In this document: one piece after another, positions 1 through 64,000 of the stretch | How positions within the stretch are numbered: the first letter of the stretch is position 1 | How the letters are laid out: every line of letters starts with the position of its first letter | Source: Brockia lithotrophica | GTDB taxonomy: Bacteria; Bacillota; Bacilli; Thermicanales; DSM-22653 | DNA: 64,000 nt | Direction of reading: 5' to 3' | NCBI RefSeq assembly: GCF_003633725.1 | Contig: NZ_RBIJ01000006.1 | Coordinates: 62,001-126,000 of the forward strand | Notes under the pieces: model-generated | What the model was told of the DNA's origin: nothing | Database searches by the model: none | Seen by the model: only the letters and a program-made list of their open reading frames with translations | Program-made: the position numbers and the translations under genes

Positions 1-261
1 GGTCATCTCCCCTTCGGACAAGGGAGGCGCGAGGTGAAAGAGGAATTCAGAAACGAGGAGTTCGAGGACGGCGTCGCCGAGGAACTCCAGGCGTTCGTTA
101 TCCGGAGGCGCTTCCGCCGTTTCCTCCCAGTCGTGGGCGTAGGACGCGTGCGTGAGGGCTTCGCGGAAGAGCGCGCGATCGCGGACCGCAATTCCCCATG
201 CGGTGAGGCGTGCGAGAAGGGCGTCGACGCTCGGCGTCGGGGCTTCCCAGTCTCCACTCAC
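1..261 (-). CDS. rnc: Ribonuclease III, N-terminal part (cut by window edge)
   Basis: The first 87 codons of the double-stranded-RNA endonuclease that processes rRNA precursors and structured mRNAs. The family signature [15 protein letters not shown] is visible around residues 55-70 and includes the acidic residues of the catalytic helix. The rest of the catalytic domain and the dsRNA-binding domain lie beyond base 1. The GTG start overlaps the TGA stop of fabF (GTGA), so translation is probably coupled. The fabF-rnc order is common in Firmicutes, where rnc ends the fatty-acid operon. Confidence 0.93.
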
Positions 262-1547
262 CGGGCTTCCTCCTCCGAACCTTCGTCTGCGCCAGTCGCA
301 CCGCCGCCCTCGTCGTAGCGCCTGAGGGCGAGGACCGCGTTTTGCCCGCCAAAGCCAAAGGAATTCGACAGCGCAACGCGGACGTCCGCACGCCGCGCGA
401 CGTTGGGCACGTAGTCGAGGTCGAGTTCTGGGTCGGGTTCCTCGAGGTTGATCGTCGGCGGTACGATTCCCGTCTTGAGCGTCATCACCGTCGCCGCAGC
501 CTCCACGGCACCTGCCGCTCCGAGGAGGTGGCCGATCATCGACTTGTTCGAACTCACGAGGAGCCGGTAGGCGTGCTCGCCGAAGACCGATTTGATCGCC
601 TTTGTCTCGCACCGGTCGTTGTATTCCGTGGCGGTTCCGTGGGCGTTCACGTAGTCCACGGCTTCCGGGGGAAGGGAGGCGTCGGCGAGGGCGTGGCGCA
701 TGGCCTCCGCCATTCCCCGGCCTTCGGGGGCGGGAGCCGTGATGTGGTAGGCATCGGCGCTCATTCCGAAACCCACGACTTCCGCGAGGATGGGTGCCTT
801 GCGTGCGCGGGCGACGCTCAGACGCTCGAGAACGAGAACCCCCGCGCCCTCTCCGATGACGAAGCCGTCGCGACGACGGTCGAACGGTCGGCTCGCCCGT
901 GGCGGATCGTCGTTGCGCGTGGACAGAGCCCGCGCCGCACCAAAGGCCGCAAAGGCGATCGGCCGCACGGCTGCCTCCGCTCCGCCGGCGAAGATGACGT
1001 CCGCCTTGTTCGCCCGGAGAAGCTCGTACGCGAGCCCGAGGGCGTGCGTCCCCGTCGCACATGCCGACACGGGGGCGAAGTTCGGCCCGCGGGCGCCGAG
1101 CTCGATGGCCACGTAGCCCGCAGGCATGTTCACGATCATCATGGGGACGAAAAACGGGCTTACGCGCCGCGGCCCGCGGGAGAAGAACGCGGAGAAGTTG
1201 TCTTCGAGGGTACCCATCCCCCCGACACCCGAACCGATGACGACGCCGACGCGTTCCGGGTCCCACGCTCCGGGATCGAGCTGCGCGTGGCGAAGCGCCA
1301 TCTTGGCGGCGGCCACCGCAAAGAGGATCGTCCGGTCGAGGCGACGCGCCTCGCGGGCGTCCACCCACATCTCCGGATCGAACCCCTTTACCGTGCCCGC
1401 GATCTGCGTGGCGTACCCCGTGAGGTCGTAGTCCGTAACGCGCACAATCCCGCTCTTTCCGGCGACGAGGTTTTCCCAAAAGGTCTCCAAATCGTTTCCG
1501 ATGGGCGTGACGACGCCCATCCCCGTGATCACGACGCGTTCCGACAC
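258..1547 (-). CDS. fabF: 3-oxoacyl-ACP synthase II (KAS II)
   Basis: Condensing enzyme that elongates acyl-ACP with malonyl-ACP in type II fatty acid synthesis. The Cys-His-His triad is visible: Cys163 in SACATGTHA, His303 in NAHGTAT and His340 in [12 protein letters not shown]. At 429 residues it is slightly longer than usual because of an acidic, Gly/Glu-rich tail. The GTG start at 1547 follows AGGGGTGG. The open frame continues upstream, but that stretch lacks family sequence and crosses the acpP-fabF hairpin. Last fab gene of the block, overlapping rnc. Confidence 0.96.
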
Positions 1548-1577
1548 CCGTACCACCCCTCTGCGCCAAGGCTCTCG

Positions 1578-1631
1578 CCGGAAAAACCCCTCCGGAAGCG
1601 CGAAGAGGGGGAAGGGCTTCCCTTCCCCCTC
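1578..1631 (-). repeat. Two hairpins in the acpP-fabF gap (possible attenuator)
   Basis: A perfect 12-bp stem (arms 1605-1616 and 1620-1631, 3-base loop) is followed, in the direction of transcription, by a second 5-bp stem (1578-1582 with 1591-1595) whose loop contains a run of T. No clean T-tract directly follows the first stem, so it is more likely a partial terminator or a 3' stabiliser of acpP mRNA than a full terminator. Confidence 0.5.
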
Positions 1632-1755
1632 CCCGATCGGACGGGCCGCCGAACTTTCGGGCGGGAGCAAAGCCCGGCTTCCTTCCGGCAGAGTCCGCGT
1701 CCCCGCGGTCCCCGGGCCGCCTTCCTCCCGCAACCGCTCTTCCGGACGAAATGCC

Positions 1756-1998
1756 TCAGCCCTTGTGGTGCTTTTCAATATACTCGATCACGTCCTGCAC
1801 AGTCTGGATCTTTTCCGCGTCTTCGTCCGAAATCTCGAGGCCGAAGGCGTCCTCGAGTTCCATGACGAGTTCCACGAGGTCCAGCGAGTCCGCCTTAAGG
1901 TCTTCGCGGAAACGAGACTCCGGCCGTACCTGGTCGGGCTCCACGTTGAGGCGTTCGACGATCACACCCTTGATCTTCTCGAAGAGTTCGTCGCTCAT
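1756..1998 (-). CDS. acpP: Acyl carrier protein
   Basis: An 80-residue acidic carrier protein that holds growing acyl chains on a 4'-phosphopantetheine arm. The attachment serine is Ser38 in the motif [13 protein letters not shown]. The ATG at 1998 follows AAGGAGGTG at 11 bases; a GTG four codons earlier would overlap that ribosome site, so I reject it. The gene has its own extended -10 promoter in the fabG-acpP gap and a strong hairpin after it, consistent with the excess of ACP over the enzymes seen in other bacteria. Confidence 0.97.
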
Positions 1999-2021
1999 TG
2001 GGAAGGGCACCTCCTTGGGGG

Positions 2022-2030
2022 ATTATACCA
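2022..2030 (-). promoter_or_regulatory. Extended -10 promoter of acpP
   Basis: TGGTATAAT on the minus strand, about 24 bases upstream of the acpP start, with no good -35. It would give acpP-fabF-rnc an internal promoter independent of the upstream fab genes. Confidence 0.65.
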
Positions 2031-2081
2031 CAGTCCGGGCAAGGCCCGCCCGACGCGCCAGAGGGCTCTAGCCTCCTTCGT

Positions 2082-2825
2082 CTACGTGACCATGCCCCCG
2101 TCGACGACGAGGACGTGCCCGGTGATGTACGCGGCGTCATCTCCGGCCAAGAAGCGCACGGCGCGCGCCACATCTTCGGGGGAACCGAAGCGCCCCGTAG
2201 GGATCAGGCGCAACAGCGCCTCCTTGGCCGCCTCGGGAAGCGACTCCGTCATGTCCGTCTGGATGTAGCCCGGAGCCACAGCGTTTACGGTGATCCCGCG
2301 GCTCGCGAGCTCCTTCGCCGCCGCCTTCGTGAGCCCGATGAGGCCAGCCTTCGCCGCGGCGTAATTCGCCTGACCCGGATTCCCTACGAGGCCGACGACG
2401 CTGGCGATGTTTACGATCCGCCCGCGGCGCGCGCGCACCATGTGCTTTGCGGCAGCGCGCATGAGATAGAAGGGCCCCGAAAGGTTCGTGCGGATGACCT
2501 CTTCCCACTCCTCGTCCTTCATGCGCAAGAGGAGGTTGTCGCGCGTGATCCCCGCGTTGTTCACGAGAATGTCCAACCTCCCGAAGCGCTCCAGGGCGAG
2601 GGAGACGAGACGATCCGCCTCCTCGGGCCGAGACACGTCCCCCTGCTCCGCAAGCGCTTCTGACCCCAAGCCACGGATTGCCTCCACCACGGCCTCCGCC
2701 GCGTCGCGCCGACCGCGGTAGACGACGAGCACGCGCGCCCCGCCCCGGGCGAGTTCGAGGGCGATCGCCCGCCCGATCCCCCGCGAGGCGCCGGTGACGA
2801 GGGCAACCCTCTCGGCCAGTTCCAC
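2082..2825 (-). CDS. fabG: 3-oxoacyl-ACP reductase
   Basis: NADPH-dependent ketoreductase of the elongation cycle and a short-chain dehydrogenase of 247 residues. The cofactor loop TGASRGIG is at 11-18, the structural NNAG near 89-92, and the catalytic Ser142, Tyr155 and Lys159 (Y-x3-K) are all present. The GTG start at 2825 follows AAGGAGGTGA. The frame is open far upstream through fabD, but that part carries no reductase sequence. It lies about 50 bp downstream of fabD. Confidence 0.96.
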   Translation of the reverse strand: MELAERVALVTGASRGIGRAIALELARGGARVLVVYRGRRDAAEAVVEAIRGLGSEALAEQGDVSRPEEADRLVSLALERFGRLDILVNNAGITRDNLLLRMKDEEWEEVIRTNLSGPFYLMRAAAKHMVRARRGRIVNIASVVGLVGNPGQANYAAAKAGLIGLTKAAAKELASRGITVNAVAPGYIQTDMTESLPEAAKEALLRLIPTGRFGSPEDVARAVRFLAGDDAAYITGHVLVVDGGMVT

Positions 2826-2875
2826 GGATGTCACCTCCTTCGGGACCGCGTCCCGCTCGATCTTTCCCCAGCTCC

Positions 2876-3865
2876 TCACGACTCTTCCCGCACGCCTCCT
2901 GCGCTTCGGAGGCGATCCGCGACGGCTCGGGCCTCTGCCCACGAGGCGACGTTGTACAGAGAAAACCCGGGATCCGTCTTGCGCACGAGCCCCGTGAGGA
3001 CGTTCCCCGGGCCCACCTCCACGATCGTCTCCACGCCGAGGTCGCGAAGGGCGCGAACCGTCTCCACCCACCGCACGGGGCGGACGAGCTGGTCGAGCAA
3101 CGCCTCGCGAATTTCCGCGGCACTCCGCACGGGACGCGCCCAGGCGTTTACGAGGACGGGCACGGTGGGTTCCCCGAGGTCGATCTCGCGAAGGACCGCC
3201 TCCAACTCCTTTCGGGCCGGCGCCATATAGGACGAGTGAAAGGGCCCGGCGACGCGAAGGGGGACGACGCGCCGCGCGCCGAGCGCGAGAAGGCGTCGCC
3301 CCGCTTCTTCTACGCCCGCCGCACGTCCGGAGACGACCACCTGCTCCGGGGAATTCACGTTGGCCGCTTCCACGCCGAAATCCTCGCCGAGGGCGCTCAC
3401 CTCTCGGCATACGGATTCCACGAGATCCGGGGAAAGACCGACCACGGCGGCCATCGTCCCCGGATTTTGCCGCGCCGCCTCCGCCATCGCCACCCCCCGG
3501 GCGTGTGTGAGGCGGATCCCCTGGGCGAAGTCGAACACGCCGGCGGCATAGAGCGCCGCGTACTCGCCCAGGCTGTGCCCGGCGACGACCGCGGGAGGAG
3601 GGGCACCGAGATCCCAGAGGACGTCGTAGAGAAGGGTCTCCACGAGGAAAAGCGCCGGCTGGAGGACGACGGTCTCCGTAAGCGCCGCTTCGGGGCCGCG
3701 AAGCACGAGTTCCGCAAAGGGAATCCCCGTAAGCTCTTCCGCCAAGCGGAAGCGCTCGCGCGCCCACGAAAACTCTTCCCAAAGGTCGCGCCCCATCCCC
3801 ACCTTCTGCGCACCTTGGCCGGGAAAGACGTAGGCGACGGGAGGAACGGAGGATGCGCGGCTCAC
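2876..3865 (-). CDS. fabD: Malonyl-CoA:ACP transacylase
   Basis: Transfers malonyl from CoA to ACP to supply the extender unit. The 329-residue protein starts with the typical YVFPGQGAQ (12-20), has the nucleophile Ser98 in GHSLG, and a GPFHS segment with the catalytic histidine near residue 207. The GTG start overlaps the fabH stop (GTGA), so translation is probably coupled. Confidence 0.95.
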   Translation of the reverse strand: MSRASSVPPVAYVFPGQGAQKVGMGRDLWEEFSWARERFRLAEELTGIPFAELVLRGPEAALTETVVLQPALFLVETLLYDVLWDLGAPPPAVVAGHSLGEYAALYAAGVFDFAQGIRLTHARGVAMAEAARQNPGTMAAVVGLSPDLVESVCREVSALGEDFGVEAANVNSPEQVVVSGRAAGVEEAGRRLLALGARRVVPLRVAGPFHSSYMAPARKELEAVLREIDLGEPTVPVLVNAWARPVRSAAEIREALLDQLVRPVRWVETVRALRDLGVETIVEVGPGNVLTGLVRKTDPGFSLYNVASWAEARAVADRLRSAGGVREES

Positions 3866-4908
3866 GGCTCCGTCTTCCCCCGCGCAAGCGCCGCCTCGAA
3901 CTCTCCGGTCCTGAGCGGTGAGGGAACGCTCCAGCGAAGGACGGTGGCCGCCCACGTGAGCCCCCCACCGAAGGCGACGAGGAGCACGACGTTCCCCGGA
4001 GAAAGGCGGCCGGCGCGGTACGCTTCGTGAAGCGCCACGGGCGTCGAAGCGGCCGACATGTTGCCGTAGCGGTCGAGGTTGACCACGACCTTTTCCGGGG
4101 GGAGCTGAAAGCGCTCCTGCGCCGCGTCGATGATTCGGAGGTTGGCCTGGTGCGGAACGAGGAGGTCGAGGTCGTCCTTGGTGAGCCCCGCGCGCCGAAG
4201 GGCTTCCTCAGAGGCTTCCGCCATGATCCGCACGGCAAACTTAAAGACCTCGCGTCCGTTCATCTTGAGGAAGTGCTGGCGTTCCTCCACCGTGCGGTGG
4301 GATGCGGGAAGGCGCGACCCCCCGGCGGGAAGTACGAGGAGGTCAGCTCCCCCGCCGTCCGCCCCCAAGACGAAGGAGAGAAATCCGCCTTCGGCCACCG
4401 GTCCGACTACCGCGGCTCCCGCGCCGTCCCCGAAGAGGACGGCCGTGGTGCGGTCTTCCCAGTCCGTGATCCGCGAAAGGACTTCCGCACCGACCACGAG
4501 GACGTACCGCGCCCGACCAGACTCGACGAAGGAGGCGGCGACGGCAAGTCCGTAGATAAACCCCGAACACGCCGCAGACATGTCAAACGCCCAGGCGTTC
4601 CAGGCGCCGAGCCGACGCTGGAGGAGGGCGGCGGTGGAGGGAAACACGTGGTCCGGCGTGGTGGTCGCCACGAGGATCCCGTCCAGATCGGCCGCAGCAA
4701 TCCCCGCCACGCGGAGTGCCTCTTCCGCCGCGGGAAAGGCGAGGTCGGAAGCCGCCTGGTCTTCCCGGGCGATGCGCCGTTCGCGGATCCCCGTGCGCGT
4801 CCGAATCCACTCGTCGGAGGTGTCCATTTTCCGCTCAAGGTCGAAATTCGTAAGCACCTGTTCGGGAACGTAGGCCCCCGTCCCGAGAATTCCCGCACGT
4901 ACGGCCAC
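3862..4908 (-). CDS. fabH: 3-oxoacyl-ACP synthase III (KAS III)
   Basis: Starts fatty acid synthesis by condensing acyl-CoA primers with malonyl-ACP; in Bacillales relatives it selects branched primers. The 348-residue protein has Cys114 (MSAACSGF), His253 (VPHQANLRII) and Asn283 (YGNMSAAS), the expected triad. The GTG start at 4908 follows GGGGGTGAG. It overlaps fabD by a GTGA junction and is separated from plsX by a short gap. Confidence 0.95.
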   Translation of the reverse strand: MAVRAGILGTGAYVPEQVLTNFDLERKMDTSDEWIRTRTGIRERRIAREDQAASDLAFPAAEEALRVAGIAAADLDGILVATTTPDHVFPSTAALLQRRLGAWNAWAFDMSAACSGFIYGLAVAASFVESGRARYVLVVGAEVLSRITDWEDRTTAVLFGDGAGAAVVGPVAEGGFLSFVLGADGGGADLLVLPAGGSRLPASHRTVEERQHFLKMNGREVFKFAVRIMAEASEEALRRAGLTKDDLDLLVPHQANLRIIDAAQERFQLPPEKVVVNLDRYGNMSAASTPVALHEAYRAGRLSPGNVVLLVAFGGGLTWAATVLRWSVPSPLRTGEFEAALARGKTEP

Positions 4909-4986
4909 GCGCTCACCCCCAACACGAACTCTCAGAAACCCGCATGCCACCTAAAAACCCCGGAGGGGGCCACGACCAAGATCCCC

Positions 4987-6048
4987 TCAGACCTCTCCGC
5001 CCGTCCCGTCCTCCTCCGTTTCTCCCTTCCCCGCCGCCAGACTTTCGACGAGCCTTTCTTGGAGGTCTGCGGCGAGAAAGCGGCGAATCGTGCGGAGGGC
5101 GGCCACGAAGGCCCGCGCGTCGCTCGACCCGTGTGCCTTAAACACAGGACGCCTGAGGCCGAGAAGGGGGGAGGCGCCGTACTCCTTGTAGTCGAAGCGG
5201 CGCAAGACCTGCTTCACCGCCGGGAGGGCGAGAAGCGCCCCGAGCTTCGCCCGAAACGTGGACGTAAAGGCCTCCTTGAGGGCGTCGAGGGCGAACTGCG
5301 CCGTGCCCTCCACGGCCTTGAGAAAGACGTTCCCGCTGAAGCCGTCCGTGACGACGACGTCGGCTACGCCGAAGAGGACGTCCCGCGCCTCCACGTTGCC
5401 CACGAAGTGCACCGCGGGCGTAGCACGAAGGAGGCGGTAGGCTTCCTTGGCCAGGGCGTTCCCCTTCCCCTCTTCCACGCCCACATTGAGAAGCCCGACG
5501 CGTGGACGATCGACGTCAAGGATGAAGCGGACGTACGTCTGCCCGAGGAGGGCGTAGTCGAGCAGGTGGTGGGGCTTCGCGTCCACGTTGGCGCCGATGT
5601 CCAAGACGAGGACGCCCCGGCCGTCGGCCGTAGGAAACACGGGGGCGAGCCCCGGACGCTCCACGCCCCGGATGCGCCCCACCTTGAGAAGCCCTCCCGC
5701 CATGACCGCCCCCGTGCTCCCGGCGCTCAGGAAGGCGTCCGCCTCTCCCGCAGCGAGGAGCTCCAGCCCGCGGACGATGCTCGCGTCGGGCTTGCGCCGG
5801 AGGGCGCGCACGGGCTCCTCATCGTTGGCAATCACCTCCGGGGCGTGCACGATCCTACAGCGCTCCGCCTTCGAAGCGAGCCCCTGGCGGGCTAGCGCGT
5901 CGCGCAAAAACGCCTCGTCCCCCAAGAGGAAAAACTCCAACTCGGCGAAGTCTTCGCTCCCGCACACCTGCTTCAGCGCTTCCAGAGGGGCCTCCGGCGC
6001 GTAGTCTCCACCCGTCATGTCCCACGCGATCCGCCAACGCCCGCTCAC
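4987..6048 (-). CDS. plsX: Phosphate acyltransferase PlsX
   Basis: Converts acyl-ACP to acyl-phosphate, the acyl donor for glycerol-3-phosphate acylation by PlsY, linking fatty acid to phospholipid synthesis. The 353-residue protein begins with a variant of the family signature (RIAWDMTGGDYAPE rather than the usual DAMGGDHAP) and keeps the SAGSTGA-type loop and LDIGAN segment. The GTG start overlaps the fapR stop (GTGA), matching the usual fapR-plsX order in Bacillales. Confidence 0.93.
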   Translation of the reverse strand: MSGRWRIAWDMTGGDYAPEAPLEALKQVCGSEDFAELEFFLLGDEAFLRDALARQGLASKAERCRIVHAPEVIANDEEPVRALRRKPDASIVRGLELLAAGEADAFLSAGSTGAVMAGGLLKVGRIRGVERPGLAPVFPTADGRGVLVLDIGANVDAKPHHLLDYALLGQTYVRFILDVDRPRVGLLNVGVEEGKGNALAKEAYRLLRATPAVHFVGNVEARDVLFGVADVVVTDGFSGNVFLKAVEGTAQFALDALKEAFTSTFRAKLGALLALPAVKQVLRRFDYKEYGASPLLGLRRPVFKAHGSSDARAFVAALRTIRRFLAADLQERLVESLAAGKGETEEDGTGGEV

Positions 6049-6743
6049 GACCGGTCCCCCCGCGCATGGGCAATCTCCTGAACGACGAACTCTCCGGAAA
6101 ACACGACTTCCCGCACGCCTCCCGGCCGTAGGGCTTCTGTGACGACGCGCACCCGTCTACGCGGCCCTTCCCGAAGGACCACCTCCGCCTGAGCTACGAG
6201 GCGATCCCCCACACGGGCGGGGCGGAGGAAGCGGACGCTCGCGGAAACGGTGACGGCGAGAGGGGCATCGACGAGCGCCACGGCGAGAGAATTCGCTTGC
6301 GCGAAGAGGATGTGCCCGCGGGCGATGTCCGCGTGGCGAAAGGTGTGGACGCGTTCCACCGCGAGGTGCGAACGCCCCCGCTCCTCGAGCCGAAGCTCCT
6401 CCAAGAAGCCGAAGAGGTCTTCTTCCACGAGGGAGCGAAGGGAGTCGACTTCCCCCTGGGCTACCCGGCGCACGCGGGCCCGCATCTCGGGGATCCCGAG
6501 GGCGTGCCGATCGAGGCGGATCGTCTGCACGCTCACCCCGAGACGCCGGGCGAGTTCCTCGTCCGTAAGGAAGGGATCTTCCTCGAGAAGGCGCACGAGC
6601 TGCGCCCGTCGCTCCTCACGCCGAGACCGCCTCCGGCGCGCCTGCGCCCGAACGGAAGGAGCGGGCTCAGGGCTTTCCCTCGGCCCTTCCTCCCCGCTCG
6701 GGCCTACAGAATTAGCACCAGGTGATAAAAGCTCCTCCTTCAC
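6045..6743 (-). CDS. fapR: Fatty acid and phospholipid biosynthesis regulator FapR
   Basis: Malonyl-CoA-responsive repressor of lipid synthesis genes. The N-terminal half holds a DeoR-like helix-turn-helix (RRLGVSVQTIRLDR); the C-terminal half is a hot-dog ligand domain ending VFSGEFVVQEIAHARG. It is 232 residues, longer than the usual ~190, because of an N-terminal Pro/Glu/Arg-rich leader. The GTG at 6743 overlaps the preceding SGNH stop and follows GGGGTGG; no other ATG, GTG or TTG occurs in frame before the HTH. A FapR-type operator falls inside codons 5-11, suggesting autoregulation. Confidence 0.92.
   Translation of the reverse strand: MKEELLSPGANSVGPSGEEGPRESPEPAPSVRAQARRRRSRREERRAQLVRLLEEDPFLTDEELARRLGVSVQTIRLDRHALGIPEMRARVRRVAQGEVDSLRSLVEEDLFGFLEELRLEERGRSHLAVERVHTFRHADIARGHILFAQANSLAVALVDAPLAVTVSASVRFLRPARVGDRLVAQAEVVLREGPRRRVRVVTEALRPGGVREVVFSGEFVVQEIAHARGDRS
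6712..6728. promoter_or_regulatory. Candidate FapR operator inside the fapR start region
   Basis: TTAGCACC-A-GGTGATAA is a 17-bp palindrome with one mismatched pair. It closely resembles the TTAGTACC-type FapR box of Bacillus and Staphylococcus. It lies 15-31 bases inside the fapR reading frame; a weak promoter (TTGTGC, 17 bases, TAAAGT) sits just upstream, so a bound repressor could cover early transcription. Confidence 0.65.
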
Positions 6744-7450
6744 TTTACACCACCCCGCACTTCCGCACAAGAGGCCAATACGGTTTCCGAGAACAAGCGG
6801 TACCCGGATTCCGTGAGGTGGATCCCGTCGGCACCTACGTACGTGCGAAAGTCCTCCCGTCCCAAAAGGAAGGCGCCGCGCAAAAGAACGCGCGGAATTT
6901 CCAGACGCTCCGCGACCCAGGCCACGGCAGCCGCGTAGCGTTCCTGCCACCAGTGGATACGCGTCACGGTGCCGAGCCACCTCAAGATCGCGTCGGCACG
7001 CTCCGGAGAACCCCGCGAAATCCAGGCAAAATACCTCTCCGCCACGAGAGGCGGGGGGACGAGAAAGATCGGTTCCGCGCGATAGGCCCGGGCCAATCCC
7101 GCAATCTCTCCGAGGTCGCCCGTAAACGCGTCGAGGCGGCGACGCGGGAGGTGCTCAGAGTCGGGAGAGGCGGCGACGGCATCCCAATCGAAATCGCAGT
7201 CGTTCCCGCCGAAGTGGACGAGCACCCAGCTGCCCCGAAGCCGCTCGGGACTGCGGAGGGCGAACTCTCGCAAACGTTCCAAACCATCGCGCGCCGTAGC
7301 CCCCATGAACGCGAGGTCTGCGACGACTTCGTGCCCCTTACGGGCGAGGGCGTTGGCCACCCGTGTCCGCGCGAGGGCGTACCGACGCCGCACGTCGTCC
7401 CATACGATCCCACGAAGGAGGGAGTCCCCTATGAGAACAAACCGTCCCAC
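6740..7450 (-). CDS. SGNH/GDSL-family hydrolase
   Basis: A 236-residue lipase/esterase-type protein. Block I GDS with the serine nucleophile (VLIGDSLLRG) is at the N-terminus, block III GGND (HFGGNDCDFD) is central, and the Asp/His pair DGIHLTESGY is near the end. I chose GTG 7450 because GAGGAGG lies 8 bases upstream and family sequence begins at once; an ATG at 7564 in the same frame is possible. No signal peptide is visible, so it is probably cytosolic. It stands between rpmF and fapR and overlaps fapR; substrate unknown, perhaps an acyl ester. Confidence 0.82.
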   Translation of the reverse strand: MGRFVLIGDSLLRGIVWDDVRRRYALARTRVANALARKGHEVVADLAFMGATARDGLERLREFALRSPERLRGSWVLVHFGGNDCDFDWDAVAASPDSEHLPRRRLDAFTGDLGEIAGLARAYRAEPIFLVPPPLVAERYFAWISRGSPERADAILRWLGTVTRIHWWQERYAAAVAWVAERLEIPRVLLRGAFLLGREDFRTYVGADGIHLTESGYRLFSETVLASCAEVRGGVK

Positions 7451-7661
7451 CCCGTACGCCTCCTCGACGTGAACTCCCAAGCCATACCTTCGTCCGAAGC
7501 TTACCCCCGCCCTCTCCTCCCGAGACAACTTCGCATTCGGCTCATCCGAGCGCGACTCCAGCATACCACAAGACCCAATCTCCCCTCTCCCGCGGACGCG
7601 CTTGCATCGGAGACGGCGCCAATCCTCGCTCCCGTGACCCAGACGCGCCGACGCGCAAACG

Positions 7662-7693
7662 AAAAAGCCGCAAGGGGGCAATCCCCTTGCGGC
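7662..7693 (-). terminator. Rho-independent terminator after rpmF
   Basis: An 11-bp perfect stem (7667-7677 with 7683-7693) closed by a 5-base loop and followed on the minus strand by five T. It separates yceD-rpmF from the SGNH-fapR-plsX operon. Confidence 0.85.
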
Positions 7694-7735
7694 CAACCGG
7701 ACCGGGCGGCACACGCGACGGGAAGGAGTATTCCT

Positions 7736-7921
7736 CTATTCCTCGTCCTCGACGTCCAGAACGCGTACCCCCTTGTAGTAGCCGCAGTGGGGGCAGACGC
7801 GGTGGGGAAGCTTGTACTCGCCGCAGTGTTCGCAGCGCACGAGCCCGGGAAGTTCCAGCTTGTAGTGCGTCCGACGAAGGCGCTTCTTCGTCTTCGAAGT
7901 CCTATGAAACGGTACGGCCAC
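7736..7921 (-). CDS. rpmF: Ribosomal protein L32
   Basis: A 61-residue protein of the large ribosomal subunit with typical N-terminus [17 protein letters not shown] and a zinc-ribbon (CEHC ... CPHC, residues ~30-46). The C+ zinc-binding form may respond to zinc supply, which is relevant because a Zur-type site occurs elsewhere in the window. It follows yceD, as in most bacteria. Confidence 0.97.
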
Positions 7922-7976
7922 GAAAGCTCACCTCGCCTCGATTTCCTTTCCCGCGTTTCGCCAACCGCTTCGCCTA

Positions 7977-8528
7977 CTAGGAAGGATGTCCGTCCGGTTC
8001 CTCGGGAACCAAGAGCGCGCGCAACGCCTCCAGGCGCGGATCGACCGCCTCGACCTTACAACCACATGGCCCTTCGTTGAGGTTTTTCCCACATACCGGG
8101 CACAACCCTTTGCAATCTTCACGGCAGAGCGGCCGGTCGGGGAGAGAAAGGATGAGCCAGTCTTCCAAGTGCGGGAGAAGGTCGAAGGCGTCTTCCTCTA
8201 CCCACTCGACGAGTTCGCGCACGGGAAGATCCTCCGCAGAAGCGGGAGGTGCCCCGCGGCGGAAGGTCTCGTCTACGGAGACGCGAAACGACCGTTCGAA
8301 CTCGCTTAGACAGCGAACGCATACGAGCCGTGCGGCAAAGCTCAACGTACCCGCCAGGTAGATGGCACCGTCTTCCCACCATGCGGATCCGTCGAAACGA
8401 GCCGGAGTGACATTTCGTACCTCCGGCCGCGCGTACACGCGCTCCGAAGGGGAAAAGGTGACGTGGAGCTCAAGCGGCGGGCGCCCCTCGAGGGCGCGCT
8501 CGCGGAGCTCGGAAAACGAAAGGCGCAA
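7977..8528 (-). CDS. yceD: YceD/DUF177 family protein
   Basis: A 183-residue member of the family next to rpmF in almost all bacteria and linked to large-subunit rRNA accumulation; YlbN is the Bacillus counterpart. Family features are the CVRCLSEFERSF segment in the middle and the Cys-rich C-terminus CREDCKGLCPVCGKNL. The inferred start is TTG at 8528 with GGGGGAAGG just upstream; the spacing is short, so the start is less certain than the gene. Confidence 0.9.
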   Translation of the reverse strand: MRLSFSELRERALEGRPPLELHVTFSPSERVYARPEVRNVTPARFDGSAWWEDGAIYLAGTLSFAARLVCVRCLSEFERSFRVSVDETFRRGAPPASAEDLPVRELVEWVEEDAFDLLPHLEDWLILSLPDRPLCREDCKGLCPVCGKNLNEGPCGCKVEAVDPRLEALRALLVPEEPDGHPS

Positions 8529-8653
8529 CGTCCTTCCCCCCGCATCCAGACACGCCGGTCATTATATCCCATCCGGTACGCCGTGTCAACGTACACCACG
8601 GACGTCGGTCCTTCCTGCGACACGCGGGCGGATCTCCGCCCTTTTGAAACCTG

Positions 8654-8700
8654 TTAGTACGGTATTTAACTTGATATCATGAAAAATCGAGCGTTGTTAA
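8654..8700 (-). promoter_or_regulatory. Promoter of yceD-rpmF with a FapR-like box
   Basis: On the minus strand, TTAACA (8700-8695), an 18-base spacer and TATCAA (8676-8671) form a plausible sigma-A promoter. Just downstream, 8654-8669 reads TTAGTAC followed by GGTATTTAA: a perfect left arm and imperfect right arm of a FapR operator covering the predicted start point. The leader to yceD is about 135 bases. On the plus strand, TACAAT at 8757-8762 is a weak -10 candidate for the rhodanese gene. Confidence 0.45.
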
Positions 8701-8811
8701 CAATTCGTTCAAGAACTCTTCGCCTTTTCCCCTTTTCCTCGGGGTACCCCCGGACGTACAATCGGACCGGAGAGAAAGAATGTGAAACTTTTATCAAAGG
8801 AGGCGCAGTTC

Positions 8812-9465
8812 ATGCAAGTGCGTCCGTGGACCCGCCGCGTGGCCTTCTTGGCCGCAACCTTTGTGCTCCTCCTCCTCCCGTTGGCCGCATGTTCGGGAAA
8901 GGCGAGCGAAACCCCCCAAACGCAGGCGCCGTCGGGATCGTCCGCCGTATGTCCCCCGTGCACGTGTGACAAGGACGCCTACCTCAAGGACAAGGTAAAG
9001 GAACTCTTTACCTTCATTCGGTCGAACGCAGGAAGCGTAGGCCTGAACGCGCAGGCGGTGAACGAGCACCTCAACGACTACATGATCGTCGACCTGCGCA
9101 AGCCCGCCGACTACGAGAAGGAACACATCCCGGGAGCGGTGAACATCCCCTTCCCGACCAACGGGACGCCGGACAACGACATCGTGGCGAAAATGGACAC
9201 CCTCCCCAAGGATAAGCCGATCGTCGTCTACTGCTACTCGGGGCAAATGGGATCTTTTACCACCGCACTCCTCCGCCTCGAAGGCTACGACGTGCGGAAC
9301 TTGATGGGCGGCTTCCCCTCCTGGCTCAAAGCCGGCCTGAAGACGGAAGGGACGGAGGCGGGTAAGTCCGCTCCCCAGAGCCAGACTCCCGCTTCGGGAG
9401 GAGCGCAGACGCCCGCGCCTTCCGGCGGCGGCTCGAGCGGCGGAGGCGGCGGCTGCGGAGGTTGA
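8812..9465 (+). CDS. Rhodanese-domain lipoprotein 1
   Basis: A 217-residue exported lipoprotein: signal peptide, lipobox LPLAAC with Cys27, a linker with VCPPCTC, then a single rhodanese domain (~85-180). The active-site Cys141 is in CYSGQMG, preceded by DLRKPADYEKEHIPGA. The low-complexity Gly/Ser/Pro tail ends in GGGGGCGG with Cys215 third from the end. Rhodaneses carry sulfane sulfur as a cysteine persulfide. ATG 8812 follows AAAGGAGG. Its paralogue lies directly downstream, and a sulfur/polysulfide-reductase-type operon lies beyond it; together they suggest extracellular sulfur handling. The tail's role is unknown. Confidence 0.9.
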   Translation: MQVRPWTRRVAFLAATFVLLLLPLAACSGKASETPQTQAPSGSSAVCPPCTCDKDAYLKDKVKELFTFIRSNAGSVGLNAQAVNEHLNDYMIVDLRKPADYEKEHIPGAVNIPFPTNGTPDNDIVAKMDTLPKDKPIVVYCYSGQMGSFTTALLRLEGYDVRNLMGGFPSWLKAGLKTEGTEAGKSAPQSQTPASGGAQTPAPSGGGSSGGGGGCGG

Positions 9466-9559
9466 TCGGCCGAACGGAAAGCCCCGCGTTCCGAACATCC
9501 GTCTCCGAGCTTACCTGCACGGACTCCCTAAGAGGAAGCGAAATCCCGAGATTTCTCCC

Positions 9560-9594
9560 GCCGTACGGGTCTCCCTGTACGGCTTTTTATTTTT
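9560..9594 (+). terminator. Terminator after rhodanese lipoprotein 1
   Basis: A 7-bp stem (9560-9566 with 9577-9583) followed by TTTTTATTTTT. It makes the two rhodanese genes separate transcription units. Confidence 0.85.
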
Positions 9595-9664
9595 ACTATG
9601 CAAATATTGTAAATACGACAGAGGGGCGCTTCATAGTTCTGTCACAAAAAACGCTTTGTGAACG

Positions 9665-9693
9665 CTAACACAAAGAGAGGCGAAAGGTATAAT
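9665..9693 (+). promoter_or_regulatory. Promoter of rhodanese lipoprotein 2
   Basis: CTAACA, a 17-base spacer and a consensus TATAAT (9688-9693), about 68 bases before the start codon. Confidence 0.6.
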
Positions 9694-9761
9694 AGAGGCG
9701 AATGCGGCCCGAGATCTCCTACGAGAATCCGGACGGAATTCGCCACCAAGGAGGGGTCACG

Positions 9762-10382
9762 ATGCAGCGGAGACGCACCCGTTGGGCCCTTGCGACCTTC
9801 GTCGCGGTCCTCGCCTTTGCCCTCGTCCTCGCCGGTTGCGGGAAAACCCAAAGCGAAATTGTAAAGCCGCCCGAGGACGTCGCCAAGGCGAACCAGCCGC
9901 AGCCCGTACAGACGTGCAACGAGCAGGACATCCTCCTCCAAAAGGTGAAGGGTGACTGGAACGCCATGCGTTCCTCCTTCGGCGCCGTTTACCTCTCTCC
10001 GGACAAGGTGAAGGACAAACTCGGCGACTTCTTCATCGTCGACCTTCGGAAGCCCGCGGACTACGCCACCAGCCACATCCCGGGCGCCCACAACATTCCC
10101 TTCATGCCCTTCGGCACGCCGGACACGGACATTCTCGCCAAACTCGACACGTTGCCCAAGGACAAGCCGATTCTCGTCTACTGCTATAAAGGGCAAACGG
10201 GGGCTTACGTCACCGCCGGACTTCGCCTCCTCGGCTACGACGCCCACAACCTCTCCGGGGGCTTCGGGGCGTGGGTAGACGCCAAGTTGACCACGGAAGG
10301 TGCGCCGCAGGGTGAGGCTCCCGCTCCGGCGCAGACGGCTCCCGCACCTTCGGGCGGTGGCGGCGGCGGTTGCGGCGGTTGA
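9762..10382 (+). CDS. Rhodanese-domain lipoprotein 2
   Basis: A 206-residue paralogue of the previous gene, alignable over its whole length. The lipobox LVLAGC has Cys26, and the rhodanese catalytic Cys141 (CYKGQTG) is at the same residue number. It shares DLRKPADY, HIPGA and the C-terminal GGGGGGCGG (Cys204). The linker keeps one cysteine (QTCNEQ) instead of three. ATG 9762 follows AAGGAGGGG. It has its own promoter and terminator, so duplication was followed by separate regulation. Likely anchored on the outer face of the membrane. Confidence 0.9.
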   Translation: MQRRRTRWALATFVAVLAFALVLAGCGKTQSEIVKPPEDVAKANQPQPVQTCNEQDILLQKVKGDWNAMRSSFGAVYLSPDKVKDKLGDFFIVDLRKPADYATSHIPGAHNIPFMPFGTPDTDILAKLDTLPKDKPILVYCYKGQTGAYVTAGLRLLGYDAHNLSGGFGAWVDAKLTTEGAPQGEAPAPAQTAPAPSGGGGGGCGG

Positions 10383-10407
10383 TCCGAAAGGTGTCCGTTG
10401 GCGCACG

Positions 10408-10440
10408 GCAAAACGGCCGGGAGATTCCCGGCCGTTTTGC
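10408..10440. terminator. Bidirectional terminator
   Basis: A perfect 15-bp stem (10408-10422 with 10426-10440) with a 3-base loop, AAAA on the left arm and TTTT on the right. It serves both the rhodanese gene (+) and the chaperone gene (-), which converge here. Confidence 0.88.
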
Positions 10441-10441
10441 T

Positions 10442-11065
10442 TTATCCGTCTTTCCGTTCGGGTTCCGGCTCCTGGCGCAGGATTTCCTCGAGCCAGGCGA
10501 CGAGCTTTGCGTAGCGTTCCCCTCGCGGGGTCGCCTCGAGTTCCGCGCGAAAGTCGCCGAGCCAGTCGAGGTGTTCGCGGATGAACAACCGGGCGGCCTC
10601 CGGTTCGCCGGCTTCGAAGAGGAAGGCCAGAAATTCGAGCTCGAGCGTGAGGTGATCGGGCATGCTCGCGTATTCAGAAGGCAAGGTGATCCCCAATTCG
10701 TCGTACAGGTGGCGCATGTGCACCGCGGGATCCCCGTAGAAGTACCCTTTTTGCCCCGCCATAGGCACCTCCGCGTCGGGATCCTCCGTCCACGGCTTGT
10801 AGATAGACTCCACCGGCGGGGCATACGGGTGGACCGTACCGGAAACGGCGCGGCGGTAATCCTCCGCAAACTCTTCGAAGGAAGGCCAGAGCTCCCGCAA
10901 ATTGGGAACCGTTGTGACATACCCCGCCTCGTGCAGCAAGCGGGAGAGGTCTTCGGGAAAGCGGGAAGAGGTGAACTCCCGGTAAAAGCCTTCCTCAGGG
11001 GGTTTGAAAAACTCGGCAAAGAAGCGGTAGAGTTCCGCCTTGGCGGAACGGGTACGCTCGTCCAT
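10442..11065 (-). CDS. TorD/DmsD-type redox enzyme maturation chaperone
   Basis: A 207-residue all-alpha protein resembling TorD-family chaperones, which hold molybdoenzymes during cofactor insertion and guard Tat signal peptides. Visible features are the N-terminal RSAKAELYRFFAEFFKPP, the central PDHLTLELEFLAFL (the family usually has P-D-H-x3-E-L-x-F) and a C-terminal helical bundle. The client is probably the Tat-dependent molybdoprotein of this operon. The start is uncertain: ATG 11065 fits the family, but its ribosome site is weak and longer in-frame starts exist. Confidence 0.85.
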   Translation of the reverse strand: MDERTRSAKAELYRFFAEFFKPPEEGFYREFTSSRFPEDLSRLLHEAGYVTTVPNLRELWPSFEEFAEDYRRAVSGTVHPYAPPVESIYKPWTEDPDAEVPMAGQKGYFYGDPAVHMRHLYDELGITLPSEYASMPDHLTLELEFLAFLFEAGEPEAARLFIREHLDWLGDFRAELEATPRGERYAKLVAWLEEILRQEPEPERKDG

Positions 11066-11200
11066 TCGTTTTCCGACCCGACGGCGTGAGGTAGGGCGCA
11101 CGTCGAACCGGACGCCACCTCCTCCCATGGAGTTTGCCTGCCCGTGCAAAAGCCCGAACGGGCAGACGGATGCCGACGCGACCGCGGGAGTCCTGCCCCG

Positions 11201-12571
11201 TCACCGGCTCGGGCGCGGGGCGAATTGGGCGGCAAAAAAGTCCGGTGGAAGGCGCCGCGCACGGCACACGGGACAGAGAGTTTCCGGATCGCTGGGGCGC
11301 GCGCGGAAGGGGCTGCCGCAGCGGGAACACGTCCGTTCTTCGAAGGCGACGAGCTCGCGCTCGGAAACGGGGGGAGAAGCTTCCCAGCGGACGTCGATCG
11401 CCTTGCGCGGACAGAGAACGGCGCACTTCTCGCACCCCAGGCAGCGTCCCTCATCGAGGACGAGCACCGCTTCGCCCCCACGGGAGCGCCAAGAGAGGGC
11501 TTCCACAGGACAGACGCGCACGCACACGTCGCATCCGTCGCACGTCTCTCCTACGGCGAGGGTGGCCGTGAGCGCGAACTTCTCTCCGTATCGGAACGTG
11601 CGGAGGGCAGGAACCGAGGAAAGCCGCCCCCGGTACAGGCGCTTTTTTGCCAGCGCCCGTCCTGCCCCGAAGTCGTTCGCTTGCCCTTCACCGGCGGAGG
11701 AAGGGCCTGAAGGCACAGGGGCCTTCTCTACCTCGCCTTCCCCGCCTTGCGAAGGAGAAGCCGCCTCCCGAGGTCCCGCCAAAAGCTCGCGAATCCTCGG
11801 CGGAAGGAGGTGGTGAAACACCTCCCGGCGCCCGATCGCCTCTTGCGGGACGGTTTCGCGCCCCGGGAGTTCGCCGCCGGCGGCCTCCTCGCCTTCTAAG
11901 GTATCCTCCGCCAGCGGGACGAACGTAACGGGCCGGCCGTAGCGGCGAAGGGCTTCCTCGAGGGCGCGGAGGTGGCCTTCCACCTCCTCGTACCGCACGC
12001 CCCGCGGGCAGCGGCGGCATGGGGAGAGATCGACGGCCACGCGGACCGGCGAGTCGTGGCGCGTCGAGAAAGGCGAATCGGCACCTTCCACGGTTGCCTC
12101 CCCCTGCGGGGAAGGTGGAGCCGACGAGGCGGCGCTTCCGGCGGCGAAAAAGTGCGCCGGTTCAAGTTCGAGGATGCAGGCGAGAGGCCACGACGAACGC
12201 TTCCCGTGGGGAGAGACCGTGCAGGCGAGAAAGGGGGAGACCCCTTCCCGGGAAACGGCGCCGGAAGCGTTCTCCGCATCTTTCGCGGCCCCGGCGAGCA
12301 CCTCCCACCAGCGACGCGCGGAGGTCAGAGAATCGGGGGCTCCCTTTTTCGCAAGGGCTCCGGTCGGGCAAGCCCCGACGCAAGCCGCGCACCCCGTGCA
12401 CGCCTCGGGATCGACGGCGACGACCGCCGACGACCGCACGTCGATGCGGATCGCAGCAAAGGGACAGGCCTGCACGCACTCGTCGCATACCGCTTCCCGG
12501 CTTTTGGCGTTCAGGCAGACATCGGGGCGGACGTCGATCTTTTCCCCCGGAAAGAGGAGGTCCATCCACAC
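11201..12571 (-). CDS. Polyferredoxin with C-terminal zinc-ribbon-like tail
   Basis: A 456-residue iron-sulfur protein. Two [4Fe-4S] motifs lie near the N-terminus (CDECVQACP, CTGCAACVGACP) and two more in the last third (CDGCDVCVRVCP, CLGCEKCAVLCP), followed by a four-Cys ribbon (CSRCGSPF ... CPVCRARR). The ~250-residue middle contains LSPCRRCPRG and Pro/Gly-rich linkers and has no clear fold. Probably a cytoplasmic electron carrier for the sulfur-reductase-type complex or its maturation. GTG 12571 follows AAGGGAT; ATG 12565 is an alternative. A hairpin separates it from the psrC-like gene. Confidence 0.8.
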   Translation of the reverse strand: MWMDLLFPGEKIDVRPDVCLNAKSREAVCDECVQACPFAAIRIDVRSSAVVAVDPEACTGCAACVGACPTGALAKKGAPDSLTSARRWWEVLAGAAKDAENASGAVSREGVSPFLACTVSPHGKRSSWPLACILELEPAHFFAAGSAASSAPPSPQGEATVEGADSPFSTRHDSPVRVAVDLSPCRRCPRGVRYEEVEGHLRALEEALRRYGRPVTFVPLAEDTLEGEEAAGGELPGRETVPQEAIGRREVFHHLLPPRIRELLAGPREAASPSQGGEGEVEKAPVPSGPSSAGEGQANDFGAGRALAKKRLYRGRLSSVPALRTFRYGEKFALTATLAVGETCDGCDVCVRVCPVEALSWRSRGGEAVLVLDEGRCLGCEKCAVLCPRKAIDVRWEASPPVSERELVAFEERTCSRCGSPFRARPSDPETLCPVCRARRLPPDFFAAQFAPRPSR

Positions 12572-12628
12572 GGCCGCATCCCTTCTTCCGTGGACCCGAT
12601 TTTTCCACCACGGCGTCCCGGTGTGCAG

Positions 12629-12664
12629 GAAAAAGAGGGCGGAAGGACTCGCCTTCCGCCGCCC
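12629..12664 (-). terminator. Hairpin between the psrC-like gene and polyferredoxin gene
   Basis: On the minus strand a 9-11-bp GC-rich stem (12636-12646 with 12652-12662) with a 5-base loop is followed by CTTTTTCC. It looks like a terminator inside the operon, so the last two genes may depend on read-through. Confidence 0.65.
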
Positions 12665-12706
12665 GAGCGCCCAATTCTATTGTGCACGATCGAACCGCCA
12701 CGCGCC

Positions 12707-13783
12707 TCAGTAAAACCGCCAGGTGGGAAGGAAGTAGACGAAGTGCCCGGCGAGGAGGATGAGGTAGCGGAGCACAAATCCACCGGCGATCGCAAAGAGG
12801 TGCATGAGTTGCGACGTAGAGAAGAGGCGCGCGCTCAGGTTTCCTGCGTCGACGGGCCCGTGGCTCGAAGATCCAGCCGCAGCGAGCGCCGGACCGTGGC
12901 CGGCAAGGAGGTGCTTGCGCTCCCGAAGTTCGTACCAGAGGGGCAGCGCGAGCCCCAGAAACACGAGGAGAACCCAGAACGGAAAGGCGAGCCTGCCCCA
13001 CAGGAGGTCGGCGGCGGACGCCTTGGCAGCCTGGTCGCCGTACCACGAGAAGTAGAGGAGGGCGAAGAGGAGGAAGAGCTCGAAGCCCTTGAGCGACGTG
13101 GAGAGGGTGAGGTACGGCGCGTAGTGCTCTTGTACCTTGGGGTCCCAGGCAGTGGCCGTAAAGAGCGTAATGGCGATCCCCGTGGAAAAGGCCGACACGA
13201 CAAAGAGCACGGGGAGCACGGAGTTGTTCCAGAAGGGCACGCCGTGGATGTCCCCGATGAGGAGCGCCGTGTACGTCGCCGTGGCGGCGGCCATCACGAG
13301 ACCGAAGAAGTCGATCCAGTCACGCCCCTCCACGAGCCAGCGAAGCTTCTCCGGGGGCCGTGCGAAGAAACGATCGAGGTCGAGCGGCCACTTTTTCTCT
13401 CCGCCCTCTCGCCAAATCTCCGCCAGGGAAACCACGGTGCGGTAGAGGGCGAGCGGGGTGAAGAGGGTGAGGATGTACACGCCGATGGCCATGATCGACG
13501 TGGGACGGCCGATGTAAAGGAAGAAGAACCTCCAGGGGTGGAAGAACCCTGCCTCCGCGTCGATCATGAGGGCGGCGAGCCCGATGATCACGAGCGGAGG
13601 GGCGACGATGTAGCCGGCCCAGCGGACGACCTTAAGGTGCGGGTAGAGGCGCTGGGAAAGGTACGCCGTCGTGTACGCGCCGGCGCTCATCCCCGCAAGG
13701 AAGAGGTAGAGGGCGATGATCCAACCCCAGATCTGTCCCGGCATGATTTGCCCAGGATACATGCCAAACGCTCCGCTCGGCAT
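12707..13783 (-). CDS. NrfD/PsrC-family membrane subunit
   Basis: A 358-residue polytopic membrane protein with about eight hydrophobic helices and the family start GWIIALYLFLAGMSAGAY. NrfD/PsrC proteins anchor Mo/Fe-S enzymes and exchange electrons with the menaquinol pool. The conserved acidic residue of helix 3 (IDAEAGFFHPWRFFFLYIG) is present. It follows the Fe-S subunit gene by 6 bp. With the two upstream genes it forms a standard three-subunit respiratory reductase. Confidence 0.9.
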   Translation of the reverse strand: MPSGAFGMYPGQIMPGQIWGWIIALYLFLAGMSAGAYTTAYLSQRLYPHLKVVRWAGYIVAPPLVIIGLAALMIDAEAGFFHPWRFFFLYIGRPTSIMAIGVYILTLFTPLALYRTVVSLAEIWREGGEKKWPLDLDRFFARPPEKLRWLVEGRDWIDFFGLVMAAATATYTALLIGDIHGVPFWNNSVLPVLFVVSAFSTGIAITLFTATAWDPKVQEHYAPYLTLSTSLKGFELFLLFALLYFSWYGDQAAKASAADLLWGRLAFPFWVLLVFLGLALPLWYELRERKHLLAGHGPALAAAGSSSHGPVDAGNLSARLFSTSQLMHLFAIAGGFVLRYLILLAGHFVYFLPTWRFY

Positions 13784-13789
13784 CCCGCA

Positions 13790-14329
13790 TCACCACACGT
13801 AGAAGATTTTCGGCTTCGTCCCGAGGTCCGGACGGAGGGGACGGGCCTTCTTCTCGTTGATTTGCTTGTTGAGCTCGCTCTCCGGATCGTCGAGGTCGCC
13901 GAAGACGCGCGCCCCACCGAGACACGTCTGAACGCACATCGGCTGCTCGCCTTCTTGGATGTGGTCGAAGCAGAAGATGCACTTCATCGGCGTGTGCGTT
14001 TCCTCGTTGAGCACGCGGGCGTTGTACGGGCAGGAGGTCATGCAGTACTTACAGCCGATGCACTTGGACTCGTCGATGAGGACCACACCGCCTTCGGCGA
14101 TGTAGCTCGCCCCCGTGGGACAGTTGTACACGCACGGCGGGTTTTCGCAGTGTTGGCACTGCACAGGGATGTTCACGAGGGAGACGTCGGGAAACGTCCC
14201 GTACTCCTGCTGGTAGAATTTGATGAAGTGCACCTCGGGCGGAAGCTCGTTTTGGAACTGGCAGGATACTGTGCACGCCATACACCCTGCGCACTTCGTG
14301 AGGTCGATGAGCATTCCGTAGCGGGCCAT
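13790..14329 (-). CDS. DMSO/polysulfide reductase-type Fe-S subunit (PsrB-like)
   Basis: A 179-residue electron-transfer subunit with four [4Fe-4S] clusters in the DmsB/PsrB pattern: CAGCMACTVSC, CQHCENPPCVYNCP, CIGCKYCMTSCP and CIFCFDHIQ...CVQTC. It has no export signal of its own and would be co-exported with its Tat-dependent partner. The start ATG 14329 follows GGGGGTGAAACCC. It lies 13 bp after the catalytic-subunit gene. Confidence 0.92.
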   Translation of the reverse strand: MARYGMLIDLTKCAGCMACTVSCQFQNELPPEVHFIKFYQQEYGTFPDVSLVNIPVQCQHCENPPCVYNCPTGASYIAEGGVVLIDESKCIGCKYCMTSCPYNARVLNEETHTPMKCIFCFDHIQEGEQPMCVQTCLGGARVFGDLDDPESELNKQINEKKARPLRPDLGTKPKIFYVW

Positions 14330-14342
14330 TGGGTTTCACCCC

Positions 14343-16523
14343 CTAGATCTTCCGCAGGGTGACGATGACTTCCTGCGTCAGAGCGATTCCGGCGGCGGGG
14401 TCGAGCTTGTGGTAGGGAAGGAGCGTCATGAAGGAGAAGGCGAAGTTCCGCCCGGGGTTGTTCTTCGCGAGGCTGCCGTACGGCGCGTAGATGAACACCG
14501 CCTCGGGGTGGATCGCCTCCGTCAGGTGGACCTGGACGCGCCCCGTGGCGACTTCCGAACGCACCTCCACCCAGTCCCCCTCTTTTAGGCCCATGCGCTC
14601 TGCGACCCGCCGGTTGATCCACAGACGATCCCCGTGGTAGTCCTCCGTAAGCACGAGGAGGTAGGGGTTGCGCGTCGTGTTCGTGTGCGAGTGGTACGCC
14701 TGGCGTCCGTTGATCAGGCGGAATTCGCCCTTTGAGACGTCCGGCATGACGAGAGGCGGCTTCCAGTTGGGGATTGGATCGAGCCCCGCGGCCTTGAATT
14801 CCGTGCTGTAGAACTCCACCTTGCCCGTGGGGGTGTTGAACTTCGGCGTGCCGAGGACGATGGGCGAGTTGAGGACGATCGTCCCCTTGGCCTTGAGCTC
14901 GTTCAGGGAGAGTCCCGTCGGGGCGAGCATCGCCTGATTAACCTCGTCGAGCGTGAAGTTGAAGTACTTCCCGACCCCCGCGGCCTCGGCGATGCCCGTG
15001 TAGATCTCCCACGAAGCCTTGGTTTCGGGGTGGATCTTGCCAATCGCCTGCTGGCGCATGGCGACGATGGGCTTCTTCCCGCCCACGCCTTCGACGAGGT
15101 CGTCGCGTTCGAGATAACTTACCTCGGGAAGTACGTAGTGGGCGAGCTCCGCCGTCTCGCTCATGAAGATGTCCACGACCACCAAGAGTTCCAAAAGCTT
15201 GTAAGCCTCGCGGGCGTAGAGCGGGTTGTTGTAGTGCATGACGGGGTTCGAACGGTTCACGATGATCGCCTTGAGCGCCCCGTCGCGGATCTTGTCGGGA
15301 ACGGCGGTAACCACATCGTGGGCGAGGGGCCACTCGCTGTCCACGCGCGGAATCGCCGGCTTTTCCGGTGCGGGGTACTTTGCCGGATTGAGGTTGCCCA
15401 GAGGAGGCGTCTTGCCGAAAATGAGCCCGCCTTCCTTTTGGTAGTTTCCGAGGAGGGCGTTCACGAGAGCGATGGCGCGCGCCGCGTCGACGCTGTTCGC
15501 GTATTGCGTTCCCGTGGCGCCGTGCCACCCCGGGTGGATGAAGGCGCGCGGCTTGTTCTTCCCGAGCCCCCGCGCAACCTCTTGGATCGTCGCCGCCGGC
15601 ACGCCGGTGATCTCCTCCGCCCATTGGGGCGTATACTTCTCCACGGCCTGGGCGAACTGCTCGAACCCGTAGCCGTATTCCTGGACGAAGGCGGCGTCAT
15701 AGAGCCCTTCCTTGATGAGCACGTGCGCCAAAGCGAGCACGAAGGCGAGGTCCGTCCCCGGTCGAATGGGCACCCACTTCGTGGCCATCTGGTACATGTT
15801 GTTCACCCGCGGGTCGACGAGGACGATCTGGGCGCCCTTTTCCCGCGCCTTGGCGAGTTCGAGTACGTCACCCGGGGTGATCCCCTCGGCGAGGTTTCTG
15901 CCGATGTAGACCATGTAGCGGGCGTTTGCGATGTCCGTACCCGGGGTTCCGCCTACGGTGTGCTCGAAGCCCACACCGCGTCCGGCGTAACAGGAGGCGG
16001 CGTGCGTAAAGGTGTTCGGCGAACCGAGCGCCCACAGGAGGCGTTGTCCGTACCATACGGCCGTCTTTTGCCCCGCGTAGCTGATGTGGGCGATGACCCC
16101 CGGACCGTACTTCTTGCGGATTTCCTGGAGCTTCTCCCCAATCTCGCGGAAGGCCTGCTCCCAGGAAATCGGTTGGAAGTTCCCGTCTTCCGTGCGCTTG
16201 AGAGGTTGGGTGAGTCGCTGCCGCAAGTACGGTGTGGCGAGAAGGCCGTGCCCGCGGGCGCAGATCTTCCCCTTGCTCTTGGGATGCTGCGGAAGGCCAA
16301 CGGCACGCCACACGCGGCCGTTCTTCACGTAGACGTTGAGGCCGCAGAAGTTTCCGCACCCCGTACATAGGGTCGGGATTACGCGGATGTCGTCCTTCTT
16401 TTCGGCCTCGGCCTTCTTCCACGTCTCAAAGGAAAACGTCCCTACCGCCCCTACGGAGAGGGCACCTGCGGCGAGGGCCGTCGCCTTGAGAAACGTGCGG
16501 CGGGAGATCTTCTCCTGAAGCAT
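14343..16523 (-). CDS. Molybdopterin oxidoreductase, probable polysulfide/thiosulfate/sulfur reductase catalytic subunit
   Basis: A 726-residue Mo-bisPGD enzyme exported by Tat (SRRTFLKA at 8-15). The proximal [4Fe-4S] cluster is bound by Cys53, Cys56, Cys60 and Cys88. The residue in the Mo-ligand position is Cys178 (HAASCYAGRG), as in PsrA/PhsA-type enzymes rather than Ser (DMSO reductase) or Asp (Nar). Three-subunit order A-B-C and nearby rhodanese lipoproteins favour polysulfide or thiosulfate as acceptor. Tetrathionate and arsenate reductases are related alternatives that sequence alone cannot exclude. ATG 16523 follows AAAGGGGTGAAA. Confidence 0.88.
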   Translation of the reverse strand: MLQEKISRRTFLKATALAAGALSVGAVGTFSFETWKKAEAEKKDDIRVIPTLCTGCGNFCGLNVYVKNGRVWRAVGLPQHPKSKGKICARGHGLLATPYLRQRLTQPLKRTEDGNFQPISWEQAFREIGEKLQEIRKKYGPGVIAHISYAGQKTAVWYGQRLLWALGSPNTFTHAASCYAGRGVGFEHTVGGTPGTDIANARYMVYIGRNLAEGITPGDVLELAKAREKGAQIVLVDPRVNNMYQMATKWVPIRPGTDLAFVLALAHVLIKEGLYDAAFVQEYGYGFEQFAQAVEKYTPQWAEEITGVPAATIQEVARGLGKNKPRAFIHPGWHGATGTQYANSVDAARAIALVNALLGNYQKEGGLIFGKTPPLGNLNPAKYPAPEKPAIPRVDSEWPLAHDVVTAVPDKIRDGALKAIIVNRSNPVMHYNNPLYAREAYKLLELLVVVDIFMSETAELAHYVLPEVSYLERDDLVEGVGGKKPIVAMRQQAIGKIHPETKASWEIYTGIAEAAGVGKYFNFTLDEVNQAMLAPTGLSLNELKAKGTIVLNSPIVLGTPKFNTPTGKVEFYSTEFKAAGLDPIPNWKPPLVMPDVSKGEFRLINGRQAYHSHTNTTRNPYLLVLTEDYHGDRLWINRRVAERMGLKEGDWVEVRSEVATGRVQVHLTEAIHPEAVFIYAPYGSLAKNNPGRNFAFSFMTLLPYHKLDPAAGIALTQEVIVTLRKI

Positions 16524-16957
16524 GTACTTTCACCCCTTTGCCTACCTCGCGTATGCCTTTCCGGATCCTCCGTTCTCGACCGCTTCGGATGGTGTGCGGA
16601 CCGGCGCACGAAGAAAGCGCTTGCGCCTTCGTCCAACCCCGCCGTTCGGCCCGAAGCGCGAAAATCCATACCCCTGCGGGCTTGTGAATACCTCCACTAC
16701 TACTCTACGCCCGGGAAAAAACGTTGTCTATAGAAGGAAGTACGTCGTCATAAAGGTTTTAAAAAGATTTGTCCGTTTTGTGACCTTATCTGTTTTTCAC
16801 TATGACAAACGTGGTAACCTCGGGCGCCCCCTCGGCAAACGAAGGCAAAACAAGGACAAAAGAAAAGGCCCCCGAAGGGGCTCCCTGCGCACGGGCGGAG
16901 GCATTCGAATTCATAGAAGCTCACGCGGGTAAAATTCCGGGGACCCGCACGGACGGG
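16524..16957. other. Intergenic region upstream of the sulfur-reductase-type operon
   Basis: About 430 bases without a convincing gene. The middle (16690-16860) is notably AT-richer than the surroundings, as expected for a promoter. I find no strong sigma-A match; TATAGA at 16732-16727 is a weak -10 candidate. The far end holds the terminator of the DUF134 gene. Confidence 0.5.
16855..16882 (-). terminator. Terminator after the DUF134 gene
   Basis: On the minus strand a short GC stem around a TTCG-type loop (16867-16882) is followed by CTTTTCTTTT. It isolates the DUF134 gene from the respiratory operon. Confidence 0.75.
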
Positions 16958-17377
16958 TCATTCGTCTCCTTCCCAAGGTTCAACCCCGCGGCCCCGTCTG
17001 CGTCGTCCCCACCCGGGCGGCCACTCCGGAGGGCCAGAATCGGCACCTGCAAATTGATCGGGACACCTGGAATCTTCTTTCCCTTCGAACTCCGGGGCGT
17101 CGCCGTGAACAACCAACCGCTTTCCGAGGACGAGGGATTCCGCGATTTTGCGCCGCGCTTCCTGGTACATCCGCTGTACGGTCGAACGGGCGACGCCCAT
17201 GCGGGCGGCGCATTCCTCTTGAGTAAGCCCCTCGAGGTCGATCAGGCGAATCGTCTCGAGCTCTTCGAGGGGCATGTGAATCGTGCGCTCCCGCGTCCAC
17301 GGCCCCTGCCCAAGGGGACCGAATTCGCGGTATTCGGGCGAAAAGCACACGCGGCGGCGTTTGCGCGGTCTGGGCAT
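16958..17377 (-). CDS. DUF134/UPF0251 family DNA-binding protein
   Basis: A 139-residue predicted transcription regulator. The N-terminus MPRPRKRRRVCFSPEYREFGP is typical of the family. A sigma-70 region 4-like helix-turn-helix follows (LEGLTQEECAARMGVARSTVQRMYQEARRKIAES, ~50-83). The tail is Pro/Trp/Arg-rich. Family members often sit next to genes for Fe-Mo cofactor-like proteins or metal-dependent redox enzymes. Here it precedes the molybdoenzyme operon on the same strand but is separated by a terminator; its targets are unknown. Confidence 0.85.
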   Translation of the reverse strand: MPRPRKRRRVCFSPEYREFGPLGQGPWTRERTIHMPLEELETIRLIDLEGLTQEECAARMGVARSTVQRMYQEARRKIAESLVLGKRLVVHGDAPEFEGKEDSRCPDQFAGADSGPPEWPPGWGRRRRGRGVEPWEGDE

Positions 17378-17500
17378 TGCGCGACTGGCACTCCTTTGTG
17401 AGGTCTGTCGTCTCCTATGCTCTCACGAATCGCCGGTCGAGGCAAGTCGCCGTTCCCGTAAACCGCCGCCGCACCTTATGGCGTCGAACTCTCCGGTTTT

Positions 17501-17770
17501 CTACTTTGCCGTTTCGGATGTCCCATCGTGTTCGACGCGGAGGGCATCTTCGATCCAACGCAGCTCGGCAAGAAGTCGCTCCTTACGGAGCTCCAGCGCA
17601 CGCCGCGTCCAAGAACGCGCGAGCTCCGGATTCACCGCTTCCGCCCAAGCCCAGCGGCCCAGCCCCTTCCACGGGGGCGGACCGTAGGGAGCGGCGTTCC
17701 AGCCCGCACCGAAGCGACCGCCGTACCACCCCCAACCGCGGCCGCCCCTGCCCCAAGACCATGGCCACAT
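17501..17770 (-). CDS. Small Gly/Trp-rich protein (DUF5320-like)
   Basis: An 89-residue protein in two halves: a Trp/Gly/Arg-rich N-terminus (MWPWSWGRGGRGWGWYGG) and a C-terminal helix rich in Glu, Arg and Leu that could form a coiled coil (ELRKERLLAELRWIEDAL). The layout resembles small DUF5320-type proteins often found beside DUF134 regulators, as here. ATG 17770 follows GGGAGGTG at 6 bases. Function unknown. Confidence 0.7.
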   Translation of the reverse strand: MWPWSWGRGGRGWGWYGGRFGAGWNAAPYGPPPWKGLGRWAWAEAVNPELARSWTRRALELRKERLLAELRWIEDALRVEHDGTSETAK

Positions 17771-17880
17771 CGGAAACACCTCCCAAATGGTAGGCATGTT
17801 TTGGGCAAATGACCGTTTCAAATCCATTGTACATGCCCCGACGGAAGAACGCAAGGGAGATCGCGGACCGGCCCCGGACA

Positions 17881-17916
17881 AAACGAAACGCCCCGGGGTC
17901 GCCGTGCGACCCCGGA
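17881..17916 (-). terminator. Terminator after znuA
   Basis: On the minus strand a 9-10-bp GC stem (17894-17903 with 17907-17916) is followed by a T-rich stretch (GTTTCGTTTTG). Confidence 0.75.
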
Positions 17917-17936
17917 GCGCAAGAACCCGCCACATC

Positions 17937-18953
17937 TCACTTCGTCTTTGCGCCCAAGAGCTTGGCAAAGCCCTCCATGTTTTGGCGGAACAAGTCTTGG
18001 TACGTGACACCCTTGTCGAACTGCTCCTTGGTCACCGTTCCCAACGCGTACAGCGGGACGACCTCGACTCCGGCCTCGCGGGCGACGGTTTCCGCCACGT
18101 CGTCCTTGGTCCCGTAGATCGACCCGATGGCGGGGACACCGCTCGCCTTGATCTGTTCCACGACCTTTTGAATCTGTTGCGCTGTAGGCGCTCCCTCCGT
18201 ACCCAAAAGCCCCGCGATGGAGATCTGCTTGAGCCCGTACTCCTTGGCCAGGTAGGAAAACGGAGGACGAGAGACGTAGAATTCCTTGTACTTCGCCTCG
18301 TTCACGAGGTTGCGAAAGTCCCGATCCAGCGCCTCGAGGGAGGCGATGTAGGCGTCGCGCCGTTTCTCGTACTCCGCCTTGTGCGCGGGGTCGATTGCCG
18401 CGAGCGCCTCCGTAAACCGCTTGGCAACTTCGATCATATTGCGGGGCGTCCAGAAGTGGGGGTCGGCCTGCCCCTGCGCCCCGGCTTGTCCGGACCCTTC
18501 TTCCTGCTTACCCGTGGCGCGCCGGATGAGCTCGATGCCCTGCGCCGCTTCTACCACCTTGGTCTTTTGGGGATCGACGTTGTCGAGCGCCCGCCGAATC
18601 CACGCCGCTTCCATGCCCGCCCCGTTGTAAACGAACAGGCGTGCGTCGGCGACCTTTTGGAGGTCCTTGGGTGTAGGTTCGAAACCGTGCGGTACCTGTC
18701 CAGGAGGTACGAGTTCGTACACCTCTACGTACTCGCCTCCGATCTGGCGGGCAAGGTCGTAGAGGGGATAGATTGTCGCTACGACCAAGGGCTTCTGCTC
18801 CGAAGCCGCCGTTCCTTGCGTCCCTTGGGTCGACGGCGTAGATGAAGACCCCTCTCTGCGCCCGCCGCACGCCGCAAGGGGTAACGCAAAGAGTGCGAGG
18901 AGCAAAATCCCCGCCAAAACCCGCTGCCATCGCCCAGCGAAGAGCGCGCGCAT
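17937..18953 (-). CDS. znuA: Metal ABC transporter substrate-binding lipoprotein (ZnuA-like)
   Basis: A 338-residue lipoprotein of the zinc/manganese-binding family: lipobox LPLAAC with Cys29, then a two-lobed metal-binding domain. Likely ligands are the His of VPHGFEPTP, the His of DPHFWTP and an acidic residue near YGTKDD. A short linker (KQEEGSGQAGAQGQ) replaces the His-rich loop often seen in ZnuA. No ATPase or permease gene is adjacent, so partners must be encoded elsewhere. A perfect Zur-type palindrome lies about 65 bases upstream, favouring zinc. Confidence 0.9.
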   Translation of the reverse strand: MRALFAGRWQRVLAGILLLALFALPLAACGGRREGSSSTPSTQGTQGTAASEQKPLVVATIYPLYDLARQIGGEYVEVYELVPPGQVPHGFEPTPKDLQKVADARLFVYNGAGMEAAWIRRALDNVDPQKTKVVEAAQGIELIRRATGKQEEGSGQAGAQGQADPHFWTPRNMIEVAKRFTEALAAIDPAHKAEYEKRRDAYIASLEALDRDFRNLVNEAKYKEFYVSRPPFSYLAKEYGLKQISIAGLLGTEGAPTAQQIQKVVEQIKASGVPAIGSIYGTKDDVAETVAREAGVEVVPLYALGTVTKEQFDKGVTYQDLFRQNMEGFAKLLGAKTK

Positions 18954-19015
18954 TGTTTGGCAACCCCCCTTTGCCGTGTCCCGGGCGTCCGACGCACCGG
19001 GACCTTCGGGCTTCT

Positions 19016-19034
19016 AATCGTAATCGTTACGATT
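19016..19034. promoter_or_regulatory. Zur-type operator upstream of znuA
   Basis: AATCGTAA-TCG-TTACGATT is a perfect 8+3+8 palindrome that matches the Bacillus Zur box pattern (AATCGTAATNATTACGATT) almost base for base. It lies in the znuA promoter region. Confidence 0.82.
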
Positions 19035-19092
19035 CATATCATAGAAAGCCGGCCGAGCTCCGTCAAGGGCGGAAGGGCGGCCCGCCCCCTCG

Positions 19093-19890
19093 TCAGGCGC
19101 CGCCGAAAGAAGAGGTCTCCCGAAATCGGGCAAGAATGGCTTGGATTTCCGGGAGCTTACGCCGGGCGGCGCGGCGGCCTTCTTCGATGATATCCGCAAC
19201 GTGTTCCAGGCGAAGGGCGGGAAAGTGCCCGACCTGGGGGGTGATGAGGACGTCTGCAAGGTGGGCCTTTGTGCGGAAGATGTGGTCTTCCATGATTTCA
19301 AGGCTTTGGTAGATCACGTCGTAAAGACCTGAGATCCGCGGTTTTCCGGGCTTCACGGCTACGTCCACGCCGATCACGACGTCCGCGCCCATCTCCCGCA
19401 AAACGGCGAGGGGGACACGTTCCACAACGCCGCCGTCCACGAGAATCCGCCCTTGGTAGAATACCGGCTCGAAGATCCCGGGGATCGCCGAGCTCGCCCG
19501 GACGGCGATGTCTGCGGGCCCCTCGCGGAAGACCACGGGTTCACCCCGCTCGAGGTCCGTAGCTACGACCGCCGTAGGGATCGCCAAAGCCTCGAGGGGC
19601 TTCCCGTGGGTGAGAAGGCGGACGAACTCGCCTACCCGTTCCCCTTTGAGGAACCCCCAACGGGGCGGGGTGAAGTCGAGGAAGAGACGACGTTCCACCG
19701 AAGTGGCAAGGCGCTCGAGGCGGTCGAGCGGGAGACGGTTCGCGTACGCCACGGCGATGACAGCACCCATGCTGCTCCCCGCAAGGAAATCCACGGGAAT
19801 CCCCGCTTCCTCGAGCACCTGAAGCACACCCAAATGCGCGAGGCCGCGGGCACCTCCGGCCCCCAAGGCAAGACCGACGCGTAAACGCAT
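19093..19890 (-). CDS. ylbK: Patatin-like phospholipase family protein (RssA/YlbK-like)
   Basis: A 265-residue patatin-fold serine hydrolase. The oxyanion loop GAGGARGLAHLGVL is at the N-terminus, the nucleophile is in GSSMG, and the catalytic Asp is in DGGVVERVP. ATG 19890 places the family motif at the usual distance. A GTG at 19959 is also in frame but sits where transcription should start. YlbK is the Bacillus homologue; here it is divergent from ylbJ, the same neighbour pair. Physiological substrate unknown. Confidence 0.88.
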   Translation of the reverse strand: MRLRVGLALGAGGARGLAHLGVLQVLEEAGIPVDFLAGSSMGAVIAVAYANRLPLDRLERLATSVERRLFLDFTPPRWGFLKGERVGEFVRLLTHGKPLEALAIPTAVVATDLERGEPVVFREGPADIAVRASSAIPGIFEPVFYQGRILVDGGVVERVPLAVLREMGADVVIGVDVAVKPGKPRISGLYDVIYQSLEIMEDHIFRTKAHLADVLITPQVGHFPALRLEHVADIIEEGRRAARRKLPEIQAILARFRETSSFGGA

Positions 19891-19965
19891 GGTTTTCCCG
19901 GCCGCCGACGGGATTTCCGCCGCGTCCGGCGATCCCCCCTTCCTGGGTTGCCGTGCCACGGGTTT

Positions 19966-19974
19966 ATTGTACCA
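19966..19974 (-). promoter_or_regulatory. Extended -10 promoter of ylbK
   Basis: TGGTACAAT on the minus strand. The predicted start point falls at the GTG of 19959, which supports the downstream ATG as the real start. Confidence 0.6.
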
Positions 19975-20146
19975 CGTTTTCCCGGACGACCATTCCCGGA
20001 TAGGACTCGGAGGAGGATCGTCGGAAAAATCTCAGGCGAAAGCCCTACGGAACCCGGAGGGGGAAGTTCGGCGGAGAGTGCGCGGGACTGGAGGGACAGA
20101 AGCGGAGATATACATCATGTACAGACCCCGGAGGAGGTAGGCAAAG

Positions 20147-21328
20147 GTGACCAGATCGGCCCCCGCCCGCGAACTCACGATCGCCCTCCTCGTGGCCGTC
20201 GCCTTGGGAATGCTCGCCCAACCCGCCGAAGCGCTGCGCGCTGCCCGCCGGGGACTGGAGTTGTGGGCCAACGTGGTCCTCCCCGCCACCTTTCCCTTCC
20301 TCGTCCTCGCAGAACTTTCCATCGCCTGGGAAGTGCCCCAGGCCCTCGCCGCCGTCAGCGCTCCCGTCGTCCGTACGGTCTTCCGCCTGCCGGGAACGGC
20401 GGCCTTTCCCTTTCTCTTCGGGCTCTTTTCGGGTTACCCCACGACGGCAAAGGTCGCCTCTCGCCTCGTGCAAGAAGGGCTCCTCGACCGCGCGAGCGCC
20501 GCGCGCCTGACGGCCTTTCTCACGAGTGCCGACCCCCTGTTCCTCGGTGCCGCCGTGGCCGCCGGCCTCCTCGATCGGCCCGAACTCGCCCCCTACCTCT
20601 TCGCCCTTCACTACGGGACGGCCCTGGCCCTAGGCTTTCTCTCCCGCTTTTTCCCCTTCGAACGCAGCGGGCGCGCAGAAGGCGCCTCCCTCCGGCGTTC
20701 CCCGGGTGCCTCCGATGATCCCCTGCCTCGGAAGCGGCCCTACGAACCCCCGGGGAGAACCCTCGCCCGCGCCGTTCACGAAGCCGCCCACACCCTCATC
20801 GCCATCGGCGGGATTATGACCTTTTTCGCCGTAGCGCTTCGAGTCGCTGCACTCGAAATTTCTTGGTGTGCGGGGAGGGCTTCCGAGGCGTTCCTCCCGA
20901 ACGCGGCAGGGGGGATCCTCATGGGGTTGTTCGAAGTCACGCTGGGGCTTGCGCAAATCGCGAGCTCTCCGCTTTCGGAAAACCTCCGAATTGCCTTCGT
21001 CCTCTTCCTCCTCGGATGGGGAGGTCTTTCCGTGCACGCCCAGGTCGCCGCCTTTCTCGCGGAAGCCGGAGTGAGCTTCCGCGCCTTTCCCCTCTATCGC
21101 CTGCTTCACGGGGCTCTTTCCGGAGCGCTCTCCCTCCTCGTGTGGCCGTACGTCGAACCGCACATGAACCCCGCAGGTGTGGCGGTGGGAAATCCCGGCG
21201 AAAGGTTCCCCGGGACCGATCTCGTCTTTTCGGGAAACCTGTGGCTCTTTTCCCTCGCCCTCGCCGCACTTCTCGCCCTGGGACTCGCGTTGGGAAGCCG
21301 CGGACGCAACCGCTCAAGCGCCTTCTGA
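20147..21328 (+). CDS. ylbJ: Sporulation integral membrane protein YlbJ
   Basis: A 393-residue membrane protein with about eight hydrophobic segments and a nucleoside-recognition (Gate-like) pattern, e.g. LPATFPFLVLAELS and GLFSGYPTTAKVASRLV. YlbJ is made in the mother cell under sigma-E in Bacillus and is needed for spore cortex formation. GTG 20147 follows GGAGGAGGT. A long hydrophilic loop (~175-210) is Arg/Pro-rich. Its 3' end overlaps the convergent DUF523 gene by 15 bp. Confidence 0.88.
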   Translation: MTRSAPARELTIALLVAVALGMLAQPAEALRAARRGLELWANVVLPATFPFLVLAELSIAWEVPQALAAVSAPVVRTVFRLPGTAAFPFLFGLFSGYPTTAKVASRLVQEGLLDRASAARLTAFLTSADPLFLGAAVAAGLLDRPELAPYLFALHYGTALALGFLSRFFPFERSGRAEGASLRRSPGASDDPLPRKRPYEPPGRTLARAVHEAAHTLIAIGGIMTFFAVALRVAALEISWCAGRASEAFLPNAAGGILMGLFEVTLGLAQIASSPLSENLRIAFVLFLLGWGGLSVHAQVAAFLAEAGVSFRAFPLYRLLHGALSGALSLLVWPYVEPHMNPAGVAVGNPGERFPGTDLVFSGNLWLFSLALAALLALGLALGSRGRNRSSAF

Positions 21329-21787
21329 AGATCCGTTTGCGAGAAACTCTTCGTCGGAGAGGACTTCGATCCCGTTTTGCGCGAGGAAGTAGGCGGCGAT
21401 CCCCATCCCGGGAACGCGGCGACGTTGGAACGTACCGTCGTACACCTCGCGCACACCGCAGGAGGGGCTCCTTTCTTTGAGAATCGCCGCCTGCGCTCCG
21501 AACGCCCGGGCAAGGCGGAGCGTTTCCTCGGCGCCGCGGAGGAAGAAGGACGTGACGTCCTCCCCGGCCGCATTCCGCACGGAGGCACGGCCCTCCCATA
21601 CCGCCCGCGCATCTCCCCCTTCGATTTCCGCGGGAACGCGCGGCGTGGGAAGTCCTCCGAGCTGCTCCGGACATACGGGAATCGCCTTCCCCTGCCGGAC
21701 GAGCTCGAGCAAAGGCTCTCTGAGGTTCGTCCCGCCGTCGTAACGGCAGCGGACGCCTAAAAGGCACGCGCTCACGACGTAGCGCAC
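21314..21787 (-). CDS. DUF523 family protein
   Basis: A 157-residue protein with family hallmarks: SACLLGVRCRYDGG at the start, PVCPEQLGGLPTPR (~35-50), and KERSPSCGVREVYDGTF, with conserved cysteines that suggest a metal or Fe-S site. The biochemical role of the family is not known to me. I chose GTG 21787, followed directly by the family N-terminus; the reading frame extends further upstream. Confidence 0.82.
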   Translation of the reverse strand: MRYVVSACLLGVRCRYDGGTNLREPLLELVRQGKAIPVCPEQLGGLPTPRVPAEIEGGDARAVWEGRASVRNAAGEDVTSFFLRGAEETLRLARAFGAQAAILKERSPSCGVREVYDGTFQRRRVPGMGIAAYFLAQNGIEVLSDEEFLANGSSEGA

Positions 21788-21890
21788 AGACGCTACGTCC
21801 TTCTCCGACGACGAGTGGCCCAAGGAGAAACGCCCCCTCAAACGAGATTTCAGGACCTTCCAAGGGACGTACGAAACGGCGGCCTTCCCT

Positions 21891-22160
21891 TCACCCTTCC
21901 CTGCACGACGATCCCGATGCGGAAAAGAAGCGAACGAGCTTTCCCAACGCCTCCTCCTCGTCCGTTCCGTGGAGGACGAGGGTAAAGCGCTCCCCCCGGC
22001 GCAACGGAACGCAGGCGAGGCCGAGCAGGCTCTTCACGTTTACGTGCACGCCGCCCTTGTGAAGGTAGATCTCCGAGGAAAAGCTTTCCGCCAAATCCAC
22101 CAGCGCGACGAGGTCTTCCAACCCCAAGCAGCGCTCCAGCGTAACCTCGGCCATGCGCAC
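21891..22160 (-). CDS. HPr-like protein lacking the active-site histidine
   Basis: An 89-residue protein with the HPr fold pattern. Aligned on the conserved NVKSLLGL (HPr: NLKSIMGV), the regulatory serine is present as Ser44, but the His15 position is Gly13 and the following Arg-Pro are Glu-Asp. It therefore cannot carry the PEP-derived phosphate, yet could still be a target of HPr kinase, as with Bacillus Crh (Gln at this site). GTG 22160 follows GGGGAGTGG at 6 bases. A carbon-signalling role is inference. Confidence 0.72.
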   Translation of the reverse strand: MRMAEVTLERCLGLEDLVALVDLAESFSSEIYLHKGGVHVNVKSLLGLACVPLRRGERFTLVLHGTDEEEALGKLVRFFSASGSSCREG

Positions 22161-22370
22161 GGCGTTCCACTCCCCGGAGGTCTTCTTCGCCCTACCCCCT
22201 TCACCTAAAGCCCCGTTCCCCTCGGAAACGCTTTCACGTCTATCTGTCAAACACCCTCTTTTTGTCTCCGGCGCGGCGAAGCGCCGCAACCCCGTAGGTA
22301 AGGGATAATCCGGAAAACGTGGTCCTACTCCGTACTCTACCGGGGGCAACCCCCACAGTCAAGGTTACTT
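22161..22370. other. Gap between the HPr-like and MFS genes
   Basis: The 210 bases hold TTGACA on the minus strand (22250-22245) without a matching -10, and a cre-like half-match (22223-22236, two mismatches to TGWAANCGNTNWCA). Neither is strong enough to call. Confidence 0.3.
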
Positions 22371-23714
22371 TTACGACGGAGGAGGATTTTCCCCGCCAGA
22401 CCCATCTCCCCTTTGCGAAAGGCCCTTCCCCTGACCTTCCTCCAAACGGGGATAGAGCTTTTCCAGGACAAAGGCGTTCGCCAAAAGGAGCGCCGCGGAG
22501 AGCGGAAAGACCGTCCGAAGGGAACTCACGTCCGCCACCGCACCGCCGAAGAGGGGGCCGAGGAAATTCCCAAGATTGGCCGCGCTCGTGGCGTAGCCGA
22601 AGGTTCGGCTTTCGAACCCTTCGGGAGCCCGCAGGCGAAGGACGGCGTTTAACGAGGGGCTAATGCCTCCCAACGCCACCCCGAGAACGACGCGCAACGC
22701 GAGGAGGGAGGCGACGCCGCGGACGAATGCGTGGGGGAAAAGGGCCATCGCGGCAAGGACGAGGCTTCCCACGAGCACGCGCCGTGCGCCCAAGCGGTCC
22801 GTGGCCCGGCCTAAAACCGGCGCCGCAACCATGTTGGCGAGCGCCGTAAGCCCCATGACCACACCCGCCCAGAAAGAAGCCCCGAAATCCGATCCGACCA
22901 GTTCGGCGACGAAGAGCGAGAGGAGGGGGTAGATCGCGACGAAGGCAAACTGCACCAGGAAGTTCGTGAGAAAGAGCACGACGAGGTCCGGACGAAGGAG
23001 GATGGATCCCGCGCGACCGCCTTTTTCGCGGGCGGGTGGCGGGGGCGTGCGTACGTCGCTTACGCCGAAGAGGGCGAGGAGGGAGACGGCAAACAGAGAA
23101 GCTCCCGTGAGGAGGAAGAGCGTGCGGTAGCCGAAGTGTTCGGCGAGAAGCCCGCCAAGGGCGGGACCGACGATCGTCCCAGCAACGCTTCCGGACTGCA
23201 GCACGCCAAGGGCCCACCCTACGCGCTCTCTCGGAGCAGAAACGGCCATGAGCGATACCGAGGCGGGGACGATGCCGGATATAAACCCATTGAGGAAGCG
23301 AAGGACGAAGAGCTCGCCCGGCGTATGCACGAACGCCATGAGGGTATTCGTAACCGCCATGCCGAACCCGGAACGCAAGACCATGAGCTTTCGGCCCATG
23401 CGGTCGGCAAGGGCGCCCCAAACGGGTGCCATGAGGAAAGAGGAAAAAAAGCTCACGCTGTAGATCGCCCCGGACCAAAAGTGGAGGTGCGGGGAGTTGC
23501 GGAGGCCCAAATCGGAAGCGAGAAAGAGCGGCAAAAACGGGATCAGCTGGCTAAACCCCACCGCCACGAAGAAGAGCGAAATCGTAAGGACGACGAGGTT
23601 CTTTCGCCAGGGATGGGAATCGAACTGGGGCTCTTCCGAAGGACCCATCCGGGGAGAGGCGGAGGAGAAAGGCGGCGTCGGTACGCCGCGCGCGGCTTTA
23701 TCGGAACCGTTCAC
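22371..23714 (-). CDS. MFS transporter, probable drug/solute exporter
   Basis: A 447-residue membrane protein with 12 predicted helices and the major-facilitator loop motif GALADRMGRKLMVLRSG after helix 2. The helix-5 motif region GVLQSGSVAGTIVGPALGG is typical of proton-driven drug exporters (DHA1 type). The second half has the weaker repeat GRATDRLGARRVLVG. GTG 23714 follows AAGGGAAG; a TTG at 23762 in frame lies inside a leader hairpin and is less likely. Substrate unknown. Confidence 0.85.
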   Translation of the reverse strand: MNGSDKAARGVPTPPFSSASPRMGPSEEPQFDSHPWRKNLVVLTISLFFVAVGFSQLIPFLPLFLASDLGLRNSPHLHFWSGAIYSVSFFSSFLMAPVWGALADRMGRKLMVLRSGFGMAVTNTLMAFVHTPGELFVLRFLNGFISGIVPASVSLMAVSAPRERVGWALGVLQSGSVAGTIVGPALGGLLAEHFGYRTLFLLTGASLFAVSLLALFGVSDVRTPPPPAREKGGRAGSILLRPDLVVLFLTNFLVQFAFVAIYPLLSLFVAELVGSDFGASFWAGVVMGLTALANMVAAPVLGRATDRLGARRVLVGSLVLAAMALFPHAFVRGVASLLALRVVLGVALGGISPSLNAVLRLRAPEGFESRTFGYATSAANLGNFLGPLFGGAVADVSSLRTVFPLSAALLLANAFVLEKLYPRLEEGQGKGLSQRGDGSGGENPPPS

Positions 23715-23755
23715 GTCTGCGTTCTTCCCTTCCCGTGCTGCGAAACGTCGTCCGT

Positions 23756-23802
23756 CTGCCAAACGGCAGAGGGGGCACAGAGCTTTGAACCCTGTGCCCC
23801 CT
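23756..23802 (-). promoter_or_regulatory. Two stacked hairpins in the MFS leader
   Basis: On the minus strand an 11-bp perfect stem with an 11-base loop (23802-23770) is followed without a gap by a 5-bp stem with a 4-base loop (23769-23756). There is no T-tract. A promoter (TTGAAT at 23862-23857, 18-base spacer, TACAAT at 23838-23833) would place both hairpins in the untranslated leader. Confidence 0.5.
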
Positions 23803-23830
23803 TCCCGCCGATCGCGCGATCTCCGTAGAC

Positions 23831-24151
23831 CTATTGTATATTTCGAGCTACGAAAAATTCAAGAGGCGAACCTCCCGCCCGGCTCTCGACGCGTGGTGCG
23901 GGACACGCGGTACACGCTTCTCCCCCTTCGGCACGTACCCGAAAGGGGTCGTCGGCAAAAACTTCGCGGAGTTCTTCCTCTACGGCACGGAGAAGGTCGT
24001 CCACGGGCCGCTGCAGGTGAAAGGGGGAGGAGGATGCGGAAACCCCTTTCCCTGCCCCTCGCACCGCGCGGGAGAACTCCCGCCACGCCCGGGTAGACAA
24101 CACGGCGTCCACCAACGCGTCTACCGCCTGCCAAAATGCTTCCTCGTCCAC
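23831..24151 (-). CDS. Hypothetical protein
   Basis: A 106-residue protein, not recognised. The first 35 residues look helical and acidic (MDEEAFWQAVDALVDAVLS), as does the middle (PVDDLLRAVEEELREVF); a CTACP motif occurs near residue 80. It starts at GTG 24151 with no clear ribosome site, 64 bp after the secreted-protein gene on the same strand. Amino-acid composition favours a real gene, but support is modest. Its 3' end overlaps the promoter of the MFS gene. Confidence 0.45.
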   Translation of the reverse strand: MDEEAFWQAVDALVDAVLSTRAWREFSRAVRGAGKGVSASSSPFHLQRPVDDLLRAVEEELREVFADDPFRVRAEGGEACTACPAPRVESRAGGSPLEFFVARNIQ

Positions 24152-24215
24152 GCCGTACCCGGCTCGGAATCCGCCTTCCGACGCCGGTCGTCACCTCCCC
24201 GCTTCCGAGGGCTCG

Positions 24216-24653
24216 TCACAGGGGAGCGCTGCGCGGAGCCCCGCCGTGCGGAACCGCAATTTCCGAGACGTGCTCGGAAAGAAGCTCCCCTAGGGAATTG
24301 TACATCCGTACCCGAACGGTGTGCTTCCCCGGAGAAAGACCGCGCACGACGTAAGCCCTGGCCGTCGTTCGCCCTACCTCCCGACCGTCGACAGAGACCG
24401 CAAACTCTAGAGCGAGACCTTCCCGCGGAACGGAAAACTCGAGGAAGAGGTCGTACCCGCGGACTGCGGCGCGAACGGAAAATCCCTGCGACTCCATCGG
24501 CGCGCCGGCGAATCGCCATGCGATTGCGCCTTCGTCCTTTGCGGGAGGGGGAGCCGAGTGAGCTGCCCCCGGCCACGCAGCAAGCCATCCGATACCCGCG
24601 AACAGCGCGACAACCCCCTTCCGACCTAGACCAAGCCGCAGCCATCGGTTCAC
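24216..24653 (-). CDS. Hypothetical secreted protein
   Basis: A 145-residue protein with a signal peptide (Arg-rich start, hydrophobic core VVALFAGIGWLAAW, likely cleavage after AHS). The mature part has alternating hydrophobic residues and a VSVDGREVGRT ... GLSPGKHTVRVRMYNSLGELL pattern, suggesting one Ig-like/FN3-type beta sandwich. GTG 24653 follows AAAGGGGGCGAGG. It follows the methyltransferase gene on the same strand; no functional link is evident. Confidence 0.65.
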   Translation of the reverse strand: MNRWLRLGLGRKGVVALFAGIGWLAAWPGAAHSAPPPAKDEGAIAWRFAGAPMESQGFSVRAAVRGYDLFLEFSVPREGLALEFAVSVDGREVGRTTARAYVVRGLSPGKHTVRVRMYNSLGELLSEHVSEIAVPHGGAPRSAPL

Positions 24654-24698
24654 GGAACCCTCGCCCCCTTTTGCCGCTTCCCAAGTGTCGTTTCCTGC

Positions 24699-25856
24699 CT
24701 AGTTTTCCCCGAAAAGCGACGAATCCACGCGTTCGGGGCCTTGCGACGGTGCGAGGACGAGGACGGCGAAGCGCTCGCCCATCCCTTCGGGATGAACGAG
24801 GTAGGCGAGCGAACGGAGCAAGGCGTGAGACTCGCTCGCCGGGAAAAGGGCCGCCAGCTCCTCCATCCCTCTTTCCCCTAGCGTACGTACGAGCCACGTT
24901 CCGAGAGGCGAAAGCGAAACGGAGGCAAATCCGGCCTTTCGGGCCGCCACACGCACGTACTCCCAGGGTACGTCGTACGTGAGGTCGCACGTACCCGGCA
25001 CGCGACGCTTCGGATCGACGATTTGGTGGGCGGCGTAGGCGCGAAGGGTCCCCTCCCGCGGCCAGGGAGACTTGCCTTCGCGGCCGTAGTCGACGAAGTA
25101 GAGAAGCTCCGGGGAAATGCGCCGTCGGACTTCGGACAGCCAAAGGGGGAGTCCTAGGGGAACCTCACCGACCGATCCTTCTTCGAGGACTTCCAGCGCC
25201 TGTTTTTCTTCTGGGGACAAGAAGACGGGTTCCCCGGGTTCTTCCGTGAAGACCACCCGATCGCCGCGGGCGAAAGTCTCGGAGACGCACCACTGGAGGC
25301 GGACAAGTTCCCCCTTGCGCCGAAGTACCCGTTCCGCGGGGAAGGCGTCGAGGAGTTCGTGGGCAAACACCCAAACCCGCTTTCCGTGCAGGTCGGGGAG
25401 TTCCCCCACATCGGAGAAGACCTCGGCTCTCGTTTCGGCTCCTGCTTCGGATAGGGCGGAAAGGCGGTCTTCGAGCCGGCGGCGGAAGTGAGGGTTCCCC
25501 TCGACCGCAAACGCGAACGAGGGAAGGCCTTCCTTCGGGACGAGGCGGACCCACGTCCGCAAAACCGTCTCGAGGAAGCGTCCGTCCCCCGCCCCAATTT
25601 CGACGAATACCTCCGGAGGGCGTACGCCAAACCTCTGGGGCAAGGAGCGGGCCACGGCATACGCCCACGCGGCGCCGTACCCGCGTCCCACGTGACTTGC
25701 CGTAAAGAAGTCGCCGCCGCGGCCCAGGGCTTCCGCGGTGCGGTAGTACCCGCATTCCGGGTGGTACAGCCAAAACTCCATGAGTTCCGCAAAGGGAATG
25801 CAGCGACGCCCGCCGCGCCAGGACTCCCAAACCTCGAAACAGTCCCTTCCGTTCAT
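24699..25856 (-). CDS. MidA/NDUFAF7-family SAM-dependent methyltransferase
   Basis: A 385-residue protein of the DUF185 family. FAELMEFWLYHPECGYYR near the N-terminus, GDFFTASHVGRGYG, the SAM-binding VFVEIGAGDGRFLETVL, and VFAHELLDAFPAERV are family hallmarks. The mitochondrial relative methylates an arginine of complex I; the bacterial substrates are not established. ATG 25856 is spaced 10 bases from AAGGGGTG; ATG 25865 lies too near that site. Confidence 0.88.
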   Translation of the reverse strand: MNGRDCFEVWESWRGGRRCIPFAELMEFWLYHPECGYYRTAEALGRGGDFFTASHVGRGYGAAWAYAVARSLPQRFGVRPPEVFVEIGAGDGRFLETVLRTWVRLVPKEGLPSFAFAVEGNPHFRRRLEDRLSALSEAGAETRAEVFSDVGELPDLHGKRVWVFAHELLDAFPAERVLRRKGELVRLQWCVSETFARGDRVVFTEEPGEPVFLSPEEKQALEVLEEGSVGEVPLGLPLWLSEVRRRISPELLYFVDYGREGKSPWPREGTLRAYAAHQIVDPKRRVPGTCDLTYDVPWEYVRVAARKAGFASVSLSPLGTWLVRTLGERGMEELAALFPASESHALLRSLAYLVHPEGMGERFAVLVLAPSQGPERVDSSLFGEN

Positions 25857-26032
25857 CGGACGCATTCACCCCTTCGTCGCACGCGACGCGCATCCGGGTG
25901 GAGCGGGGAACGGGGAATCCGCGCCTTCACCACGGGGAATGCGCGAAACGGCGACGCACAAACTAAGGAAGGTCTCGGCAACATGCGGCGGGACGCGGGA
26001 ATTCGCGCCCGTTCGGAAACGGAGGGTTTTCC

Positions 26033-26605
26033 ATGAAGCGAATCCTTCTCGCCGTCGGAATCGTCGCCCTCCTCTTTGGGCTCCTCTGGGCAAAGGAAAG
26101 CGGCCACATCTGGGCTTCCGGGCAGGCCCGAGACGCCGCACCCCAACCAACCCCCGCAGGAAGTCCGCCGACAGAAGGCCGACCGCCCGAAACGGTCACG
26201 GATGCAAAGGCCGCCCGCGAGGTTTCCGATCGCCTCGTGTCCCTCGCCCTGCGCGACCCCTACGTCACTCGGGCCGCCGCGGTCGTCGCCGGCGACTTCG
26301 CGGTCGTGGCCATCGACGTTCCTCCGAACCTCGACGCCTCGCAAGTGAACACGACGAAGTACGCCGTAGCAGAAACGCTCCGCCGAGACCCTTACGGAGC
26401 CAAGGCCGTTGTCGTCGCCGATCCCGATCTCTACGGGCGCGTCGAAGAGCTCTCCCGCGCCATCCAAGAAGGAAGGCCGATCCAAGCGGTGCTCGACGAG
26501 CTCGCGGACATCGTTGCCCGCATCTCTCCCCAGCCGTCGCAGCCCCAACTCCCGGAAAGGTCCGGGCCGCAAACTCCGGAGCCCCCGGCATCTTCGGGCC
26601 AGTAG
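26033..26605 (+). CDS. YhcN/YlaJ-family sporulation protein
   Basis: A 190-residue protein with an N-terminal hydrophobic segment (ILLAVGIVALLFGLLWA), a Pro-rich linker, then a YhcN/YlaJ domain (~55-165): AAVVAGDFAVVAIDVPP, VAETLRRDPYGAKAVVVADPDLYGRV. Family members are spore-associated lipoproteins of Bacilli, but this one lacks a lipobox cysteine, so it is probably membrane-anchored or secreted. ATG 26033 follows GGAGGG at 6 bases. The C-terminus is Pro/Gln-rich. Confidence 0.8.
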   Translation: MKRILLAVGIVALLFGLLWAKESGHIWASGQARDAAPQPTPAGSPPTEGRPPETVTDAKAAREVSDRLVSLALRDPYVTRAAAVVAGDFAVVAIDVPPNLDASQVNTTKYAVAETLRRDPYGAKAVVVADPDLYGRVEELSRAIQEGRPIQAVLDELADIVARISPQPSQPQLPERSGPQTPEPPASSGQ

Positions 26606-26744
26606 GCTGCGTCTTTCGCCCGAGACGGGCGAAACGTCGGGGCCCGTCCCACACCTCCGCGCTTGACGTACAATGAAAGGAAGTGGCCGCTCCCGTTTCC
26701 GGTTGCGTCTCCGAACGAGAACGGCGCGGAAGGGAAGGGCAAAC

Positions 26745-27128
26745 ATGGACAAAACCTCCGGAGCGACGCAGGGAAAAAAGAAAAAACTGCCGGCGAAATC
26801 CGATCTTCCGCCCGGGGGGTCGGAAGGGGAAAGCGGCGAACTCGCGGCGCGCCAAAGGAAGCTACGAGAACTCGAGGAACGCATCGCCCGCCAGATCTCT
26901 CAGGTGGAACTCCTGGACGCCTTGTACACGCTCACCTCACCTCGGCGGGTAATCTGGCTAAACTTTCTCGCCGGAATCAGCCGCGGCCTCGGAATTACGA
27001 TCGGAGCAACGATCGTCTTTTTCGTAGTCGTCGTCCTCCTCCGCCACTTCGTCACGCTGCCGGTGATCGGAAAGTTCATCGCGCAGATCCTCGACTTCGT
27101 CGACGTCTACCGAAACCTCCCACGCTAG
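26745..27128 (+). CDS. DUF5665-type small membrane protein
   Basis: A 127-residue protein with a Lys-rich start, a coiled-coil segment (ARQRKLRELEERIARQISQVELLD), then the conserved block WLNFLAGISRGLGITIGATIVFFVVVV containing one membrane helix, and LPVIGKFIAQILDFV. This matches small DUF5665 proteins of Firmicutes; function unknown. ATG 26745 follows GGGAAGGG. A TACAAT at 26668-26673 may be its -10. The 3' half lies antisense to the next gene for 171 bp. Confidence 0.75.
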   Translation: MDKTSGATQGKKKKLPAKSDLPPGGSEGESGELAARQRKLRELEERIARQISQVELLDALYTLTSPRRVIWLNFLAGISRGLGITIGATIVFFVVVVLLRHFVTLPVIGKFIAQILDFVDVYRNLPR

Positions 27129-27623
27129 TCCGCCCCGTTCGGACCTGTCGGTGCGGCTCCGTACGTCTTCTTCCGCCGCCGAGACGGCGAGCACGGCTTC
27201 CAGAGGGACGAATTCCCCCTCCCCGCCCCCTTCGGCGAGATCCTCGGTGAGGCTGTGGGCTAGGAGGAAATCGGAGGCGGTGTCGGCGGAAGCGGCGACT
27301 TCTTCAGGAAAGATCGCCCCGTAGCGCGGGTCGCGCCGGATCGCCTCGATCAGGAGGTCTGCGGCCCACCTTTCGACCTCCCAAATCGCCTCTTCTTCCC
27401 CACGGAGGTAGCGTACGCGCACGCGCCGAGGACCGAGCGCCACGGCAAGAGGGACGATTCCGTGGTCTTTCCGGAGGATCTCGCGAAAGAGGGCCTCCGT
27501 CCGCCGCGCCGGGCGGTCGGCGGGTCGTTCCTGTACGACGCGGAAGATCTGCAGCCACTGCATGAAATCTCGCTCGCGCAAGCTTTCTTCCACCGTCTTC
27601 CCTCCCGTGTAGGGCCGCATGCG
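26958..27623 (-). CDS. Hypothetical protein, antisense to the DUF5665 gene at its 3' end
   Basis: A 221-residue protein, not recognised. The first ~165 residues look like a folded protein (RDFMQWLQIFRVVQE, PLAVALGPRRVRVRYLRGEE, FLLAHSLTEDLA). The last ~55 are an Asp/Glu-rich stretch that is simply the reverse frame of the DUF5665 gene. ATG 27623 follows CGGGGTG at 5 bases. Either the gene really runs 171 bp into its convergent neighbour or a stop has been lost. Confidence 0.55.
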   Translation of the reverse strand, partial: RMRPYTGGKTVEESLRERDFMQWLQIFRVVQERPADRPARRTEALFREILRKDHGIVPLAVALGPRRVRVRYLRGEEEAIWEVERWAADLLIEAIRRDPRYGAIFPEEVAASADTASDFLLAHSLTEDLAEGGGEGEFVPLEAVLAVSAAEEDVRSRTDRSERGGLAWEVSVDVDEVEDLRDELSDHRQRDEVAEEDDDYEKDDRCSDRNSEAAADSGEKV

Positions 27624-27720
27624 GACACCCCGACCTGGTTTTGGCGATTCCGGTTCGGAAACGGCGCACGGGTTTTCCAACCGATGCGGCCGAACCCCTA
27701 CGGGCGTAACGATACACGAA

Positions 27721-27752
27721 CGGACCTCACGGCGCCTCGCGCCGGAGGTCCG
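27721..27752. repeat. GC-rich inverted repeat
   Basis: Arms 27721-27728 and 27745-27752 (8 bp, perfect) enclose a second 6-bp stem with a 3-base loop. It lies between two minus-strand genes and may be a terminator for the upstream one, but no clear T-tract follows. Confidence 0.4.
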
Positions 27753-27839
27753 ATGGACAAACGCCTTTTTCGAATTCGAACTCCGCGTTAGGGGAGAAGG
27801 AAGCCCGCGCGCTCGCCTACGTCCCAAAGTCGCACGCGC

Positions 27840-28433
27840 CTACAATTCGTAGAGGAGCATTTCGCGGCGAAGGACACGCAGGCGCGCCTTGGCGCGTTCC
27901 GCGGCTTCCGCGTCGCCCCGTCGCAAAGCCTCCCCTAGTTCGTCAAGCGCGGCGTCCAGCTCCGCGCGCAGGGCGGGGATCCGCTCCTCGACGTCCGTGC
28001 GCGTGAGGGCCTCTATGACCTTTTCCGCCGACTCCCAATCCTTCTTGTCGAGTAGGACCTTGCGCTGGTTTCCGCTGATCTCCGTGATCCTTACGACTTC
28101 TCCGTACTGGACGTGCTGGACCACCAAAACTTCCTTGCTGTAGTACTTGATCGTCGCGTGCCCGCGATGGCGTACGACGAAGTCGCGAAACGCTTCGGCC
28201 GCACTCTTTTGGGAAAACTGGACGCGGCGGGTGACGAGGCGCAGTTCTCCGTTGCGGCGACGAAACACGAGCTCGACGGCTTGCTCGCCCTCGATCCGGA
28301 GAACGCGATCGCTCCCCCGCTCGATCTCCTGCACCCGAACTCCACGGTTTCGCAAATCCTCCAGGAAACCGCTCACCTCGTCCTCGGTCACCCAGAGCTC
28401 GACGTCGCTCGCTTCCAAGAGGAACGCCGCCAC
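27840..28433 (-). CDS. Conserved hypothetical protein
   Basis: A 197-residue cytosolic protein, not firmly recognised. It has an alpha/beta N-terminal half (DVELWVTEDEVSGFLEDL, LVTRRVQFSQKSAAEAFRDF), a beta-rich middle (HATIKYYSKEVLVVQHVQYG) and a C-terminal helical pair rich in Ala/Glu/Arg (~140-190). I recall similarly built proteins in Paenibacillus-type genomes, sometimes misannotated as peptide-synthetase modules. GTG 28433 follows GGGGGAGG at 5 bases, behind an extended -10. Confidence 0.7.
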   Translation of the reverse strand: MAAFLLEASDVELWVTEDEVSGFLEDLRNRGVRVQEIERGSDRVLRIEGEQAVELVFRRRNGELRLVTRRVQFSQKSAAEAFRDFVVRHRGHATIKYYSKEVLVVQHVQYGEVVRITEISGNQRKVLLDKKDWESAEKVIEALTRTDVEERIPALRAELDAALDELGEALRRGDAEAAERAKARLRVLRREMLLYEL

Positions 28434-28495
28434 CGCGCCCTCCCCCTTCCGGGCCTATGTTCTGTGAATTCAAACATCTGCCGGAGAGTAGTCCT

Positions 28496-28504
28496 ATTGT
28501 ACCA
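28496..28504 (-). promoter_or_regulatory. Extended -10 promoter
   Basis: TGGTACAAT on the minus strand, about 60 bases upstream of the 28433 start; TTGCGC 18 bases further upstream is a weak -35. Confidence 0.6.
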
Positions 28505-28567
28505 CTGCGACCAACCGCTGCGCAAGACGCGATCCTTCCGGCAAATCCTGCCGCGGCGGGGTACGGG

Positions 28568-29047
28568 CTACGCGTGCGTTCGTCCGCGGCCGTCTTCCGA
28601 AGGTTCGGGGCGCGGAGCGGCAAAGGACTGCCGGAAAGCGTGCCCCTCGGCGAGGAGACGGGCACAATACTCCATGATTTCTTTTCGGCGGACGATGCCG
28701 ATGAAGATGTCCCGCGCATCGACGACGGGAACGAAGTTTTGCTCCGTGGCGAGCGAGATGAGGTCTTCGATGCGCGCGTCGATGCGTACCGCCGCGTGGT
28801 GTTTGTACCAGGGTACGTCGCCCACACGCAACGTGTGAACGCTTTCAAAAGGATGCTCCTCGTTTTCCACGAGGTAGCGCAAGGCGTCGCCCTCAGAAAA
28901 GGTACCCGCATACCTTCCGTCGTCGTCGACGACGGGCACGGCGTTGTACCCGTGTCCGTGCATGAGTTCGATCGCCCGCCGCAGGGTCATTCGCGGCGTT
29001 ACGTACACGACCTCGCGCTTCGGAATCAAGAAAAAGGCGATGTGCAT
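28568..29047 (-). CDS. CBS-pair protein, CbpB/YkuL-like
   Basis: A 159-residue protein made of two CBS motifs (LRRAIELMHGHGYNAVPVVDDDGRYAGTFSEGDAL and IEDLISLATEQNFVPVVDARDIFIGIVRRKEIMEY taken together) with a FFLIPKREVVYV start. Size and layout match Bacillus YkuL/CbpB, which binds cyclic di-AMP and acts on the Rel (p)ppGpp enzyme. The Arg/Glu-rich tail is extra. ATG 29047 follows AAGGAGGG. The ligand assignment is inference from the family. Confidence 0.82.
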   Translation of the reverse strand: MHIAFFLIPKREVVYVTPRMTLRRAIELMHGHGYNAVPVVDDDGRYAGTFSEGDALRYLVENEEHPFESVHTLRVGDVPWYKHHAAVRIDARIEDLISLATEQNFVPVVDARDIFIGIVRRKEIMEYCARLLAEGHAFRQSFAAPRPEPSEDGRGRTHA

Positions 29048-29078
29048 TGCTGCACATCCCTCCTTCCCCGCTAAGGCC

Positions 29079-29084
29079 ATTATA
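29079..29084 (-). promoter_or_regulatory. -10 box of the CBS-protein gene
   Basis: A consensus TATAAT on the minus strand 32 bases before the start codon; no good -35. Confidence 0.55.
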
Positions 29085-29195
29085 CTACACACCCCACCCC
29101 CGCTCATGCCGGAAAAGGCGGAGAAAATTCCCCGGCGGGGGAAGAAAAAAACTTGGCCCGTACCGGTCAAGGGTCTTCCCCTCGCGGCCGACGGG

Positions 29196-29204
29196 TGCTA
29201 TACT
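29196..29204 (+). promoter_or_regulatory. Extended -10 promoter of speA
   Basis: TGCTATACT, leaving a leader of about 120 bases before the decarboxylase start. No riboswitch class was recognised in that leader. Confidence 0.5.
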
Positions 29205-29330
29205 CTGCCCGTACTCAAAGCGGAGCTCTTCCTCGCCGCCGGAGCGTGGGGAGATGCGCCATTCGATCGATTGTTTTGACGTTCCGGTCCCGGCACTCGG
29301 GTCCGAGCAACGGCCGTGGAGGTGAGGGCC

Positions 29331-30857
29331 GTGTCCAACTTCCCGTTCCCCCCCGCATCCGGTGAACACCCGTCGTACGCGCCGGAAGAACCCCAACGCG
29401 TCCTCGACCCCGCGCGGCATCGCCGCGCCCCCATCCTCGAAGCGCTTACCGCCCACGTCGCGCGCACCCGGGCCGCCTTTCACATCCCGGGACACAAAGG
29501 CGGCCGGGGGATGGACCCCGAATTCCGGCGCATTTTGGGGCGTCAAGCCCTCGCCTTCGACCTGATCAACATCGCCCCGTTGGACGACCTACACGCACCT
29601 ACGGGGGCGATTCGCGAGGCGGAAGCGTTGGCCGCGGAGCTCTACGCCGCCGAAGACGCGTTTTTCTCCGTGCAGGGGACGACGACGGCCATCGAGGCCA
29701 TGCTCCTTTCGGCCCTCCGCCCGGGAGAAAAGGTGCTCCTCCCGCGCAACGTGCACAAATCCGTCCTTTCCGGGCTCATCCTGAGCGGTGCGATTCCCGT
29801 TTTCCTCACCCCGGAAGCCGACCCTGTCCTCGGAATCCTCCACGGGCTTACGCCCGAGGTCGTCGCCCGCGCACTGGACGAGCACCCCGATGCCCGCGCC
29901 CTTCTCCTCGTACATCCGACGTACTACGGCACGGGATCCCCCCTCGAAACGATCGTCTCCCTCGCCCACTCCCGAGGAATTCCCGTGCTCGTAGACGCCG
30001 CCCACGGGGCACACCTCCCCTTCCATCCCGACCTTCCCGTATTTCCCACCTATGCCGGGGCGGACCTCGTGGCGGTGAGCATGCACAAACTCGGCAGCGC
30101 GCTCACGCAGGCCTCTCTCCTCCTCCGTCAGGGACCTTTCGTATCCCGGGAGCGCGTGCGGGCGAGCATGAACCTCCTCCAAACGACGTCTTCTTCTTAC
30201 CTGCTTCTCGCCTCTCTCGACGCGGCACGCCGCTTCCTCGCCCTCGAAGGAAGGCGACGGGTGGGGCGTGCCGTGCGCCTGGCGCTCCGCGCCCGCGATA
30301 AGGCGGGGCGTCTGGACGGGCTGTACGTCCCTGGGCCGTTCCGTCCGGAATTGGGGTTCAGCTTCGATCCGACGAAGCTCCTCGTCTACGTCGCCGATCT
30401 GGGTCTGAGCGGCGCGGAAGTCGAGCGCATCCTCCGCGAGCGCTTTGCCCTGGAGGTCGAACTTTCCGATCCCTTCAACGTCCTCTTCGTGATTTCCATA
30501 GGCGATACGGAACGGAGCATCGCCCTTCTCCTTCAGGCCTTGGAGTACCTCGTGCGGGAGGAGAGACGAGACGTCCCCAAGGTCATGCCCTTCCTCCTCC
30601 CCCCCGAGGCCCCACTCGTGATCTCGCCCCGCGAGGCCCACTTTGCCGAAGGCGAGCTCGTCCCCCTCGAGGAGGCCGAGGGGCGAATTTCGGGCGAGGC
30701 GGTCGTCACGTACCCGCCGGGAATTCCCCTCGTCCTCCCGGGAGAACGCTGGACCTCCCAACTCCTCGCCTACGTGGAGTTTGCCCGTTCCCGAGGAGTG
30801 GAAGTGCGAGGCACGTCGCATCCGAAGGCGCACGTCGTGCGCGTCGTGGCCGAATGA
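29331..30857 (+). CDS. speA: PLP-dependent amino acid decarboxylase (arginine/lysine/ornithine type)
   Basis: A 508-residue fold-I PLP decarboxylase of the Bacillus SpeA/YaaO type. Visible are AAFHIPGHKGGRGMD at the start, the substrate-binding SVQGTTTAIEAML, the cofactor Asp in VDAAHGAHLPF, and the Schiff-base Lys in VSMHKLGSALTQAS. The C-terminal small domain has the YPPGIPLVLPGE motif. The likely reaction is arginine to agmatine for polyamine synthesis; lysine cannot be excluded. GTG 29331 follows GGAGGTGA. The neighbouring SR1P gene supports speA, since SR1 lies beside speA in B. subtilis. Confidence 0.85.
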   Translation: MSNFPFPPASGEHPSYAPEEPQRVLDPARHRRAPILEALTAHVARTRAAFHIPGHKGGRGMDPEFRRILGRQALAFDLINIAPLDDLHAPTGAIREAEALAAELYAAEDAFFSVQGTTTAIEAMLLSALRPGEKVLLPRNVHKSVLSGLILSGAIPVFLTPEADPVLGILHGLTPEVVARALDEHPDARALLLVHPTYYGTGSPLETIVSLAHSRGIPVLVDAAHGAHLPFHPDLPVFPTYAGADLVAVSMHKLGSALTQASLLLRQGPFVSRERVRASMNLLQTTSSSYLLLASLDAARRFLALEGRRRVGRAVRLALRARDKAGRLDGLYVPGPFRPELGFSFDPTKLLVYVADLGLSGAEVERILRERFALEVELSDPFNVLFVISIGDTERSIALLLQALEYLVREERRDVPKVMPFLLPPEAPLVISPREAHFAEGELVPLEEAEGRISGEAVVTYPPGIPLVLPGERWTSQLLAYVEFARSRGVEVRGTSHPKAHVVRVVAE

Positions 30858-30888
30858 CAAAAGGCGGCGTTTTTCAAACGTGCGCGCA

Positions 30889-30918
30889 GAGAGGGTCGGG
30901 GACGTCCCCGACCCTCTC
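30889..30918. terminator. Convergent terminator, 30-bp perfect palindrome
   Basis: Arms 30889-30903 and 30904-30918 are exactly complementary. It stands between speA (+) and the SR1P gene (-), with T-containing sequence on both outer sides (CGTCGTTTTG on the plus strand). Confidence 0.75.
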
Positions 30919-30930
30919 CGTCGTTTTGCC

Positions 30931-31062
30931 TTAGTCTTCGTCCTCGCAGGGCTCTGAACGGTGTTCACACTCCGGGTCCACGCCGTAGAGAACCACCACC
31001 CGATCGCTCTCGAAGTACTCGATCGTCCGCCCGCAGTACTGGCACACGACCTGACCGAGCAT
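30931..31062 (-). CDS. SR1P-like small protein (GapA-binding peptide family)
   Basis: A 43-residue protein: MLGQVVCQYCGRTIEYFESD, then VVVLYG and a Cys/His/acidic tail. This matches the SR1P pattern (VCQ-x2-C, IE-x-FE, V-x-LYG). In B. subtilis SR1P is encoded by the dual-function small RNA SR1, binds GapA and promotes its interaction with RNase J1. ATG 31062 follows GGGAGGGG. The ~130-base leader could itself have an RNA role; that is inference. Confidence 0.82.
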   Translation of the reverse strand: MLGQVVCQYCGRTIEYFESDRVVVLYGVDPECEHRSEPCEDED

Positions 31063-31116
31063 CCCCCGGTCCCCCTCCCGTTCCTTCCTCTCGCTCTCTG
31101 AATTTCGCGCAGCGCG

Positions 31117-31130
31117 CGGAAGCGCTTTCC
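31117..31130. promoter_or_regulatory. cre-like palindrome in the SR1P leader
   Basis: CGGAAGCGCTTTCC matches 11 of 14 positions of an ideal CcpA site (TGAAAGCGCTTTCA). SR1 in B. subtilis is repressed by glucose through CcpN and, weakly, CcpA, so a carbon-control site here would make sense. The match is imperfect. Confidence 0.35.
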
Positions 31131-31200
31131 AAGTTGGGCGGAAAAGACCCGCACCAAAATAGCACAATGGCCGATGGATTCGTGATTGTGTCCCTCTATA

Positions 31201-31230
31201 AGGATATTCCGTATGTCACATTTGCGTCAA
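31201..31230 (-). promoter_or_regulatory. Promoter of the SR1P transcript
   Basis: On the minus strand TTGACG (31230-31225), an 18-base spacer and TATCCT (31206-31201). It predicts a leader of about 130 bases. Confidence 0.5.
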
Positions 31231-31341
31231 GGGGGAGGGACATCTGCGACCGAGTGCCCTTGGCTGCGCCTCGGCGTTGTCTCGGAAACGGGCGGTCTGG
31301 TAAGATGAAGGCAAACACGCAAGGGTGAGGGGGGAATCCGG

Positions 31342-31761
31342 GTGCGGCGGAGCACGTTCGTCGTCTGGCCCAAGGGCGAAGGAGAAGGAATTTCCCTCGA
31401 AGCGTTGCGCGCGGCCCTCGAGGAGTACCGCGGGCGCTTGGAAAAGACCGGCGAGCAACTGGACGCCCCTTACGCCAGCTGGGCTTTCCCTTACGAAATC
31501 GAGGAGCGGGAACGCCACGGCATCCGCTATCTCTACCTTCGCGGGAAGGGAGTAACCCCTCAGGAATACACGGGACTCCTCCTCACCGCTGGGAGCGCAG
31601 ACGGACAAAACGTCGTCCAGATCACCGTCGTGCGGGGGGCCACGGACGGCGACTTCGCCAAGGCCAACGAACTCGCCCGGTACCTTGCGCGCAGGTGGAA
31701 GGCAGAAATCGTCCTCTTCACGGGCAAGGTGAAGCGGCAGTACGCCCACGCCAAACGCTGA
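31342..31761 (+). CDS. DUF1885-type conserved protein
   Basis: A 139-residue cytosolic protein with a helical N-terminus (LEALRAALEEYRGRLEKTGEQL), then WAFPYEIEER and a beta-rich part (YLYLRGKG...NVVQITVVRGATDGDFAKANELARYLARRW). Length and pattern fit the small Bacilli family DUF1885, of unknown function. GTG 31342 follows a GGGGGG ribosome site. It is followed by a GNAT gene 36 bp downstream, probably in one operon. Confidence 0.68.
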   Translation: MRRSTFVVWPKGEGEGISLEALRAALEEYRGRLEKTGEQLDAPYASWAFPYEIEERERHGIRYLYLRGKGVTPQEYTGLLLTAGSADGQNVVQITVVRGATDGDFAKANELARYLARRWKAEIVLFTGKVKRQYAHAKR

Positions 31762-31797
31762 TCTGGCGCCCGACGATGGTCCGGAGGCGAAGAAACC

Positions 31798-32304
31798 GTG
31801 GATCGAGCACAGTCCCGCTCGGGCAAGGGCGGGATTTCCGTCTTGCCCGTCGTCGACGAAGCGGACATGCGCGAGTGCTTTGCCGTACGGCGGGAGGTCT
31901 TCGTAGAAGAACAGGGCGTTCCCGAAGAGCTCGAATGGGATGAGGTGGACCGGCAAAGAAAGGCTGTGTATCTCGCCGCCTTCGCCGAAGGAAAGGTCAT
32001 CGGCTGCCTGCGCCTTCGGCCCGTTGGGGAATCTGCACTCAAGGTCGAACGCCTTGCCGTGCGCGCCCCGTGGCGGGGACGCGGCATCGGCTCGGCGCTC
32101 ATGGAAGCCGCGGAAAGTTGGGCGCAAGGCCACGGGTACCGCCGTATGGTCGTGCATGCCCAGGTTCGGGTCGTCGACTTTTACCTGCGCCTCGGGTATA
32201 CGAAAAATCCCCGCCCTCCCTTCGAAGAGGCGGGGATCCTACACGTAGCCATGGAAAAGACCTTATCCACCGAGGCAAACCGCCTGCCTCTTACAGGCCC
32301 ATGA
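31798..32304 (+). CDS. GNAT-family N-acetyltransferase
   Basis: A 168-residue acetyltransferase of the ElaA/YjcF-like group. CFAVRREVFVEEQGVPEELEWDE is the usual N-terminal block. LKVERLAVRAPWRGRGIGSALMEAAE holds the acetyl-CoA-binding R-x2-G-x-G loop, and FYLRLGYTKNPRPPFEEAGILHVAMEK closes the fold. GTG 31798 follows GGAGG at 10 bases. Substrate unknown. The last 14 bases overlap the convergent fabI gene. Confidence 0.85.
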   Translation: MDRAQSRSGKGGISVLPVVDEADMRECFAVRREVFVEEQGVPEELEWDEVDRQRKAVYLAAFAEGKVIGCLRLRPVGESALKVERLAVRAPWRGRGIGSALMEAAESWAQGHGYRRMVVHAQVRVVDFYLRLGYTKNPRPPFEEAGILHVAMEKTLSTEANRLPLTGP

Positions 32305-33073
32305 TCCCGTAGCCGGCGTCGACGTAGAGGACTTCGCCGGTAATCCCCGAGGACCAATCGGAGAGGAGGAAGAGGGCGGCATTGGCCACCTCTTCCGCCG
32401 TGATGTTCCGCCGGAGAGGGGCGCGCTCCTCCACGATCCCGAGGATCCGAGTAAACCCAGCAATCCCCCGGGCGGAAAGGGTACGCACGGGGCCGGCGGA
32501 CACGGCGTTTACCCGGACTCCGTCTCCGCCGAGATCGTAGGCGAGGTAGCGCACGGACGCCTCGAGCGCGGCTTTCGCGACACCCATCACGTTGTAGTGC
32601 GGTACGACGCGTTCGCTTCCGAGGTACGTGAGGGTGACGACCGCAGCGCCAGGACGAAACGCCGGGCGCAAGGCGCGGGCGAGGGCCACCAGCGAATACA
32701 CGCTCACGTTGTGCGCGAGGAGAAATCCCTCGCGCGAGGTGTCAATAAAGGCGCCGTCGAGTTCCTCTTTCCGGGCGAAAGCCACGGAGTGCACGAGACC
32801 CGCGAGGGAAATCCCTTCCTCGCGTACGAAGGTGGCGAGCGCTTCGATGTCCTCGTCCCGTTCGACGTCGAGGGAAAAGAGGCGATGGTTCCCCTCCCCA
32901 GGAAGCGAGGGAATGAGCTTTCGGAGCGCTTCGCCGGAACGTTCGAGGCGGTAGGTAAAGAGGAGGTTCGCCCCGCCTGCGGCGAGCTTTTCCGCGATCG
33001 CCCAGGCGATGCTGCGCTCGTTCGTCACGCCGGTGACCACGTACGTACGTCCGCTTAGGTCGAGACAGAGCAT
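32291..33073 (-). CDS. fabI: Enoyl-ACP reductase (NADH)
   Basis: Completes each elongation cycle by reducing trans-2-enoyl-ACP; it acts with the fab enzymes at the window start. A 260-residue atypical short-chain dehydrogenase with GVTNERSIAWAIAEKLA (cofactor loop), SLDVERDEDI, HSVAFARKEEL and the Tyr/Lys pair in YLGSERVVPHYNVMGVAKAALE. ATG 33073 is 8-9 bases from GGGAGGTG. It is not in the main fab block and shows no FapR box. Confidence 0.94.
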   Translation of the reverse strand: MLCLDLSGRTYVVTGVTNERSIAWAIAEKLAAGGANLLFTYRLERSGEALRKLIPSLPGEGNHRLFSLDVERDEDIEALATFVREEGISLAGLVHSVAFARKEELDGAFIDTSREGFLLAHNVSVYSLVALARALRPAFRPGAAVVTLTYLGSERVVPHYNVMGVAKAALEASVRYLAYDLGGDGVRVNAVSAGPVRTLSARGIAGFTRILGIVEERAPLRRNITAEEVANAALFLLSDWSSGITGEVLYVDAGYGIMGL

Positions 33074-33102
33074 GGCGGCCACACCTCCCGACGTTGGCCC
33101 GG

Positions 33103-33111
33103 AGTATACCA
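33103..33111 (-). promoter_or_regulatory. Extended -10 promoter of fabI
   Basis: TGGTATACT on the minus strand, 30 bases upstream of the start codon; no clear -35. Confidence 0.6.
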
Positions 33112-33155
33112 GAGCGCGTCCCCCGTCGCAAGACGGCCGAGGACGCGCTCTTCCT

Positions 33156-33692
33156 TCATCGGGAGATCGGTACCGCGAGGGATTCCGCCGGCACCGGCTC
33201 TACGTCCGCAACTACGTACTCTACTTCCCGCCCGGACTTCCGGTAGAGCTCGGATGCGCGCATCAATCCGTGGTAGACGGCGTACGGAAGGGTCACGTCG
33301 CGAAGGCGGAGGATTTCCGCGTACTCTCCTGGACGGTTTCGCGGGGCAATGCGGACGAGGTACACGGTACCCGACCGGAAGTCGCGGCCGCCCGCCAAGA
33401 CCACGTATCCGAGGTCTTGCAAGATTTCCCCGAGGTCAAACACCCCCAAATCGTCGTAGTCGCGAAGCCCCTTCCCCTCAAAGAGGGCGTACCAGGCGTC
33501 CTCCAGGGTACGGAGGGGGCGATCGGGGGGCCGCTCTACGCGGACAACGGCTCCGTCTGGATACACGAAAACGAGGGAGCTGCGGTAGGAAAGCACGGCC
33601 TCGTCGCCCTGCAAGCGGTCGGCAAAGAGGAAGTGGCGGGCGGGGAAGAGCAGGCGAAAGATCTGCGCCACAGACAAGGCGGCGATTTCCAT
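33156..33692 (-). CDS. Hypothetical protein
   Basis: A 178-residue protein, not recognised. It seems to be an alpha/beta cytosolic protein (IAALSVAQIFRLLFPARHFLFADRL; VLSYRSSLVFVYPDGAVVRVERPPDRP; GYVVLAGGRDFRSGTVYLVRI). ATG 33692 follows GGGGAGG; a GTG at 33725 is an alternative. It is the last gene of a run with the YtfJ and DUF2953 genes, 80 bp after ytfJ, so it may belong to that sporulation-linked unit. Confidence 0.65.
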   Translation of the reverse strand: MEIAALSVAQIFRLLFPARHFLFADRLQGDEAVLSYRSSLVFVYPDGAVVRVERPPDRPLRTLEDAWYALFEGKGLRDYDDLGVFDLGEILQDLGYVVLAGGRDFRSGTVYLVRIAPRNRPGEYAEILRLRDVTLPYAVYHGLMRASELYRKSGREVEYVVADVEPVPAESLAVPISR

Positions 33693-33771
33693 CCCTTCCC
33701 CCTCCCCTCCGGTCTTCCGAAACACGCTGGGAGGGGCGCCGGCCGACCGAAACGGGGTGAGGGAAGGTCGT

Positions 33772-34191
33772 CTACGCGTACGGACCGGGCGGAACTTCGC
33801 GGCTCGGATTCCGGCCTTTGCCCCGGCTGAGGAGGTCTTCGATCTTCTGAAGGACCTCGGGGGCGAGGTCCAAGAGCCGGTCGTAGAGGTGAATGCGCGG
33901 CTCGAGGGGGACGAAGCGCACTTCCTCCCGGCCGATCACGAGAAATCCCACAGGCGTGATCGTCACCCCGCCTCCGGACCCTCCGCCGAAGGGGAGCGTC
34001 TCTTCCGAGGCATCCGCCGTCTGAAATTCCGAGCCTCCGGCGACGAAGCCGAAGCCCACGCGGCTTACGGGAAGGACGACGCTTCCGTCGGGAGTTTCGA
34101 TGGGGTCGCCGACGATCGTGGAGACGTCGACCATCCCTTGAATGTTTTCCATGGCCGTGCTCATGAGGCTCTGGATCGGGTGCTCGCTCAT
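33772..34191 (-). CDS. ytfJ: GerW-family sporulation protein YtfJ
   Basis: A 139-residue protein with the family start HPIQSLMSTAMENIQGMVDVSTIVG, the conserved VLPVSRVGFGFVAGGSEF, and a Gly-rich loop FGGGSGGGVTITPVGFLVI. YtfJ is sporulation-associated in Bacillus; GerW of Streptomyces is needed for germination. ATG 34191 overlaps the stop of the DUF2953 gene (ATGA), giving tight coupling, as in the Bacillus ytfI-ytfJ pair. Confidence 0.92.
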   Translation of the reverse strand: MSEHPIQSLMSTAMENIQGMVDVSTIVGDPIETPDGSVVLPVSRVGFGFVAGGSEFQTADASEETLPFGGGSGGGVTITPVGFLVIGREEVRFVPLEPRIHLYDRLLDLAPEVLQKIEDLLSRGKGRNPSREVPPGPYA

Positions 34192-34946
34192 CCTCCGTCC
34201 CGTCCTTTGCGGTACATCTGGTAGAAGAACAGCGCCGCACGTATAGCGTGAACCGGAGGGATCTGCACTATTCCTTCCGCCTCGCCGGTGAGTCCGGCTC
34301 GGGAAAACACCGGGCGAATCGAGAGTGCAGGCCTGTGGGAGAGGGGGACGTACGAGCTCGCCCATCCCACGAGGACGCCCAAAATTCCCCAGAGGAGGCC
34401 CACAAGATACGCCGTCGTCACCGCGTCTCCCGTCCCGACCGCAAGCCGAACGGAGAGGCGTTCGATGCGGCCGTGGCGTAAAGCCCGACGAAGGCGTGCG
34501 TATGCGGCCGGATATTCCCGCCGCCCGTGCAACACTGCCCGCACGCGTTCGCCGACCTCCGCCAGAGAATACCTCCCCCGTTCCGTCTGCATGACTCCTT
34601 CGGCGGAGGCGGGTTTCCCTTCTTCGTCGGAGGTTCGAAGGGTGTGCTCCCCTACGAAGGGTTCCGGATCCGGGGTACGGTGGTCGTCAGAAGGAACGGG
34701 CGAACCTCCGGGTCTGGGAGAAACGAGGTTGCAAAGCGGCTCGGGGGGCGCAAGGCGAAAACGAAGCGATCGGCGCACGATCCCCAGGGCCAGGACGACG
34801 TCCGCCTCGCCCAAAAGGCGCCGCTCTCGCTCCTCCCAGGTGAGGGCAAGCCGGAGGCGAATCGGTGCGAGAAAGAGAAGAAGTCCCGCAAAAAGCGCCG
34901 CAATTCCCGCTACGCCGAGTGCGAACCCCAGCCGACCTCCAAACAT
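34188..34946 (-). CDS. ytfI: DUF2953 protein YtfI
   Basis: A 252-residue membrane-associated protein: N-terminal hydrophobic helix (LGFALGVAGIAALFAGLLLFLAP), a beta-rich part, a charged variable linker (~75-135), and a C-terminal block IERLSVRLAVGTGDAVTTAYLVGLLWG typical of the family. The partner of YtfJ in Bacillus sporulation clusters. The start at ATG 34946 is inferred from the hydrophobic segment; the frame is open further upstream through a terminator, which is not coding. Confidence 0.82.
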   Translation of the reverse strand: MFGGRLGFALGVAGIAALFAGLLLFLAPIRLRLALTWEERERRLLGEADVVLALGIVRRSLRFRLAPPEPLCNLVSPRPGGSPVPSDDHRTPDPEPFVGEHTLRTSDEEGKPASAEGVMQTERGRYSLAEVGERVRAVLHGRREYPAAYARLRRALRHGRIERLSVRLAVGTGDAVTTAYLVGLLWGILGVLVGWASSYVPLSHRPALSIRPVFSRAGLTGEAEGIVQIPPVHAIRAALFFYQMYRKGRDGG

Positions 34947-35077
34947 CTCCAAAGACGCTTCCCCCCGCACATCGCCGGGTACCGTATATCCTGCCCCAAA
35001 GCGAATCCCACGTGCGGCGCGGGGATGCGGCTCCGCTTGGAAAGACAAGGAAGATGGAATCGTTCGCCCGTTTGCAT

Positions 35078-35106
35078 GCAAAGAGGTGGCGGCCGAAGCC
35101 GCCACC
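35078..35106 (-). terminator. Terminator of the SASP gene
   Basis: On the minus strand a perfect 9-bp stem (35085-35093 with 35098-35106) with a TTCG tetraloop, followed by TCTTTG. Confidence 0.65.
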
Positions 35107-35189
35107 CGAGCCAGCCGTATGTTGTTGGAAATTCCGGATTTCGCTTACGGGGAGTTCGCGGTCGCGACGGGACCGAGCGGGAAAACCGC

Positions 35190-35396
35190 TTAGCGGCCGG
35201 CGAGGTGCTGCTGGGCGTACTGAACGAGACGCTTCGTGATCTCCCCACCGACCGAACCGTTCGCCCGCGACGTGGTGTCGGCGCCGAGCTGCACCCCAAA
35301 TTCCGAGGCGATCTCGTACTTCATCTGGTCGAGCGCCTGCGCCGCCTGAGGAACGAGAAGCCGGTTCGTGCTGCGCGTGCGGCTTTCCTGCGCCAT
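35190..35396 (-). CDS. Small acid-soluble spore protein, alpha/beta type
   Basis: A 68-residue DNA-binding spore protein that protects spore DNA from UV and heat. The family core [14 protein letters not shown] carries the germination-protease site (EIA-SEF); [21 protein letters not shown] is the second conserved helix region. ATG 35396 follows GGGAGGTG at about 8 bases. In B. subtilis sspA also lies next to thiI. Expression is expected in the forespore (sigma-G), but I could not pick out a promoter. Confidence 0.95.
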
Positions 35397-35464
35397 CTCT
35401 CTCACCTCCCTCGCGTGGGCTACTCATATCGTCTTCGCCTCTCCACTCTTTCATGCGCTGAAAC

Positions 35465-36688
35465 TTATGCCATGGAAGGGGGTAGGGAAAGGAGAACCGC
35501 ATCCCACGCCTTGGGCGAGCGCGTGAGAACTTCCGCGCCGCCTTCGGCGAGGGCCACGACGTCCTCGATGCGCACCCCGCCCACGCCGGGAACGTACACC
35601 CCGGGCTCCACGGTAAACACGTGCCCGGGAGTCGCCCGATCTTGGGAATCGGTAGAGACCTGGGGTGCCTCGTGGATTTCGAGCCCGAGTCCGTGGCCGG
35701 TTCGGTGGACGAAGTACTTCGCCAACCCGTATCGTTCCAAGACGTCGCGCGCCGCGCGGTCAACCTCCGCATATGGGCGGCCTACGGCCACCGCGGCGAG
35801 CGCCGCTGCCTGAGCTTCTTCTACGGCGCGGTAGAGGCGCTCCCACGTCTGCCGCTCTTCCCGAGGCGTGGGGGCCGCTCCTGTGAGGACGTAGGTGCGC
35901 GTGAGGTCGCCGGCGTACCCGCAGCACGTGACGCCGAGGTCGACGAGGAGGAGCGACCACGGGCGAAGAAGGGCGTCTCCGGGAACGCCGTGCGGAAGGG
36001 CCGTGCGCTCGCCCACGAGGACAATGGGGGCAAAGGCAAACGGTCCATACCCCGCCTCGTCCCGAAGGCGTTCGAGGAGGCGCACGGCCTCCCGTTCGCT
36101 CATTCCCATGCGGAGTTCCCGGATCCAGGTTTCAAGAAGCGCGTCGGTGTCGCGTGCAGCGCGGGCGAGGGCCGCGAGTTCCTGTGGATCCTTCACGGCG
36201 CGCATGTCGCGGAGGATCCCGTCCACGGAGACGAGGCGAAGGGGGACGAGCCCCTCTCGGGCGAATGCCGCGGTAAGCCCGGCGGCACGGGCGAGCGTGA
36301 GGTGCTCCTCCTCTACGCCGATTTTGAGTCCCTCCTCCTCCCCGCGGGACGGGAGGACCTGACGCACGTATGTCCCGACGGCGCGGTAGGGATCCTCCCC
36401 GTCGCGGTAGCGGAGCACGGGCAGCTCTTCCGCGACGTCTTCCACCGCCGGGACGACGAGGAGAAACTCCCCTTCCGGGAAGACGATAAGCCCCGCGAAG
36501 CGCTCGTGCGGTTCGAGAAACACGCCCGTAAGGTAGCCGATGTGGAGCGGACGCGTCACGAGGGCAAAGGCAATCCCCTCGTCGCGCAAAGAACGGGCCA
36601 ACCGGCGGCGCCTTTCGGCAAAGGTACCCGCACCGTCCGATCGCAGGTCGTTTGGAAACTCCGGGGAACCGGGATTCCCGCCGTCCAC
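35465..36688 (-). CDS. M24-family Xaa-Pro peptidase
   Basis: A 407-residue proline-specific peptidase: an N-terminal creatinase-like domain (~25-170) and a pita-bread catalytic domain. Metal ligands are visible as Asp in LLVDLGVTCCGYAGDLTRTY, His in HRTGHGLGLEIHEAP, Glu in FTVEPGVYVPG and the final Glu in GVRIEDVV. It would release X from X-Pro peptides. GTG 36688 follows AAGGGGTG; the family usually has ~355 residues, so a later start is possible. Confidence 0.9.
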   Translation of the reverse strand: MDGGNPGSPEFPNDLRSDGAGTFAERRRRLARSLRDEGIAFALVTRPLHIGYLTGVFLEPHERFAGLIVFPEGEFLLVVPAVEDVAEELPVLRYRDGEDPYRAVGTYVRQVLPSRGEEEGLKIGVEEEHLTLARAAGLTAAFAREGLVPLRLVSVDGILRDMRAVKDPQELAALARAARDTDALLETWIRELRMGMSEREAVRLLERLRDEAGYGPFAFAPIVLVGERTALPHGVPGDALLRPWSLLLVDLGVTCCGYAGDLTRTYVLTGAAPTPREERQTWERLYRAVEEAQAAALAAVAVGRPYAEVDRAARDVLERYGLAKYFVHRTGHGLGLEIHEAPQVSTDSQDRATPGHVFTVEPGVYVPGVGGVRIEDVVALAEGGAEVLTRSPKAWDAVLLSLPPSMA

Positions 36689-36747
36689 GTTCCGCACCCC
36701 TTCCGACAAAGGTTCGGGAAACACGGATGAGTGGGAGTATTTCGGTA

Positions 36748-36756
36748 TGGTACAAT
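36748..36756 (+). promoter_or_regulatory. Extended -10 promoter of usp gene 1
   Basis: TGGTACAAT with no clear -35, leading to a leader of about 65 bases. Confidence 0.6.
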
Positions 36757-36829
36757 ACCCGCAGAGGCGCCTTTTTCCGACCGTGCACCGAAGGTGCCGA
36801 AAGGCAAATTTGCGAGGGAGGGAACCTCC

Positions 36830-37279
36830 GTGTTTCAACGCATCCTCGTCGCCTACGACGGATCCGAACACGCCAAGCGCGCGCTCGAAACCGCCGCAAA
36901 CATCGCCCGCATGACCTCCGGTGCGGAACTCCACGTCGTACACGTCGTCCGCTTCGACCGCTTCGAAGAAGGCGTCTTTACGGAAATGCAGTCCCTTTCC
37001 TCGATGTCGCGCTCCGACTATCGCGAAATCGTCCTCAAAGAGGGCGAGCGGCGCCTCGAGGAAGCGAAAAAACGCCTCGAAGGGGAGCCCTTTACCGTAC
37101 ACTCCGCGGTCTTGGAAGGCGACCCTGCGCGGAGGATCGTAGAGTACGCGGAAGAAAAGGGGATCGACCTCATCGTCGTCGGCCGGAGAGGTCTCACCAT
37201 GCTCCAAGAGCTCTTTTTGGGGAGCGTAAGCCACCGCATCGCGCAACTCGCCAAGTGTTCGGTCCTCATCGCGAAGTAG
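36830..37279 (+). CDS. Universal stress protein 1
   Basis: A 149-residue UspA-domain protein. It has RILVAYDGSEHAKRAL at the start and the ATP-binding signature GRRGLTMLQELFLGSVSHRI near the end (G-x2-G-x9-G-S), so it is probably an ATP-binding, homodimeric Usp. GTG 36830 follows GGGAGGG. It shares its closing segment with the second Usp of this window (59590-60018). Divergent from the M24 peptidase gene. Confidence 0.92.
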   Translation: MFQRILVAYDGSEHAKRALETAANIARMTSGAELHVVHVVRFDRFEEGVFTEMQSLSSMSRSDYREIVLKEGERRLEEAKKRLEGEPFTVHSAVLEGDPARRIVEYAEEKGIDLIVVGRRGLTMLQELFLGSVSHRIAQLAKCSVLIAK

Positions 37280-37289
37280 TTCGCGGACG

Positions 37290-37336
37290 AAGGGGCTCTC
37301 CCCGCCTCGCCGTCAGAGGTAGGAGGAGAGCCCCTT
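37290..37336. terminator. Convergent terminator between usp 1 and thiI
   Basis: A perfect 12-bp inverted repeat (37290-37301 with 37325-37336) with a 23-base loop that contains the thiI stop region. The AAGGGG/CCCCTT arms make it usable in both directions, though T-tracts are short. Confidence 0.5.
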
Positions 37337-38611
37337 GTCGTCTTCGACGTTCGGCGCCGACGAAAGCGCCCCGAACTCCGCCGGAAGTGTCACGGTTTCT
37401 GCCGTCCCCAACGCCCGATCCACAAGAGCGGGGATGTCGAGGCCGCTTCGCTCTTCGGCAGCCCGCACTTCCGCAAGGCGCGGCCGCGTCTTGGGGTGGC
37501 GCGGGAGAAAGAGCGTGCACGTGTCTTCGTAGGGGAGGACGGAAGTTTCGTACGTCCCGATCTTCCGCGCCCGCTCGATGATCTCCGTCTTGTCCAAACC
37601 CACGAGGGGACGGAGCACGGGGAGCTCGGCTGCGTCTTCGATTGCCGCCATCGCCTCGAGCGTCTGCGAGGCGACCTGCCCGAGGCTCTCGCCGGTGACG
37701 AGGGCGAGCGCCCGCCGCTCTCTCGCGAGTCCGACAGCAATGCGCATCATAAAGCGCCGCAAGATCACGGTACGTAGGCTCTCGGGGACCGATTCGCGGA
37801 GCGCGAGGAGGATCTCGGTGAGCGAAACGAAGTGCACGGAAAATTCGTCCGACCAGGAAGCGAGGATGCGACCCAAGGCGAGAACCTTGTCCTTCGCTTC
37901 CGGCTTCGTGTACGGCGGGCTGTGGAAGTGCACGGCTTCGACGCGCACCCCGCGCCGCATCACGTACCAGCCGGCCACGGGGCTGTCGATGCCTCCGGAC
38001 AAGAGGAGGAGGGCCTTCCCGTTCGTCCCCAGGGGAAGGCCACCTGGCCCGGGGATCCGATCCGCGTATACGAACGTGCCCTCCGGACGGATTTCCACGG
38101 TGATCTCGAGGTCCGGTTGGTTCACGTCCACCCGTAAGCCTCCGGATCGCGGGAGGAGGTATCCTCCGATCGCCGGGAGTAGATCGGGAACGCGCATGGG
38201 GAAGCGAGGATCGGTCCTCCGGGCCGACACCTTAAATGTGCGCACCCCAGGCCGCCGCGCCATCTCCGCCCGAAGGACCGCAAGGGCGGCGGCGCGGATC
38301 GCCTCGAGGTCGTTTTCCGCACTTCGGGCAAAGGAAAAGGAAAAAATCCCAAACACCCGCTCGAGACGCCGCGCCGCCTCCACGAGCACGGCCTCGGGGG
38401 CGTGCACGTACAGGCGCCCGAACGTCCGCCGAATGCGCACGGGCCCGAGTCCTTCCAACGCGCGGCGCACGCGCGCGAGGAGCACCCGCTCGAAATCTTG
38501 ACGGTTTTTCCCCTTAAGGGCGAGTTCTCCGTAGCGCACGAGAAGCGTGTCGTAGGGGGACGATTCCGCCTCGTCCCCCCGAAGACGTTCCCGGGTCGAT
38601 TCTTCGCCCAC
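37313..38611 (-). CDS. thiI: tRNA 4-thiouridine synthase
   Basis: Adenylates and thiolates U8 of tRNA, and may supply sulfur for the thiazole of thiamine. The 432-residue protein has an N-terminal ferredoxin-like plus THUMP region (VRYGELALKGKNRQDFE, ~20-165) and a PP-loop ATPase domain (LLLLSGGIDSPVAGW, ~190). The conserved Cys in YEDTCTLF is present; the C-terminal rhodanese domain of E. coli ThiI is absent, as in Bacillus. GTG 38611 follows AAAGGAGG. It pairs with the cysteine desulfurase gene just upstream. Confidence 0.94.
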   Translation of the reverse strand: MGEESTRERLRGDEAESSPYDTLLVRYGELALKGKNRQDFERVLLARVRRALEGLGPVRIRRTFGRLYVHAPEAVLVEAARRLERVFGIFSFSFARSAENDLEAIRAAALAVLRAEMARRPGVRTFKVSARRTDPRFPMRVPDLLPAIGGYLLPRSGGLRVDVNQPDLEITVEIRPEGTFVYADRIPGPGGLPLGTNGKALLLLSGGIDSPVAGWYVMRRGVRVEAVHFHSPPYTKPEAKDKVLALGRILASWSDEFSVHFVSLTEILLALRESVPESLRTVILRRFMMRIAVGLARERRALALVTGESLGQVASQTLEAMAAIEDAAELPVLRPLVGLDKTEIIERARKIGTYETSVLPYEDTCTLFLPRHPKTRPRLAEVRAAEERSGLDIPALVDRALGTAETVTLPAEFGALSSAPNVEDDKGLSSYL

Positions 38612-38655
38612 ACCCACCCTCCTTTCCGACAAAAAGAGTTTCCGGCTTTCCGTGT

Positions 38656-39792
38656 CTACGAACGGCTCCGCAGGTCGCGCAAGGCGCGGTCGAAGCGGGA
38701 GAGGATCTCCTCCGCCGCATCCGGTTCCAAGTCCTCGGCAAAGCTCAGGCGTATGCTCCCGGAGATGAGCTCTCCGGGAAGGCGCATAGCCGTAAGCACA
38801 TGAGAGCGAGGTGCGCGGCTTCGGCAGGCGGAGCGCGTCCCTACGTACACGCCATGCGCCGACAAGGCGCGAACGAGCACCTCCCCACGCATTCCGGGAA
38901 ACGAAACGTTCAGGATGTGGGGGGCACGGGCGAGGCGCGGCGAAAGCACCACCGCCCCTCGGGCTTCCAACCCCTCCCTAAGCCGCTCGGAAAGGTCGCG
39001 CACGCGTTCGACGAAGGCCGTACGGCGTTCTTCCGTTAGGCGGAGGGCTCGGGCAAACGCCGCGGCCGCGGCGACGTCGGGCGTACCCGGGTGCAGCACA
39101 CCCCCCTCCGGGACGCCGTCTCCATAGAGCCGAGGCGGGGGAAGCCCCTTTCGGACGAAGAGGATCCCCGTCCTTCGGGGACCGTGGATCTTGTGCCCCG
39201 AAAGGGTGAGGTAGTCGATCCTCGCCGTGCGAATGGGGAGAGGAAGTACCGCGGCGGCCTGCACGGCGTCCACGTGGAAGCGCACGTTCGGGCGATCGCG
39301 AAGCCCCGCGCCGATTTCTTCGACGGGGTGGATGCTGCCCGTCTCGTGGTTTACGTACATGACGCTCACGAGAAACGTCTCCGGCGTGAGCGCTGCAAGC
39401 ACGTCCCGCGCCCAAAGCGTTCCGGAACGATCGGGTGCGACGTAGGTCACGCGGAATCCCCGACGCTCGAGGCGCGCGAGCGGTTCGAGAACCGAAGGGT
39501 GCTCGACGGCGGTAGTCACGATGTGGCGCCGCCCTTCGGGAGCGGAAGAAGCCGCACCCAAGATGACCGCCGCGTTTGCCTCGGTCGCACCGTTCGTAAA
39601 CAACACCTCTTCGGGTTCCACGCCCAAAAGTTCGGCAACCTGCCTGCGGGCGGCATCGAGCAGTTCTGCGGCCCGAAGGCCCAATTCGTGCGGCGAACCC
39701 GGATGCGCGAAGCGTTCCTGCCAGGCTCGGGCATACGCCTCTACGACTTCCGGCCAAGGCGGCGTCGTCGCCGCCGCGTCGAGGTAAAGCAT
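38656..39792 (-). CDS. Cysteine desulfurase (NifS/IscS family)
   Basis: A 378-residue PLP enzyme giving persulfide sulfur to ThiI, as NifZ does in Bacillus. It starts MLYLDAAATTPPWPEVVEAY; the PLP lysine is in LSGHKIHGPRRTG, the cofactor His in TTAVEHPSVLEPL, and the catalytic Cys in GTRSACRSRAPRSH. ATG 39792 follows GGTGAGC. It is 44 bp upstream of thiI, so the pair is almost certainly co-transcribed. Confidence 0.94.
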   Translation of the reverse strand: MLYLDAAATTPPWPEVVEAYARAWQERFAHPGSPHELGLRAAELLDAARRQVAELLGVEPEEVLFTNGATEANAAVILGAASSAPEGRRHIVTTAVEHPSVLEPLARLERRGFRVTYVAPDRSGTLWARDVLAALTPETFLVSVMYVNHETGSIHPVEEIGAGLRDRPNVRFHVDAVQAAAVLPLPIRTARIDYLTLSGHKIHGPRRTGILFVRKGLPPPRLYGDGVPEGGVLHPGTPDVAAAAAFARALRLTEERRTAFVERVRDLSERLREGLEARGAVVLSPRLARAPHILNVSFPGMRGEVLVRALSAHGVYVGTRSACRSRAPRSHVLTAMRLPGELISGSIRLSFAEDLEPDAAEEILSRFDRALRDLRSRS

Positions 39793-39810
39793 GGATCGCT
39801 CACCGCGTTC

Positions 39811-39819
39811 ATTGTAGCA
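39811..39819 (-). promoter_or_regulatory. Extended -10 promoter of nifS-thiI
   Basis: TGCTACAAT on the minus strand about 20 bases before the start codon; no clear -35. Confidence 0.55.
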
Positions 39820-39829
39820 CAAGGAGGAC

Positions 39830-39878
39830 AAAAAACCGGTCCTCCCGTCTGCCCAACGGACAGCCGATCGGAGGACCG
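39830..39878 (-). terminator. Terminator after the DUF4190-like gene
   Basis: A perfect 9-bp stem (39837-39845 with 39870-39878) with a 24-base loop, followed on the minus strand by GGTTTTTTG. Confidence 0.8.
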
Positions 39879-39927
39879 AAAATGCGAAGCTCATCCCCAC
39901 GAAGCGGGCTTGCGCCCGCCAAAGGCG

Positions 39928-40353
39928 CTACCACGCGCGGATCAAGGGGCCAAGGAAAAAGGTGACGACGATCGAGACGAGGCCGAGCCCCATCGCCCAA
40001 GCTCCCAGGCTTCGGCTTCCCTGGTGGTAGGCAAGGTAACCCAACAGAACGCCGCCGGCCCCCAAAAGGTAAGGCGCGAAGAAGAGGGAGAGAACCGAAA
40101 GCGCGAGGGCCAGCGCCCCGAGGCCAAACCCCGTCTCTTCTCGACGTTCTTCGATGGGATAGGCAGCACCCGCTTCCGCGCGGGGTGTCATTTCGGCGGC
40201 AAACTCTTCGTACGCCGACCGGCGAGCGACGGGACCCTCACCAGCCGGAAGGGCGTCCGTAGGGGACGTATTTCCCTGCCCCGTCTGCCCTTCTGACGTC
40301 CGGGACGTATCGGTCCCCTCGGCGGGTGTCTCGCGGGTTTCCTGTTCCGTCAC
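39928..40353 (-). CDS. Small membrane protein (DUF4190-like)
   Basis: A 141-residue protein: a hydrophilic Thr/Gln/Glu-rich N-terminal half, then two membrane helices around LGALALALSVLSLFFAPYLLG and LGYLAYHQGSRSLGAWAMGLGLVSIVVTFF. This 'G-ALAL-SILSL...G-VLG-AY' pattern is that of DUF4190 membrane domains; function unknown. GTG 40353 follows GGGAGGG and overlaps the DUF1540 stop (GTGA). Confidence 0.75.
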   Translation of the reverse strand: MTEQETRETPAEGTDTSRTSEGQTGQGNTSPTDALPAGEGPVARRSAYEEFAAEMTPRAEAGAAYPIEERREETGFGLGALALALSVLSLFFAPYLLGAGGVLLGYLAYHQGSRSLGAWAMGLGLVSIVVTFFLGPLIRAW

Positions 40354-40583
40354 GAAAGATCCCTCCCTTCGGCCGTCCGGCGCAGCTGAAAGGTCGCGCA
40401 GCGCGTATCCGAAGAGCTCTGCGCCACGGGGCCGCGGGCCTGTGCACCGAGAAGGGCAAATTCTGCGTGAAACCGCTCTACGGCCGGCGCGTCGACGTCG
40501 ATCCGTACCTGGGGCGCGGCACAGCGATTTCCTTCGCGCCAGTAGGCACACGACGTCACCGTACAAAAGACTTCTGGCGCCAC
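40350..40583 (-). CDS. DUF1540 domain protein
   Basis: A 77-residue protein with an N-terminal Cys motif C-x5-C-x8-C (FCTVTSCAYWREGNRCAAPQ) and a distal Cys in DTRCATF, the layout of small DUF1540 proteins of Firmicutes, thought to bind metal. GTG 40583 follows GAGGTG. It overlaps the next gene by GTGA, so the two are one translationally coupled unit. Function unknown. Confidence 0.8.
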   Translation of the reverse strand: MAPEVFCTVTSCAYWREGNRCAAPQVRIDVDAPAVERFHAEFALLGAQARGPVAQSSSDTRCATFQLRRTAEGRDLS

Positions 40584-40859
40584 GGGCGTTCACCTCGCAC
40601 AGCGCGTCTTCGTTCGGGGTCAGACGGCGACCGCTGCCCCTGTTAGCGTGCCTCGGACCGTCGTAACCCCTCCCGCAAACTTTTTTCCAGAAAAGTAAAG
40701 GCCGGCGCGCGTCGGGGAAGAACCCGAACACGCGCCGGCGCATAGGCTGGGGCGGAACAACCACCCCCTCACCCCACCACCGTGGGCCGCTCGGGCGGCC
40801 CCTTTTGCGTAAGCCCGAAAGTTCGACGTACGCGGGCTTCTTATTCCTCCAAGCGAAGT
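40584..40859. other. Gap with palindromes downstream of the HAD gene
   Basis: Besides the terminator at 40690-40740 there is a second GC hairpin near 40784-40798 with a short T-stretch on the plus strand. Nothing else was seen. Confidence 0.4.
40690..40740 (-). terminator. Terminator downstream of the HAD gene
   Basis: On the minus strand a long imperfect GC stem (40701-40715 with 40723-40739) is followed by CTTTACTTTT. Confidence 0.6.
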
Positions 40860-41708
40860 TTACGAGGTGTGAAGCGGCGCATACCCCGTCTCGACGAGAA
40901 AGTCGTAGAAGATCTCCTCCAAAACGCGCGCGGCTCCCTCTTCGTCGTTGGAAGGTGCCACAAGATCGGCTACGGCCTTTATGGCGTCCACGGCGTTCCC
41001 CATGGCGACGCCCAGGCCAGCCTTTTGGATCATCTCGAGGTCGTTCCACTCGTCTCCCAACGCGACGACGGAGTCGAGAGGGATCCCGTACGTCAAGGCG
41101 ATGCGCTCCATGGCGGCTCCCTTGTTCACCCCGTAGCGTACGCCTTCGATCCACTCCCAACTCGTCTTGAAAAACCGGATCCGCCCGTCCAGGGCGGCGT
41201 TCAGTTCTCGGTAGAGGAGTTCCTTATCCTCCGGGATCCTCCGGGGTCTAAGGAGGAGGTTGGTCACCGGATCGGAAACTGGCTTATCGAGGGTGATCAC
41301 CTTGGGAGGAAGGTTGCGGTAGTCCGTGAACGTTTCAAAGATCTCGTGATCGTAGGTGAGTACGTAGTACCCGTGAATCGATTCGAAGAGGAGGTTCTGC
41401 AGTCGGCCGCTCTTTTGCACGACCTGAAAGAACTCCTGAAGCCACGCCCAAGGGATCGGATGGTATTCCTGAGGCGCGCCGTACAGGTGGGAAAACACCA
41501 CGGCGCCGTTTAACGTGACCACCGGGGACGCCAAGCGAACGTCGCGGAGAAATTCCCGGACGGCAAAGATCGCCCTCCCCGTAGCGATGACCACGGGCAC
41601 CCCGTGGGCCTCCAGGTGTTGGACGAGGTGCGCGGTGCGCGGCGTGATCCGCTTTTCCGACGTGAGGGCCGTCCCGTCGAGGTCGAGAAAGATCATCCGG
41701 TACCGCAT
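40860..41708 (-). CDS. Cof-type HAD phosphatase
   Basis: A 282-residue HAD-IIB hydrolase. Motif I is MIFLDLDGTALTS (nucleophile Asp), motif II is VVIATGR, the motif III lysine is in GVNKGAAMERI, and motif IV is VVALGDEWNDLEMI. A cap domain lies between. Such enzymes dephosphorylate sugar phosphates or flavin-type cofactors; the substrate cannot be read here. ATG 41708 follows GGAAGGAG. Confidence 0.92.
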   Translation of the reverse strand: MRYRMIFLDLDGTALTSEKRITPRTAHLVQHLEAHGVPVVIATGRAIFAVREFLRDVRLASPVVTLNGAVVFSHLYGAPQEYHPIPWAWLQEFFQVVQKSGRLQNLLFESIHGYYVLTYDHEIFETFTDYRNLPPKVITLDKPVSDPVTNLLLRPRRIPEDKELLYRELNAALDGRIRFFKTSWEWIEGVRYGVNKGAAMERIALTYGIPLDSVVALGDEWNDLEMIQKAGLGVAMGNAVDAIKAVADLVAPSNDEEGAARVLEEIFYDFLVETGYAPLHTS

Positions 41709-41770
41709 TTTCATCTCCTTCCGCACGGCCTCCCCACAACCTCCCAGACGGGTAGGGGAAAAACCGCGCG

Positions 41771-41779
41771 TGGTACAAT
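41771..41779 (+). promoter_or_regulatory. Extended -10 promoter of the TrxR-like gene
   Basis: TGGTACAAT, about 73 bases before the start codon; no clear -35. Confidence 0.6.
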
Positions 41780-41851
41780 GAAGCGGGCAGCGTAGATCTT
41801 ACCACAAAATCCTCTCGGACGGCACGGGGCCGCGCCTCGGAGGGATCGCGC

Positions 41852-42802
41852 GTGTCGGAAACCCACCACGTGGTAATCGTCGGCGGCGGTGCGGCGGGGA
41901 TCGGAGCGTCCTTAGGTCTCGCCTCCTTGGGCATCCCCCACCTCCTCGTAGAGCGAGGAGAGTTGGGGGGACAACTCCACGCCGTCGGAGGACTTTTGCG
42001 CGACGTCCCGGGCGCCGAGGACGTCGAAGCCGAACGGTTGTGCGACCTTTGGCGCCGTCGCCTCGACGCGGCAGGAGTTCCCGTCCTCCGAACGGAGGTC
42101 GCGTACGTCGACGTACAACCCGACGCCGAGGCGCGCTACGCCTTGCACCTCGCGGGAAGCGGAGAAGTTCTCCGCACGCGGATCCTCCTTCTCGCCACAG
42201 GTGCCTCGCCGCGCCGCCTCGGAATTCCTGGGGAGGAACTCGTTCCGGAGGCTTACACCCTCTCTACGAGCCGAAACCCGGAACGCTTTGCAGGACTCCA
42301 CGTGGCCATCGTCGGCGGAGGCGACCGCGCCCTGGAAGGCGGCCTCAACCTCCTCCCTCACGCACGGCAGATCACGCTCATCACCCGCAGCCGACGCCTC
42401 AGGGGGCGGCCGGCGTGGGCGGAGCGGCTCGTTTCCGCACGGCACGTCACGTGGCGGCCCGAAACCCGCCTCGTCCGCATCGCGCGCGACGCGGACGGCA
42501 CCCTCCTCCTCACCCTCGCACCCGAAGGCGCCCCCGAAGAGGTCCTCCGCGTCGACGCCCTCCTCCTCCGCCTCGGCATGGCTGCCCACGTTCCCCCCCT
42601 CGGCGAGGCCATCGCCTCCGCCCTCGAGCGCCGCGAAGACGGATCCCTGCGCACGGGAGAAGGGGGCGAAACCTCCTTGGTGGGAGTATACGCCGCGGGC
42701 GACGTGGCCACGCCTTCTCCGTTTCGCAGCGTGGCCAACGCCTGGGCTCAGGGCCTTCGGGCGGCCAAAGCCATCGCTCTAAAGCTTTGGGAACGTCGAT
42801 GA
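41852..42802 (+). CDS. Thioredoxin reductase-like flavoprotein without a redox CxxC
   Basis: A 316-residue FAD/NAD(P)-binding protein. The FAD loop VVIVGGGAAGIGASLGLA and ERGELGGQL are at the N-terminus, LLATGASPRRLGIPGE is central, the second nucleotide-binding loop is VAIVGGGDRALEGGLNLL, and GVYAAGDV closes the fold. The catalytic C-x2-C of thioredoxin reductase is absent; the region reads TLSTSRNPERFAG. This resembles ferredoxin/bacillithiol-disulfide-type relatives, but the electron acceptor is unknown. GTG 41852 follows GGAGGG. Confidence 0.82.
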   Translation: MSETHHVVIVGGGAAGIGASLGLASLGIPHLLVERGELGGQLHAVGGLLRDVPGAEDVEAERLCDLWRRRLDAAGVPVLRTEVAYVDVQPDAEARYALHLAGSGEVLRTRILLLATGASPRRLGIPGEELVPEAYTLSTSRNPERFAGLHVAIVGGGDRALEGGLNLLPHARQITLITRSRRLRGRPAWAERLVSARHVTWRPETRLVRIARDADGTLLLTLAPEGAPEEVLRVDALLLRLGMAAHVPPLGEAIASALERREDGSLRTGEGGETSLVGVYAAGDVATPSPFRSVANAWAQGLRAAKAIALKLWERR

Positions 42803-42837
42803 ACTCCCACGCACATGCGAAGCGCGGAGGAAGTCGC

Positions 42838-43338
42838 ATGTACCCGCACACGTTTTCCGACCGCTTGGGCAATCGAATCGAACTCGTCTGGGAAGAAAGC
42901 GGAAAAGGGCTTCCGCCCGAAGCCCCCACCGACGTACTCGTGGTCCCCCAGTTGGGCAGGGGGCTCGTTTTCACCCGCCACCGAACCCGGGGAATCGAAC
43001 TTCCCGGAGGAAAAATCCACCCCGGGGAGCCACCCCTTCTTGCGGCGGCGCGGGAAGCCTACGAGGAGGCGGGGATTTCCTTCCGCGCGCTCCGCAGAAT
43101 CGGAGCCTACCGGATTCGCGCTCCGGAAGGGACCCTCCTCCACGTAAAAATCGTCTTTTGGGGAGAGGTAGACGCCCTCCTGCCGTTTCCCGCGGCGAGC
43201 GACGGCCTGGAGGCCTTGGTCTACCCGGAGCCGCCGTCTCCCCCCCTCCCCGTCCCTCCGTTCAGCCCGTACCTAGGGGACGACCTGTACGCCCACATCC
43301 TCACCTACGGGAGGAAAAAAGGTTGGCTCCCCCCGTGA
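42838..43338 (+). CDS. Nudix hydrolase (YtkD-like)
   Basis: A 166-residue Nudix protein with the complete box GGKIHPGEPPLLAAAREAYE-EAGI (G-x5-E-x7-REU-x-EE-x-GU). The preceding LVFTRHRTRGIELPGG and overall layout resemble Bacillus YtkD, which acts on 8-oxo-dGTP and RNA 5' ends. ATG 42838 follows GGAGGAAG; an upstream ATG at 42799 overlaps the previous stop. Substrate uncertain. Confidence 0.87.
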   Translation: MYPHTFSDRLGNRIELVWEESGKGLPPEAPTDVLVVPQLGRGLVFTRHRTRGIELPGGKIHPGEPPLLAAAREAYEEAGISFRALRRIGAYRIRAPEGTLLHVKIVFWGEVDALLPFPAASDGLEALVYPEPPSPPLPVPPFSPYLGDDLYAHILTYGRKKGWLPP

Positions 43339-43359
43339 AGCGTCGCCGCCCAAGGCGGA

Positions 43360-45390
43360 TTACGGAGCCGTCCCTTGGAAAACCCCGAGCTTCGCCCCCG
43401 TTTCTAGGGCGCGCCGGGCAAACCCTTGAGCCTCCCGAAAACGCCCATCCCAGAAGGCGTTTTCCGCCTCCATGAGCCACCGGCCGACCTCCGGCACGTC
43501 GAAACGGTAGGCGTTGAGGTGAAGGACGACCCGCTCCGCCTCCCGAAGGGCCTGAAGGTCGGCGTGCGTCTCTTCTTCCACGGCCTCGACGAGATCGAGG
43601 TACGTCCGAAACTCCTCCTTCACCTTGGCGAGGTCGAGGGGACGCAAGGAAAGACGCCCTTCCCATGTGGGGAGCTCCTGCTCGAGGGTGGCGATGCGCT
43701 CGTGGTACGGCGTGCGGTCCGTGTAAAAGACGCGCTCGATCTCCTGTGCGAGGCGGCGAAGTCGCGAACCGACCTCTTCGAGCCGGCGCCGGATCTCGGC
43801 TTCTTCACGGGAAATCCCATCCAGCCACTCGAGAAACGCGCGCATCCCCCGTCTCCCCTCTGCACTGGCCTCGAGAAGCTGGCGGAGGGACGCCTCGGCT
43901 TGGCGGAATTCTCTCGCGCGCACCTGCCCTTCCGCCGCTTCGCGGCCGCGCAGCAGGGATTCGTACTCCGCCGCCCGTGCGGCCAGCTCCGGCCGCACCT
44001 CTGCGGGCAAGATGTACCGCTCCTGGAGCCTTTCTACGAGCGCGGCGGCGGCGGCGAGGAGCTCGCGAAACTCGTCCAGCTCTTCTCGAAGGGCCGCCAA
44101 TTGCCCGTCCACCTTCGCCCGCCGATTCCGTTCCGCGGTGAGGAGCTCCTCGAGGAGCTCCTTCCTCCGCGCAAAGGCCTCTCCTACGTCGCGGAGCGAA
44201 GGAAGGTCCCCGCGGTCCCAGAGCGGAGGCAGGCGATGCCAGAGGAGCTTCATCGCCCGGAGGTGCTCTTCTGCCTCTCCTGCCTCGGCCAACGGGGCGA
44301 CTTCCGTGAGCGCCTGCAGTTCGGCTTCGAGACGCTTGATCGCTTCCGGCATCTCCCCTTCGATTTTTTCGCCCCAGGCCACGAGTTGGCGCACCTCGTC
44401 TCGAATTTCGCCATAGGCGTTCCGCAGGCGGCGGAGCGTTTCGGGCAGAGGCGGTCGGCCTTCGTTCCACCGGAGGGCGAGATCGGCGACTTCCTTCTGC
44501 AAGGCGGTCCGCCGCTCCTCAAGCCGCGTAAGGCGTAAGCCGAGCTTTGCACGGACTTCGGTAAGCAAAGCTGCGGTACGCTCGTCCTCCTCTACGAGTG
44601 CCCGCAATTCCCCCCCACCCGAAGCGGCCGCGTTTCCGAAGGAGAAGCGGGTGGACAACGCCGGGACCGATGCGGACGCACGGGCTTCGCCCTCCGCTTC
44701 TTCCCGTTCGTCCACCGCACGGGATACCTCGCGCTCCTTTGTCGGGGACTCTCCGCCTTCCGCCGCACGTGTTTCTTCTCGCGAAGGCTGCGAAGAGGGG
44801 GTACCGCCGTCCTCCCTTGTCACGGCTGCCTCGGTTCTGGGAGGACGCACCACCGACGGGGGCAAGACGAGGTAACGTCCGCCTTCTTCGAGCAAGCCTC
44901 GGGCAAACGCGATCGCCGATTCCAACGCGAATACCTTGCGAAAGAACCCGGCCGCCTGTGCGCGCGCGAGTTCTTCGACGGCCTCCGGAATGGAACGCGT
45001 CCGAAAGTCTTCGATCCGGTGAAGGAACGCCTCCCGACGGAGAAGGAGGGTCGGATCTCCTTCCAACTCCTCCCCTTCTCGAGGAAAGAGGTCCTTTTCT
45101 ACCTTTTTCATGGCCTCCTCGAGAAAGCGGAGCTCCTCGAGGAGCTCGGCAGCTTCTTCTTCTAAGGAGCGCTTCTTTCGCCACATTCCGTAGGGCAAGG
45201 TGGCGAGAAGGAGAAAGGCCAAGGAAAAGAACAGGATCCCAGGCCAAGAGGTAAACACCGCCCGAAGCCCTTCCCCTCCGATCGGCATCGTGCCGAGGGG
45301 AGCGAGAAGGGGCGTAAGGACTTTGCCCTCGCGCACCGACGCCGTACCCCGGCCGCTCTTTCCCGCCCGTTTTGCCTTCCTTCGAGCCAT
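43360..45390 (-). CDS. ezrA: EzrA-like septation ring protein
   Basis: A 676-residue protein with one N-terminal membrane helix (WPGILFFSLAFLLLATLPYG, ~49-68) and long coiled-coil repeats to the end. The C-terminal block AERVVLHLNAYRFDVPEVGRWL...AFWDGRFREAQGFARRALE aligns with the conserved EzrA C-terminus. EzrA restrains FtsZ assembly and links it to cell-wall enzymes. A variable Glu/Ser/Pro-rich insert is at ~175-255, longer than in Bacillus (~560 residues). ATG 45390 follows GGGAGGGAGA. The position near nifS-thiI and rpsD-tyrS matches Bacillus. Confidence 0.8.
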   Translation of the reverse strand: MARRKAKRAGKSGRGTASVREGKVLTPLLAPLGTMPIGGEGLRAVFTSWPGILFFSLAFLLLATLPYGMWRKKRSLEEEAAELLEELRFLEEAMKKVEKDLFPREGEELEGDPTLLLRREAFLHRIEDFRTRSIPEAVEELARAQAAGFFRKVFALESAIAFARGLLEEGGRYLVLPPSVVRPPRTEAAVTREDGGTPSSQPSREETRAAEGGESPTKEREVSRAVDEREEAEGEARASASVPALSTRFSFGNAAASGGGELRALVEEDERTAALLTEVRAKLGLRLTRLEERRTALQKEVADLALRWNEGRPPLPETLRRLRNAYGEIRDEVRQLVAWGEKIEGEMPEAIKRLEAELQALTEVAPLAEAGEAEEHLRAMKLLWHRLPPLWDRGDLPSLRDVGEAFARRKELLEELLTAERNRRAKVDGQLAALREELDEFRELLAAAAALVERLQERYILPAEVRPELAARAAEYESLLRGREAAEGQVRAREFRQAEASLRQLLEASAEGRRGMRAFLEWLDGISREEAEIRRRLEEVGSRLRRLAQEIERVFYTDRTPYHERIATLEQELPTWEGRLSLRPLDLAKVKEEFRTYLDLVEAVEEETHADLQALREAERVVLHLNAYRFDVPEVGRWLMEAENAFWDGRFREAQGFARRALETGAKLGVFQGTAP

Positions 45391-45587
45391 TCTCCCTCTC
45401 CCTCCCCCTCACCCGTTCCCCGCTTTCCTCCGCCGCGCTTCCCGTTTCCCGGACTGCGGACCCAATTGTCGAAATCGAAGCGTTCGCACGGAACTCTTCG
45501 CGTATTGGGTTCGACGCCCAACACCGCGGTTCCTGCTTTGTCGAGAGGGATGCACGGGTTCTCGGAAATTGGGGCGGAAGGGGGCGC

Positions 45588-46490
45588 CTACGGCTGTTCG
45601 ATGCCCAAAAGATCGGGAAACTGCACTTCCCGGTCGAACGCGTGAAAGCGCAACGCCAAGGTGTGCACTTCTTCCTCAGGAGAAAACGCCGCCCCTTCCG
45701 GAGGCTCGAGGTGGACCCGCTCCTCGTACCGGAGTTCCACGGGATTTCGGGTTTCGGCGTCGAGAACGAGGAGGTACCGCGCTCCAACCGTCGGCGGGGG
45801 AGAGGGTGGCTCCGGAGAAAGGGGGGCGGAAAGGCGGACTCTCGACCCGGTAGGAGTTCCCGCCGCCCGGTCGCGGGCGAGAGCGGTGCCGTCGAGGAGG
45901 ATCTCCCAAACCTCGCGGTTTTCGCGGGAAGACCCACGGGTTACCGGGGTGACGCGGACGGCGTAGCGCACGAGACGTTCCGCATGGTCTCGGGGATCCC
46001 AACGCGATAGCTCTTCGCGGGCGACGCCCTGTTCTTCGGAAGAGACCGGGCGCCAGGCGGCCTCGTCGGCGAACCGCATGTACGTCCGCCCCTCCCGTTC
46101 GAAAAAGGCGACCTCGTCGTAAGGGGCGACTTCCTGCGCCTCCGCCTTTGCCTCGGGCGTTCCGCTCACGACGGCGACGGAAAATCCTCGGGAGGGATCG
46201 TGAACGCCCGTGAGGCGAGCCGCGAGGACGGGGTATCCCTCTTTCGTGCGAACCTCCACCTCGCCGGAAACGGTGTAGCTCTTTTCGGACAAAAGGCGCA
46301 GAGGATCGACAATTCTCTCGAGATTTTCGACGTGCGCGGACCTCTCAATCCCTGAAGGCATACCGTCCGCACGCGCGGTCCCGAGGAAATGCCGCTCTCC
46401 GGGACGCGCGAACGCCTCGCTCCCCAACGCGAGGACAAAGAGTGCTCCCAAGATAAAGGGAAAGAAGCGCCGCGCCGACGAAGATCCCAT
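45588..46490 (-). CDS. Hypothetical secreted protein
   Basis: A 300-residue protein with a signal peptide (RRFFPFILGALFVLALGSEAFA) and a beta-rich mature region (YTVSGEVEVRTKEGYPVLAARLTG ... RYLLVLDAETRNPVELRYEERVHL) reminiscent of the LolA/LppX-type fold, but without a lipobox. Not recognised with confidence. ATG 46490 is 10 bases from GGGGAGG. It sits between the MBL gene and ezrA on the same strand. Confidence 0.65.
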   Translation of the reverse strand: MGSSSARRFFPFILGALFVLALGSEAFARPGERHFLGTARADGMPSGIERSAHVENLERIVDPLRLLSEKSYTVSGEVEVRTKEGYPVLAARLTGVHDPSRGFSVAVVSGTPEAKAEAQEVAPYDEVAFFEREGRTYMRFADEAAWRPVSSEEQGVAREELSRWDPRDHAERLVRYAVRVTPVTRGSSRENREVWEILLDGTALARDRAAGTPTGSRVRLSAPLSPEPPSPPPTVGARYLLVLDAETRNPVELRYEERVHLEPPEGAAFSPEEEVHTLALRFHAFDREVQFPDLLGIEQP

Positions 46491-46547
46491 TTTCCCCATT
46501 CCTCCCCTTCCGAAGGTTCGTCCGTACTTTCCCCAAAACGCACGAAT

Positions 46548-47495
46548 TTATGCCCTCTCGGAAAGGGGAGGTCGGCGAACGCGGTCGGAAGGCAGGAGCC
46601 GAGCACGCGGAGAACCAGAGGGACGCATCTCCCATTCGAGTCGGAACACGCCCTCCCGGACGAGGACGTCGAGGTACAGGGCGACCTCGACGGTCGTCTT
46701 TGCCGGATCCTTCCGTACCGCGCGAGGGAAGAGTTCCCGGGCAACTTCAAAAGGCGTCCCGGGGCGGCGCACGCGGTCACGCAAGAGGAAGAGCCGGTCG
46801 TCCACCTGCCGGACGACGTGGCGGAGCACCGCCCTCCCTTCTTCCACGGGTTCTCCGTGGCCAGGATACAGGACGAAATCCCCGAGGGATTCGATCTTTC
46901 GTAAGGAATCCCGAAGGGCGGCGAGGAGGTTTGCCGAAAAGAGGGTGCCTTCGCCGGGCGAAAGGTAGGCGAGGGCGTCGTCGCAGGAAAGCGTAGGGAC
47001 GGAGCGGCCCGAAAGGAGGAGGTCGCCGGAAAGAAGCGCCCGGCGGCAAGGAAGGTAAACGCCCAGACCGTCCCACGTGTGTCCCGGGAGCGCGAGGAGC
47101 AGCGCCTCCTGCGCCTCGGGAAGGTACGACTCCTCCCCGACAAAACGCACCCCTTCCGGCGGGATTTCGATTTCCCGGGAAATACGGGCGCAGGGCGAAT
47201 CCGTACCGAGAACGTCGAGATCCAAAGACAAAGACCGCGAAACCGATGGGCGGGCGTACACAGGAATCCCCCGAAGCATCAAGGACCGCGCACCGCCGGC
47301 GTGGGCGGGGTGGCGGTGGGTAAGGACGATCCCCCGGAGATCTCCGAATCCCGAGACCGCGTCGAGCGGAAACATCCCGTACCCCGTATCGACGAGCCAC
47401 CGCACGTCTCCTCGCTTCAGGAGGTATGCGTTGGCGGGCGAGGCGGGCACCCCTCCGGCGGAGGGAGGAGGAAGAGAAAACCGACGAACGTCCAT
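46548..47495 (-). CDS. Metallo-beta-lactamase-fold hydrolase, variant metal site
   Basis: A 315-residue MBL protein. The first metal motif is THRHPAHAGG: the two histidines and the last histidine of H-x-H-x-D-H are present but the Asp is Ala. LLALPGHTWDGLGVYL, LLSGDLLL and LYPGHGEP supply the other ligands, and a C-terminal helical domain follows. With the second-metal Asp missing, it may bind a single metal or be altered in activity. ATG 47495 follows GGTGAT, 20 bases from an extended -10. Confidence 0.85.
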   Translation of the reverse strand: MDVRRFSLPPPSAGGVPASPANAYLLKRGDVRWLVDTGYGMFPLDAVSGFGDLRGIVLTHRHPAHAGGARSLMLRGIPVYARPSVSRSLSLDLDVLGTDSPCARISREIEIPPEGVRFVGEESYLPEAQEALLLALPGHTWDGLGVYLPCRRALLSGDLLLSGRSVPTLSCDDALAYLSPGEGTLFSANLLAALRDSLRKIESLGDFVLYPGHGEPVEEGRAVLRHVVRQVDDRLFLLRDRVRRPGTPFEVARELFPRAVRKDPAKTTVEVALYLDVLVREGVFRLEWEMRPSGSPRARLLPSDRVRRPPLSERA

Positions 47496-47514
47496 CGGCG
47501 ATCACCAAGCAAAG

Positions 47515-47523
47515 ATTGTACCA
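47515..47523 (-). promoter_or_regulatory. Extended -10 promoter of the MBL gene
   Basis: TGGTACAAT on the minus strand, 20 bases before the start codon. Confidence 0.6.
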
Positions 47524-47569
47524 GTTTGCCGGACGCGGCGAAGCGAAGCGGCGAAACCGCAGGGCAACC

Positions 47570-47598
47570 TTGACAAACCAAGGTCTACAAGGTATTCT
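47570..47598 (+). promoter_or_regulatory. Sigma-A promoter of rpsD
   Basis: A perfect -35 TTGACA, a 17-base spacer and TATTCT. It is one of the few promoters in the window with a consensus -35, as expected for a ribosomal protein gene. Confidence 0.82.
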
Positions 47599-47604
47599 GT
47601 ACGT

Positions 47605-47684
47605 TGTGACTCTACCGCCGGGAGACGAATGTACCCGCATACTGCGGTCGAAAGAGCAGTGCTTACGGAAAGGGGCAAAGACGT
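47605..47684 (+). promoter_or_regulatory. rpsD leader, possible S4 autoregulatory element
   Basis: The ~80-base leader carries short complementary segments. In Bacillus the rpsD leader folds to bind S4 and block its own translation. A homologous element is plausible but not proven from sequence alone. Confidence 0.35.
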
Positions 47685-48296
47685 ATGGCGCGCTACACGG
47701 GTCCGATTTGGCGGATCAGCCGCCGCCTGGGGATCTCTCTCACGGGAACGGGGAAGGAATTGCAAAAGCGGCCCTTCCCGCCCGGCCAGCACGGAGCCCA
47801 GTCCCAACGGCGGAAGCTGAGCGAATACGGCATGCAGCTTCAGGAAAAGCAGAAGCTGCGCTTCCTCTACGGCGTTCCCGAGAGGCAGTTCCACAACCTC
47901 TTCCGCAAGGCTTCGCGCATGCCCGGAAACACGGGAGAAAACTTCCTCATCCTCTTGGAACGGCGCCTCGACAACCTCGTGTTTCGCCTCGGCCTCGCCC
48001 GCACGAGGCGGCAGGCGAGGCAGCTCGTCACCCACGGACACATCACCGTCAACGGCCAACGCGTAAACATCCCCTCCTACCTCGTAAAGGTTGGGGACAC
48101 GATCGGCCTCACGGAAAAGGGAAAGCAGCTCCGCGTGGTGAAGGAAGCGTTGGCCGAGCGCGTGTATTTGCCCGAGTACCTCTCCTGGGACGAGGCGAAG
48201 CTCGAGGGCCGGTTGGAGCGCCTTCCATTGCGCGAAGAACTGCCGCAGGAGATCAACGAAACGCTCGTCGTCGAGTTTTACAGCCGCCGCGGATAA
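47685..48296 (+). CDS. rpsD: Ribosomal protein S4
   Basis: A 203-residue primary 16S rRNA-binding protein that nucleates small-subunit assembly. It has [19 protein letters not shown] at the start, the S4 signature [27 protein letters not shown] (S4 RNA-binding domain, ~95-155), and the ending [13 protein letters not shown] 47685 follows AAAGGGG. Convergent with tyrS, as in Bacillus. Confidence 0.98.
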
Positions 48297-48310
48297 CTCT
48301 CCCGAAGGAA

Positions 48311-48345
48311 AATCCCCCCGGAGCTTTCTCCGGGGGGATTTTTTT
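48311..48345. terminator. Terminator between rpsD and tyrS
   Basis: A perfect 13-bp stem (48311-48323 with 48328-48340), 4-base loop, then a T-tract on the plus strand; a TTTT on the minus strand makes it usable by tyrS too. Confidence 0.92.
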
Positions 48346-48363
48346 CGCCGCGCCGCAGGAACG

Positions 48364-49665
48364 TCACGGGCCCACATCCTGAGACAGACGGATCCGGCGG
48401 AAGTTCCGCCGACCCACTTGGACGACCTGCCCGTCGCGGGGAAAGATGCGGGCGCGGGGATCCTCGACGCGCACGCCGTCGACGCGCACCGCCCCCTGTT
48501 CGACGAAACGGCGCGCTTCGCTCGTCGAGGCGGCCAACCCGAGGCGCACGAGGAGGGACAAGAGGCCCATCCCGCCTTCGGGGATTTCCGCGGAAGGCAA
48601 CCACACCTCTTCGGGGTGTTCGGGAAGGTCGCGCCTTTGAAAGACGCGGGTGAAATGCTCTTCCGCCCGCCGCGCCGCTTCTTCCCCGTGGTACTGGGCG
48701 ACGATTCGCCGGGCTAGGTCCTTTTTGGCGTGCATGGGATGGACCGTCCCTGCCGCCATCCCTTCTTCCAGACGCCGTACCTCCTCCTCGGGCATGTCCG
48801 TAAGAAGGAGCGCGTACCGCGGTACGAGGAAGTCGGGGATGGACATGATCTTTCCGTACATTTCCTCGGGCGGTTCCTGAACCCCGACATAGTTCCCCAG
48901 GGACTTCGACATCTTGCGTACGCCGTCGAGGCCTTCGAGAAGGGGCATGAGCATGAGGATCTGCCCGGGCTGCCCGTAACTCTCTTGAAGGTGACGGCCC
49001 ACGAGGAAGTTGAACTTTTGGTCCGTCCCCCCGAGTTCCACGTCGCACCGAAGCACCACCGAATCGTACCCTTGAAGGAGGGGGTAAAGGAATTCGTGTA
49101 GGGCGATGGGGCGTCCGGACGCGAAGCGCTCGCGAAAGTCTTCGCGCTCCAACATTCGCGCCACGGTCATCCGGGACATGAGCTCGATCGTCTGGGCGAG
49201 GGTAAGGGGGGCAAGCCACGTAGCGTTAAAGTGCACCTCGACGCGCGAGACGTCGAGGACGCGGGAGAACTGTTCGAGGTAGGTGCGGGCGTTTTCCCGC
49301 ACTTCCTCTTCTGTGAGCGCGCGGCGCGTTTCGGAACGCCCTGTCGGATCGCCGATACGCCCCGTAAAGTCCCCGATCACGAGCTGTACGACGTGGCCGA
49401 GTTCCTGAAAGTCCTTGAGCTTGCGGAGGACGACGGTATGCCCCAGGTGGATGTCCGGAGCAGAGGGATCGAGGCCCAACTTCACCCGAAGGGGGCGGCC
49501 GTCGCGCACGCTCCGCGCCAGGCGAACGGCGAATTCTTCGAGCGGCGTAATCTCTGCTACCCCGCGAACTAGGCGCAAAAAGGCCTGCCTAAAGCGCTCG
49601 GCCGCCGCGGGTTCGAGGTTTTCCTCACGAATCACCTGCTCGAGTATGGCAGAAGCTTCCGGCAT
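48364..49665 (-). CDS. tyrS: Tyrosyl-tRNA synthetase
   Basis: A 433-residue class I synthetase. The ATP-binding HIGH motif reads HLGH (~80) in KLGLDPSAPDIHLGHTVVL, KMSKS is in VRKMSKSLGNYVG, tyrosine recognition is in LGGTDQKFNFLVGR, and a C-terminal S4 RNA-binding domain (ASTSEARRFVEQGAVRVDG) closes it. The sequence type (GDFTGRIGDPTGRS) is the type-2 subgroup. ATG 49665 has a weak ribosome site. The same frame stays open far upstream through the antisense of the PBP gene; that part is not coding. Confidence 0.95.
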   Translation of the reverse strand: MPEASAILEQVIREENLEPAAAERFRQAFLRLVRGVAEITPLEEFAVRLARSVRDGRPLRVKLGLDPSAPDIHLGHTVVLRKLKDFQELGHVVQLVIGDFTGRIGDPTGRSETRRALTEEEVRENARTYLEQFSRVLDVSRVEVHFNATWLAPLTLAQTIELMSRMTVARMLEREDFRERFASGRPIALHEFLYPLLQGYDSVVLRCDVELGGTDQKFNFLVGRHLQESYGQPGQILMLMPLLEGLDGVRKMSKSLGNYVGVQEPPEEMYGKIMSIPDFLVPRYALLLTDMPEEEVRRLEEGMAAGTVHPMHAKKDLARRIVAQYHGEEAARRAEEHFTRVFQRRDLPEHPEEVWLPSAEIPEGGMGLLSLLVRLGLAASTSEARRFVEQGAVRVDGVRVEDPRARIFPRDGQVVQVGRRNFRRIRLSQDVGP

Positions 49666-49826
49666 CCTCGACGTTTCCGGTTGGGGGTGATGCTCCCTCT
49701 CCTCCTGCGATGAAGCAAAAGAGCGTTCGCCGTTCACCCGCGTTCCTCTCCTTCTCCCTCTCCTACTCGCGACCCATCCTCTGACCGAAAAGCACGGGCG
49801 CCCTTGGGAAAAGATCGTCGGGCACA

Positions 49827-49835
49827 AGTATACCA
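49827..49835 (-). promoter_or_regulatory. Extended -10 promoter of tyrS
   Basis: TGGTATACT on the minus strand, giving a leader of about 155 bases. No T-box consensus is convincing in it. Confidence 0.55.
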
Positions 49836-49878
49836 AAGGCGGCCGAGGAGGGAAACGCGGCCCCCTCCAGAACAGACG

Positions 49879-49887
49879 TGGTATAAT
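49879..49887 (+). promoter_or_regulatory. Extended -10 promoter of the PBP gene
   Basis: TGGTATAAT, 25 bases before the start codon and divergent from the tyrS promoter. Confidence 0.65.
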
Positions 49888-49911
49888 GAACCCGCCAAAG
49901 GAGGGGTGCGG

Positions 49912-52900
49912 ATGTCCACGCACGGAAATTCCGGCGGCGACGAACCTACGCTCGTGTTTCCCTCGGCAAATCGTCCCCCGGAAGGCGAACAGTCTGGAAA
50001 AACCCCGAACGGAAAACGAAGGCCGCCGATTTGGCGGTACGTAGGATACGGTTTCGCCACGTTTGCCGTCTTCGTCGTGGCCTTTGCCTTGGCCGGATTT
50101 GGCATCGCCTTGGGGATCGTAGCTTCCGCCTTTCAAAAGGAAGAACTCCCTTCCTACGAGGCGATGAAGGAAGCGCTGTTTTCCGGAAACCTCGCGAGTT
50201 ACGCCTACGACCGAAAGGGCAAGCTCATCGGACAACTTCCCTCGGTAGAGACGCGTATCCCGACGAAGCTGTCCGAGATTTCTCCGTACGTCGTCGAGGC
50301 GCTGATCGCCGCAGAAGACAAGAACTTCTACTCCCATCACGGGGTAAGCCTTCGCGGGATCGCCCGTGCGGCGTTCCAACAGTTTACCCGAAGCGAAATT
50401 CAGACCGGGGGAAGCACGCTCACCCAACAGCTCGTCAAGCAGACGCTTCTCGAGGATCTCTACCGCCAAGAAATCAGCGGCGAGGTAAAGGGCGAAGAGC
50501 TCACGCGCCTGAAGTACAGGCGAAAGTTTGCGGAGATCTTCCTCGCCCTCCACGTCGAACGCTATTTCACCAAGGAGCAAATCCTCGAGGCCTACCTGAA
50601 CAAGATGTACTTCGGCAAAGTCCAAGGCCAAAACCTCTACGGCATCGAAGCCGCCGCCCGCGGGTACTTCGGTGTACCCGCCAAGGAGCTGAACCTGGCC
50701 CAGGCGGCTTACCTCGTAGGCATGCTTCAATCCCCGGGGATGTACGACCCAAACGATCCGGAAGGGCTCAACCGCGGCATCGATCGCATGCGCTACGTAC
50801 TCGAAAGCATGCGAAAGCTCGGCAAGATTTCCGAAGAAGAGTACCGAGAAGCGCTGAACTACGACATTGCGGGAAACCTGAAGTCGGACCTTCCCGAAGT
50901 GAGCTCGAACCGCTACCCGATCCTCACGGAAGAAATCCTCGAGGAAGCTGCCGAAGCGCTCGCTTCCCAAGAGCTCAAGAAGCTCGGGCAAGATCCGGAA
51001 CACGTCCGTCGGAATGCCCCGGCGGAGTGGACGGACCTCGTGCAGCGAAAGCGCGACTTCTTGAACACGGCTGGTGTCCGCATCTACACGACGATCGATC
51101 TCGACCTGTACGACGCCTTTCAAGACGTAGCCCAAACTGCGGTGAAGTACCTTCCGGACGCAAAGGTCGTCGTACCCACGAAGGACGCCCAGGGAAAAGA
51201 AGTTCGAAAGGAAATGCCTTCGGTACAGCAGTTTGCCGCCGTGCTCATCGACAACCGCACGGGGGCCGTTCTTGCGGAAATTCCCAACCGAAAGCCTCCG
51301 ACGGTGGACCCGACGTACGGAAAACGCTACCTCTCCTTTGCCCGCAACCAGCCGTACTCTCCCGGGTCTTCCATTAAGCCCATCCTCGCCTACGGCCCGG
51401 CGCTCGAGGAGGGGGTTCTCCCCGGCATCGACTCTCCCGTGGAGGATACCCCCGTAGTCCTTCCCGACGGCCAAAAGGGCGAGCACGTCGTCTACAACTA
51501 CAACCTTTCGCCGTTTAAAGGCCTCATGACCGCCCGTCAGGCGCTCTGGGAATCGCGGAACCCGCCGGCCGTCCGCCTCTTCCTCCAGGTGGGGATGGAA
51601 CGCGCCTTCTCCTACGCGGAGGCGGCGGGGATCTCTACGATCACCCCGGAAGACAAGCGGGAATCCCAGGTGGCGGCCATCGGAGGGTTGCGCAAGGGGA
51701 CTACGCTGTACGAGCTTACGGGCGCCTACACGGTATTCCCCAACCAGGGGCTCCTGAAAAAGCCGTACATGGTGGAACGGATCTCCGACGCGGGCGACCG
51801 CGAGCTCTACCGCCACGAAGAAGAGGTCCGGCAGGTGTTTTCCCCAGAGACCGCCTACATGGTCACGGATGCCCTGCGCGGCGTCGTCACGAATGGGACG
51901 GCTTCCGCCTTGGGCGCCAAGCTGCGAAGCGCCTACGGCGACGTGCCGGTGGCCGGCAAGACCGGGACGAGCGAAGACGATCAGGATTTCTGGTTCATCG
52001 GCTACACGCCGACCTTCACCCTGGGGGTTTGGGGCGGGTACGACATGCGAAACAAAGACCAACCGAACGCCACGAGCCTAAACCGCGGCGGAACCCGCTT
52101 CGACCACCTCTCCCCTTGGTTCACCCTGTACCAAAAGACGGTGCAAATCCTTCCCGACCTCAACCCCCAAGGGAAATCCTTCCCTCGTCCGAATACCCTG
52201 GTTACGGCGAGCATCTGCCTCCCTTCGGGAAAGCTCCCTTCGGAAACCTGCCAAAAGGCCGCAGGCAAGGTCCCCAAGGTGGAAATCATCTCCGGGCTCT
52301 TCCCGCGAAACCGCGTGCCTACGGAACGGGACGACCGCGTTGTAGAGGCGCGCCTCGTCGTCGTTGGGGATAAGGAATACCGCGCCCGGGACGACACGCC
52401 GGACGACCTCGTGCTCAAAGAGGTGCGGGTAAAACGCGACCCTCTTCAGATCCCCAAACGCGTCCGCATGCTCATCTCTCCCTACCCAACGGATTGGAAA
52501 AACCACCTTCCCGAGGAAGCTGACCCGCGTACGCCCACAGGGCGAGCGCCGAATCCTCCCCAAGGGCTCACCGCCACCCTCGACGGCAACGCCGTCGTCC
52601 TCCGCTGGAATGCGAACGGAGAACCGGACATCGCGGGGTACCGCGTGTTCCGCATCGACGCGGCAGGGGAAACGCACATCGCCAGCGTGATGAGCCACCA
52701 GCCGCTCGAATTCCGCGACCTTTCGCCGACGCCGCTTTCCGCCTACCAAGTCGTGGCCGTCACGGTCGACGGCCGAACCTCGCCTCCATCCAACCCCGTA
52801 AGTCCGTTCGACCTGAGTAAACCGCCCAAAGGCGCCCCTTCTCCTCCGAAAGACGTCCAGGTGAGCCGACAGGCAGACGGCACGGTCGCCGTAAGGTGGA

Positions 52901-53217
52901 ATCCCAACGCGGAAAAGGACCACGTGATCTACTACTCCGTGTACGCCGGAAACACCGACCACGGTCCGTGGACAAAGCTGGGGGACGCGACCGATCCGTC
53001 CTTTACCTTTACTCCTTCGCCCAACCAGGCGTACGTGCGGGTGACCGCGACGAACGACGTGGGAGAATCCGAACCGAGCAAGGCGGTGCCCATCCCGCAG
53101 GCACCCCCATCTTCGCCCAGCCCGCCTCAAGGGGAAACACCGCCGCCCACGGGAAACCGTGGGGAAACTCGGGGAATCTTGGACCTCCTTCCCTTCCCAT
53201 CACACCCAAAACGCTAA
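49912..53217 (+). CDS. Class A penicillin-binding protein with two FN3 domains
   Basis: A 1101-residue bifunctional cell-wall synthase. Order: cytosolic tail, membrane helix (~40-75), GT51 glycosyltransferase (AAEDKNFYSHHGVSLRGIAR, GGSTLTQQLVKQ; ~95-290), transpeptidase with SPGSSIKP, SRN and KTGTS motifs, then two fibronectin type III repeats (~880-970 and ~980-1065) and a Pro-rich end. FN3 tails occur on some Bacillales PBPs and are thought to contact the wall. ATG 49912 follows AAAGGAGGGGTG. Confidence 0.93.
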   Translation: MSTHGNSGGDEPTLVFPSANRPPEGEQSGKTPNGKRRPPIWRYVGYGFATFAVFVVAFALAGFGIALGIVASAFQKEELPSYEAMKEALFSGNLASYAYDRKGKLIGQLPSVETRIPTKLSEISPYVVEALIAAEDKNFYSHHGVSLRGIARAAFQQFTRSEIQTGGSTLTQQLVKQTLLEDLYRQEISGEVKGEELTRLKYRRKFAEIFLALHVERYFTKEQILEAYLNKMYFGKVQGQNLYGIEAAARGYFGVPAKELNLAQAAYLVGMLQSPGMYDPNDPEGLNRGIDRMRYVLESMRKLGKISEEEYREALNYDIAGNLKSDLPEVSSNRYPILTEEILEEAAEALASQELKKLGQDPEHVRRNAPAEWTDLVQRKRDFLNTAGVRIYTTIDLDLYDAFQDVAQTAVKYLPDAKVVVPTKDAQGKEVRKEMPSVQQFAAVLIDNRTGAVLAEIPNRKPPTVDPTYGKRYLSFARNQPYSPGSSIKPILAYGPALEEGVLPGIDSPVEDTPVVLPDGQKGEHVVYNYNLSPFKGLMTARQALWESRNPPAVRLFLQVGMERAFSYAEAAGISTITPEDKRESQVAAIGGLRKGTTLYELTGAYTVFPNQGLLKKPYMVERISDAGDRELYRHEEEVRQVFSPETAYMVTDALRGVVTNGTASALGAKLRSAYGDVPVAGKTGTSEDDQDFWFIGYTPTFTLGVWGGYDMRNKDQPNATSLNRGGTRFDHLSPWFTLYQKTVQILPDLNPQGKSFPRPNTLVTASICLPSGKLPSETCQKAAGKVPKVEIISGLFPRNRVPTERDDRVVEARLVVVGDKEYRARDDTPDDLVLKEVRVKRDPLQIPKRVRMLISPYPTDWKNHLPEEADPRTPTGRAPNPPQGLTATLDGNAVVLRWNANGEPDIAGYRVFRIDAAGETHIASVMSHQPLEFRDLSPTPLSAYQVVAVTVDGRTSPPSNPVSPFDLSKPPKGAPSPPKDVQVSRQADGTVAVRWNPNAEKDHVIYYSVYAGNTDHGPWTKLGDATDPSFTFTPSPNQAYVRVTATNDVGESEPSKAVPIPQAPPSSPSPPQGETPPPTGNRGETRGILDLLPFPSHPKR

Positions 53218-53228
53218 CCGCAGAGAAA

Positions 53229-53256
53229 GGCCCGGTTGTACAACCGGGCTTTTTTT
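53229..53256 (+). terminator. Terminator of the PBP gene
   Basis: A perfect 9-bp stem (53230-53238 with 53241-53249) with a 2-base nominal loop, followed by seven T. Confidence 0.9.
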
Positions 53257-53330
53257 CGTCCACGAGGTGGTTTTCCTGGAGTCGGGGGAAAAATCTTCGC
53301 GTGCGATCCGCGCAACCCTAGGGCTTACGC

Positions 53331-53336
53331 TATAAT
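53331..53336 (+). promoter_or_regulatory. -10 box of the acylphosphatase gene
   Basis: A consensus TATAAT about 80 bases before the start codon; no good -35. Confidence 0.5.
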
Positions 53337-53418
53337 CGAAAGTAAGCGGCCACAAAGTGCGACAAATTCGAAAGGCCGAGGGAACGGCAAAACCACGCAC
53401 GACGGTAGGAGGTCCTCC

Positions 53419-53694
53419 ATGAAACGCCTCTTTCTCCGCATCGTGGGCCGCGTGCAAGGGGTTGGGTACCGCGCGTTCGTCCTCCGGGAAGCGACGCGGC
53501 GGGGGATTACAGGATGGGTGCGCAACGAACCCGACGGCTCGGTCACTGCGGAGGTGCAGGGGGACGACCGCTCCTTGAGCGACCTCCTGCTCGCCCTCAA
53601 GGAGGGGCCCCCTGCCGCCCGCGTCGACGACCTCGTGATCGAAGAACGCCCCGTGATTCCCGAGGAAAAATCCTTCCGCATCGCCTACCGATGA
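53419..53694 (+). CDS. acyP: Acylphosphatase
   Basis: A 91-residue enzyme that hydrolyses acyl phosphates such as carbamoyl or acetyl phosphate. The catalytic Arg is in GRVQGVGYRAFV, the catalytic Asn in GWVRNEPDGSVTAEVQG, both at standard spacing. ATG 53419 follows GGAGGTCCTCC. It stands alone between the PBP terminator and the convergent methyltransferase gene. Confidence 0.95.
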   Translation: MKRLFLRIVGRVQGVGYRAFVLREATRRGITGWVRNEPDGSVTAEVQGDDRSLSDLLLALKEGPPAARVDDLVIEERPVIPEEKSFRIAYR

Positions 53695-53791
53695 GCGAGA
53701 CCTGCCCCTTCGGCCGGAGCTTCGGGAGCGGGCGGGCGGCACGACAAAAGACGCCATCGCGGCTTCGCCGTGTGCGCCTTGCCTCCGCGGC

Positions 53792-55315
53792 TTAGCCCAA
53801 CCGCGTTCGCCGAAATAGGGCGACGAGTTCCACATGCGGCGTGTGGGGAAACATGTCTACGGGGATCACGGAGACGAGCGCGTATCCCCCATCCATAAGG
53901 CGCGCGGCGTCTTCGGCAAAGGTCGCAGGATTGCAGGATACGTACACGACCGCCTCCGGTGCCGCATCTATGACGGTACGGACGGTGCGCGCTCCCGCCC
54001 CCGCCCGGGGGGGATCCAAGAGGAGAAGCGACGGCGCACGCCCCCATTCGCGGAGAAGGCGCTGCAAACCTTCTCCTGCATCGGCAAGGCGAAACTCCAC
54101 GTTCGCCACGGCGTTTTGTGCCGCATTCCGGCGTGCCGCCTCCACGGAGGCGGGGACCACCTCGATGCCCACCACCCGCTCCGCCACGCGGGCGAGGGGA
54201 AGGGTGAACGTGCCCACCCCCGAGTACAGGTCGACGACCAAGGCGTTCGCTGAGGAATCCAGAACTTCTCGGACGTAAGCGAGCGCCGTGGAAACGAGGA
54301 CTTCCGCCTGAAGGGGGTTTGTCTGAAAGAACGTCTCGAGCTCGAGGCGGTAGCGAAAGCCCCCGAGGAGTTCCTCGATGTAGGGACGTCCTTCGAGGAC
54401 GTGGAGGCGTTCGACCTGGACGGCGTCGGAAAGGCTCCGGTTTTCCGCCCAGAGGAGGCCGCGAAGTCCGGGGAAGGTGCGCCGAAGTTCGGCTCCGAGT
54501 TCGGCAAGGGAAGAGGCGTATCCGTCCGGCGTCTCCGTCGCCACGAGGGCGACGAGAAGTTCGCCGGTGGCAAAGGCCTTGCGCACGACGAGGTGGCGCA
54601 AGAGGCCGGAGTGGCGGTCCTTGTCGTAGCCGGGTAGGCCCCGCTCACGCGCCCACTTCCCCACGATTTCCCGCACGCGGTCGATGTCCGGATGGGCGAT
54701 GTGGCACTCGGACAGCGGGAGGATTTCGCGGTACGTCCCCTTGGCGTGAAGTCCGGGAATTCCGTCGGAACGAAAGGTAAATTCCATCTTGTTTCGGTAT
54801 CCCCAAGGATGGGCCATCCCGCGGATGGGGCTTATCGAAACGTCGCGCATTCCTTGGGCGCTTAGGAGACGGCGCACCTTTTCTTCCTTGTAGGCAAGCT
54901 GAAGCTCGTACGCGGCGTGTTGGAGCGCGCATCCCCCACAGGCGCCGAAGTGCCTGCAGCGCGGAAGCACGCGGCCGTCGTGGGGAGAGAGGATCGTCTC
55001 CGGCCACCCCCGCAAAAGGCCCTTTTTCTGCGGGCGAAGGTCGACGCGGACGAGGACCTCCTCACCGGGGAGGACGTAGGGAACGACGACGTCGCGCGGC
55101 TTGCCGCGGTACGTGCGGTTTCCCACAGATTCCGCAGGTTGTCTGAGAAACTCCTCCCCGATGGGTAGCGGTCCTTCGAAAGGCGGGACCCCTTCGGCCC
55201 ATTCCCAACCCGGAGTCCCCGTCTCGAGGCGGAAGCGCCCGTATCCCTGTTCGTCCAGCTCGCGAATCCGCGCCCGTACCCAAAGCACGTCCCGTGTCTT
55301 TTGCTCGTGGGGCAC
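53792..55315 (-). CDS. 23S rRNA (uracil-5-)-methyltransferase, RlmCD/RumA type
   Basis: A 507-residue SAM-dependent methyltransferase of the TrmA/RumA family. N-terminal TRAM-like region, a four-Cys [4Fe-4S] motif (CRHFGACGGCALQH plus a distal CHIAH), SAM loop VVDLYSGVGTFTLPLA, DPPRAG, and nucleophile Cys in YVSCNPATF. In Bacillus RlmCD methylates two 23S rRNA uridines. GTG 55315 follows GGGAGGGAT. Divergent from hflX. Confidence 0.9.
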   Translation of the reverse strand: MPHEQKTRDVLWVRARIRELDEQGYGRFRLETGTPGWEWAEGVPPFEGPLPIGEEFLRQPAESVGNRTYRGKPRDVVVPYVLPGEEVLVRVDLRPQKKGLLRGWPETILSPHDGRVLPRCRHFGACGGCALQHAAYELQLAYKEEKVRRLLSAQGMRDVSISPIRGMAHPWGYRNKMEFTFRSDGIPGLHAKGTYREILPLSECHIAHPDIDRVREIVGKWARERGLPGYDKDRHSGLLRHLVVRKAFATGELLVALVATETPDGYASSLAELGAELRRTFPGLRGLLWAENRSLSDAVQVERLHVLEGRPYIEELLGGFRYRLELETFFQTNPLQAEVLVSTALAYVREVLDSSANALVVDLYSGVGTFTLPLARVAERVVGIEVVPASVEAARRNAAQNAVANVEFRLADAGEGLQRLLREWGRAPSLLLLDPPRAGAGARTVRTVIDAAPEAVVYVSCNPATFAEDAARLMDGGYALVSVIPVDMFPHTPHVELVALFRRTRLG

Positions 55316-55401
55316 CGACCGATCCCTCCCGTACACATCGACTCTATCCAGAGGCAAACCGCCCCGACCGTAGGGGCAGATTTTCGACAGGAGGCGTTCC
55401 C

Positions 55402-56568
55402 GTGGGTAAGGCTTCGCGAAATTCTCCCTCCCCCGCGCGAACGCGCGCCCTCCTCGCGGCGCTTTTCTCCCCCGCCGAGTGGGGCGAACGGGAGTCGCGC
55501 CTCGCCGAAGACCGCCGACTTGCCGAAACCGCCGGCGCAGAGGTGGTTGCGACGGTCGTCGCCCGCCGGGAAAGACCTGAAGCGGCGACGCTTTTCGGCC
55601 GGGGAAAGGTCGAGGAAATCCACAGCCTCCTCCAAGAGGTCGGGGCAGAACTCGTCCTCGTAAACCGCTCCCTCACCCCTACGCAGTTGAGAAACCTGGA
55701 AAGGGCTTGGGGGCTCCCCGTCGTCGACCGCGTGCAACTCATCCTCGACATCTTCGCCCAGCGGGCCCGCACGCGGGAGAGTCAGATCCAGGTGGAGCTC
55801 GCCCAGCTCCAATACCTCCTTCCCCGTCTCGCGGGACGCGGCGAGGCCCTCTCCCGACTGGGAGGAGGAATCGGGACGCGCGGCCCCGGGGAGACGAAGC
55901 TCGAAGTCGACCAACGGCGCATTCGCCGCCGCATCCACCTCCTCCGCAAACGGCTCGCAGAGGTCGAACGCTCCCGCGCTACGCAAAAGCGGGCCCGCCT
56001 CCGCCGCGGGATCCCCCAGGTAGTCCTCGTAGGGTACACGAACGCTGGAAAGTCCACGCTTTTTCGGGCGCTCACGGGTGCCGAGGTGCTCGTCGAAGAC
56101 CGCCTCTTCGCCACGTTGGACACGACCGCCCGGCGCCTCCGCCTCCCTTCAGGGCGTACGGTCGTCCTTCTCGACACCGTCGGCTTCGTTCGCGACCTCC
56201 CCACGTTCCTCGTCGCCGCCTTTCGCTCCACCCTCGACGTAGTCCGAGAAGCCGACCTCCTCCTCCACGTCGTGGACGTCTCGGAGGACGACTGGGAGGA
56301 GAAGATGCGCGTCGCCGAGGAACACCTGCGCGCTCTACACGCAGAGGACATCCCGCGCATTTTGCTTCTCAACAAGAAGGACCGCCTCCCCCCCGAGAAA
56401 TGGCCTACGCCTGCAGGCCTTTTCTCGGACTCCTCACGGGCGGTCCTCCTCCTCTCCGCAACCGATCCCCAAGATCTGTCGCGTCTTAGGGCGGAGTTGG
56501 ACTCCTTTTTCGCGCGCGCGGATGCACTCAGCCTAGAAGCGCCTCCTCCACCCACGCCGCCTGCGTAA
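55402..56568 (+). CDS. hflX: Ribosome-associated GTPase HflX
   Basis: A 388-residue GTPase that splits stalled or inactive ribosomes. N-terminal HflX domain (AEVVATVVARRERPEAATLFGRGKVEEI), the Gly-rich linker SRLGGGIGTRGPGETKLE, then the G domain: G1 GYTNAGKST, G3 DTVGF, G4 NKKD, G5 near LLSAT. GTG 55402 follows AGGAGGCG. The C-terminus overlaps the convergent flavoenzyme gene by 41 bp. Confidence 0.95.
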   Translation: MGKASRNSPSPARTRALLAALFSPAEWGERESRLAEDRRLAETAGAEVVATVVARRERPEAATLFGRGKVEEIHSLLQEVGAELVLVNRSLTPTQLRNLERAWGLPVVDRVQLILDIFAQRARTRESQIQVELAQLQYLLPRLAGRGEALSRLGGGIGTRGPGETKLEVDQRRIRRRIHLLRKRLAEVERSRATQKRARLRRGIPQVVLVGYTNAGKSTLFRALTGAEVLVEDRLFATLDTTARRLRLPSGRTVVLLDTVGFVRDLPTFLVAAFRSTLDVVREADLLLHVVDVSEDDWEEKMRVAEEHLRALHAEDIPRILLLNKKDRLPPEKWPTPAGLFSDSSRAVLLLSATDPQDLSRLRAELDSFFARADALSLEAPPPPTPPA

Positions 56569-57697
56569 TCCGAGAGGGCGTGAGGAAATCAAGGGGAAGG
56601 GTTGCCCGCCGCCGGCGGAGGATCCGCTCCGCCAAACCGAAGCCTACGGCCGGAGCGAGCCCTACGCCGTAGGTCCCGAACCCCGCGGCAACCCAAAGGC
56701 CCTCTGCACGCGGGCACGGACCGACAATCGGGCTGTAGTCCCGGACGTGCACGTCGTGGACGGCAGATCGCCCGGAAAGCAGTCGCCCGCCGCGGCCGTA
56801 GGGACCGAGACGCCGCAAGACGGCAAGCGCCGCATCTTCTTCGTGGGCCTGACCGGCGGGAATGCTCAGAAGGAGCTCTTCCCCCCGCAGGGCGACCATT
56901 TCTCCACCAGGAAGGAGGAGAAAGGGAAGGGGGGGAAGGGATTCCGGAAGCTCGCGCTTCTCCAGGGCAAAGGAGTACACCGCCCGGCGCCGGCTTTCCA
57001 CGGGGAGGTATTCTCCCGCTGCGGCAGTGAGCTTCGGACTCCACGCCCCCGCCGCAACTACCGCGCGGGGAACTTTCCAACGCACCCGCGCCCGCTCCTC
57101 GACGAGGACGGCCTCTACGCCGACGAGACGACCGCCCTCTACGAGGATGCGGTCTACGTCAGCTCGAACGGTCTCCACCTCGAGCTCTTCCAGCCTGCGG
57201 TAGAGGGCCGCGTGAACCCGAGGCACGTCGAGCACGCCGTCACCGGGACAGTACAGTCCACCGACGAGGGAATCCTCGAGTTCCCAGCCCAAAAGCTGGG
57301 GAAGGGCTTCCCGCCCTACCCATTCGGGCATCAACCCCCAAGTGCGCAGGCGGCTGTGCATCGCGTGCAGAAGCGACCAATTTCGCCCGTCCGCAAGGAG
57401 GAGGTAGCCTACGGGCCGGAAAGGAGGGGCATCTCCGTCGAAGGAAAGGTGCCGTTCGATCTCACGGTAGACCTCGTGGCCGAACTGTGCCAGGCGGACG
57501 TTCACCTGCGAGAGAAAGCAGCGCCGAATCCCGCCCATGCTGTGCCGCGTCGAACCCCAGAGAAAGGCGAAATCGCGCTCCGCGAGGACGATGCGTCCCG
57601 TAAACCCCAAAGCGCGAAGGAAATAGGCGACGCTCGCCCCTACGATCCCGCCGCCGACGATGAGAACGTCGGCAGAACGCGTGTGGCGCGAAAGCAT
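56528..57697 (-). CDS. DAO-family FAD-dependent oxidoreductase
   Basis: A 389-residue flavoenzyme of the glycine/D-amino-acid oxidase fold: ADVLIVGGGIVGASVAYFLRALG (FAD loop), RHSMGGIRRCF (the residue region of flavin attachment/contact), AVVAAGAWSPKL and GLWVAAGFGTYGVGLAPAVG. Likely oxidises a secondary or D-amino acid; sarcosine, proline or glycine are possible. ATG 57697 follows GGAGGGGA. An MBL gene lies 32 bp upstream on the same strand. Confidence 0.85.
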   Translation of the reverse strand: MLSRHTRSADVLIVGGGIVGASVAYFLRALGFTGRIVLAERDFAFLWGSTRHSMGGIRRCFLSQVNVRLAQFGHEVYREIERHLSFDGDAPPFRPVGYLLLADGRNWSLLHAMHSRLRTWGLMPEWVGREALPQLLGWELEDSLVGGLYCPGDGVLDVPRVHAALYRRLEELEVETVRADVDRILVEGGRLVGVEAVLVEERARVRWKVPRAVVAAGAWSPKLTAAAGEYLPVESRRRAVYSFALEKRELPESLPPLPFLLLPGGEMVALRGEELLLSIPAGQAHEEDAALAVLRRLGPYGRGGRLLSGRSAVHDVHVRDYSPIVGPCPRAEGLWVAAGFGTYGVGLAPAVGFGLAERILRRRRATLPLDFLTPSRITQAAWVEEALLG

Positions 57698-57729
57698 TCC
57701 GTATCCCCTCCTTTCCGACCGCTCCCCCG

Positions 57730-58791
57730 TCAACCCGAATCCTCTCTGGAGCTTTGGCGGAAGAGGTAGTCCATGACGCCGTAGGCGTTCAGGTAGACAT
57801 CGTGGCGGTACGCCGTTTCCCGACGAAAGATCTCCTTTGCCCGCTCCCCCCCGCGGCCTTGTGCGCCGATGTCCCGCAAGATCCGTTCCCAGAGCATCTC
57901 CGTGAGCTGCTCTACGGCTTGGGCGAAAATCGCGGCCCTGTCCGCTTCTTCTCCTTCTCGCCACGGGCGAAGGTAGCGGCGAAGTACGAATTCCCCGTCT
58001 TCCAGGTACCGCGGCAACCACTTTCCGAGCTGGCCGAAGACGTCCTCCACGGCCTCCGTTTCGCCAAAATGGGAAAAGAAGAGACGGCGGGGCTTGAGGG
58101 CGCGAAGCTTTTCCCACGTTCGGCGCATCGCTTCGGGATCGAATTGCGTGGGGACCGTAGAAGGCAGGACGAGAAAGGTCCCCGTCCAGGCGAGACGGCT
58201 GTACCACACCCCAGCGGCGTCCCCCGTAAAGACCCCCTCTGCGTGCGGAGCGTACACGGCAATGTGGTGGGGTGCGTGTCCGGGCGCATCGTAGAAGAAC
58301 AGGCGCCTTCCCTCGGAGAGCAAAAGAAAATCGCCGTCCTGTACGGTGCGAACGCGGTCGGGATCCACGGGAAGGACGGGGGCGTAAAACTCGTCGAACC
58401 GCCCCCGGTAGAGCTCGCGCACCGCGGCGACGAGGCGACTGGGATCCATCAGGTGCCTCGCCCCACGCGGGTGTACGATCACCTCGGCTTCCCGTGCCTC
58501 CTTGAGAAAGAGGCCCACCGCACCGGCATGATCGAGGTGGATGTGGGTGACGATTACCGTACGGATGTCCCGGGGGCTCATCCCGAGCGTCGTAAGCCCC
58601 TTGAGGAGAAAGGGGAAGCTCACGGCCGGTCCGGTTTCGATGAGGATCCCTTCTTCGGGAAAGACGTAGGCCGCCGTGCGTTCGGGAAGGAACCAGTCGC
58701 AGAGGTCAATCATGTGCAACCCGCGGCCGAGCGGGGTTACGCTGCCGCAACGCGCCTGGACGTCTACACTCGCCGATCCTTCGATTTCCAT
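57730..58791 (-). CDS. Metallo-beta-lactamase-fold hydrolase
   Basis: A 353-residue MBL protein with complete ligand set: THIHLDHAGAVG, YDAPGHAPHHIAVY, VFTGDAAGVW and FFSHFGETE. The C-terminal third is helical. Such stand-alone proteins hydrolyse thioesters, lactones or glyoxalase-type substrates; no specific one is readable. ATG 58791 follows GGGTGAAGGG. Probably co-transcribed with the flavoenzyme gene. Confidence 0.87.
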   Translation of the reverse strand: MEIEGSASVDVQARCGSVTPLGRGLHMIDLCDWFLPERTAAYVFPEEGILIETGPAVSFPFLLKGLTTLGMSPRDIRTVIVTHIHLDHAGAVGLFLKEAREAEVIVHPRGARHLMDPSRLVAAVRELYRGRFDEFYAPVLPVDPDRVRTVQDGDFLLLSEGRRLFFYDAPGHAPHHIAVYAPHAEGVFTGDAAGVWYSRLAWTGTFLVLPSTVPTQFDPEAMRRTWEKLRALKPRRLFFSHFGETEAVEDVFGQLGKWLPRYLEDGEFVLRRYLRPWREGEEADRAAIFAQAVEQLTEMLWERILRDIGAQGRGGERAKEIFRRETAYRHDVYLNAYGVMDYLFRQSSREDSG

Positions 58792-58870
58792 CCCTTCACC
58801 CAGCCTTCAGACCCGTCCCGGGTCGCAATTCGATTTTTTGTCTAGGAGAAAAGAAGGGAGAGGATTTCCC

Positions 58871-59563
58871 GTGACTGCAGGGTGGTTCCGACCCCTCTTT
58901 CGCGATCGGGAGGAGGCCGGGAAGAAGCTCTCTGCCGAACTGCAAAGGCGCTTTCCCCGCCTTACTCCCCAGAACGCACTCCTCCTCGCCATTCCCCGGG
59001 GCGGCGTGGAAGTCGGCGCCGCAATAGCCGCCGAACTTGGAATCCCCCTCGACGTGCTCGTCGTGCGCAAGATCGGCGCCCCGTTTCATCCCGAACTCGC
59101 CGTGGGCGCCGTCGGCCCGGACGGACGTCGCGTCCTGAACCTCGACGTCCTGCACCAATTGGGGCTTCGGGAAGAGGATTTTGCTGAAGAAGAAGCGCGT
59201 GCCCGCACGGAACTCGCGGCGCGTCTGCGCCTCTACGGATTTCGCGGAATCCCCTCGCCGCACCCTACCTATTGTATCGTGGTGGACGACGGGATCGCCA
59301 CGGGCGCGACGGCGAAGAGCGCCCTTCTCTGGCTCCGCCGGGCCGCGCCGACGAGCCGGACGATCCTCGCCGCCCCCGTGGCCCCGCCGGAAACGGTAGA
59401 AGAGCTTCGGGCGTATGCCGATGAAGTGGTCGTCCTCGCTACACCTTCCCCTTTCGGCGCCGTGGGAGCCTTCTACGAAAGGTTTCCTCAGGTGAGCGAC
59501 GAACGCGTCCTCGATCTTCTACGCTCCTACCGAGACGGAGCGGCACCGCCCCCTACTTCCTGA
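58871..59563 (+). CDS. Phosphoribosyltransferase-domain protein
   Basis: A 230-residue type I PRTase-fold protein. The PRPP-binding loop is IVVDDGIATGATAKSALLWL; LLAIPRGGVEVGAAIAAELG is the early conserved block. Proteins of this type are widespread but their substrate is unclear; they are not the classical purine or pyrimidine enzymes. GTG 58871 follows GAAGGGAGAGG. Convergent with the second stress-protein gene. Confidence 0.85.
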   Translation: MTAGWFRPLFRDREEAGKKLSAELQRRFPRLTPQNALLLAIPRGGVEVGAAIAAELGIPLDVLVVRKIGAPFHPELAVGAVGPDGRRVLNLDVLHQLGLREEDFAEEEARARTELAARLRLYGFRGIPSPHPTYCIVVDDGIATGATAKSALLWLRRAAPTSRTILAAPVAPPETVEELRAYADEVVVLATPSPFGAVGAFYERFPQVSDERVLDLLRSYRDGAAPPPTS

Positions 59564-59589
59564 GCATTCCCGTCCGTCCCTCGGGAAAG

Positions 59590-60018
59590 TCAATGGATGA
59601 CAAGCACGGGGATTTCCGACAGGTGGAGGATGCGTTGGCTCACGCTTCCGAGAAAGATTTCCTGCAGGGGGTTGAGTCCGCGACGTCCGACGACGATGAG
59701 GTCGGCCCCAAACTCTCGGGCGCGGCGAACGACCTCAGACGCCGGATCGCCCACCTCCACGTAAACTTCGTAAGGAATCCCCCGTTCGCGAAGCGGCGCC
59801 GCGTCCTCCTCTACCTCGTCGCGCGTGCGCTTTTCCACGACGCCTTGGGGGTCGAGATCGGGTACCATAAACTCCGTAAAGATGTAGCGCGGGAGCGGAG
59901 ACGTCACGCGGACCAGGGCAACGCGTACGTCCCCTTCGCACAGCTTTTCCGCCACGTAGCGAACGGCCTTCCCCGCTCCCTCCGATCCATCCGTGGCTAC
60001 GACGATGCGCCGAAACAT
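59590..60018 (-). CDS. Universal stress protein 2
   Basis: A 142-residue Usp with RIVVATDGSEGAGKAV at the start and ATP-binding GRRGLNPLQEIFLGSVSQRI near the end. The closing segment is nearly the same as in Usp 1, suggesting a paralogue pair. ATG 60018 follows AAAGGGGCG. Confidence 0.93.
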   Translation of the reverse strand: MFRRIVVATDGSEGAGKAVRYVAEKLCEGDVRVALVRVTSPLPRYIFTEFMVPDLDPQGVVEKRTRDEVEEDAAPLRERGIPYEVYVEVGDPASEVVRRAREFGADLIVVGRRGLNPLQEIFLGSVSQRILHLSEIPVLVIH

Positions 60019-60342
60019 GGAAATCGCCCCTTTCTCGCGCGATGGCTGTACGTTCCCCTTCTCTTTTTATTTTACCTGAGAAGTCCGCCGAGGTTTGTAC
60101 CCCAAAAGACAAGCTTTCCCAGAATCGTGGGGACTACCTTGAGCAAATGCTACCTCGGTTTCGTCCAGTGCTACACGAAGGCCCGCTTCTTACAACTCTC
60201 TTACAAACGACCTCGCTTCTTACGGAAGGCTGGCATCTTCCCCTCGCGATGTGGTACAATCTTCGTAACACGAAAGGTATACCAACGGATTCGCCCGCCC
60301 TCACGCCCACCCAACCCACTCCATACGAGCGAGGGGAATCCC
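60019..60342. other. Intergenic region between usp 2 and nikR
   Basis: About 320 bases without a gene. It holds a direct repeat CGCTTCTTAC (60184-60193 and 60214-60223, 30 bp apart), the nikR promoter with a palindrome at its start point, and a GGTATACC palindrome (60276-60283). For usp 2 only a weak TAAAAT (60074-60069) is visible. Confidence 0.5.
60252..60274 (+). promoter_or_regulatory. nikR promoter with overlapping palindrome
   Basis: Extended -10 TGGTACAAT (60252-60260), followed at once by the 13-bp palindrome TTCGT-AAC-ACGAA (60262-60274) covering the predicted start point; a possible operator. Confidence 0.5.
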
Positions 60343-60891
60343 ATGAGCGACGACCTCGTGCGATTCGGCGTATCCTTTCCGGGAAACCTCCTTCGTCAAT
60401 TCGACGCCTTCCTTGCCGAACAGGGTTACAGCAACCGTTCGGAGGCCATCCGCGACCTCGTGCGGAAGGCAATTCTCGACCCCAAAAAGGTCGACCCGGA
60501 GGCGGTGGTCGCCGGCGCGATCATCGTCGCCTACGACCACCACGTAAGCAACCTTCCCGCCGTACTCATGGAACTCGAGCACACGTTTTACGACGTGATC
60601 ATCTCCACCGTTCACGTCCACCTTACGCTCACGCAGTGCATGGAGGTAATCCTCGTGCGGGGGAAGTTCGCCCGTCTGGAAGCGTTGCATGAACAAATCC
60701 AGACGCTCCGGGGCGTAACCTTCAGCGAGCTTACCGTGACGTACCTCAAGGACCAACTCCGACTCGAAGACCGCACGATCGTCCGCCTAAACTACGACCT
60801 CAAGCACGAACACGACGAAAGGGACGGGGAGGGAGACCTGCGCGGCGGCCTTCCCTTGGAACCCGGGCTTCGTTCAGAACGCTCCACGTAA
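60343..60891 (+). CDS. nikR: Nickel-responsive regulator NikR
   Basis: A 182-residue ribbon-helix-helix repressor. N-terminal RHH (LVRFGVSFPGNLLRQFDAFLAEQGY, NRSEAIRDLVRKAI) and a C-terminal ACT-type metal domain. The square-planar nickel ligands align as His80, His91, His93 and Cys99 (TVHVHLTLTQCMEVI), spaced as in E. coli NikR. The Asp/Glu/Arg-rich tail past ~150 is extra. ATG 60343 follows GAGGGG. No nickel transporter is adjacent, so its targets lie elsewhere or include itself. Confidence 0.94.
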   Translation: MSDDLVRFGVSFPGNLLRQFDAFLAEQGYSNRSEAIRDLVRKAILDPKKVDPEAVVAGAIIVAYDHHVSNLPAVLMELEHTFYDVIISTVHVHLTLTQCMEVILVRGKFARLEALHEQIQTLRGVTFSELTVTYLKDQLRLEDRTIVRLNYDLKHEHDERDGEGDLRGGLPLEPGLRSERST

Positions 60892-60924
60892 ACGAAACGC
60901 TTCCCCTACCGACGTAAACTTGCA

Positions 60925-60955
60925 AACGGCGCATCGGCGCCGTTTTTTCTTTTCT
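60925..60955 (+). terminator. Terminator of nikR
   Basis: An 8-bp stem (60926-60933 with 60938-60945), 4-base loop, then TTTTTTCTTTT. Confidence 0.9.
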
Positions 60956-61042
60956 CCCCCAATCCCGGCATCCGGGTTGGCGAAACGGATCGACAGAAGA
61001 AGCCGCGTTCACAAAATCGACGGAGATCTCTTCGGACGTACC

Positions 61043-61072
61043 TTGACACCCAGAGCGACTCCTTGATACGAT
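61043..61072 (+). promoter_or_regulatory. Promoter of the feo operon
   Basis: A consensus -35 TTGACA, 18-base spacer, TACGAT. It places the start about 100 bases before feoA. Confidence 0.6.
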
Positions 61073-61088
61073 AGCCTCGCGAGGAAAA

Positions 61089-61108
61089 TGAGAATCGTTC
61101 TTGATAAT
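61089..61108. promoter_or_regulatory. Fur-like site upstream of feoA
   Basis: An AT-rich stretch with TGAGAAT and TGATAAT 13 bases apart, resembling overlapping Fur half-sites, just downstream of the predicted start point. Imperfect, but the context (ferrous iron uptake) supports it. Confidence 0.4.
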
Positions 61109-61181
61109 TGGCAAATGCCCTTTTTTCAACACCAACTTTTAAAGAGCATTCATGTTGGAATCGTTCAAAGGAGGGTCCCCC

Positions 61182-61418
61182 GTGAACGAACTCCCCACCC
61201 TGGACACCCTACCCGTAGGCGGTCGAGGCAAAGTTGCGCGCATCACCGCCCCGGGACCCATCCGCCAACGGCTCCTCACTATGGGGATTACCCCGGGCAC
61301 TACCCTCACCGTGCGCGGCGTTGCCCCCCTCGGCGACCCCATTGACGTCGAAGTGCGCGGATACGACCTGAGCCTTCGCCGCGAAGAAGCAAAGTACGTC
61401 TACGTCGAGGTGATCTGA
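61182..61418 (+). CDS. feoA: FeoA-domain protein 1
   Basis: A 78-residue SH3-like protein that assists FeoB in ferrous iron uptake. LPVGGRGKVARITAPGPIRQRLLTMGITPGTTLTV is the usual FeoA opening, and a VEVRGYDLSLRREEAKYVYVE strand closes it. GTG 61182 follows AAAGGAGGG; an in-frame ATG at 61152 lies before this ribosome site. First gene of feoA-feoA-feoB. Confidence 0.93.
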   Translation: MNELPTLDTLPVGGRGKVARITAPGPIRQRLLTMGITPGTTLTVRGVAPLGDPIDVEVRGYDLSLRREEAKYVYVEVI

Positions 61419-61419
61419 C

Positions 61420-61665
61420 ATGAGCGCACGCAACGCGGTCCCCCTGGCCCTTCTCCGCCCCAACGAACAGGGGGTCATTGCCGACATCGTAGGAGGTACG
61501 GATGCGCACGTTCGCCTGCTAGAACTTGGGTTTACGCGGGGGCGGGAAGTCCGCGTCCTCAAGAACGATTTCGGGCCGCTCATCGTCGCCCTAAACGAAC
61601 AACGGATCGCCCTCGGCCACGGGATGGCGCAAAAGGTCCTCGTTCGACTCTCCTGCCCGTCGTAG
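61420..61665 (+). CDS. feoA: FeoA-domain protein 2
   Basis: An 81-residue second FeoA-type protein, starting one base after the stop of the first. [38 protein letters not shown] and [14 protein letters not shown] fit the family. It is clearly different from the first copy in sequence, so the two may have separate roles in the FeoB complex; tandem feoA genes are common in Firmicutes. Confidence 0.92.
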
Positions 61666-61775
61666 CGCCAACGGGTTTGACGCGACCGAAGATCTCCGCA
61701 CATCCGCACAAAAGAAGGCGCGCCTTTGCCCATGCGGTGCGCACCAATCTGGGTGTACGTAAAGGAGAGGTAGGA

Positions 61776-63821
61776 ATGGAGCCGGCCCGCACGACGCAGA
61801 CGCTCACGATCGCCGTTGCCGGAAACCCGAACTCAGGGAAGACGACGCTCTTCAACGCCCTCACGGGACTCCGGCACCACGTGGGGAACTGGCCGGGGGT
61901 CACCGTGGAAAAAAAGGAGGGGCGCTACCGCGACCCCAAAAGCGGTCGCGAGGTACTCCTCGTCGACCTTCCCGGGATCTACGGGTTGGGGGCTTATGCG
62001 GAGGACGAACGCGTGGCCCGCGACTACATCGTAGGCGAACGTCCGGACGCCCTGATCAACGTCGTGGACGCCACAAACCTCGAGCGCAACCTCTTCCTCA
62101 CCGTGCAGCTCCTCGAACTCACCCCCCGCGTCGTCCTCGCCCTGAACATGTGGGACGAAGTCGAGGCCCGGGGGATGAAAATCCGAACGGACCTCCTCAG
62201 CGAACGCCTGGGCGTTCTCGCCGTCCCCACCGTAGCGACGAAAAAGCAGGGGCTCGACACGCTTATGGAGGTGGCCCTCGACGTCGCCGCCCGCTCCGTG
62301 CGCGAACCCCTGCGCATCGACTACGGACCAGAGGTGGAGGAAGCCCTCGAGCGCCTCGTTCCCCTCCTCGAACGCGCGTCTGAACTGGCGGCAAAGTACC
62401 CTCTGCGGTGGCTCGCCGTAAAGTACCTCGAGGGGGACGAATACCTCGCCCGCGAAGTCGAGGACAAACTCCCCCGAGAAGCCCTTGCGGAGGTTCGGGC
62501 GATCCGCGCCCACCTGCGCGAGCGCTTGGGAGAAGACCCGGAAGTCGTCATCGCCGACCGGCGCTACGCGTTCATCGAACGCATCCTCTGCGACGTCGTC
62601 GAACGCCCGCAAGAGGCGGAAACGCTCACCTTTTCCGACCGCCTCGACCGCATCCTCACCCATCGGATCTGGGGGATCCCCATCTTCCTCTTCCTCATGT
62701 TCCTCGTCTTCGAGTTCACCTTCGCCTTGGGGAAGCCGCTGAGCGACCTCTTGGAAGAGGCGTTTTCGTGGTTCGGAGACGTGACCGGGGAGTACCTCAC
62801 CGATCTGGGCGTTCACGACACGGTCGTCTCCCTCGTGACCAACGGGATCATCAACGGGGTCGGCGCCGTGGTCGTCTTCTTTCCGCCGATCTTCTTCATG
62901 TTCCTCGCGATCGCCCTCCTCGAAGACTCCGGCTACATGGCCCGCGCGGCATACGTCATGGACCGCTTCATGCGTGCCATAGGCCTCCACGGAAAGTCCT
63001 TCATCCCCATGCTCTTGGGATTCGGTTGCAACGTGCCCGCGATCCTCGCGACGCGCACGCTTGAAAGTCGGGCAGACCGCCTCACGACAATCCTCGTAAA
63101 CCCCTTTATGTCCTGTACGGCGCGCCTTGCCGTTTTCGTGCTCCTCGCAGGAGCATTCTTCCCGGAACACGCGGGACTCGTCGTCTTTTCCCTCTACCTC
63201 CTGGGAATCGTCGTCGCCATCGCCGTCGCAAAATTCCTCCGTACCTTCATCTTTAAAGGCGAATCGGCGCCGTTCATCCTCGAGCTTCCGCCCTACCGCT
63301 TTCCCGACGTTCGCTCCCTCCTTTTGCACACGTGGGACCGGGCCAAGGAATTTCTGCGCAAGGCGGGGACGATCATCGTCGCTATCGTAATCCTCATCTG
63401 GGCCCTCGGAAACCTGCCGCCGGGCGTAGAGGAGAACAGCGAGGAGAGCTACATCGGACAAATCGGACAGGCCATAGCCCCTGTCTTCGCTCCCGCCGGA
63501 TTCGGGACATGGGAGGCGGGCGTTGCCCTACTCGCCGGCGTGCTCGCCAAGGAGTCCGTAAACTCCGCCTTCTCTGCCGTGTACGGCGTCGATCCTGCAG
63601 AGCTGGGCCCGGCCCTTGCGGAGCACTTTACCCCCCTTGCGGCATACGCGTTCATGGTGATGACGCTCCTCTACATTCCCTGCGCGGCGACGATTGCGGT
63701 GATCCGCCAAGAAACGCAGAGCTGGAAGTGGCCGCTCATCGCCCTCGTGTACACGACCCTCATCGGATACACCCTTGCCGTCCTCGTCTACCAAGTCGGA
63801 CGGCTTTTGGGGCTCGCGTAG
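61776..63821 (+). CDS. feoB: Ferrous iron transporter FeoB
   Basis: A 681-residue membrane transporter with an N-terminal G domain: G1 GNPNSGKT, G2 [13 protein letters not shown]3 DLPGIYGL, G4 NMWD. A helical linker (~170-270) precedes the polytopic membrane part with two Gate domains, including [24 protein letters not shown] and [21 protein letters not shown] (conserved Cys for Fe2+). ATG 61776 follows AAAGGAGAGG. A FeoC gene is not seen. Confidence 0.96.
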
Positions 63822-63906
63822 CCGGAAGGAAGTCGCTCTCGCTCGAAAGGCGGGGCTTGCGGCCGGCGCTTCGAACGACTTCGCCCCGCTCCGAGGAGGA
63901 AAAGGC

Positions 63907-64000
63907 GTGCGCGTCGTCCTCGCACCGGACAGCTTCAAGGGATCCCTCACCGCGCGCGAAGTGGCGGAAATTTGGGCGCGTGCCCTGGCTGCGGTTTTTC
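63907..64000 (+). CDS. Glycerate kinase, N-terminal part (cut by window edge)
   Basis: The first 31 codons read VRVVLAPDSFKGSLTAREVAE..., the highly conserved start of GlxK/GarK-type glycerate 2-kinases, which phosphorylate D-glycerate. GTG 63907 follows GAGGAGGAAAAGGC. The rest lies beyond base 64000. Confidence 0.85.
   Translation, partial: MRVVLAPDSFKGSLTAREVAEIWARALAAVF

Follow-up and report, generated by a model that had tools for sequence, protein, structure and literature searches.

Rhodanese lipoproteins with a terminal Cys-Gly-Gly arm beside a PsrABC-type operon of Brockia lithotrophica are candidate sulfur carriers for a sulfur reductase

Apart from the Sud protein, little is understood of how sulfur or polysulfide travels from outside the cell to the Mo site buried within Psr-type reductases, and a locus of Brockia lithotrophica raises the question of whether a mobile cysteine arm could serve this route. 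Growth of the type strain has been reported for H2 or formate in combination with sulfur, thiosulfate, or polysulfide (PMC5928048). In the 64,000-nucleotide stretch of its genome that was analyzed here (the window), two tandem rhodanese genes, R1 and R2, face the end of a PsrABC-type operon that is transcribed toward them. A first-pass annotation of this DNA had proposed that their products are lipid-anchored rhodaneses whose swinging tail cysteine relays sulfur to the adjacent reductase. With slightly better than even confidence, we favor the reading that R1, R2, and a third paralogue, R3, carry sulfur outside the cytoplasm, tethered to the membrane, for a Psr-type sulfur/polysulfide reductase, with the terminal Cys-Gly-Gly arm delivering sulfane sulfur to PsrA.

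Both genes lie on the forward strand and encode single-rhodanese-domain proteins, of 217 amino acids for R1 (positions 8812 to 9465) and 206 amino acids for R2 (9762 to 10382). Their Pfam PF00581 scores (82 and 73 bits) exceed the cutoff of 22.2, which places both in the Rhodanese superfamily. The ATG of R1 at 8812 has a ribosome-binding site ahead of it, with a GTG at 8782 as the alternative start; for R2, the likeliest start is the ATG at 9762, which is preceded by AAGGAGG within a reading frame that is open from 9702. In each protein, a hydrophobic stretch is followed by a lipobox cysteine (Cys27 of LAAC in R1, codon 8890 to 8892; Cys26 of LAGC in R2, codon 9837 to 9839), the signal of a bacterial lipoprotein, and lipidation is predicted from this sequence feature. 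The two proteins are 54 to 56% identical and share the rhodanese active-site residue Cys141 (codons 9232 to 9234 and 10182 to 10184), which sits in a loop of the CxxGxx type (CYSGQM in R1 and CYKGQT in R2). An additional cysteine, C52, is common to all four close sequences in the alignment. The structural matches were to ordinary rhodaneses, Sud among them.

The unusual part of these proteins is the C terminus. Each carries an arm of 27 to 36 residues that ends in Cys-Gly-Gly (codons 9454 to 9462 in R1 and 10371 to 10379 in R2, located by a genome-wide pattern match), such that the tail cysteine is third from the end (residue 215 of 217 in R1 and 204 of 206 in R2). The R1 tail (9355 to 9462) is rich in Gly, Ser, and Pro, and residues 183 to 217 have an AlphaFold2 pLDDT below 50; the rhodanese core was modeled confidently, and the N-terminal linker is disordered too. 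The anatomy described in the first-pass annotation (two lipid-anchored-type rhodaneses with a common Cys141 and a flexible tail ending in CGG) was upheld. R3, which the first-pass annotation did not mention, is encoded upstream of the window, 18 kb off (C6:53485-54132), and has the C terminus SGGGGCGG. Besides R1, R2, and R3, no protein with a rhodanese domain was found in the genome (G000; 1.87 Mb in 12 contigs), and no other protein in it ends in GGCGG. A match to the pattern GGNGGNTGYGGNGGNTRA across the 1.87 Mb was obtained three times, each time as a rhodanese C terminus, and never in the reversed control. The Gly codons around the tail cysteine vary between copies, and the peptide is unchanged. 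A chance cysteine within poly-Gly was considered as an origin of the tail and was ruled out by the pattern count, the codon variation, and a relic in a related genome that is described below.

The operon that converges on R1 and R2 lies on the reverse strand. It encodes a PsrA/PhsA-type molybdopterin subunit with a Tat signal (14343 to 16523; Pfam PF00384), for which the best match in the PDB and closest solved structure is the Thermus polysulfide/thiosulfate reductase (2vpw), followed by a PsrB-type iron-sulfur subunit (13790 to 14329; PF13247), an NrfD/PsrC-type membrane subunit (12707 to 13783; PF03916), a 456-amino-acid protein with two ferredoxin domains (11201 to 12571; Fer4 families), and a TorD/NarJ-type chaperone, torD (10442 to 11065; PF02613). 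A Tat-exported MopB subunit, a four-cluster FeS subunit, an NrfD subunit, and a Cys ligand for Mo identify the enzyme as being of the PsrABC/PhsABC type, in agreement with the first-pass annotation; PsrA scores 467 bits against the PhsA thiosulfate reductase model NF012032, below its equivalog cutoff of 694 bits. The part between the domains of the two-ferredoxin protein is variable and contains cysteines, and related double-ferredoxin genes also occur in other psr operons (L055, L109, and L112). G000 has another psrABC locus (L053; C1:576743-578896), whose PsrA is 72% identical; the 19 kb of this locus that were examined contain neither a rhodanese gene nor torD.

Separate control of the two rhodanese genes had also been suggested, and the sites on which that idea was based were recovered. 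These are a terminator-like hairpin 3' of R1 (9560 to 9583, forward strand), a promoter-like site with a consensus -10, CTAACA-17-TATAAT, 5' of R2 (9665 to 9693, forward strand), and, in the gap that separates R2 from torD and shared by the two genes, a palindromic hairpin resembling a terminator (10412 to 10438, from a pattern search); all are putative and are consensus matches only. Upstream of R1, a 12/12 promoter-like match (TTGACA-17-TATAAT; 8589-8561, reverse strand) lies ahead of a divergent gene (7977-8528).

Two related genomes bear on whether tail and reductase belong together. In a genome of the same genus (G001), R1 and R3 are absent from sites that are otherwise syntenic, and an apparent IS200/IS605-type transposase fragment occupies the place expected for R1 (L025:7650-7880). 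At this locus, the double-ferredoxin gene, the DUF134 gene, and torD are all retained, but psrABC is missing from between the first two; no rhodanese lies near the single psr locus that was found in G001. The R2 orthologue of G001 is present (78% identity to R2), but three lesions have ruined its tail, namely a TGA, the loss of 1 base, and a 9-base deletion that removes the Cys-Gly codons; over the part that is kept, dN/dS is ~0.25. A lost tail on a domain held under purifying selection in the nearest relative speaks for the view that R1 to R3 are ordinary thiosulfate/cyanide-type or stress-related sulfurtransferases, in which case the CGG tail would be an incidental, inherited Gly-rich spacer and the proximity to psr would be chance. 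In the other genome (G004; another genus of the same family), a DUF134-psrA-psrB-nrfD-ferredoxin-torD operon that is 63 to 94% identical to that of the window is intact and is followed by a truncated and frameshifted relic of R2, whose last codons still read QTAPAPLGGDGGCGG and then a stop (GGCGG-stop). The tail is therefore older than the present copies. Because an ordinary nearby gene at this locus (L052; C1:250001-270000) is only 62% identical, versus 90% for psrA and 94% for psrB, the psr and R2 cassette may have moved horizontally. The relic beside an intact psr operon, together with the absence of both tail and psrABC from the G001 locus, supports the sulfur carrier reading, whereas the tail loss in G001 and the decayed rhodanese beside the psr operon of G004 weaken a strict link between the two. 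The two refuting conditions named in the first-pass annotation thus gave a mixed outcome: co-occurrence with psr operons is clear, as described below, but the tail is lost in G001 and the R2 copy of G004 has decayed.

A broader comparison was made with the neighborhoods of PsrA homologues from class and phylum samples plus two further classes, in which lipoproteins were assigned by a simple pattern and several loci end at contig ends. A contig search with R1 alone as the query returned no relatives, and one with an alignment as the query returned 15 loci, of which L064 and L066 proved informative. In the first sample, the best other R1 homologues (from G022 and G042) are tail-less and lie directly downstream of psrABC-torD operons. 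We found a recurrent layout consisting of a tailed rhodanese lipoprotein, psrA, psrB, nrfD, and torD, to which a rhodanese lipoprotein with several domains is often added at the opposite end. All 26 distinct rhodaneses encoded immediately upstream of psrA (25 plus one from G866) have a terminal Cys or an in-frame TGA, with the cysteine endings SCG, GCG, GCS, TCSG, GCA, and GGC. Such an end is present in 1 of 57 other lipoprotein rhodaneses, and that one is within a psr operon (Fisher P = 3e-20 for 25/25 versus 1/57, computed on sequences that are related and not independent); as a background, a Cys is found among the last four residues in 23 of the 489 remaining proteins that these loci encode. 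The proposed co-occurrence of tailed rhodaneses with psr operons is clear, and the link covers Bacillota and one Bacteroidota genome. A parallel to R1 and R2 was found in a Flavobacteriales (Bacteroidota) metagenome-assembled genome (L064), in which a psr operon runs from psrA, psrB, and nrfD through two YeeE-like genes to two tandem rhodaneses that have identical SGGCG ends. A search of the class of G444 (four genomes) added nothing. A single-domain rhodanese ending in TPAPESPSCG is encoded on a short contig of another genome (L111:56-622; G079:C68).

Many psr operons, the second one of G000 included, have no rhodanese nearby, as would be expected if R1 to R3 were ordinary sulfurtransferases. 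That view is nevertheless hard to square with terminal Cys/Sec tails that recur beside psrA in several lineages, or with the exact pattern count in the Brockia genome, and we judge it improbable. The sulfur carrier reading is itself weakened by the psr operons that lack a rhodanese, by the psr operon of G004 that has no intact R2, by the relatedness of the counted sequences, and by gene order, since R1 and R2 converge on the operon instead of leading it and R3 is distant. In a poorly resolved tree of 78 columns, R1 to R3 fall outside the psr-upstream clade; since they do, and since R1 and R2 are convergent, the argument for these two proteins is made partly by analogy and partly from local evidence. 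A single origin of all tails was also considered and is unsupported: the same 78-column tree requires 8 changes, of which at least 3 are imposed by branches with good support.

The tail is also kept where the classical active site is gone. Twenty of the 31 tailed rhodaneses have no active-site Cys in any rhodanese domain (Asp, Gly, or Phe is found there), whereas all 99 tail-less rhodaneses retain at least one. The 20 proteins fall into about four groups: a two-domain clade with L066 and L144, a VGGC single-domain clade (L169-L176), a pair from G479 and G513, and L064. In an alignment of ten two-domain sequences, the only invariant Cys positions are the lipobox Cys and the tail Cys/Sec, and conservation of the tail residue in this set exceeds that of the classical catalytic one. 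Persistence of the tail without the pocket cysteine would likewise suit the main rival to a carrier arm, in which the tail Cys/Sec is a sulfur-opening thiol that either acts directly on S8 or long polysulfide, much as glutathione on a tether would with its Cys-Gly end, or releases persulfide formed on the rhodanese Cys, with products that diffuse to PsrA. The SCG and GCG ends may be likened to the Cys-Gly of glutathione, but tight coupling to psrA, with 26 such genes immediately upstream of it, points more to a dedicated partner than to a product in solution; we consider a diffusing product rather unlikely and a delivery arm the better account.

In four genomes (G444, G482, G547, and G687), the upstream rhodanese has a TGA at the position of the tail Cys, followed by one sense codon, a stop, and a hairpin. 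SelA is present in all four and a strong tRNA-Sec match in three; tRNA-Sec was not found in G547, a genome that is 85% complete. SelA is absent from G000, G001, G004, and G771, and the tail residue is Cys in G000 and G771. R1 and R2 thus do not qualify as selenoproteins themselves, the tail codon being TGC in R1 to R3. Because the energies of the hairpins stand out only moderately by themselves (z = -0.3 to -2.4), the case for Sec rests on the position of the TGA, its alignment with Cys, and the machinery, from which we infer that Sec is incorporated at the tail TGA in these four relatives. At the far end of two of these operons, a three-domain rhodanese has an in-frame TGA where relatives have Cys (L140:13167-14423 in G482 and L141:11707-12924 in G687), in the contexts YCGGFF-TGA and YCGGFQ-TGA with a strong hairpin behind, and is probably a second selenoprotein of the same operon.

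The position of the tail cysteine at the very C terminus of an extracytoplasmic lipoprotein could also suit a structural role, as a metal or Mo ligand in trans or as a second attachment to membrane or cell wall. A ligand in trans was rejected as unlikely from the PsrA alignment, in which all 68 sequences keep their own Mo-ligand Cys. Exchange for TGA/Sec typically affects residues with a redox function rather than anchors, and an N-terminal lipobox is already present; a structural tail is thus very improbable.

Collectively, delivery by the arm is supported by a tail common to three paralogues with variable Gly codons, by the Cys/TGA ends found upstream of psrA and scarce elsewhere, by exchange of the tail Cys for TGA in genomes with a hairpin and SelA, by loss of the active-site Cys from tailed proteins alone, and by the tandem rhodaneses of L064, with Sud doing a corresponding job. 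The swinging cysteine of the first-pass annotation stands in part: the ends beside psrA, the TGA exchange, and the tails without a pocket Cys lend it strong comparative support, and the G001 and G004 copies speak against a strict link. We propose that the lipid anchor would hold exported R1 to R3 at the outer face of the membrane, where the rhodanese body could bind sulfur, in particular polysulfide, or dock; in Brockia, Cys141 could itself be loaded with sulfane sulfur. The terminal thiol of the ~35-residue disordered arm (a selenol in some relatives) would then pick up sulfane sulfur as a persulfide, and the arm would swing it to the Mo site of PsrA for reduction to H2S. That relatives in other bacteria have such a tail beside the same enzyme, at times apparently with Sec in place of Cys, suggests that sulfur is passed on by the tail. 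We give about an even chance to the broader idea that psr-linked rhodaneses have shifted the working chalcogen from the pocket to a flexible C-terminal Cys/Sec arm, with wholesale loss of the pocket Cys in about four groups, and that such arms serve molybdenum sulfur reductases in general by delivering sulfur outside the cytoplasm, much like DsrC or glutathione on a tether, with a Brockia form that keeps both cysteines. A conserved, Sec-exchangeable Cys on a mobile arm beside psrA in several classes offers one residue to mutate and one peptide for mass spectrometry. If true, the proposal would give an example of a catalytic thiol that has left the fold to which it belonged.

The sulfur-supply role has a precedent in Sud of Wolinella, which is reported, as cited in PMC10092268, to supply polysulfide sulfur to PsrABC. 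Like R1 and R2, with their lipoprotein signal and adjacent psr operon, Sud of Wolinella succinogenes (PDB code 1qxn) is an extracytoplasmic single-domain rhodanese serving PsrABC, and there is a match to it in sequence (E value of 2e-4) and in fold. Sud is not known to carry a lipobox. The solved Sud chain has 137 residues and its domain match ends at 126, which leaves ~11 residues and no room for a 35-residue arm such as that of R1 and R2. Reactive Cys or Sec residues near the C terminus, on mobile arms that serve a second active site, are known from DsrC/TusE and mammalian thioredoxin reductase; these have unrelated folds and are cytoplasmic, and thioredoxin reductase moves electrons rather than sulfur, so that any resemblance to the rhodanese tail is one of analogy only. 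The multi-rhodanese lipoproteins downstream of psrABC-torD in Bacillota (G022 and G042), the nearest distant homologues, resemble R1 as lipoprotein rhodaneses of psr operons, but they have two or three domains, keep the active-site Cys, and lack a terminal Cys. A 2026 selenoproteome review lists five Sec rhodanese forms, with the motifs UxxS, UxxG, CxU, and UxxxxU (PMC13188914), none of which fits Sec followed by a single C-terminal residue; if true, the tail type would add a selenoprotein type absent from that review. None of the tailed proteins tested reached an NCBIfam cutoff, a Dethiobacter paper places rhodanese proteins only in other gene clusters (PMC10376724), and a published description of tailed psr-linked rhodaneses was not found in a literature search of incomplete coverage, mostly without subscription journals. 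Thus, the sulfur-supply job is known from Sud, and the C-terminal arm is the new part.
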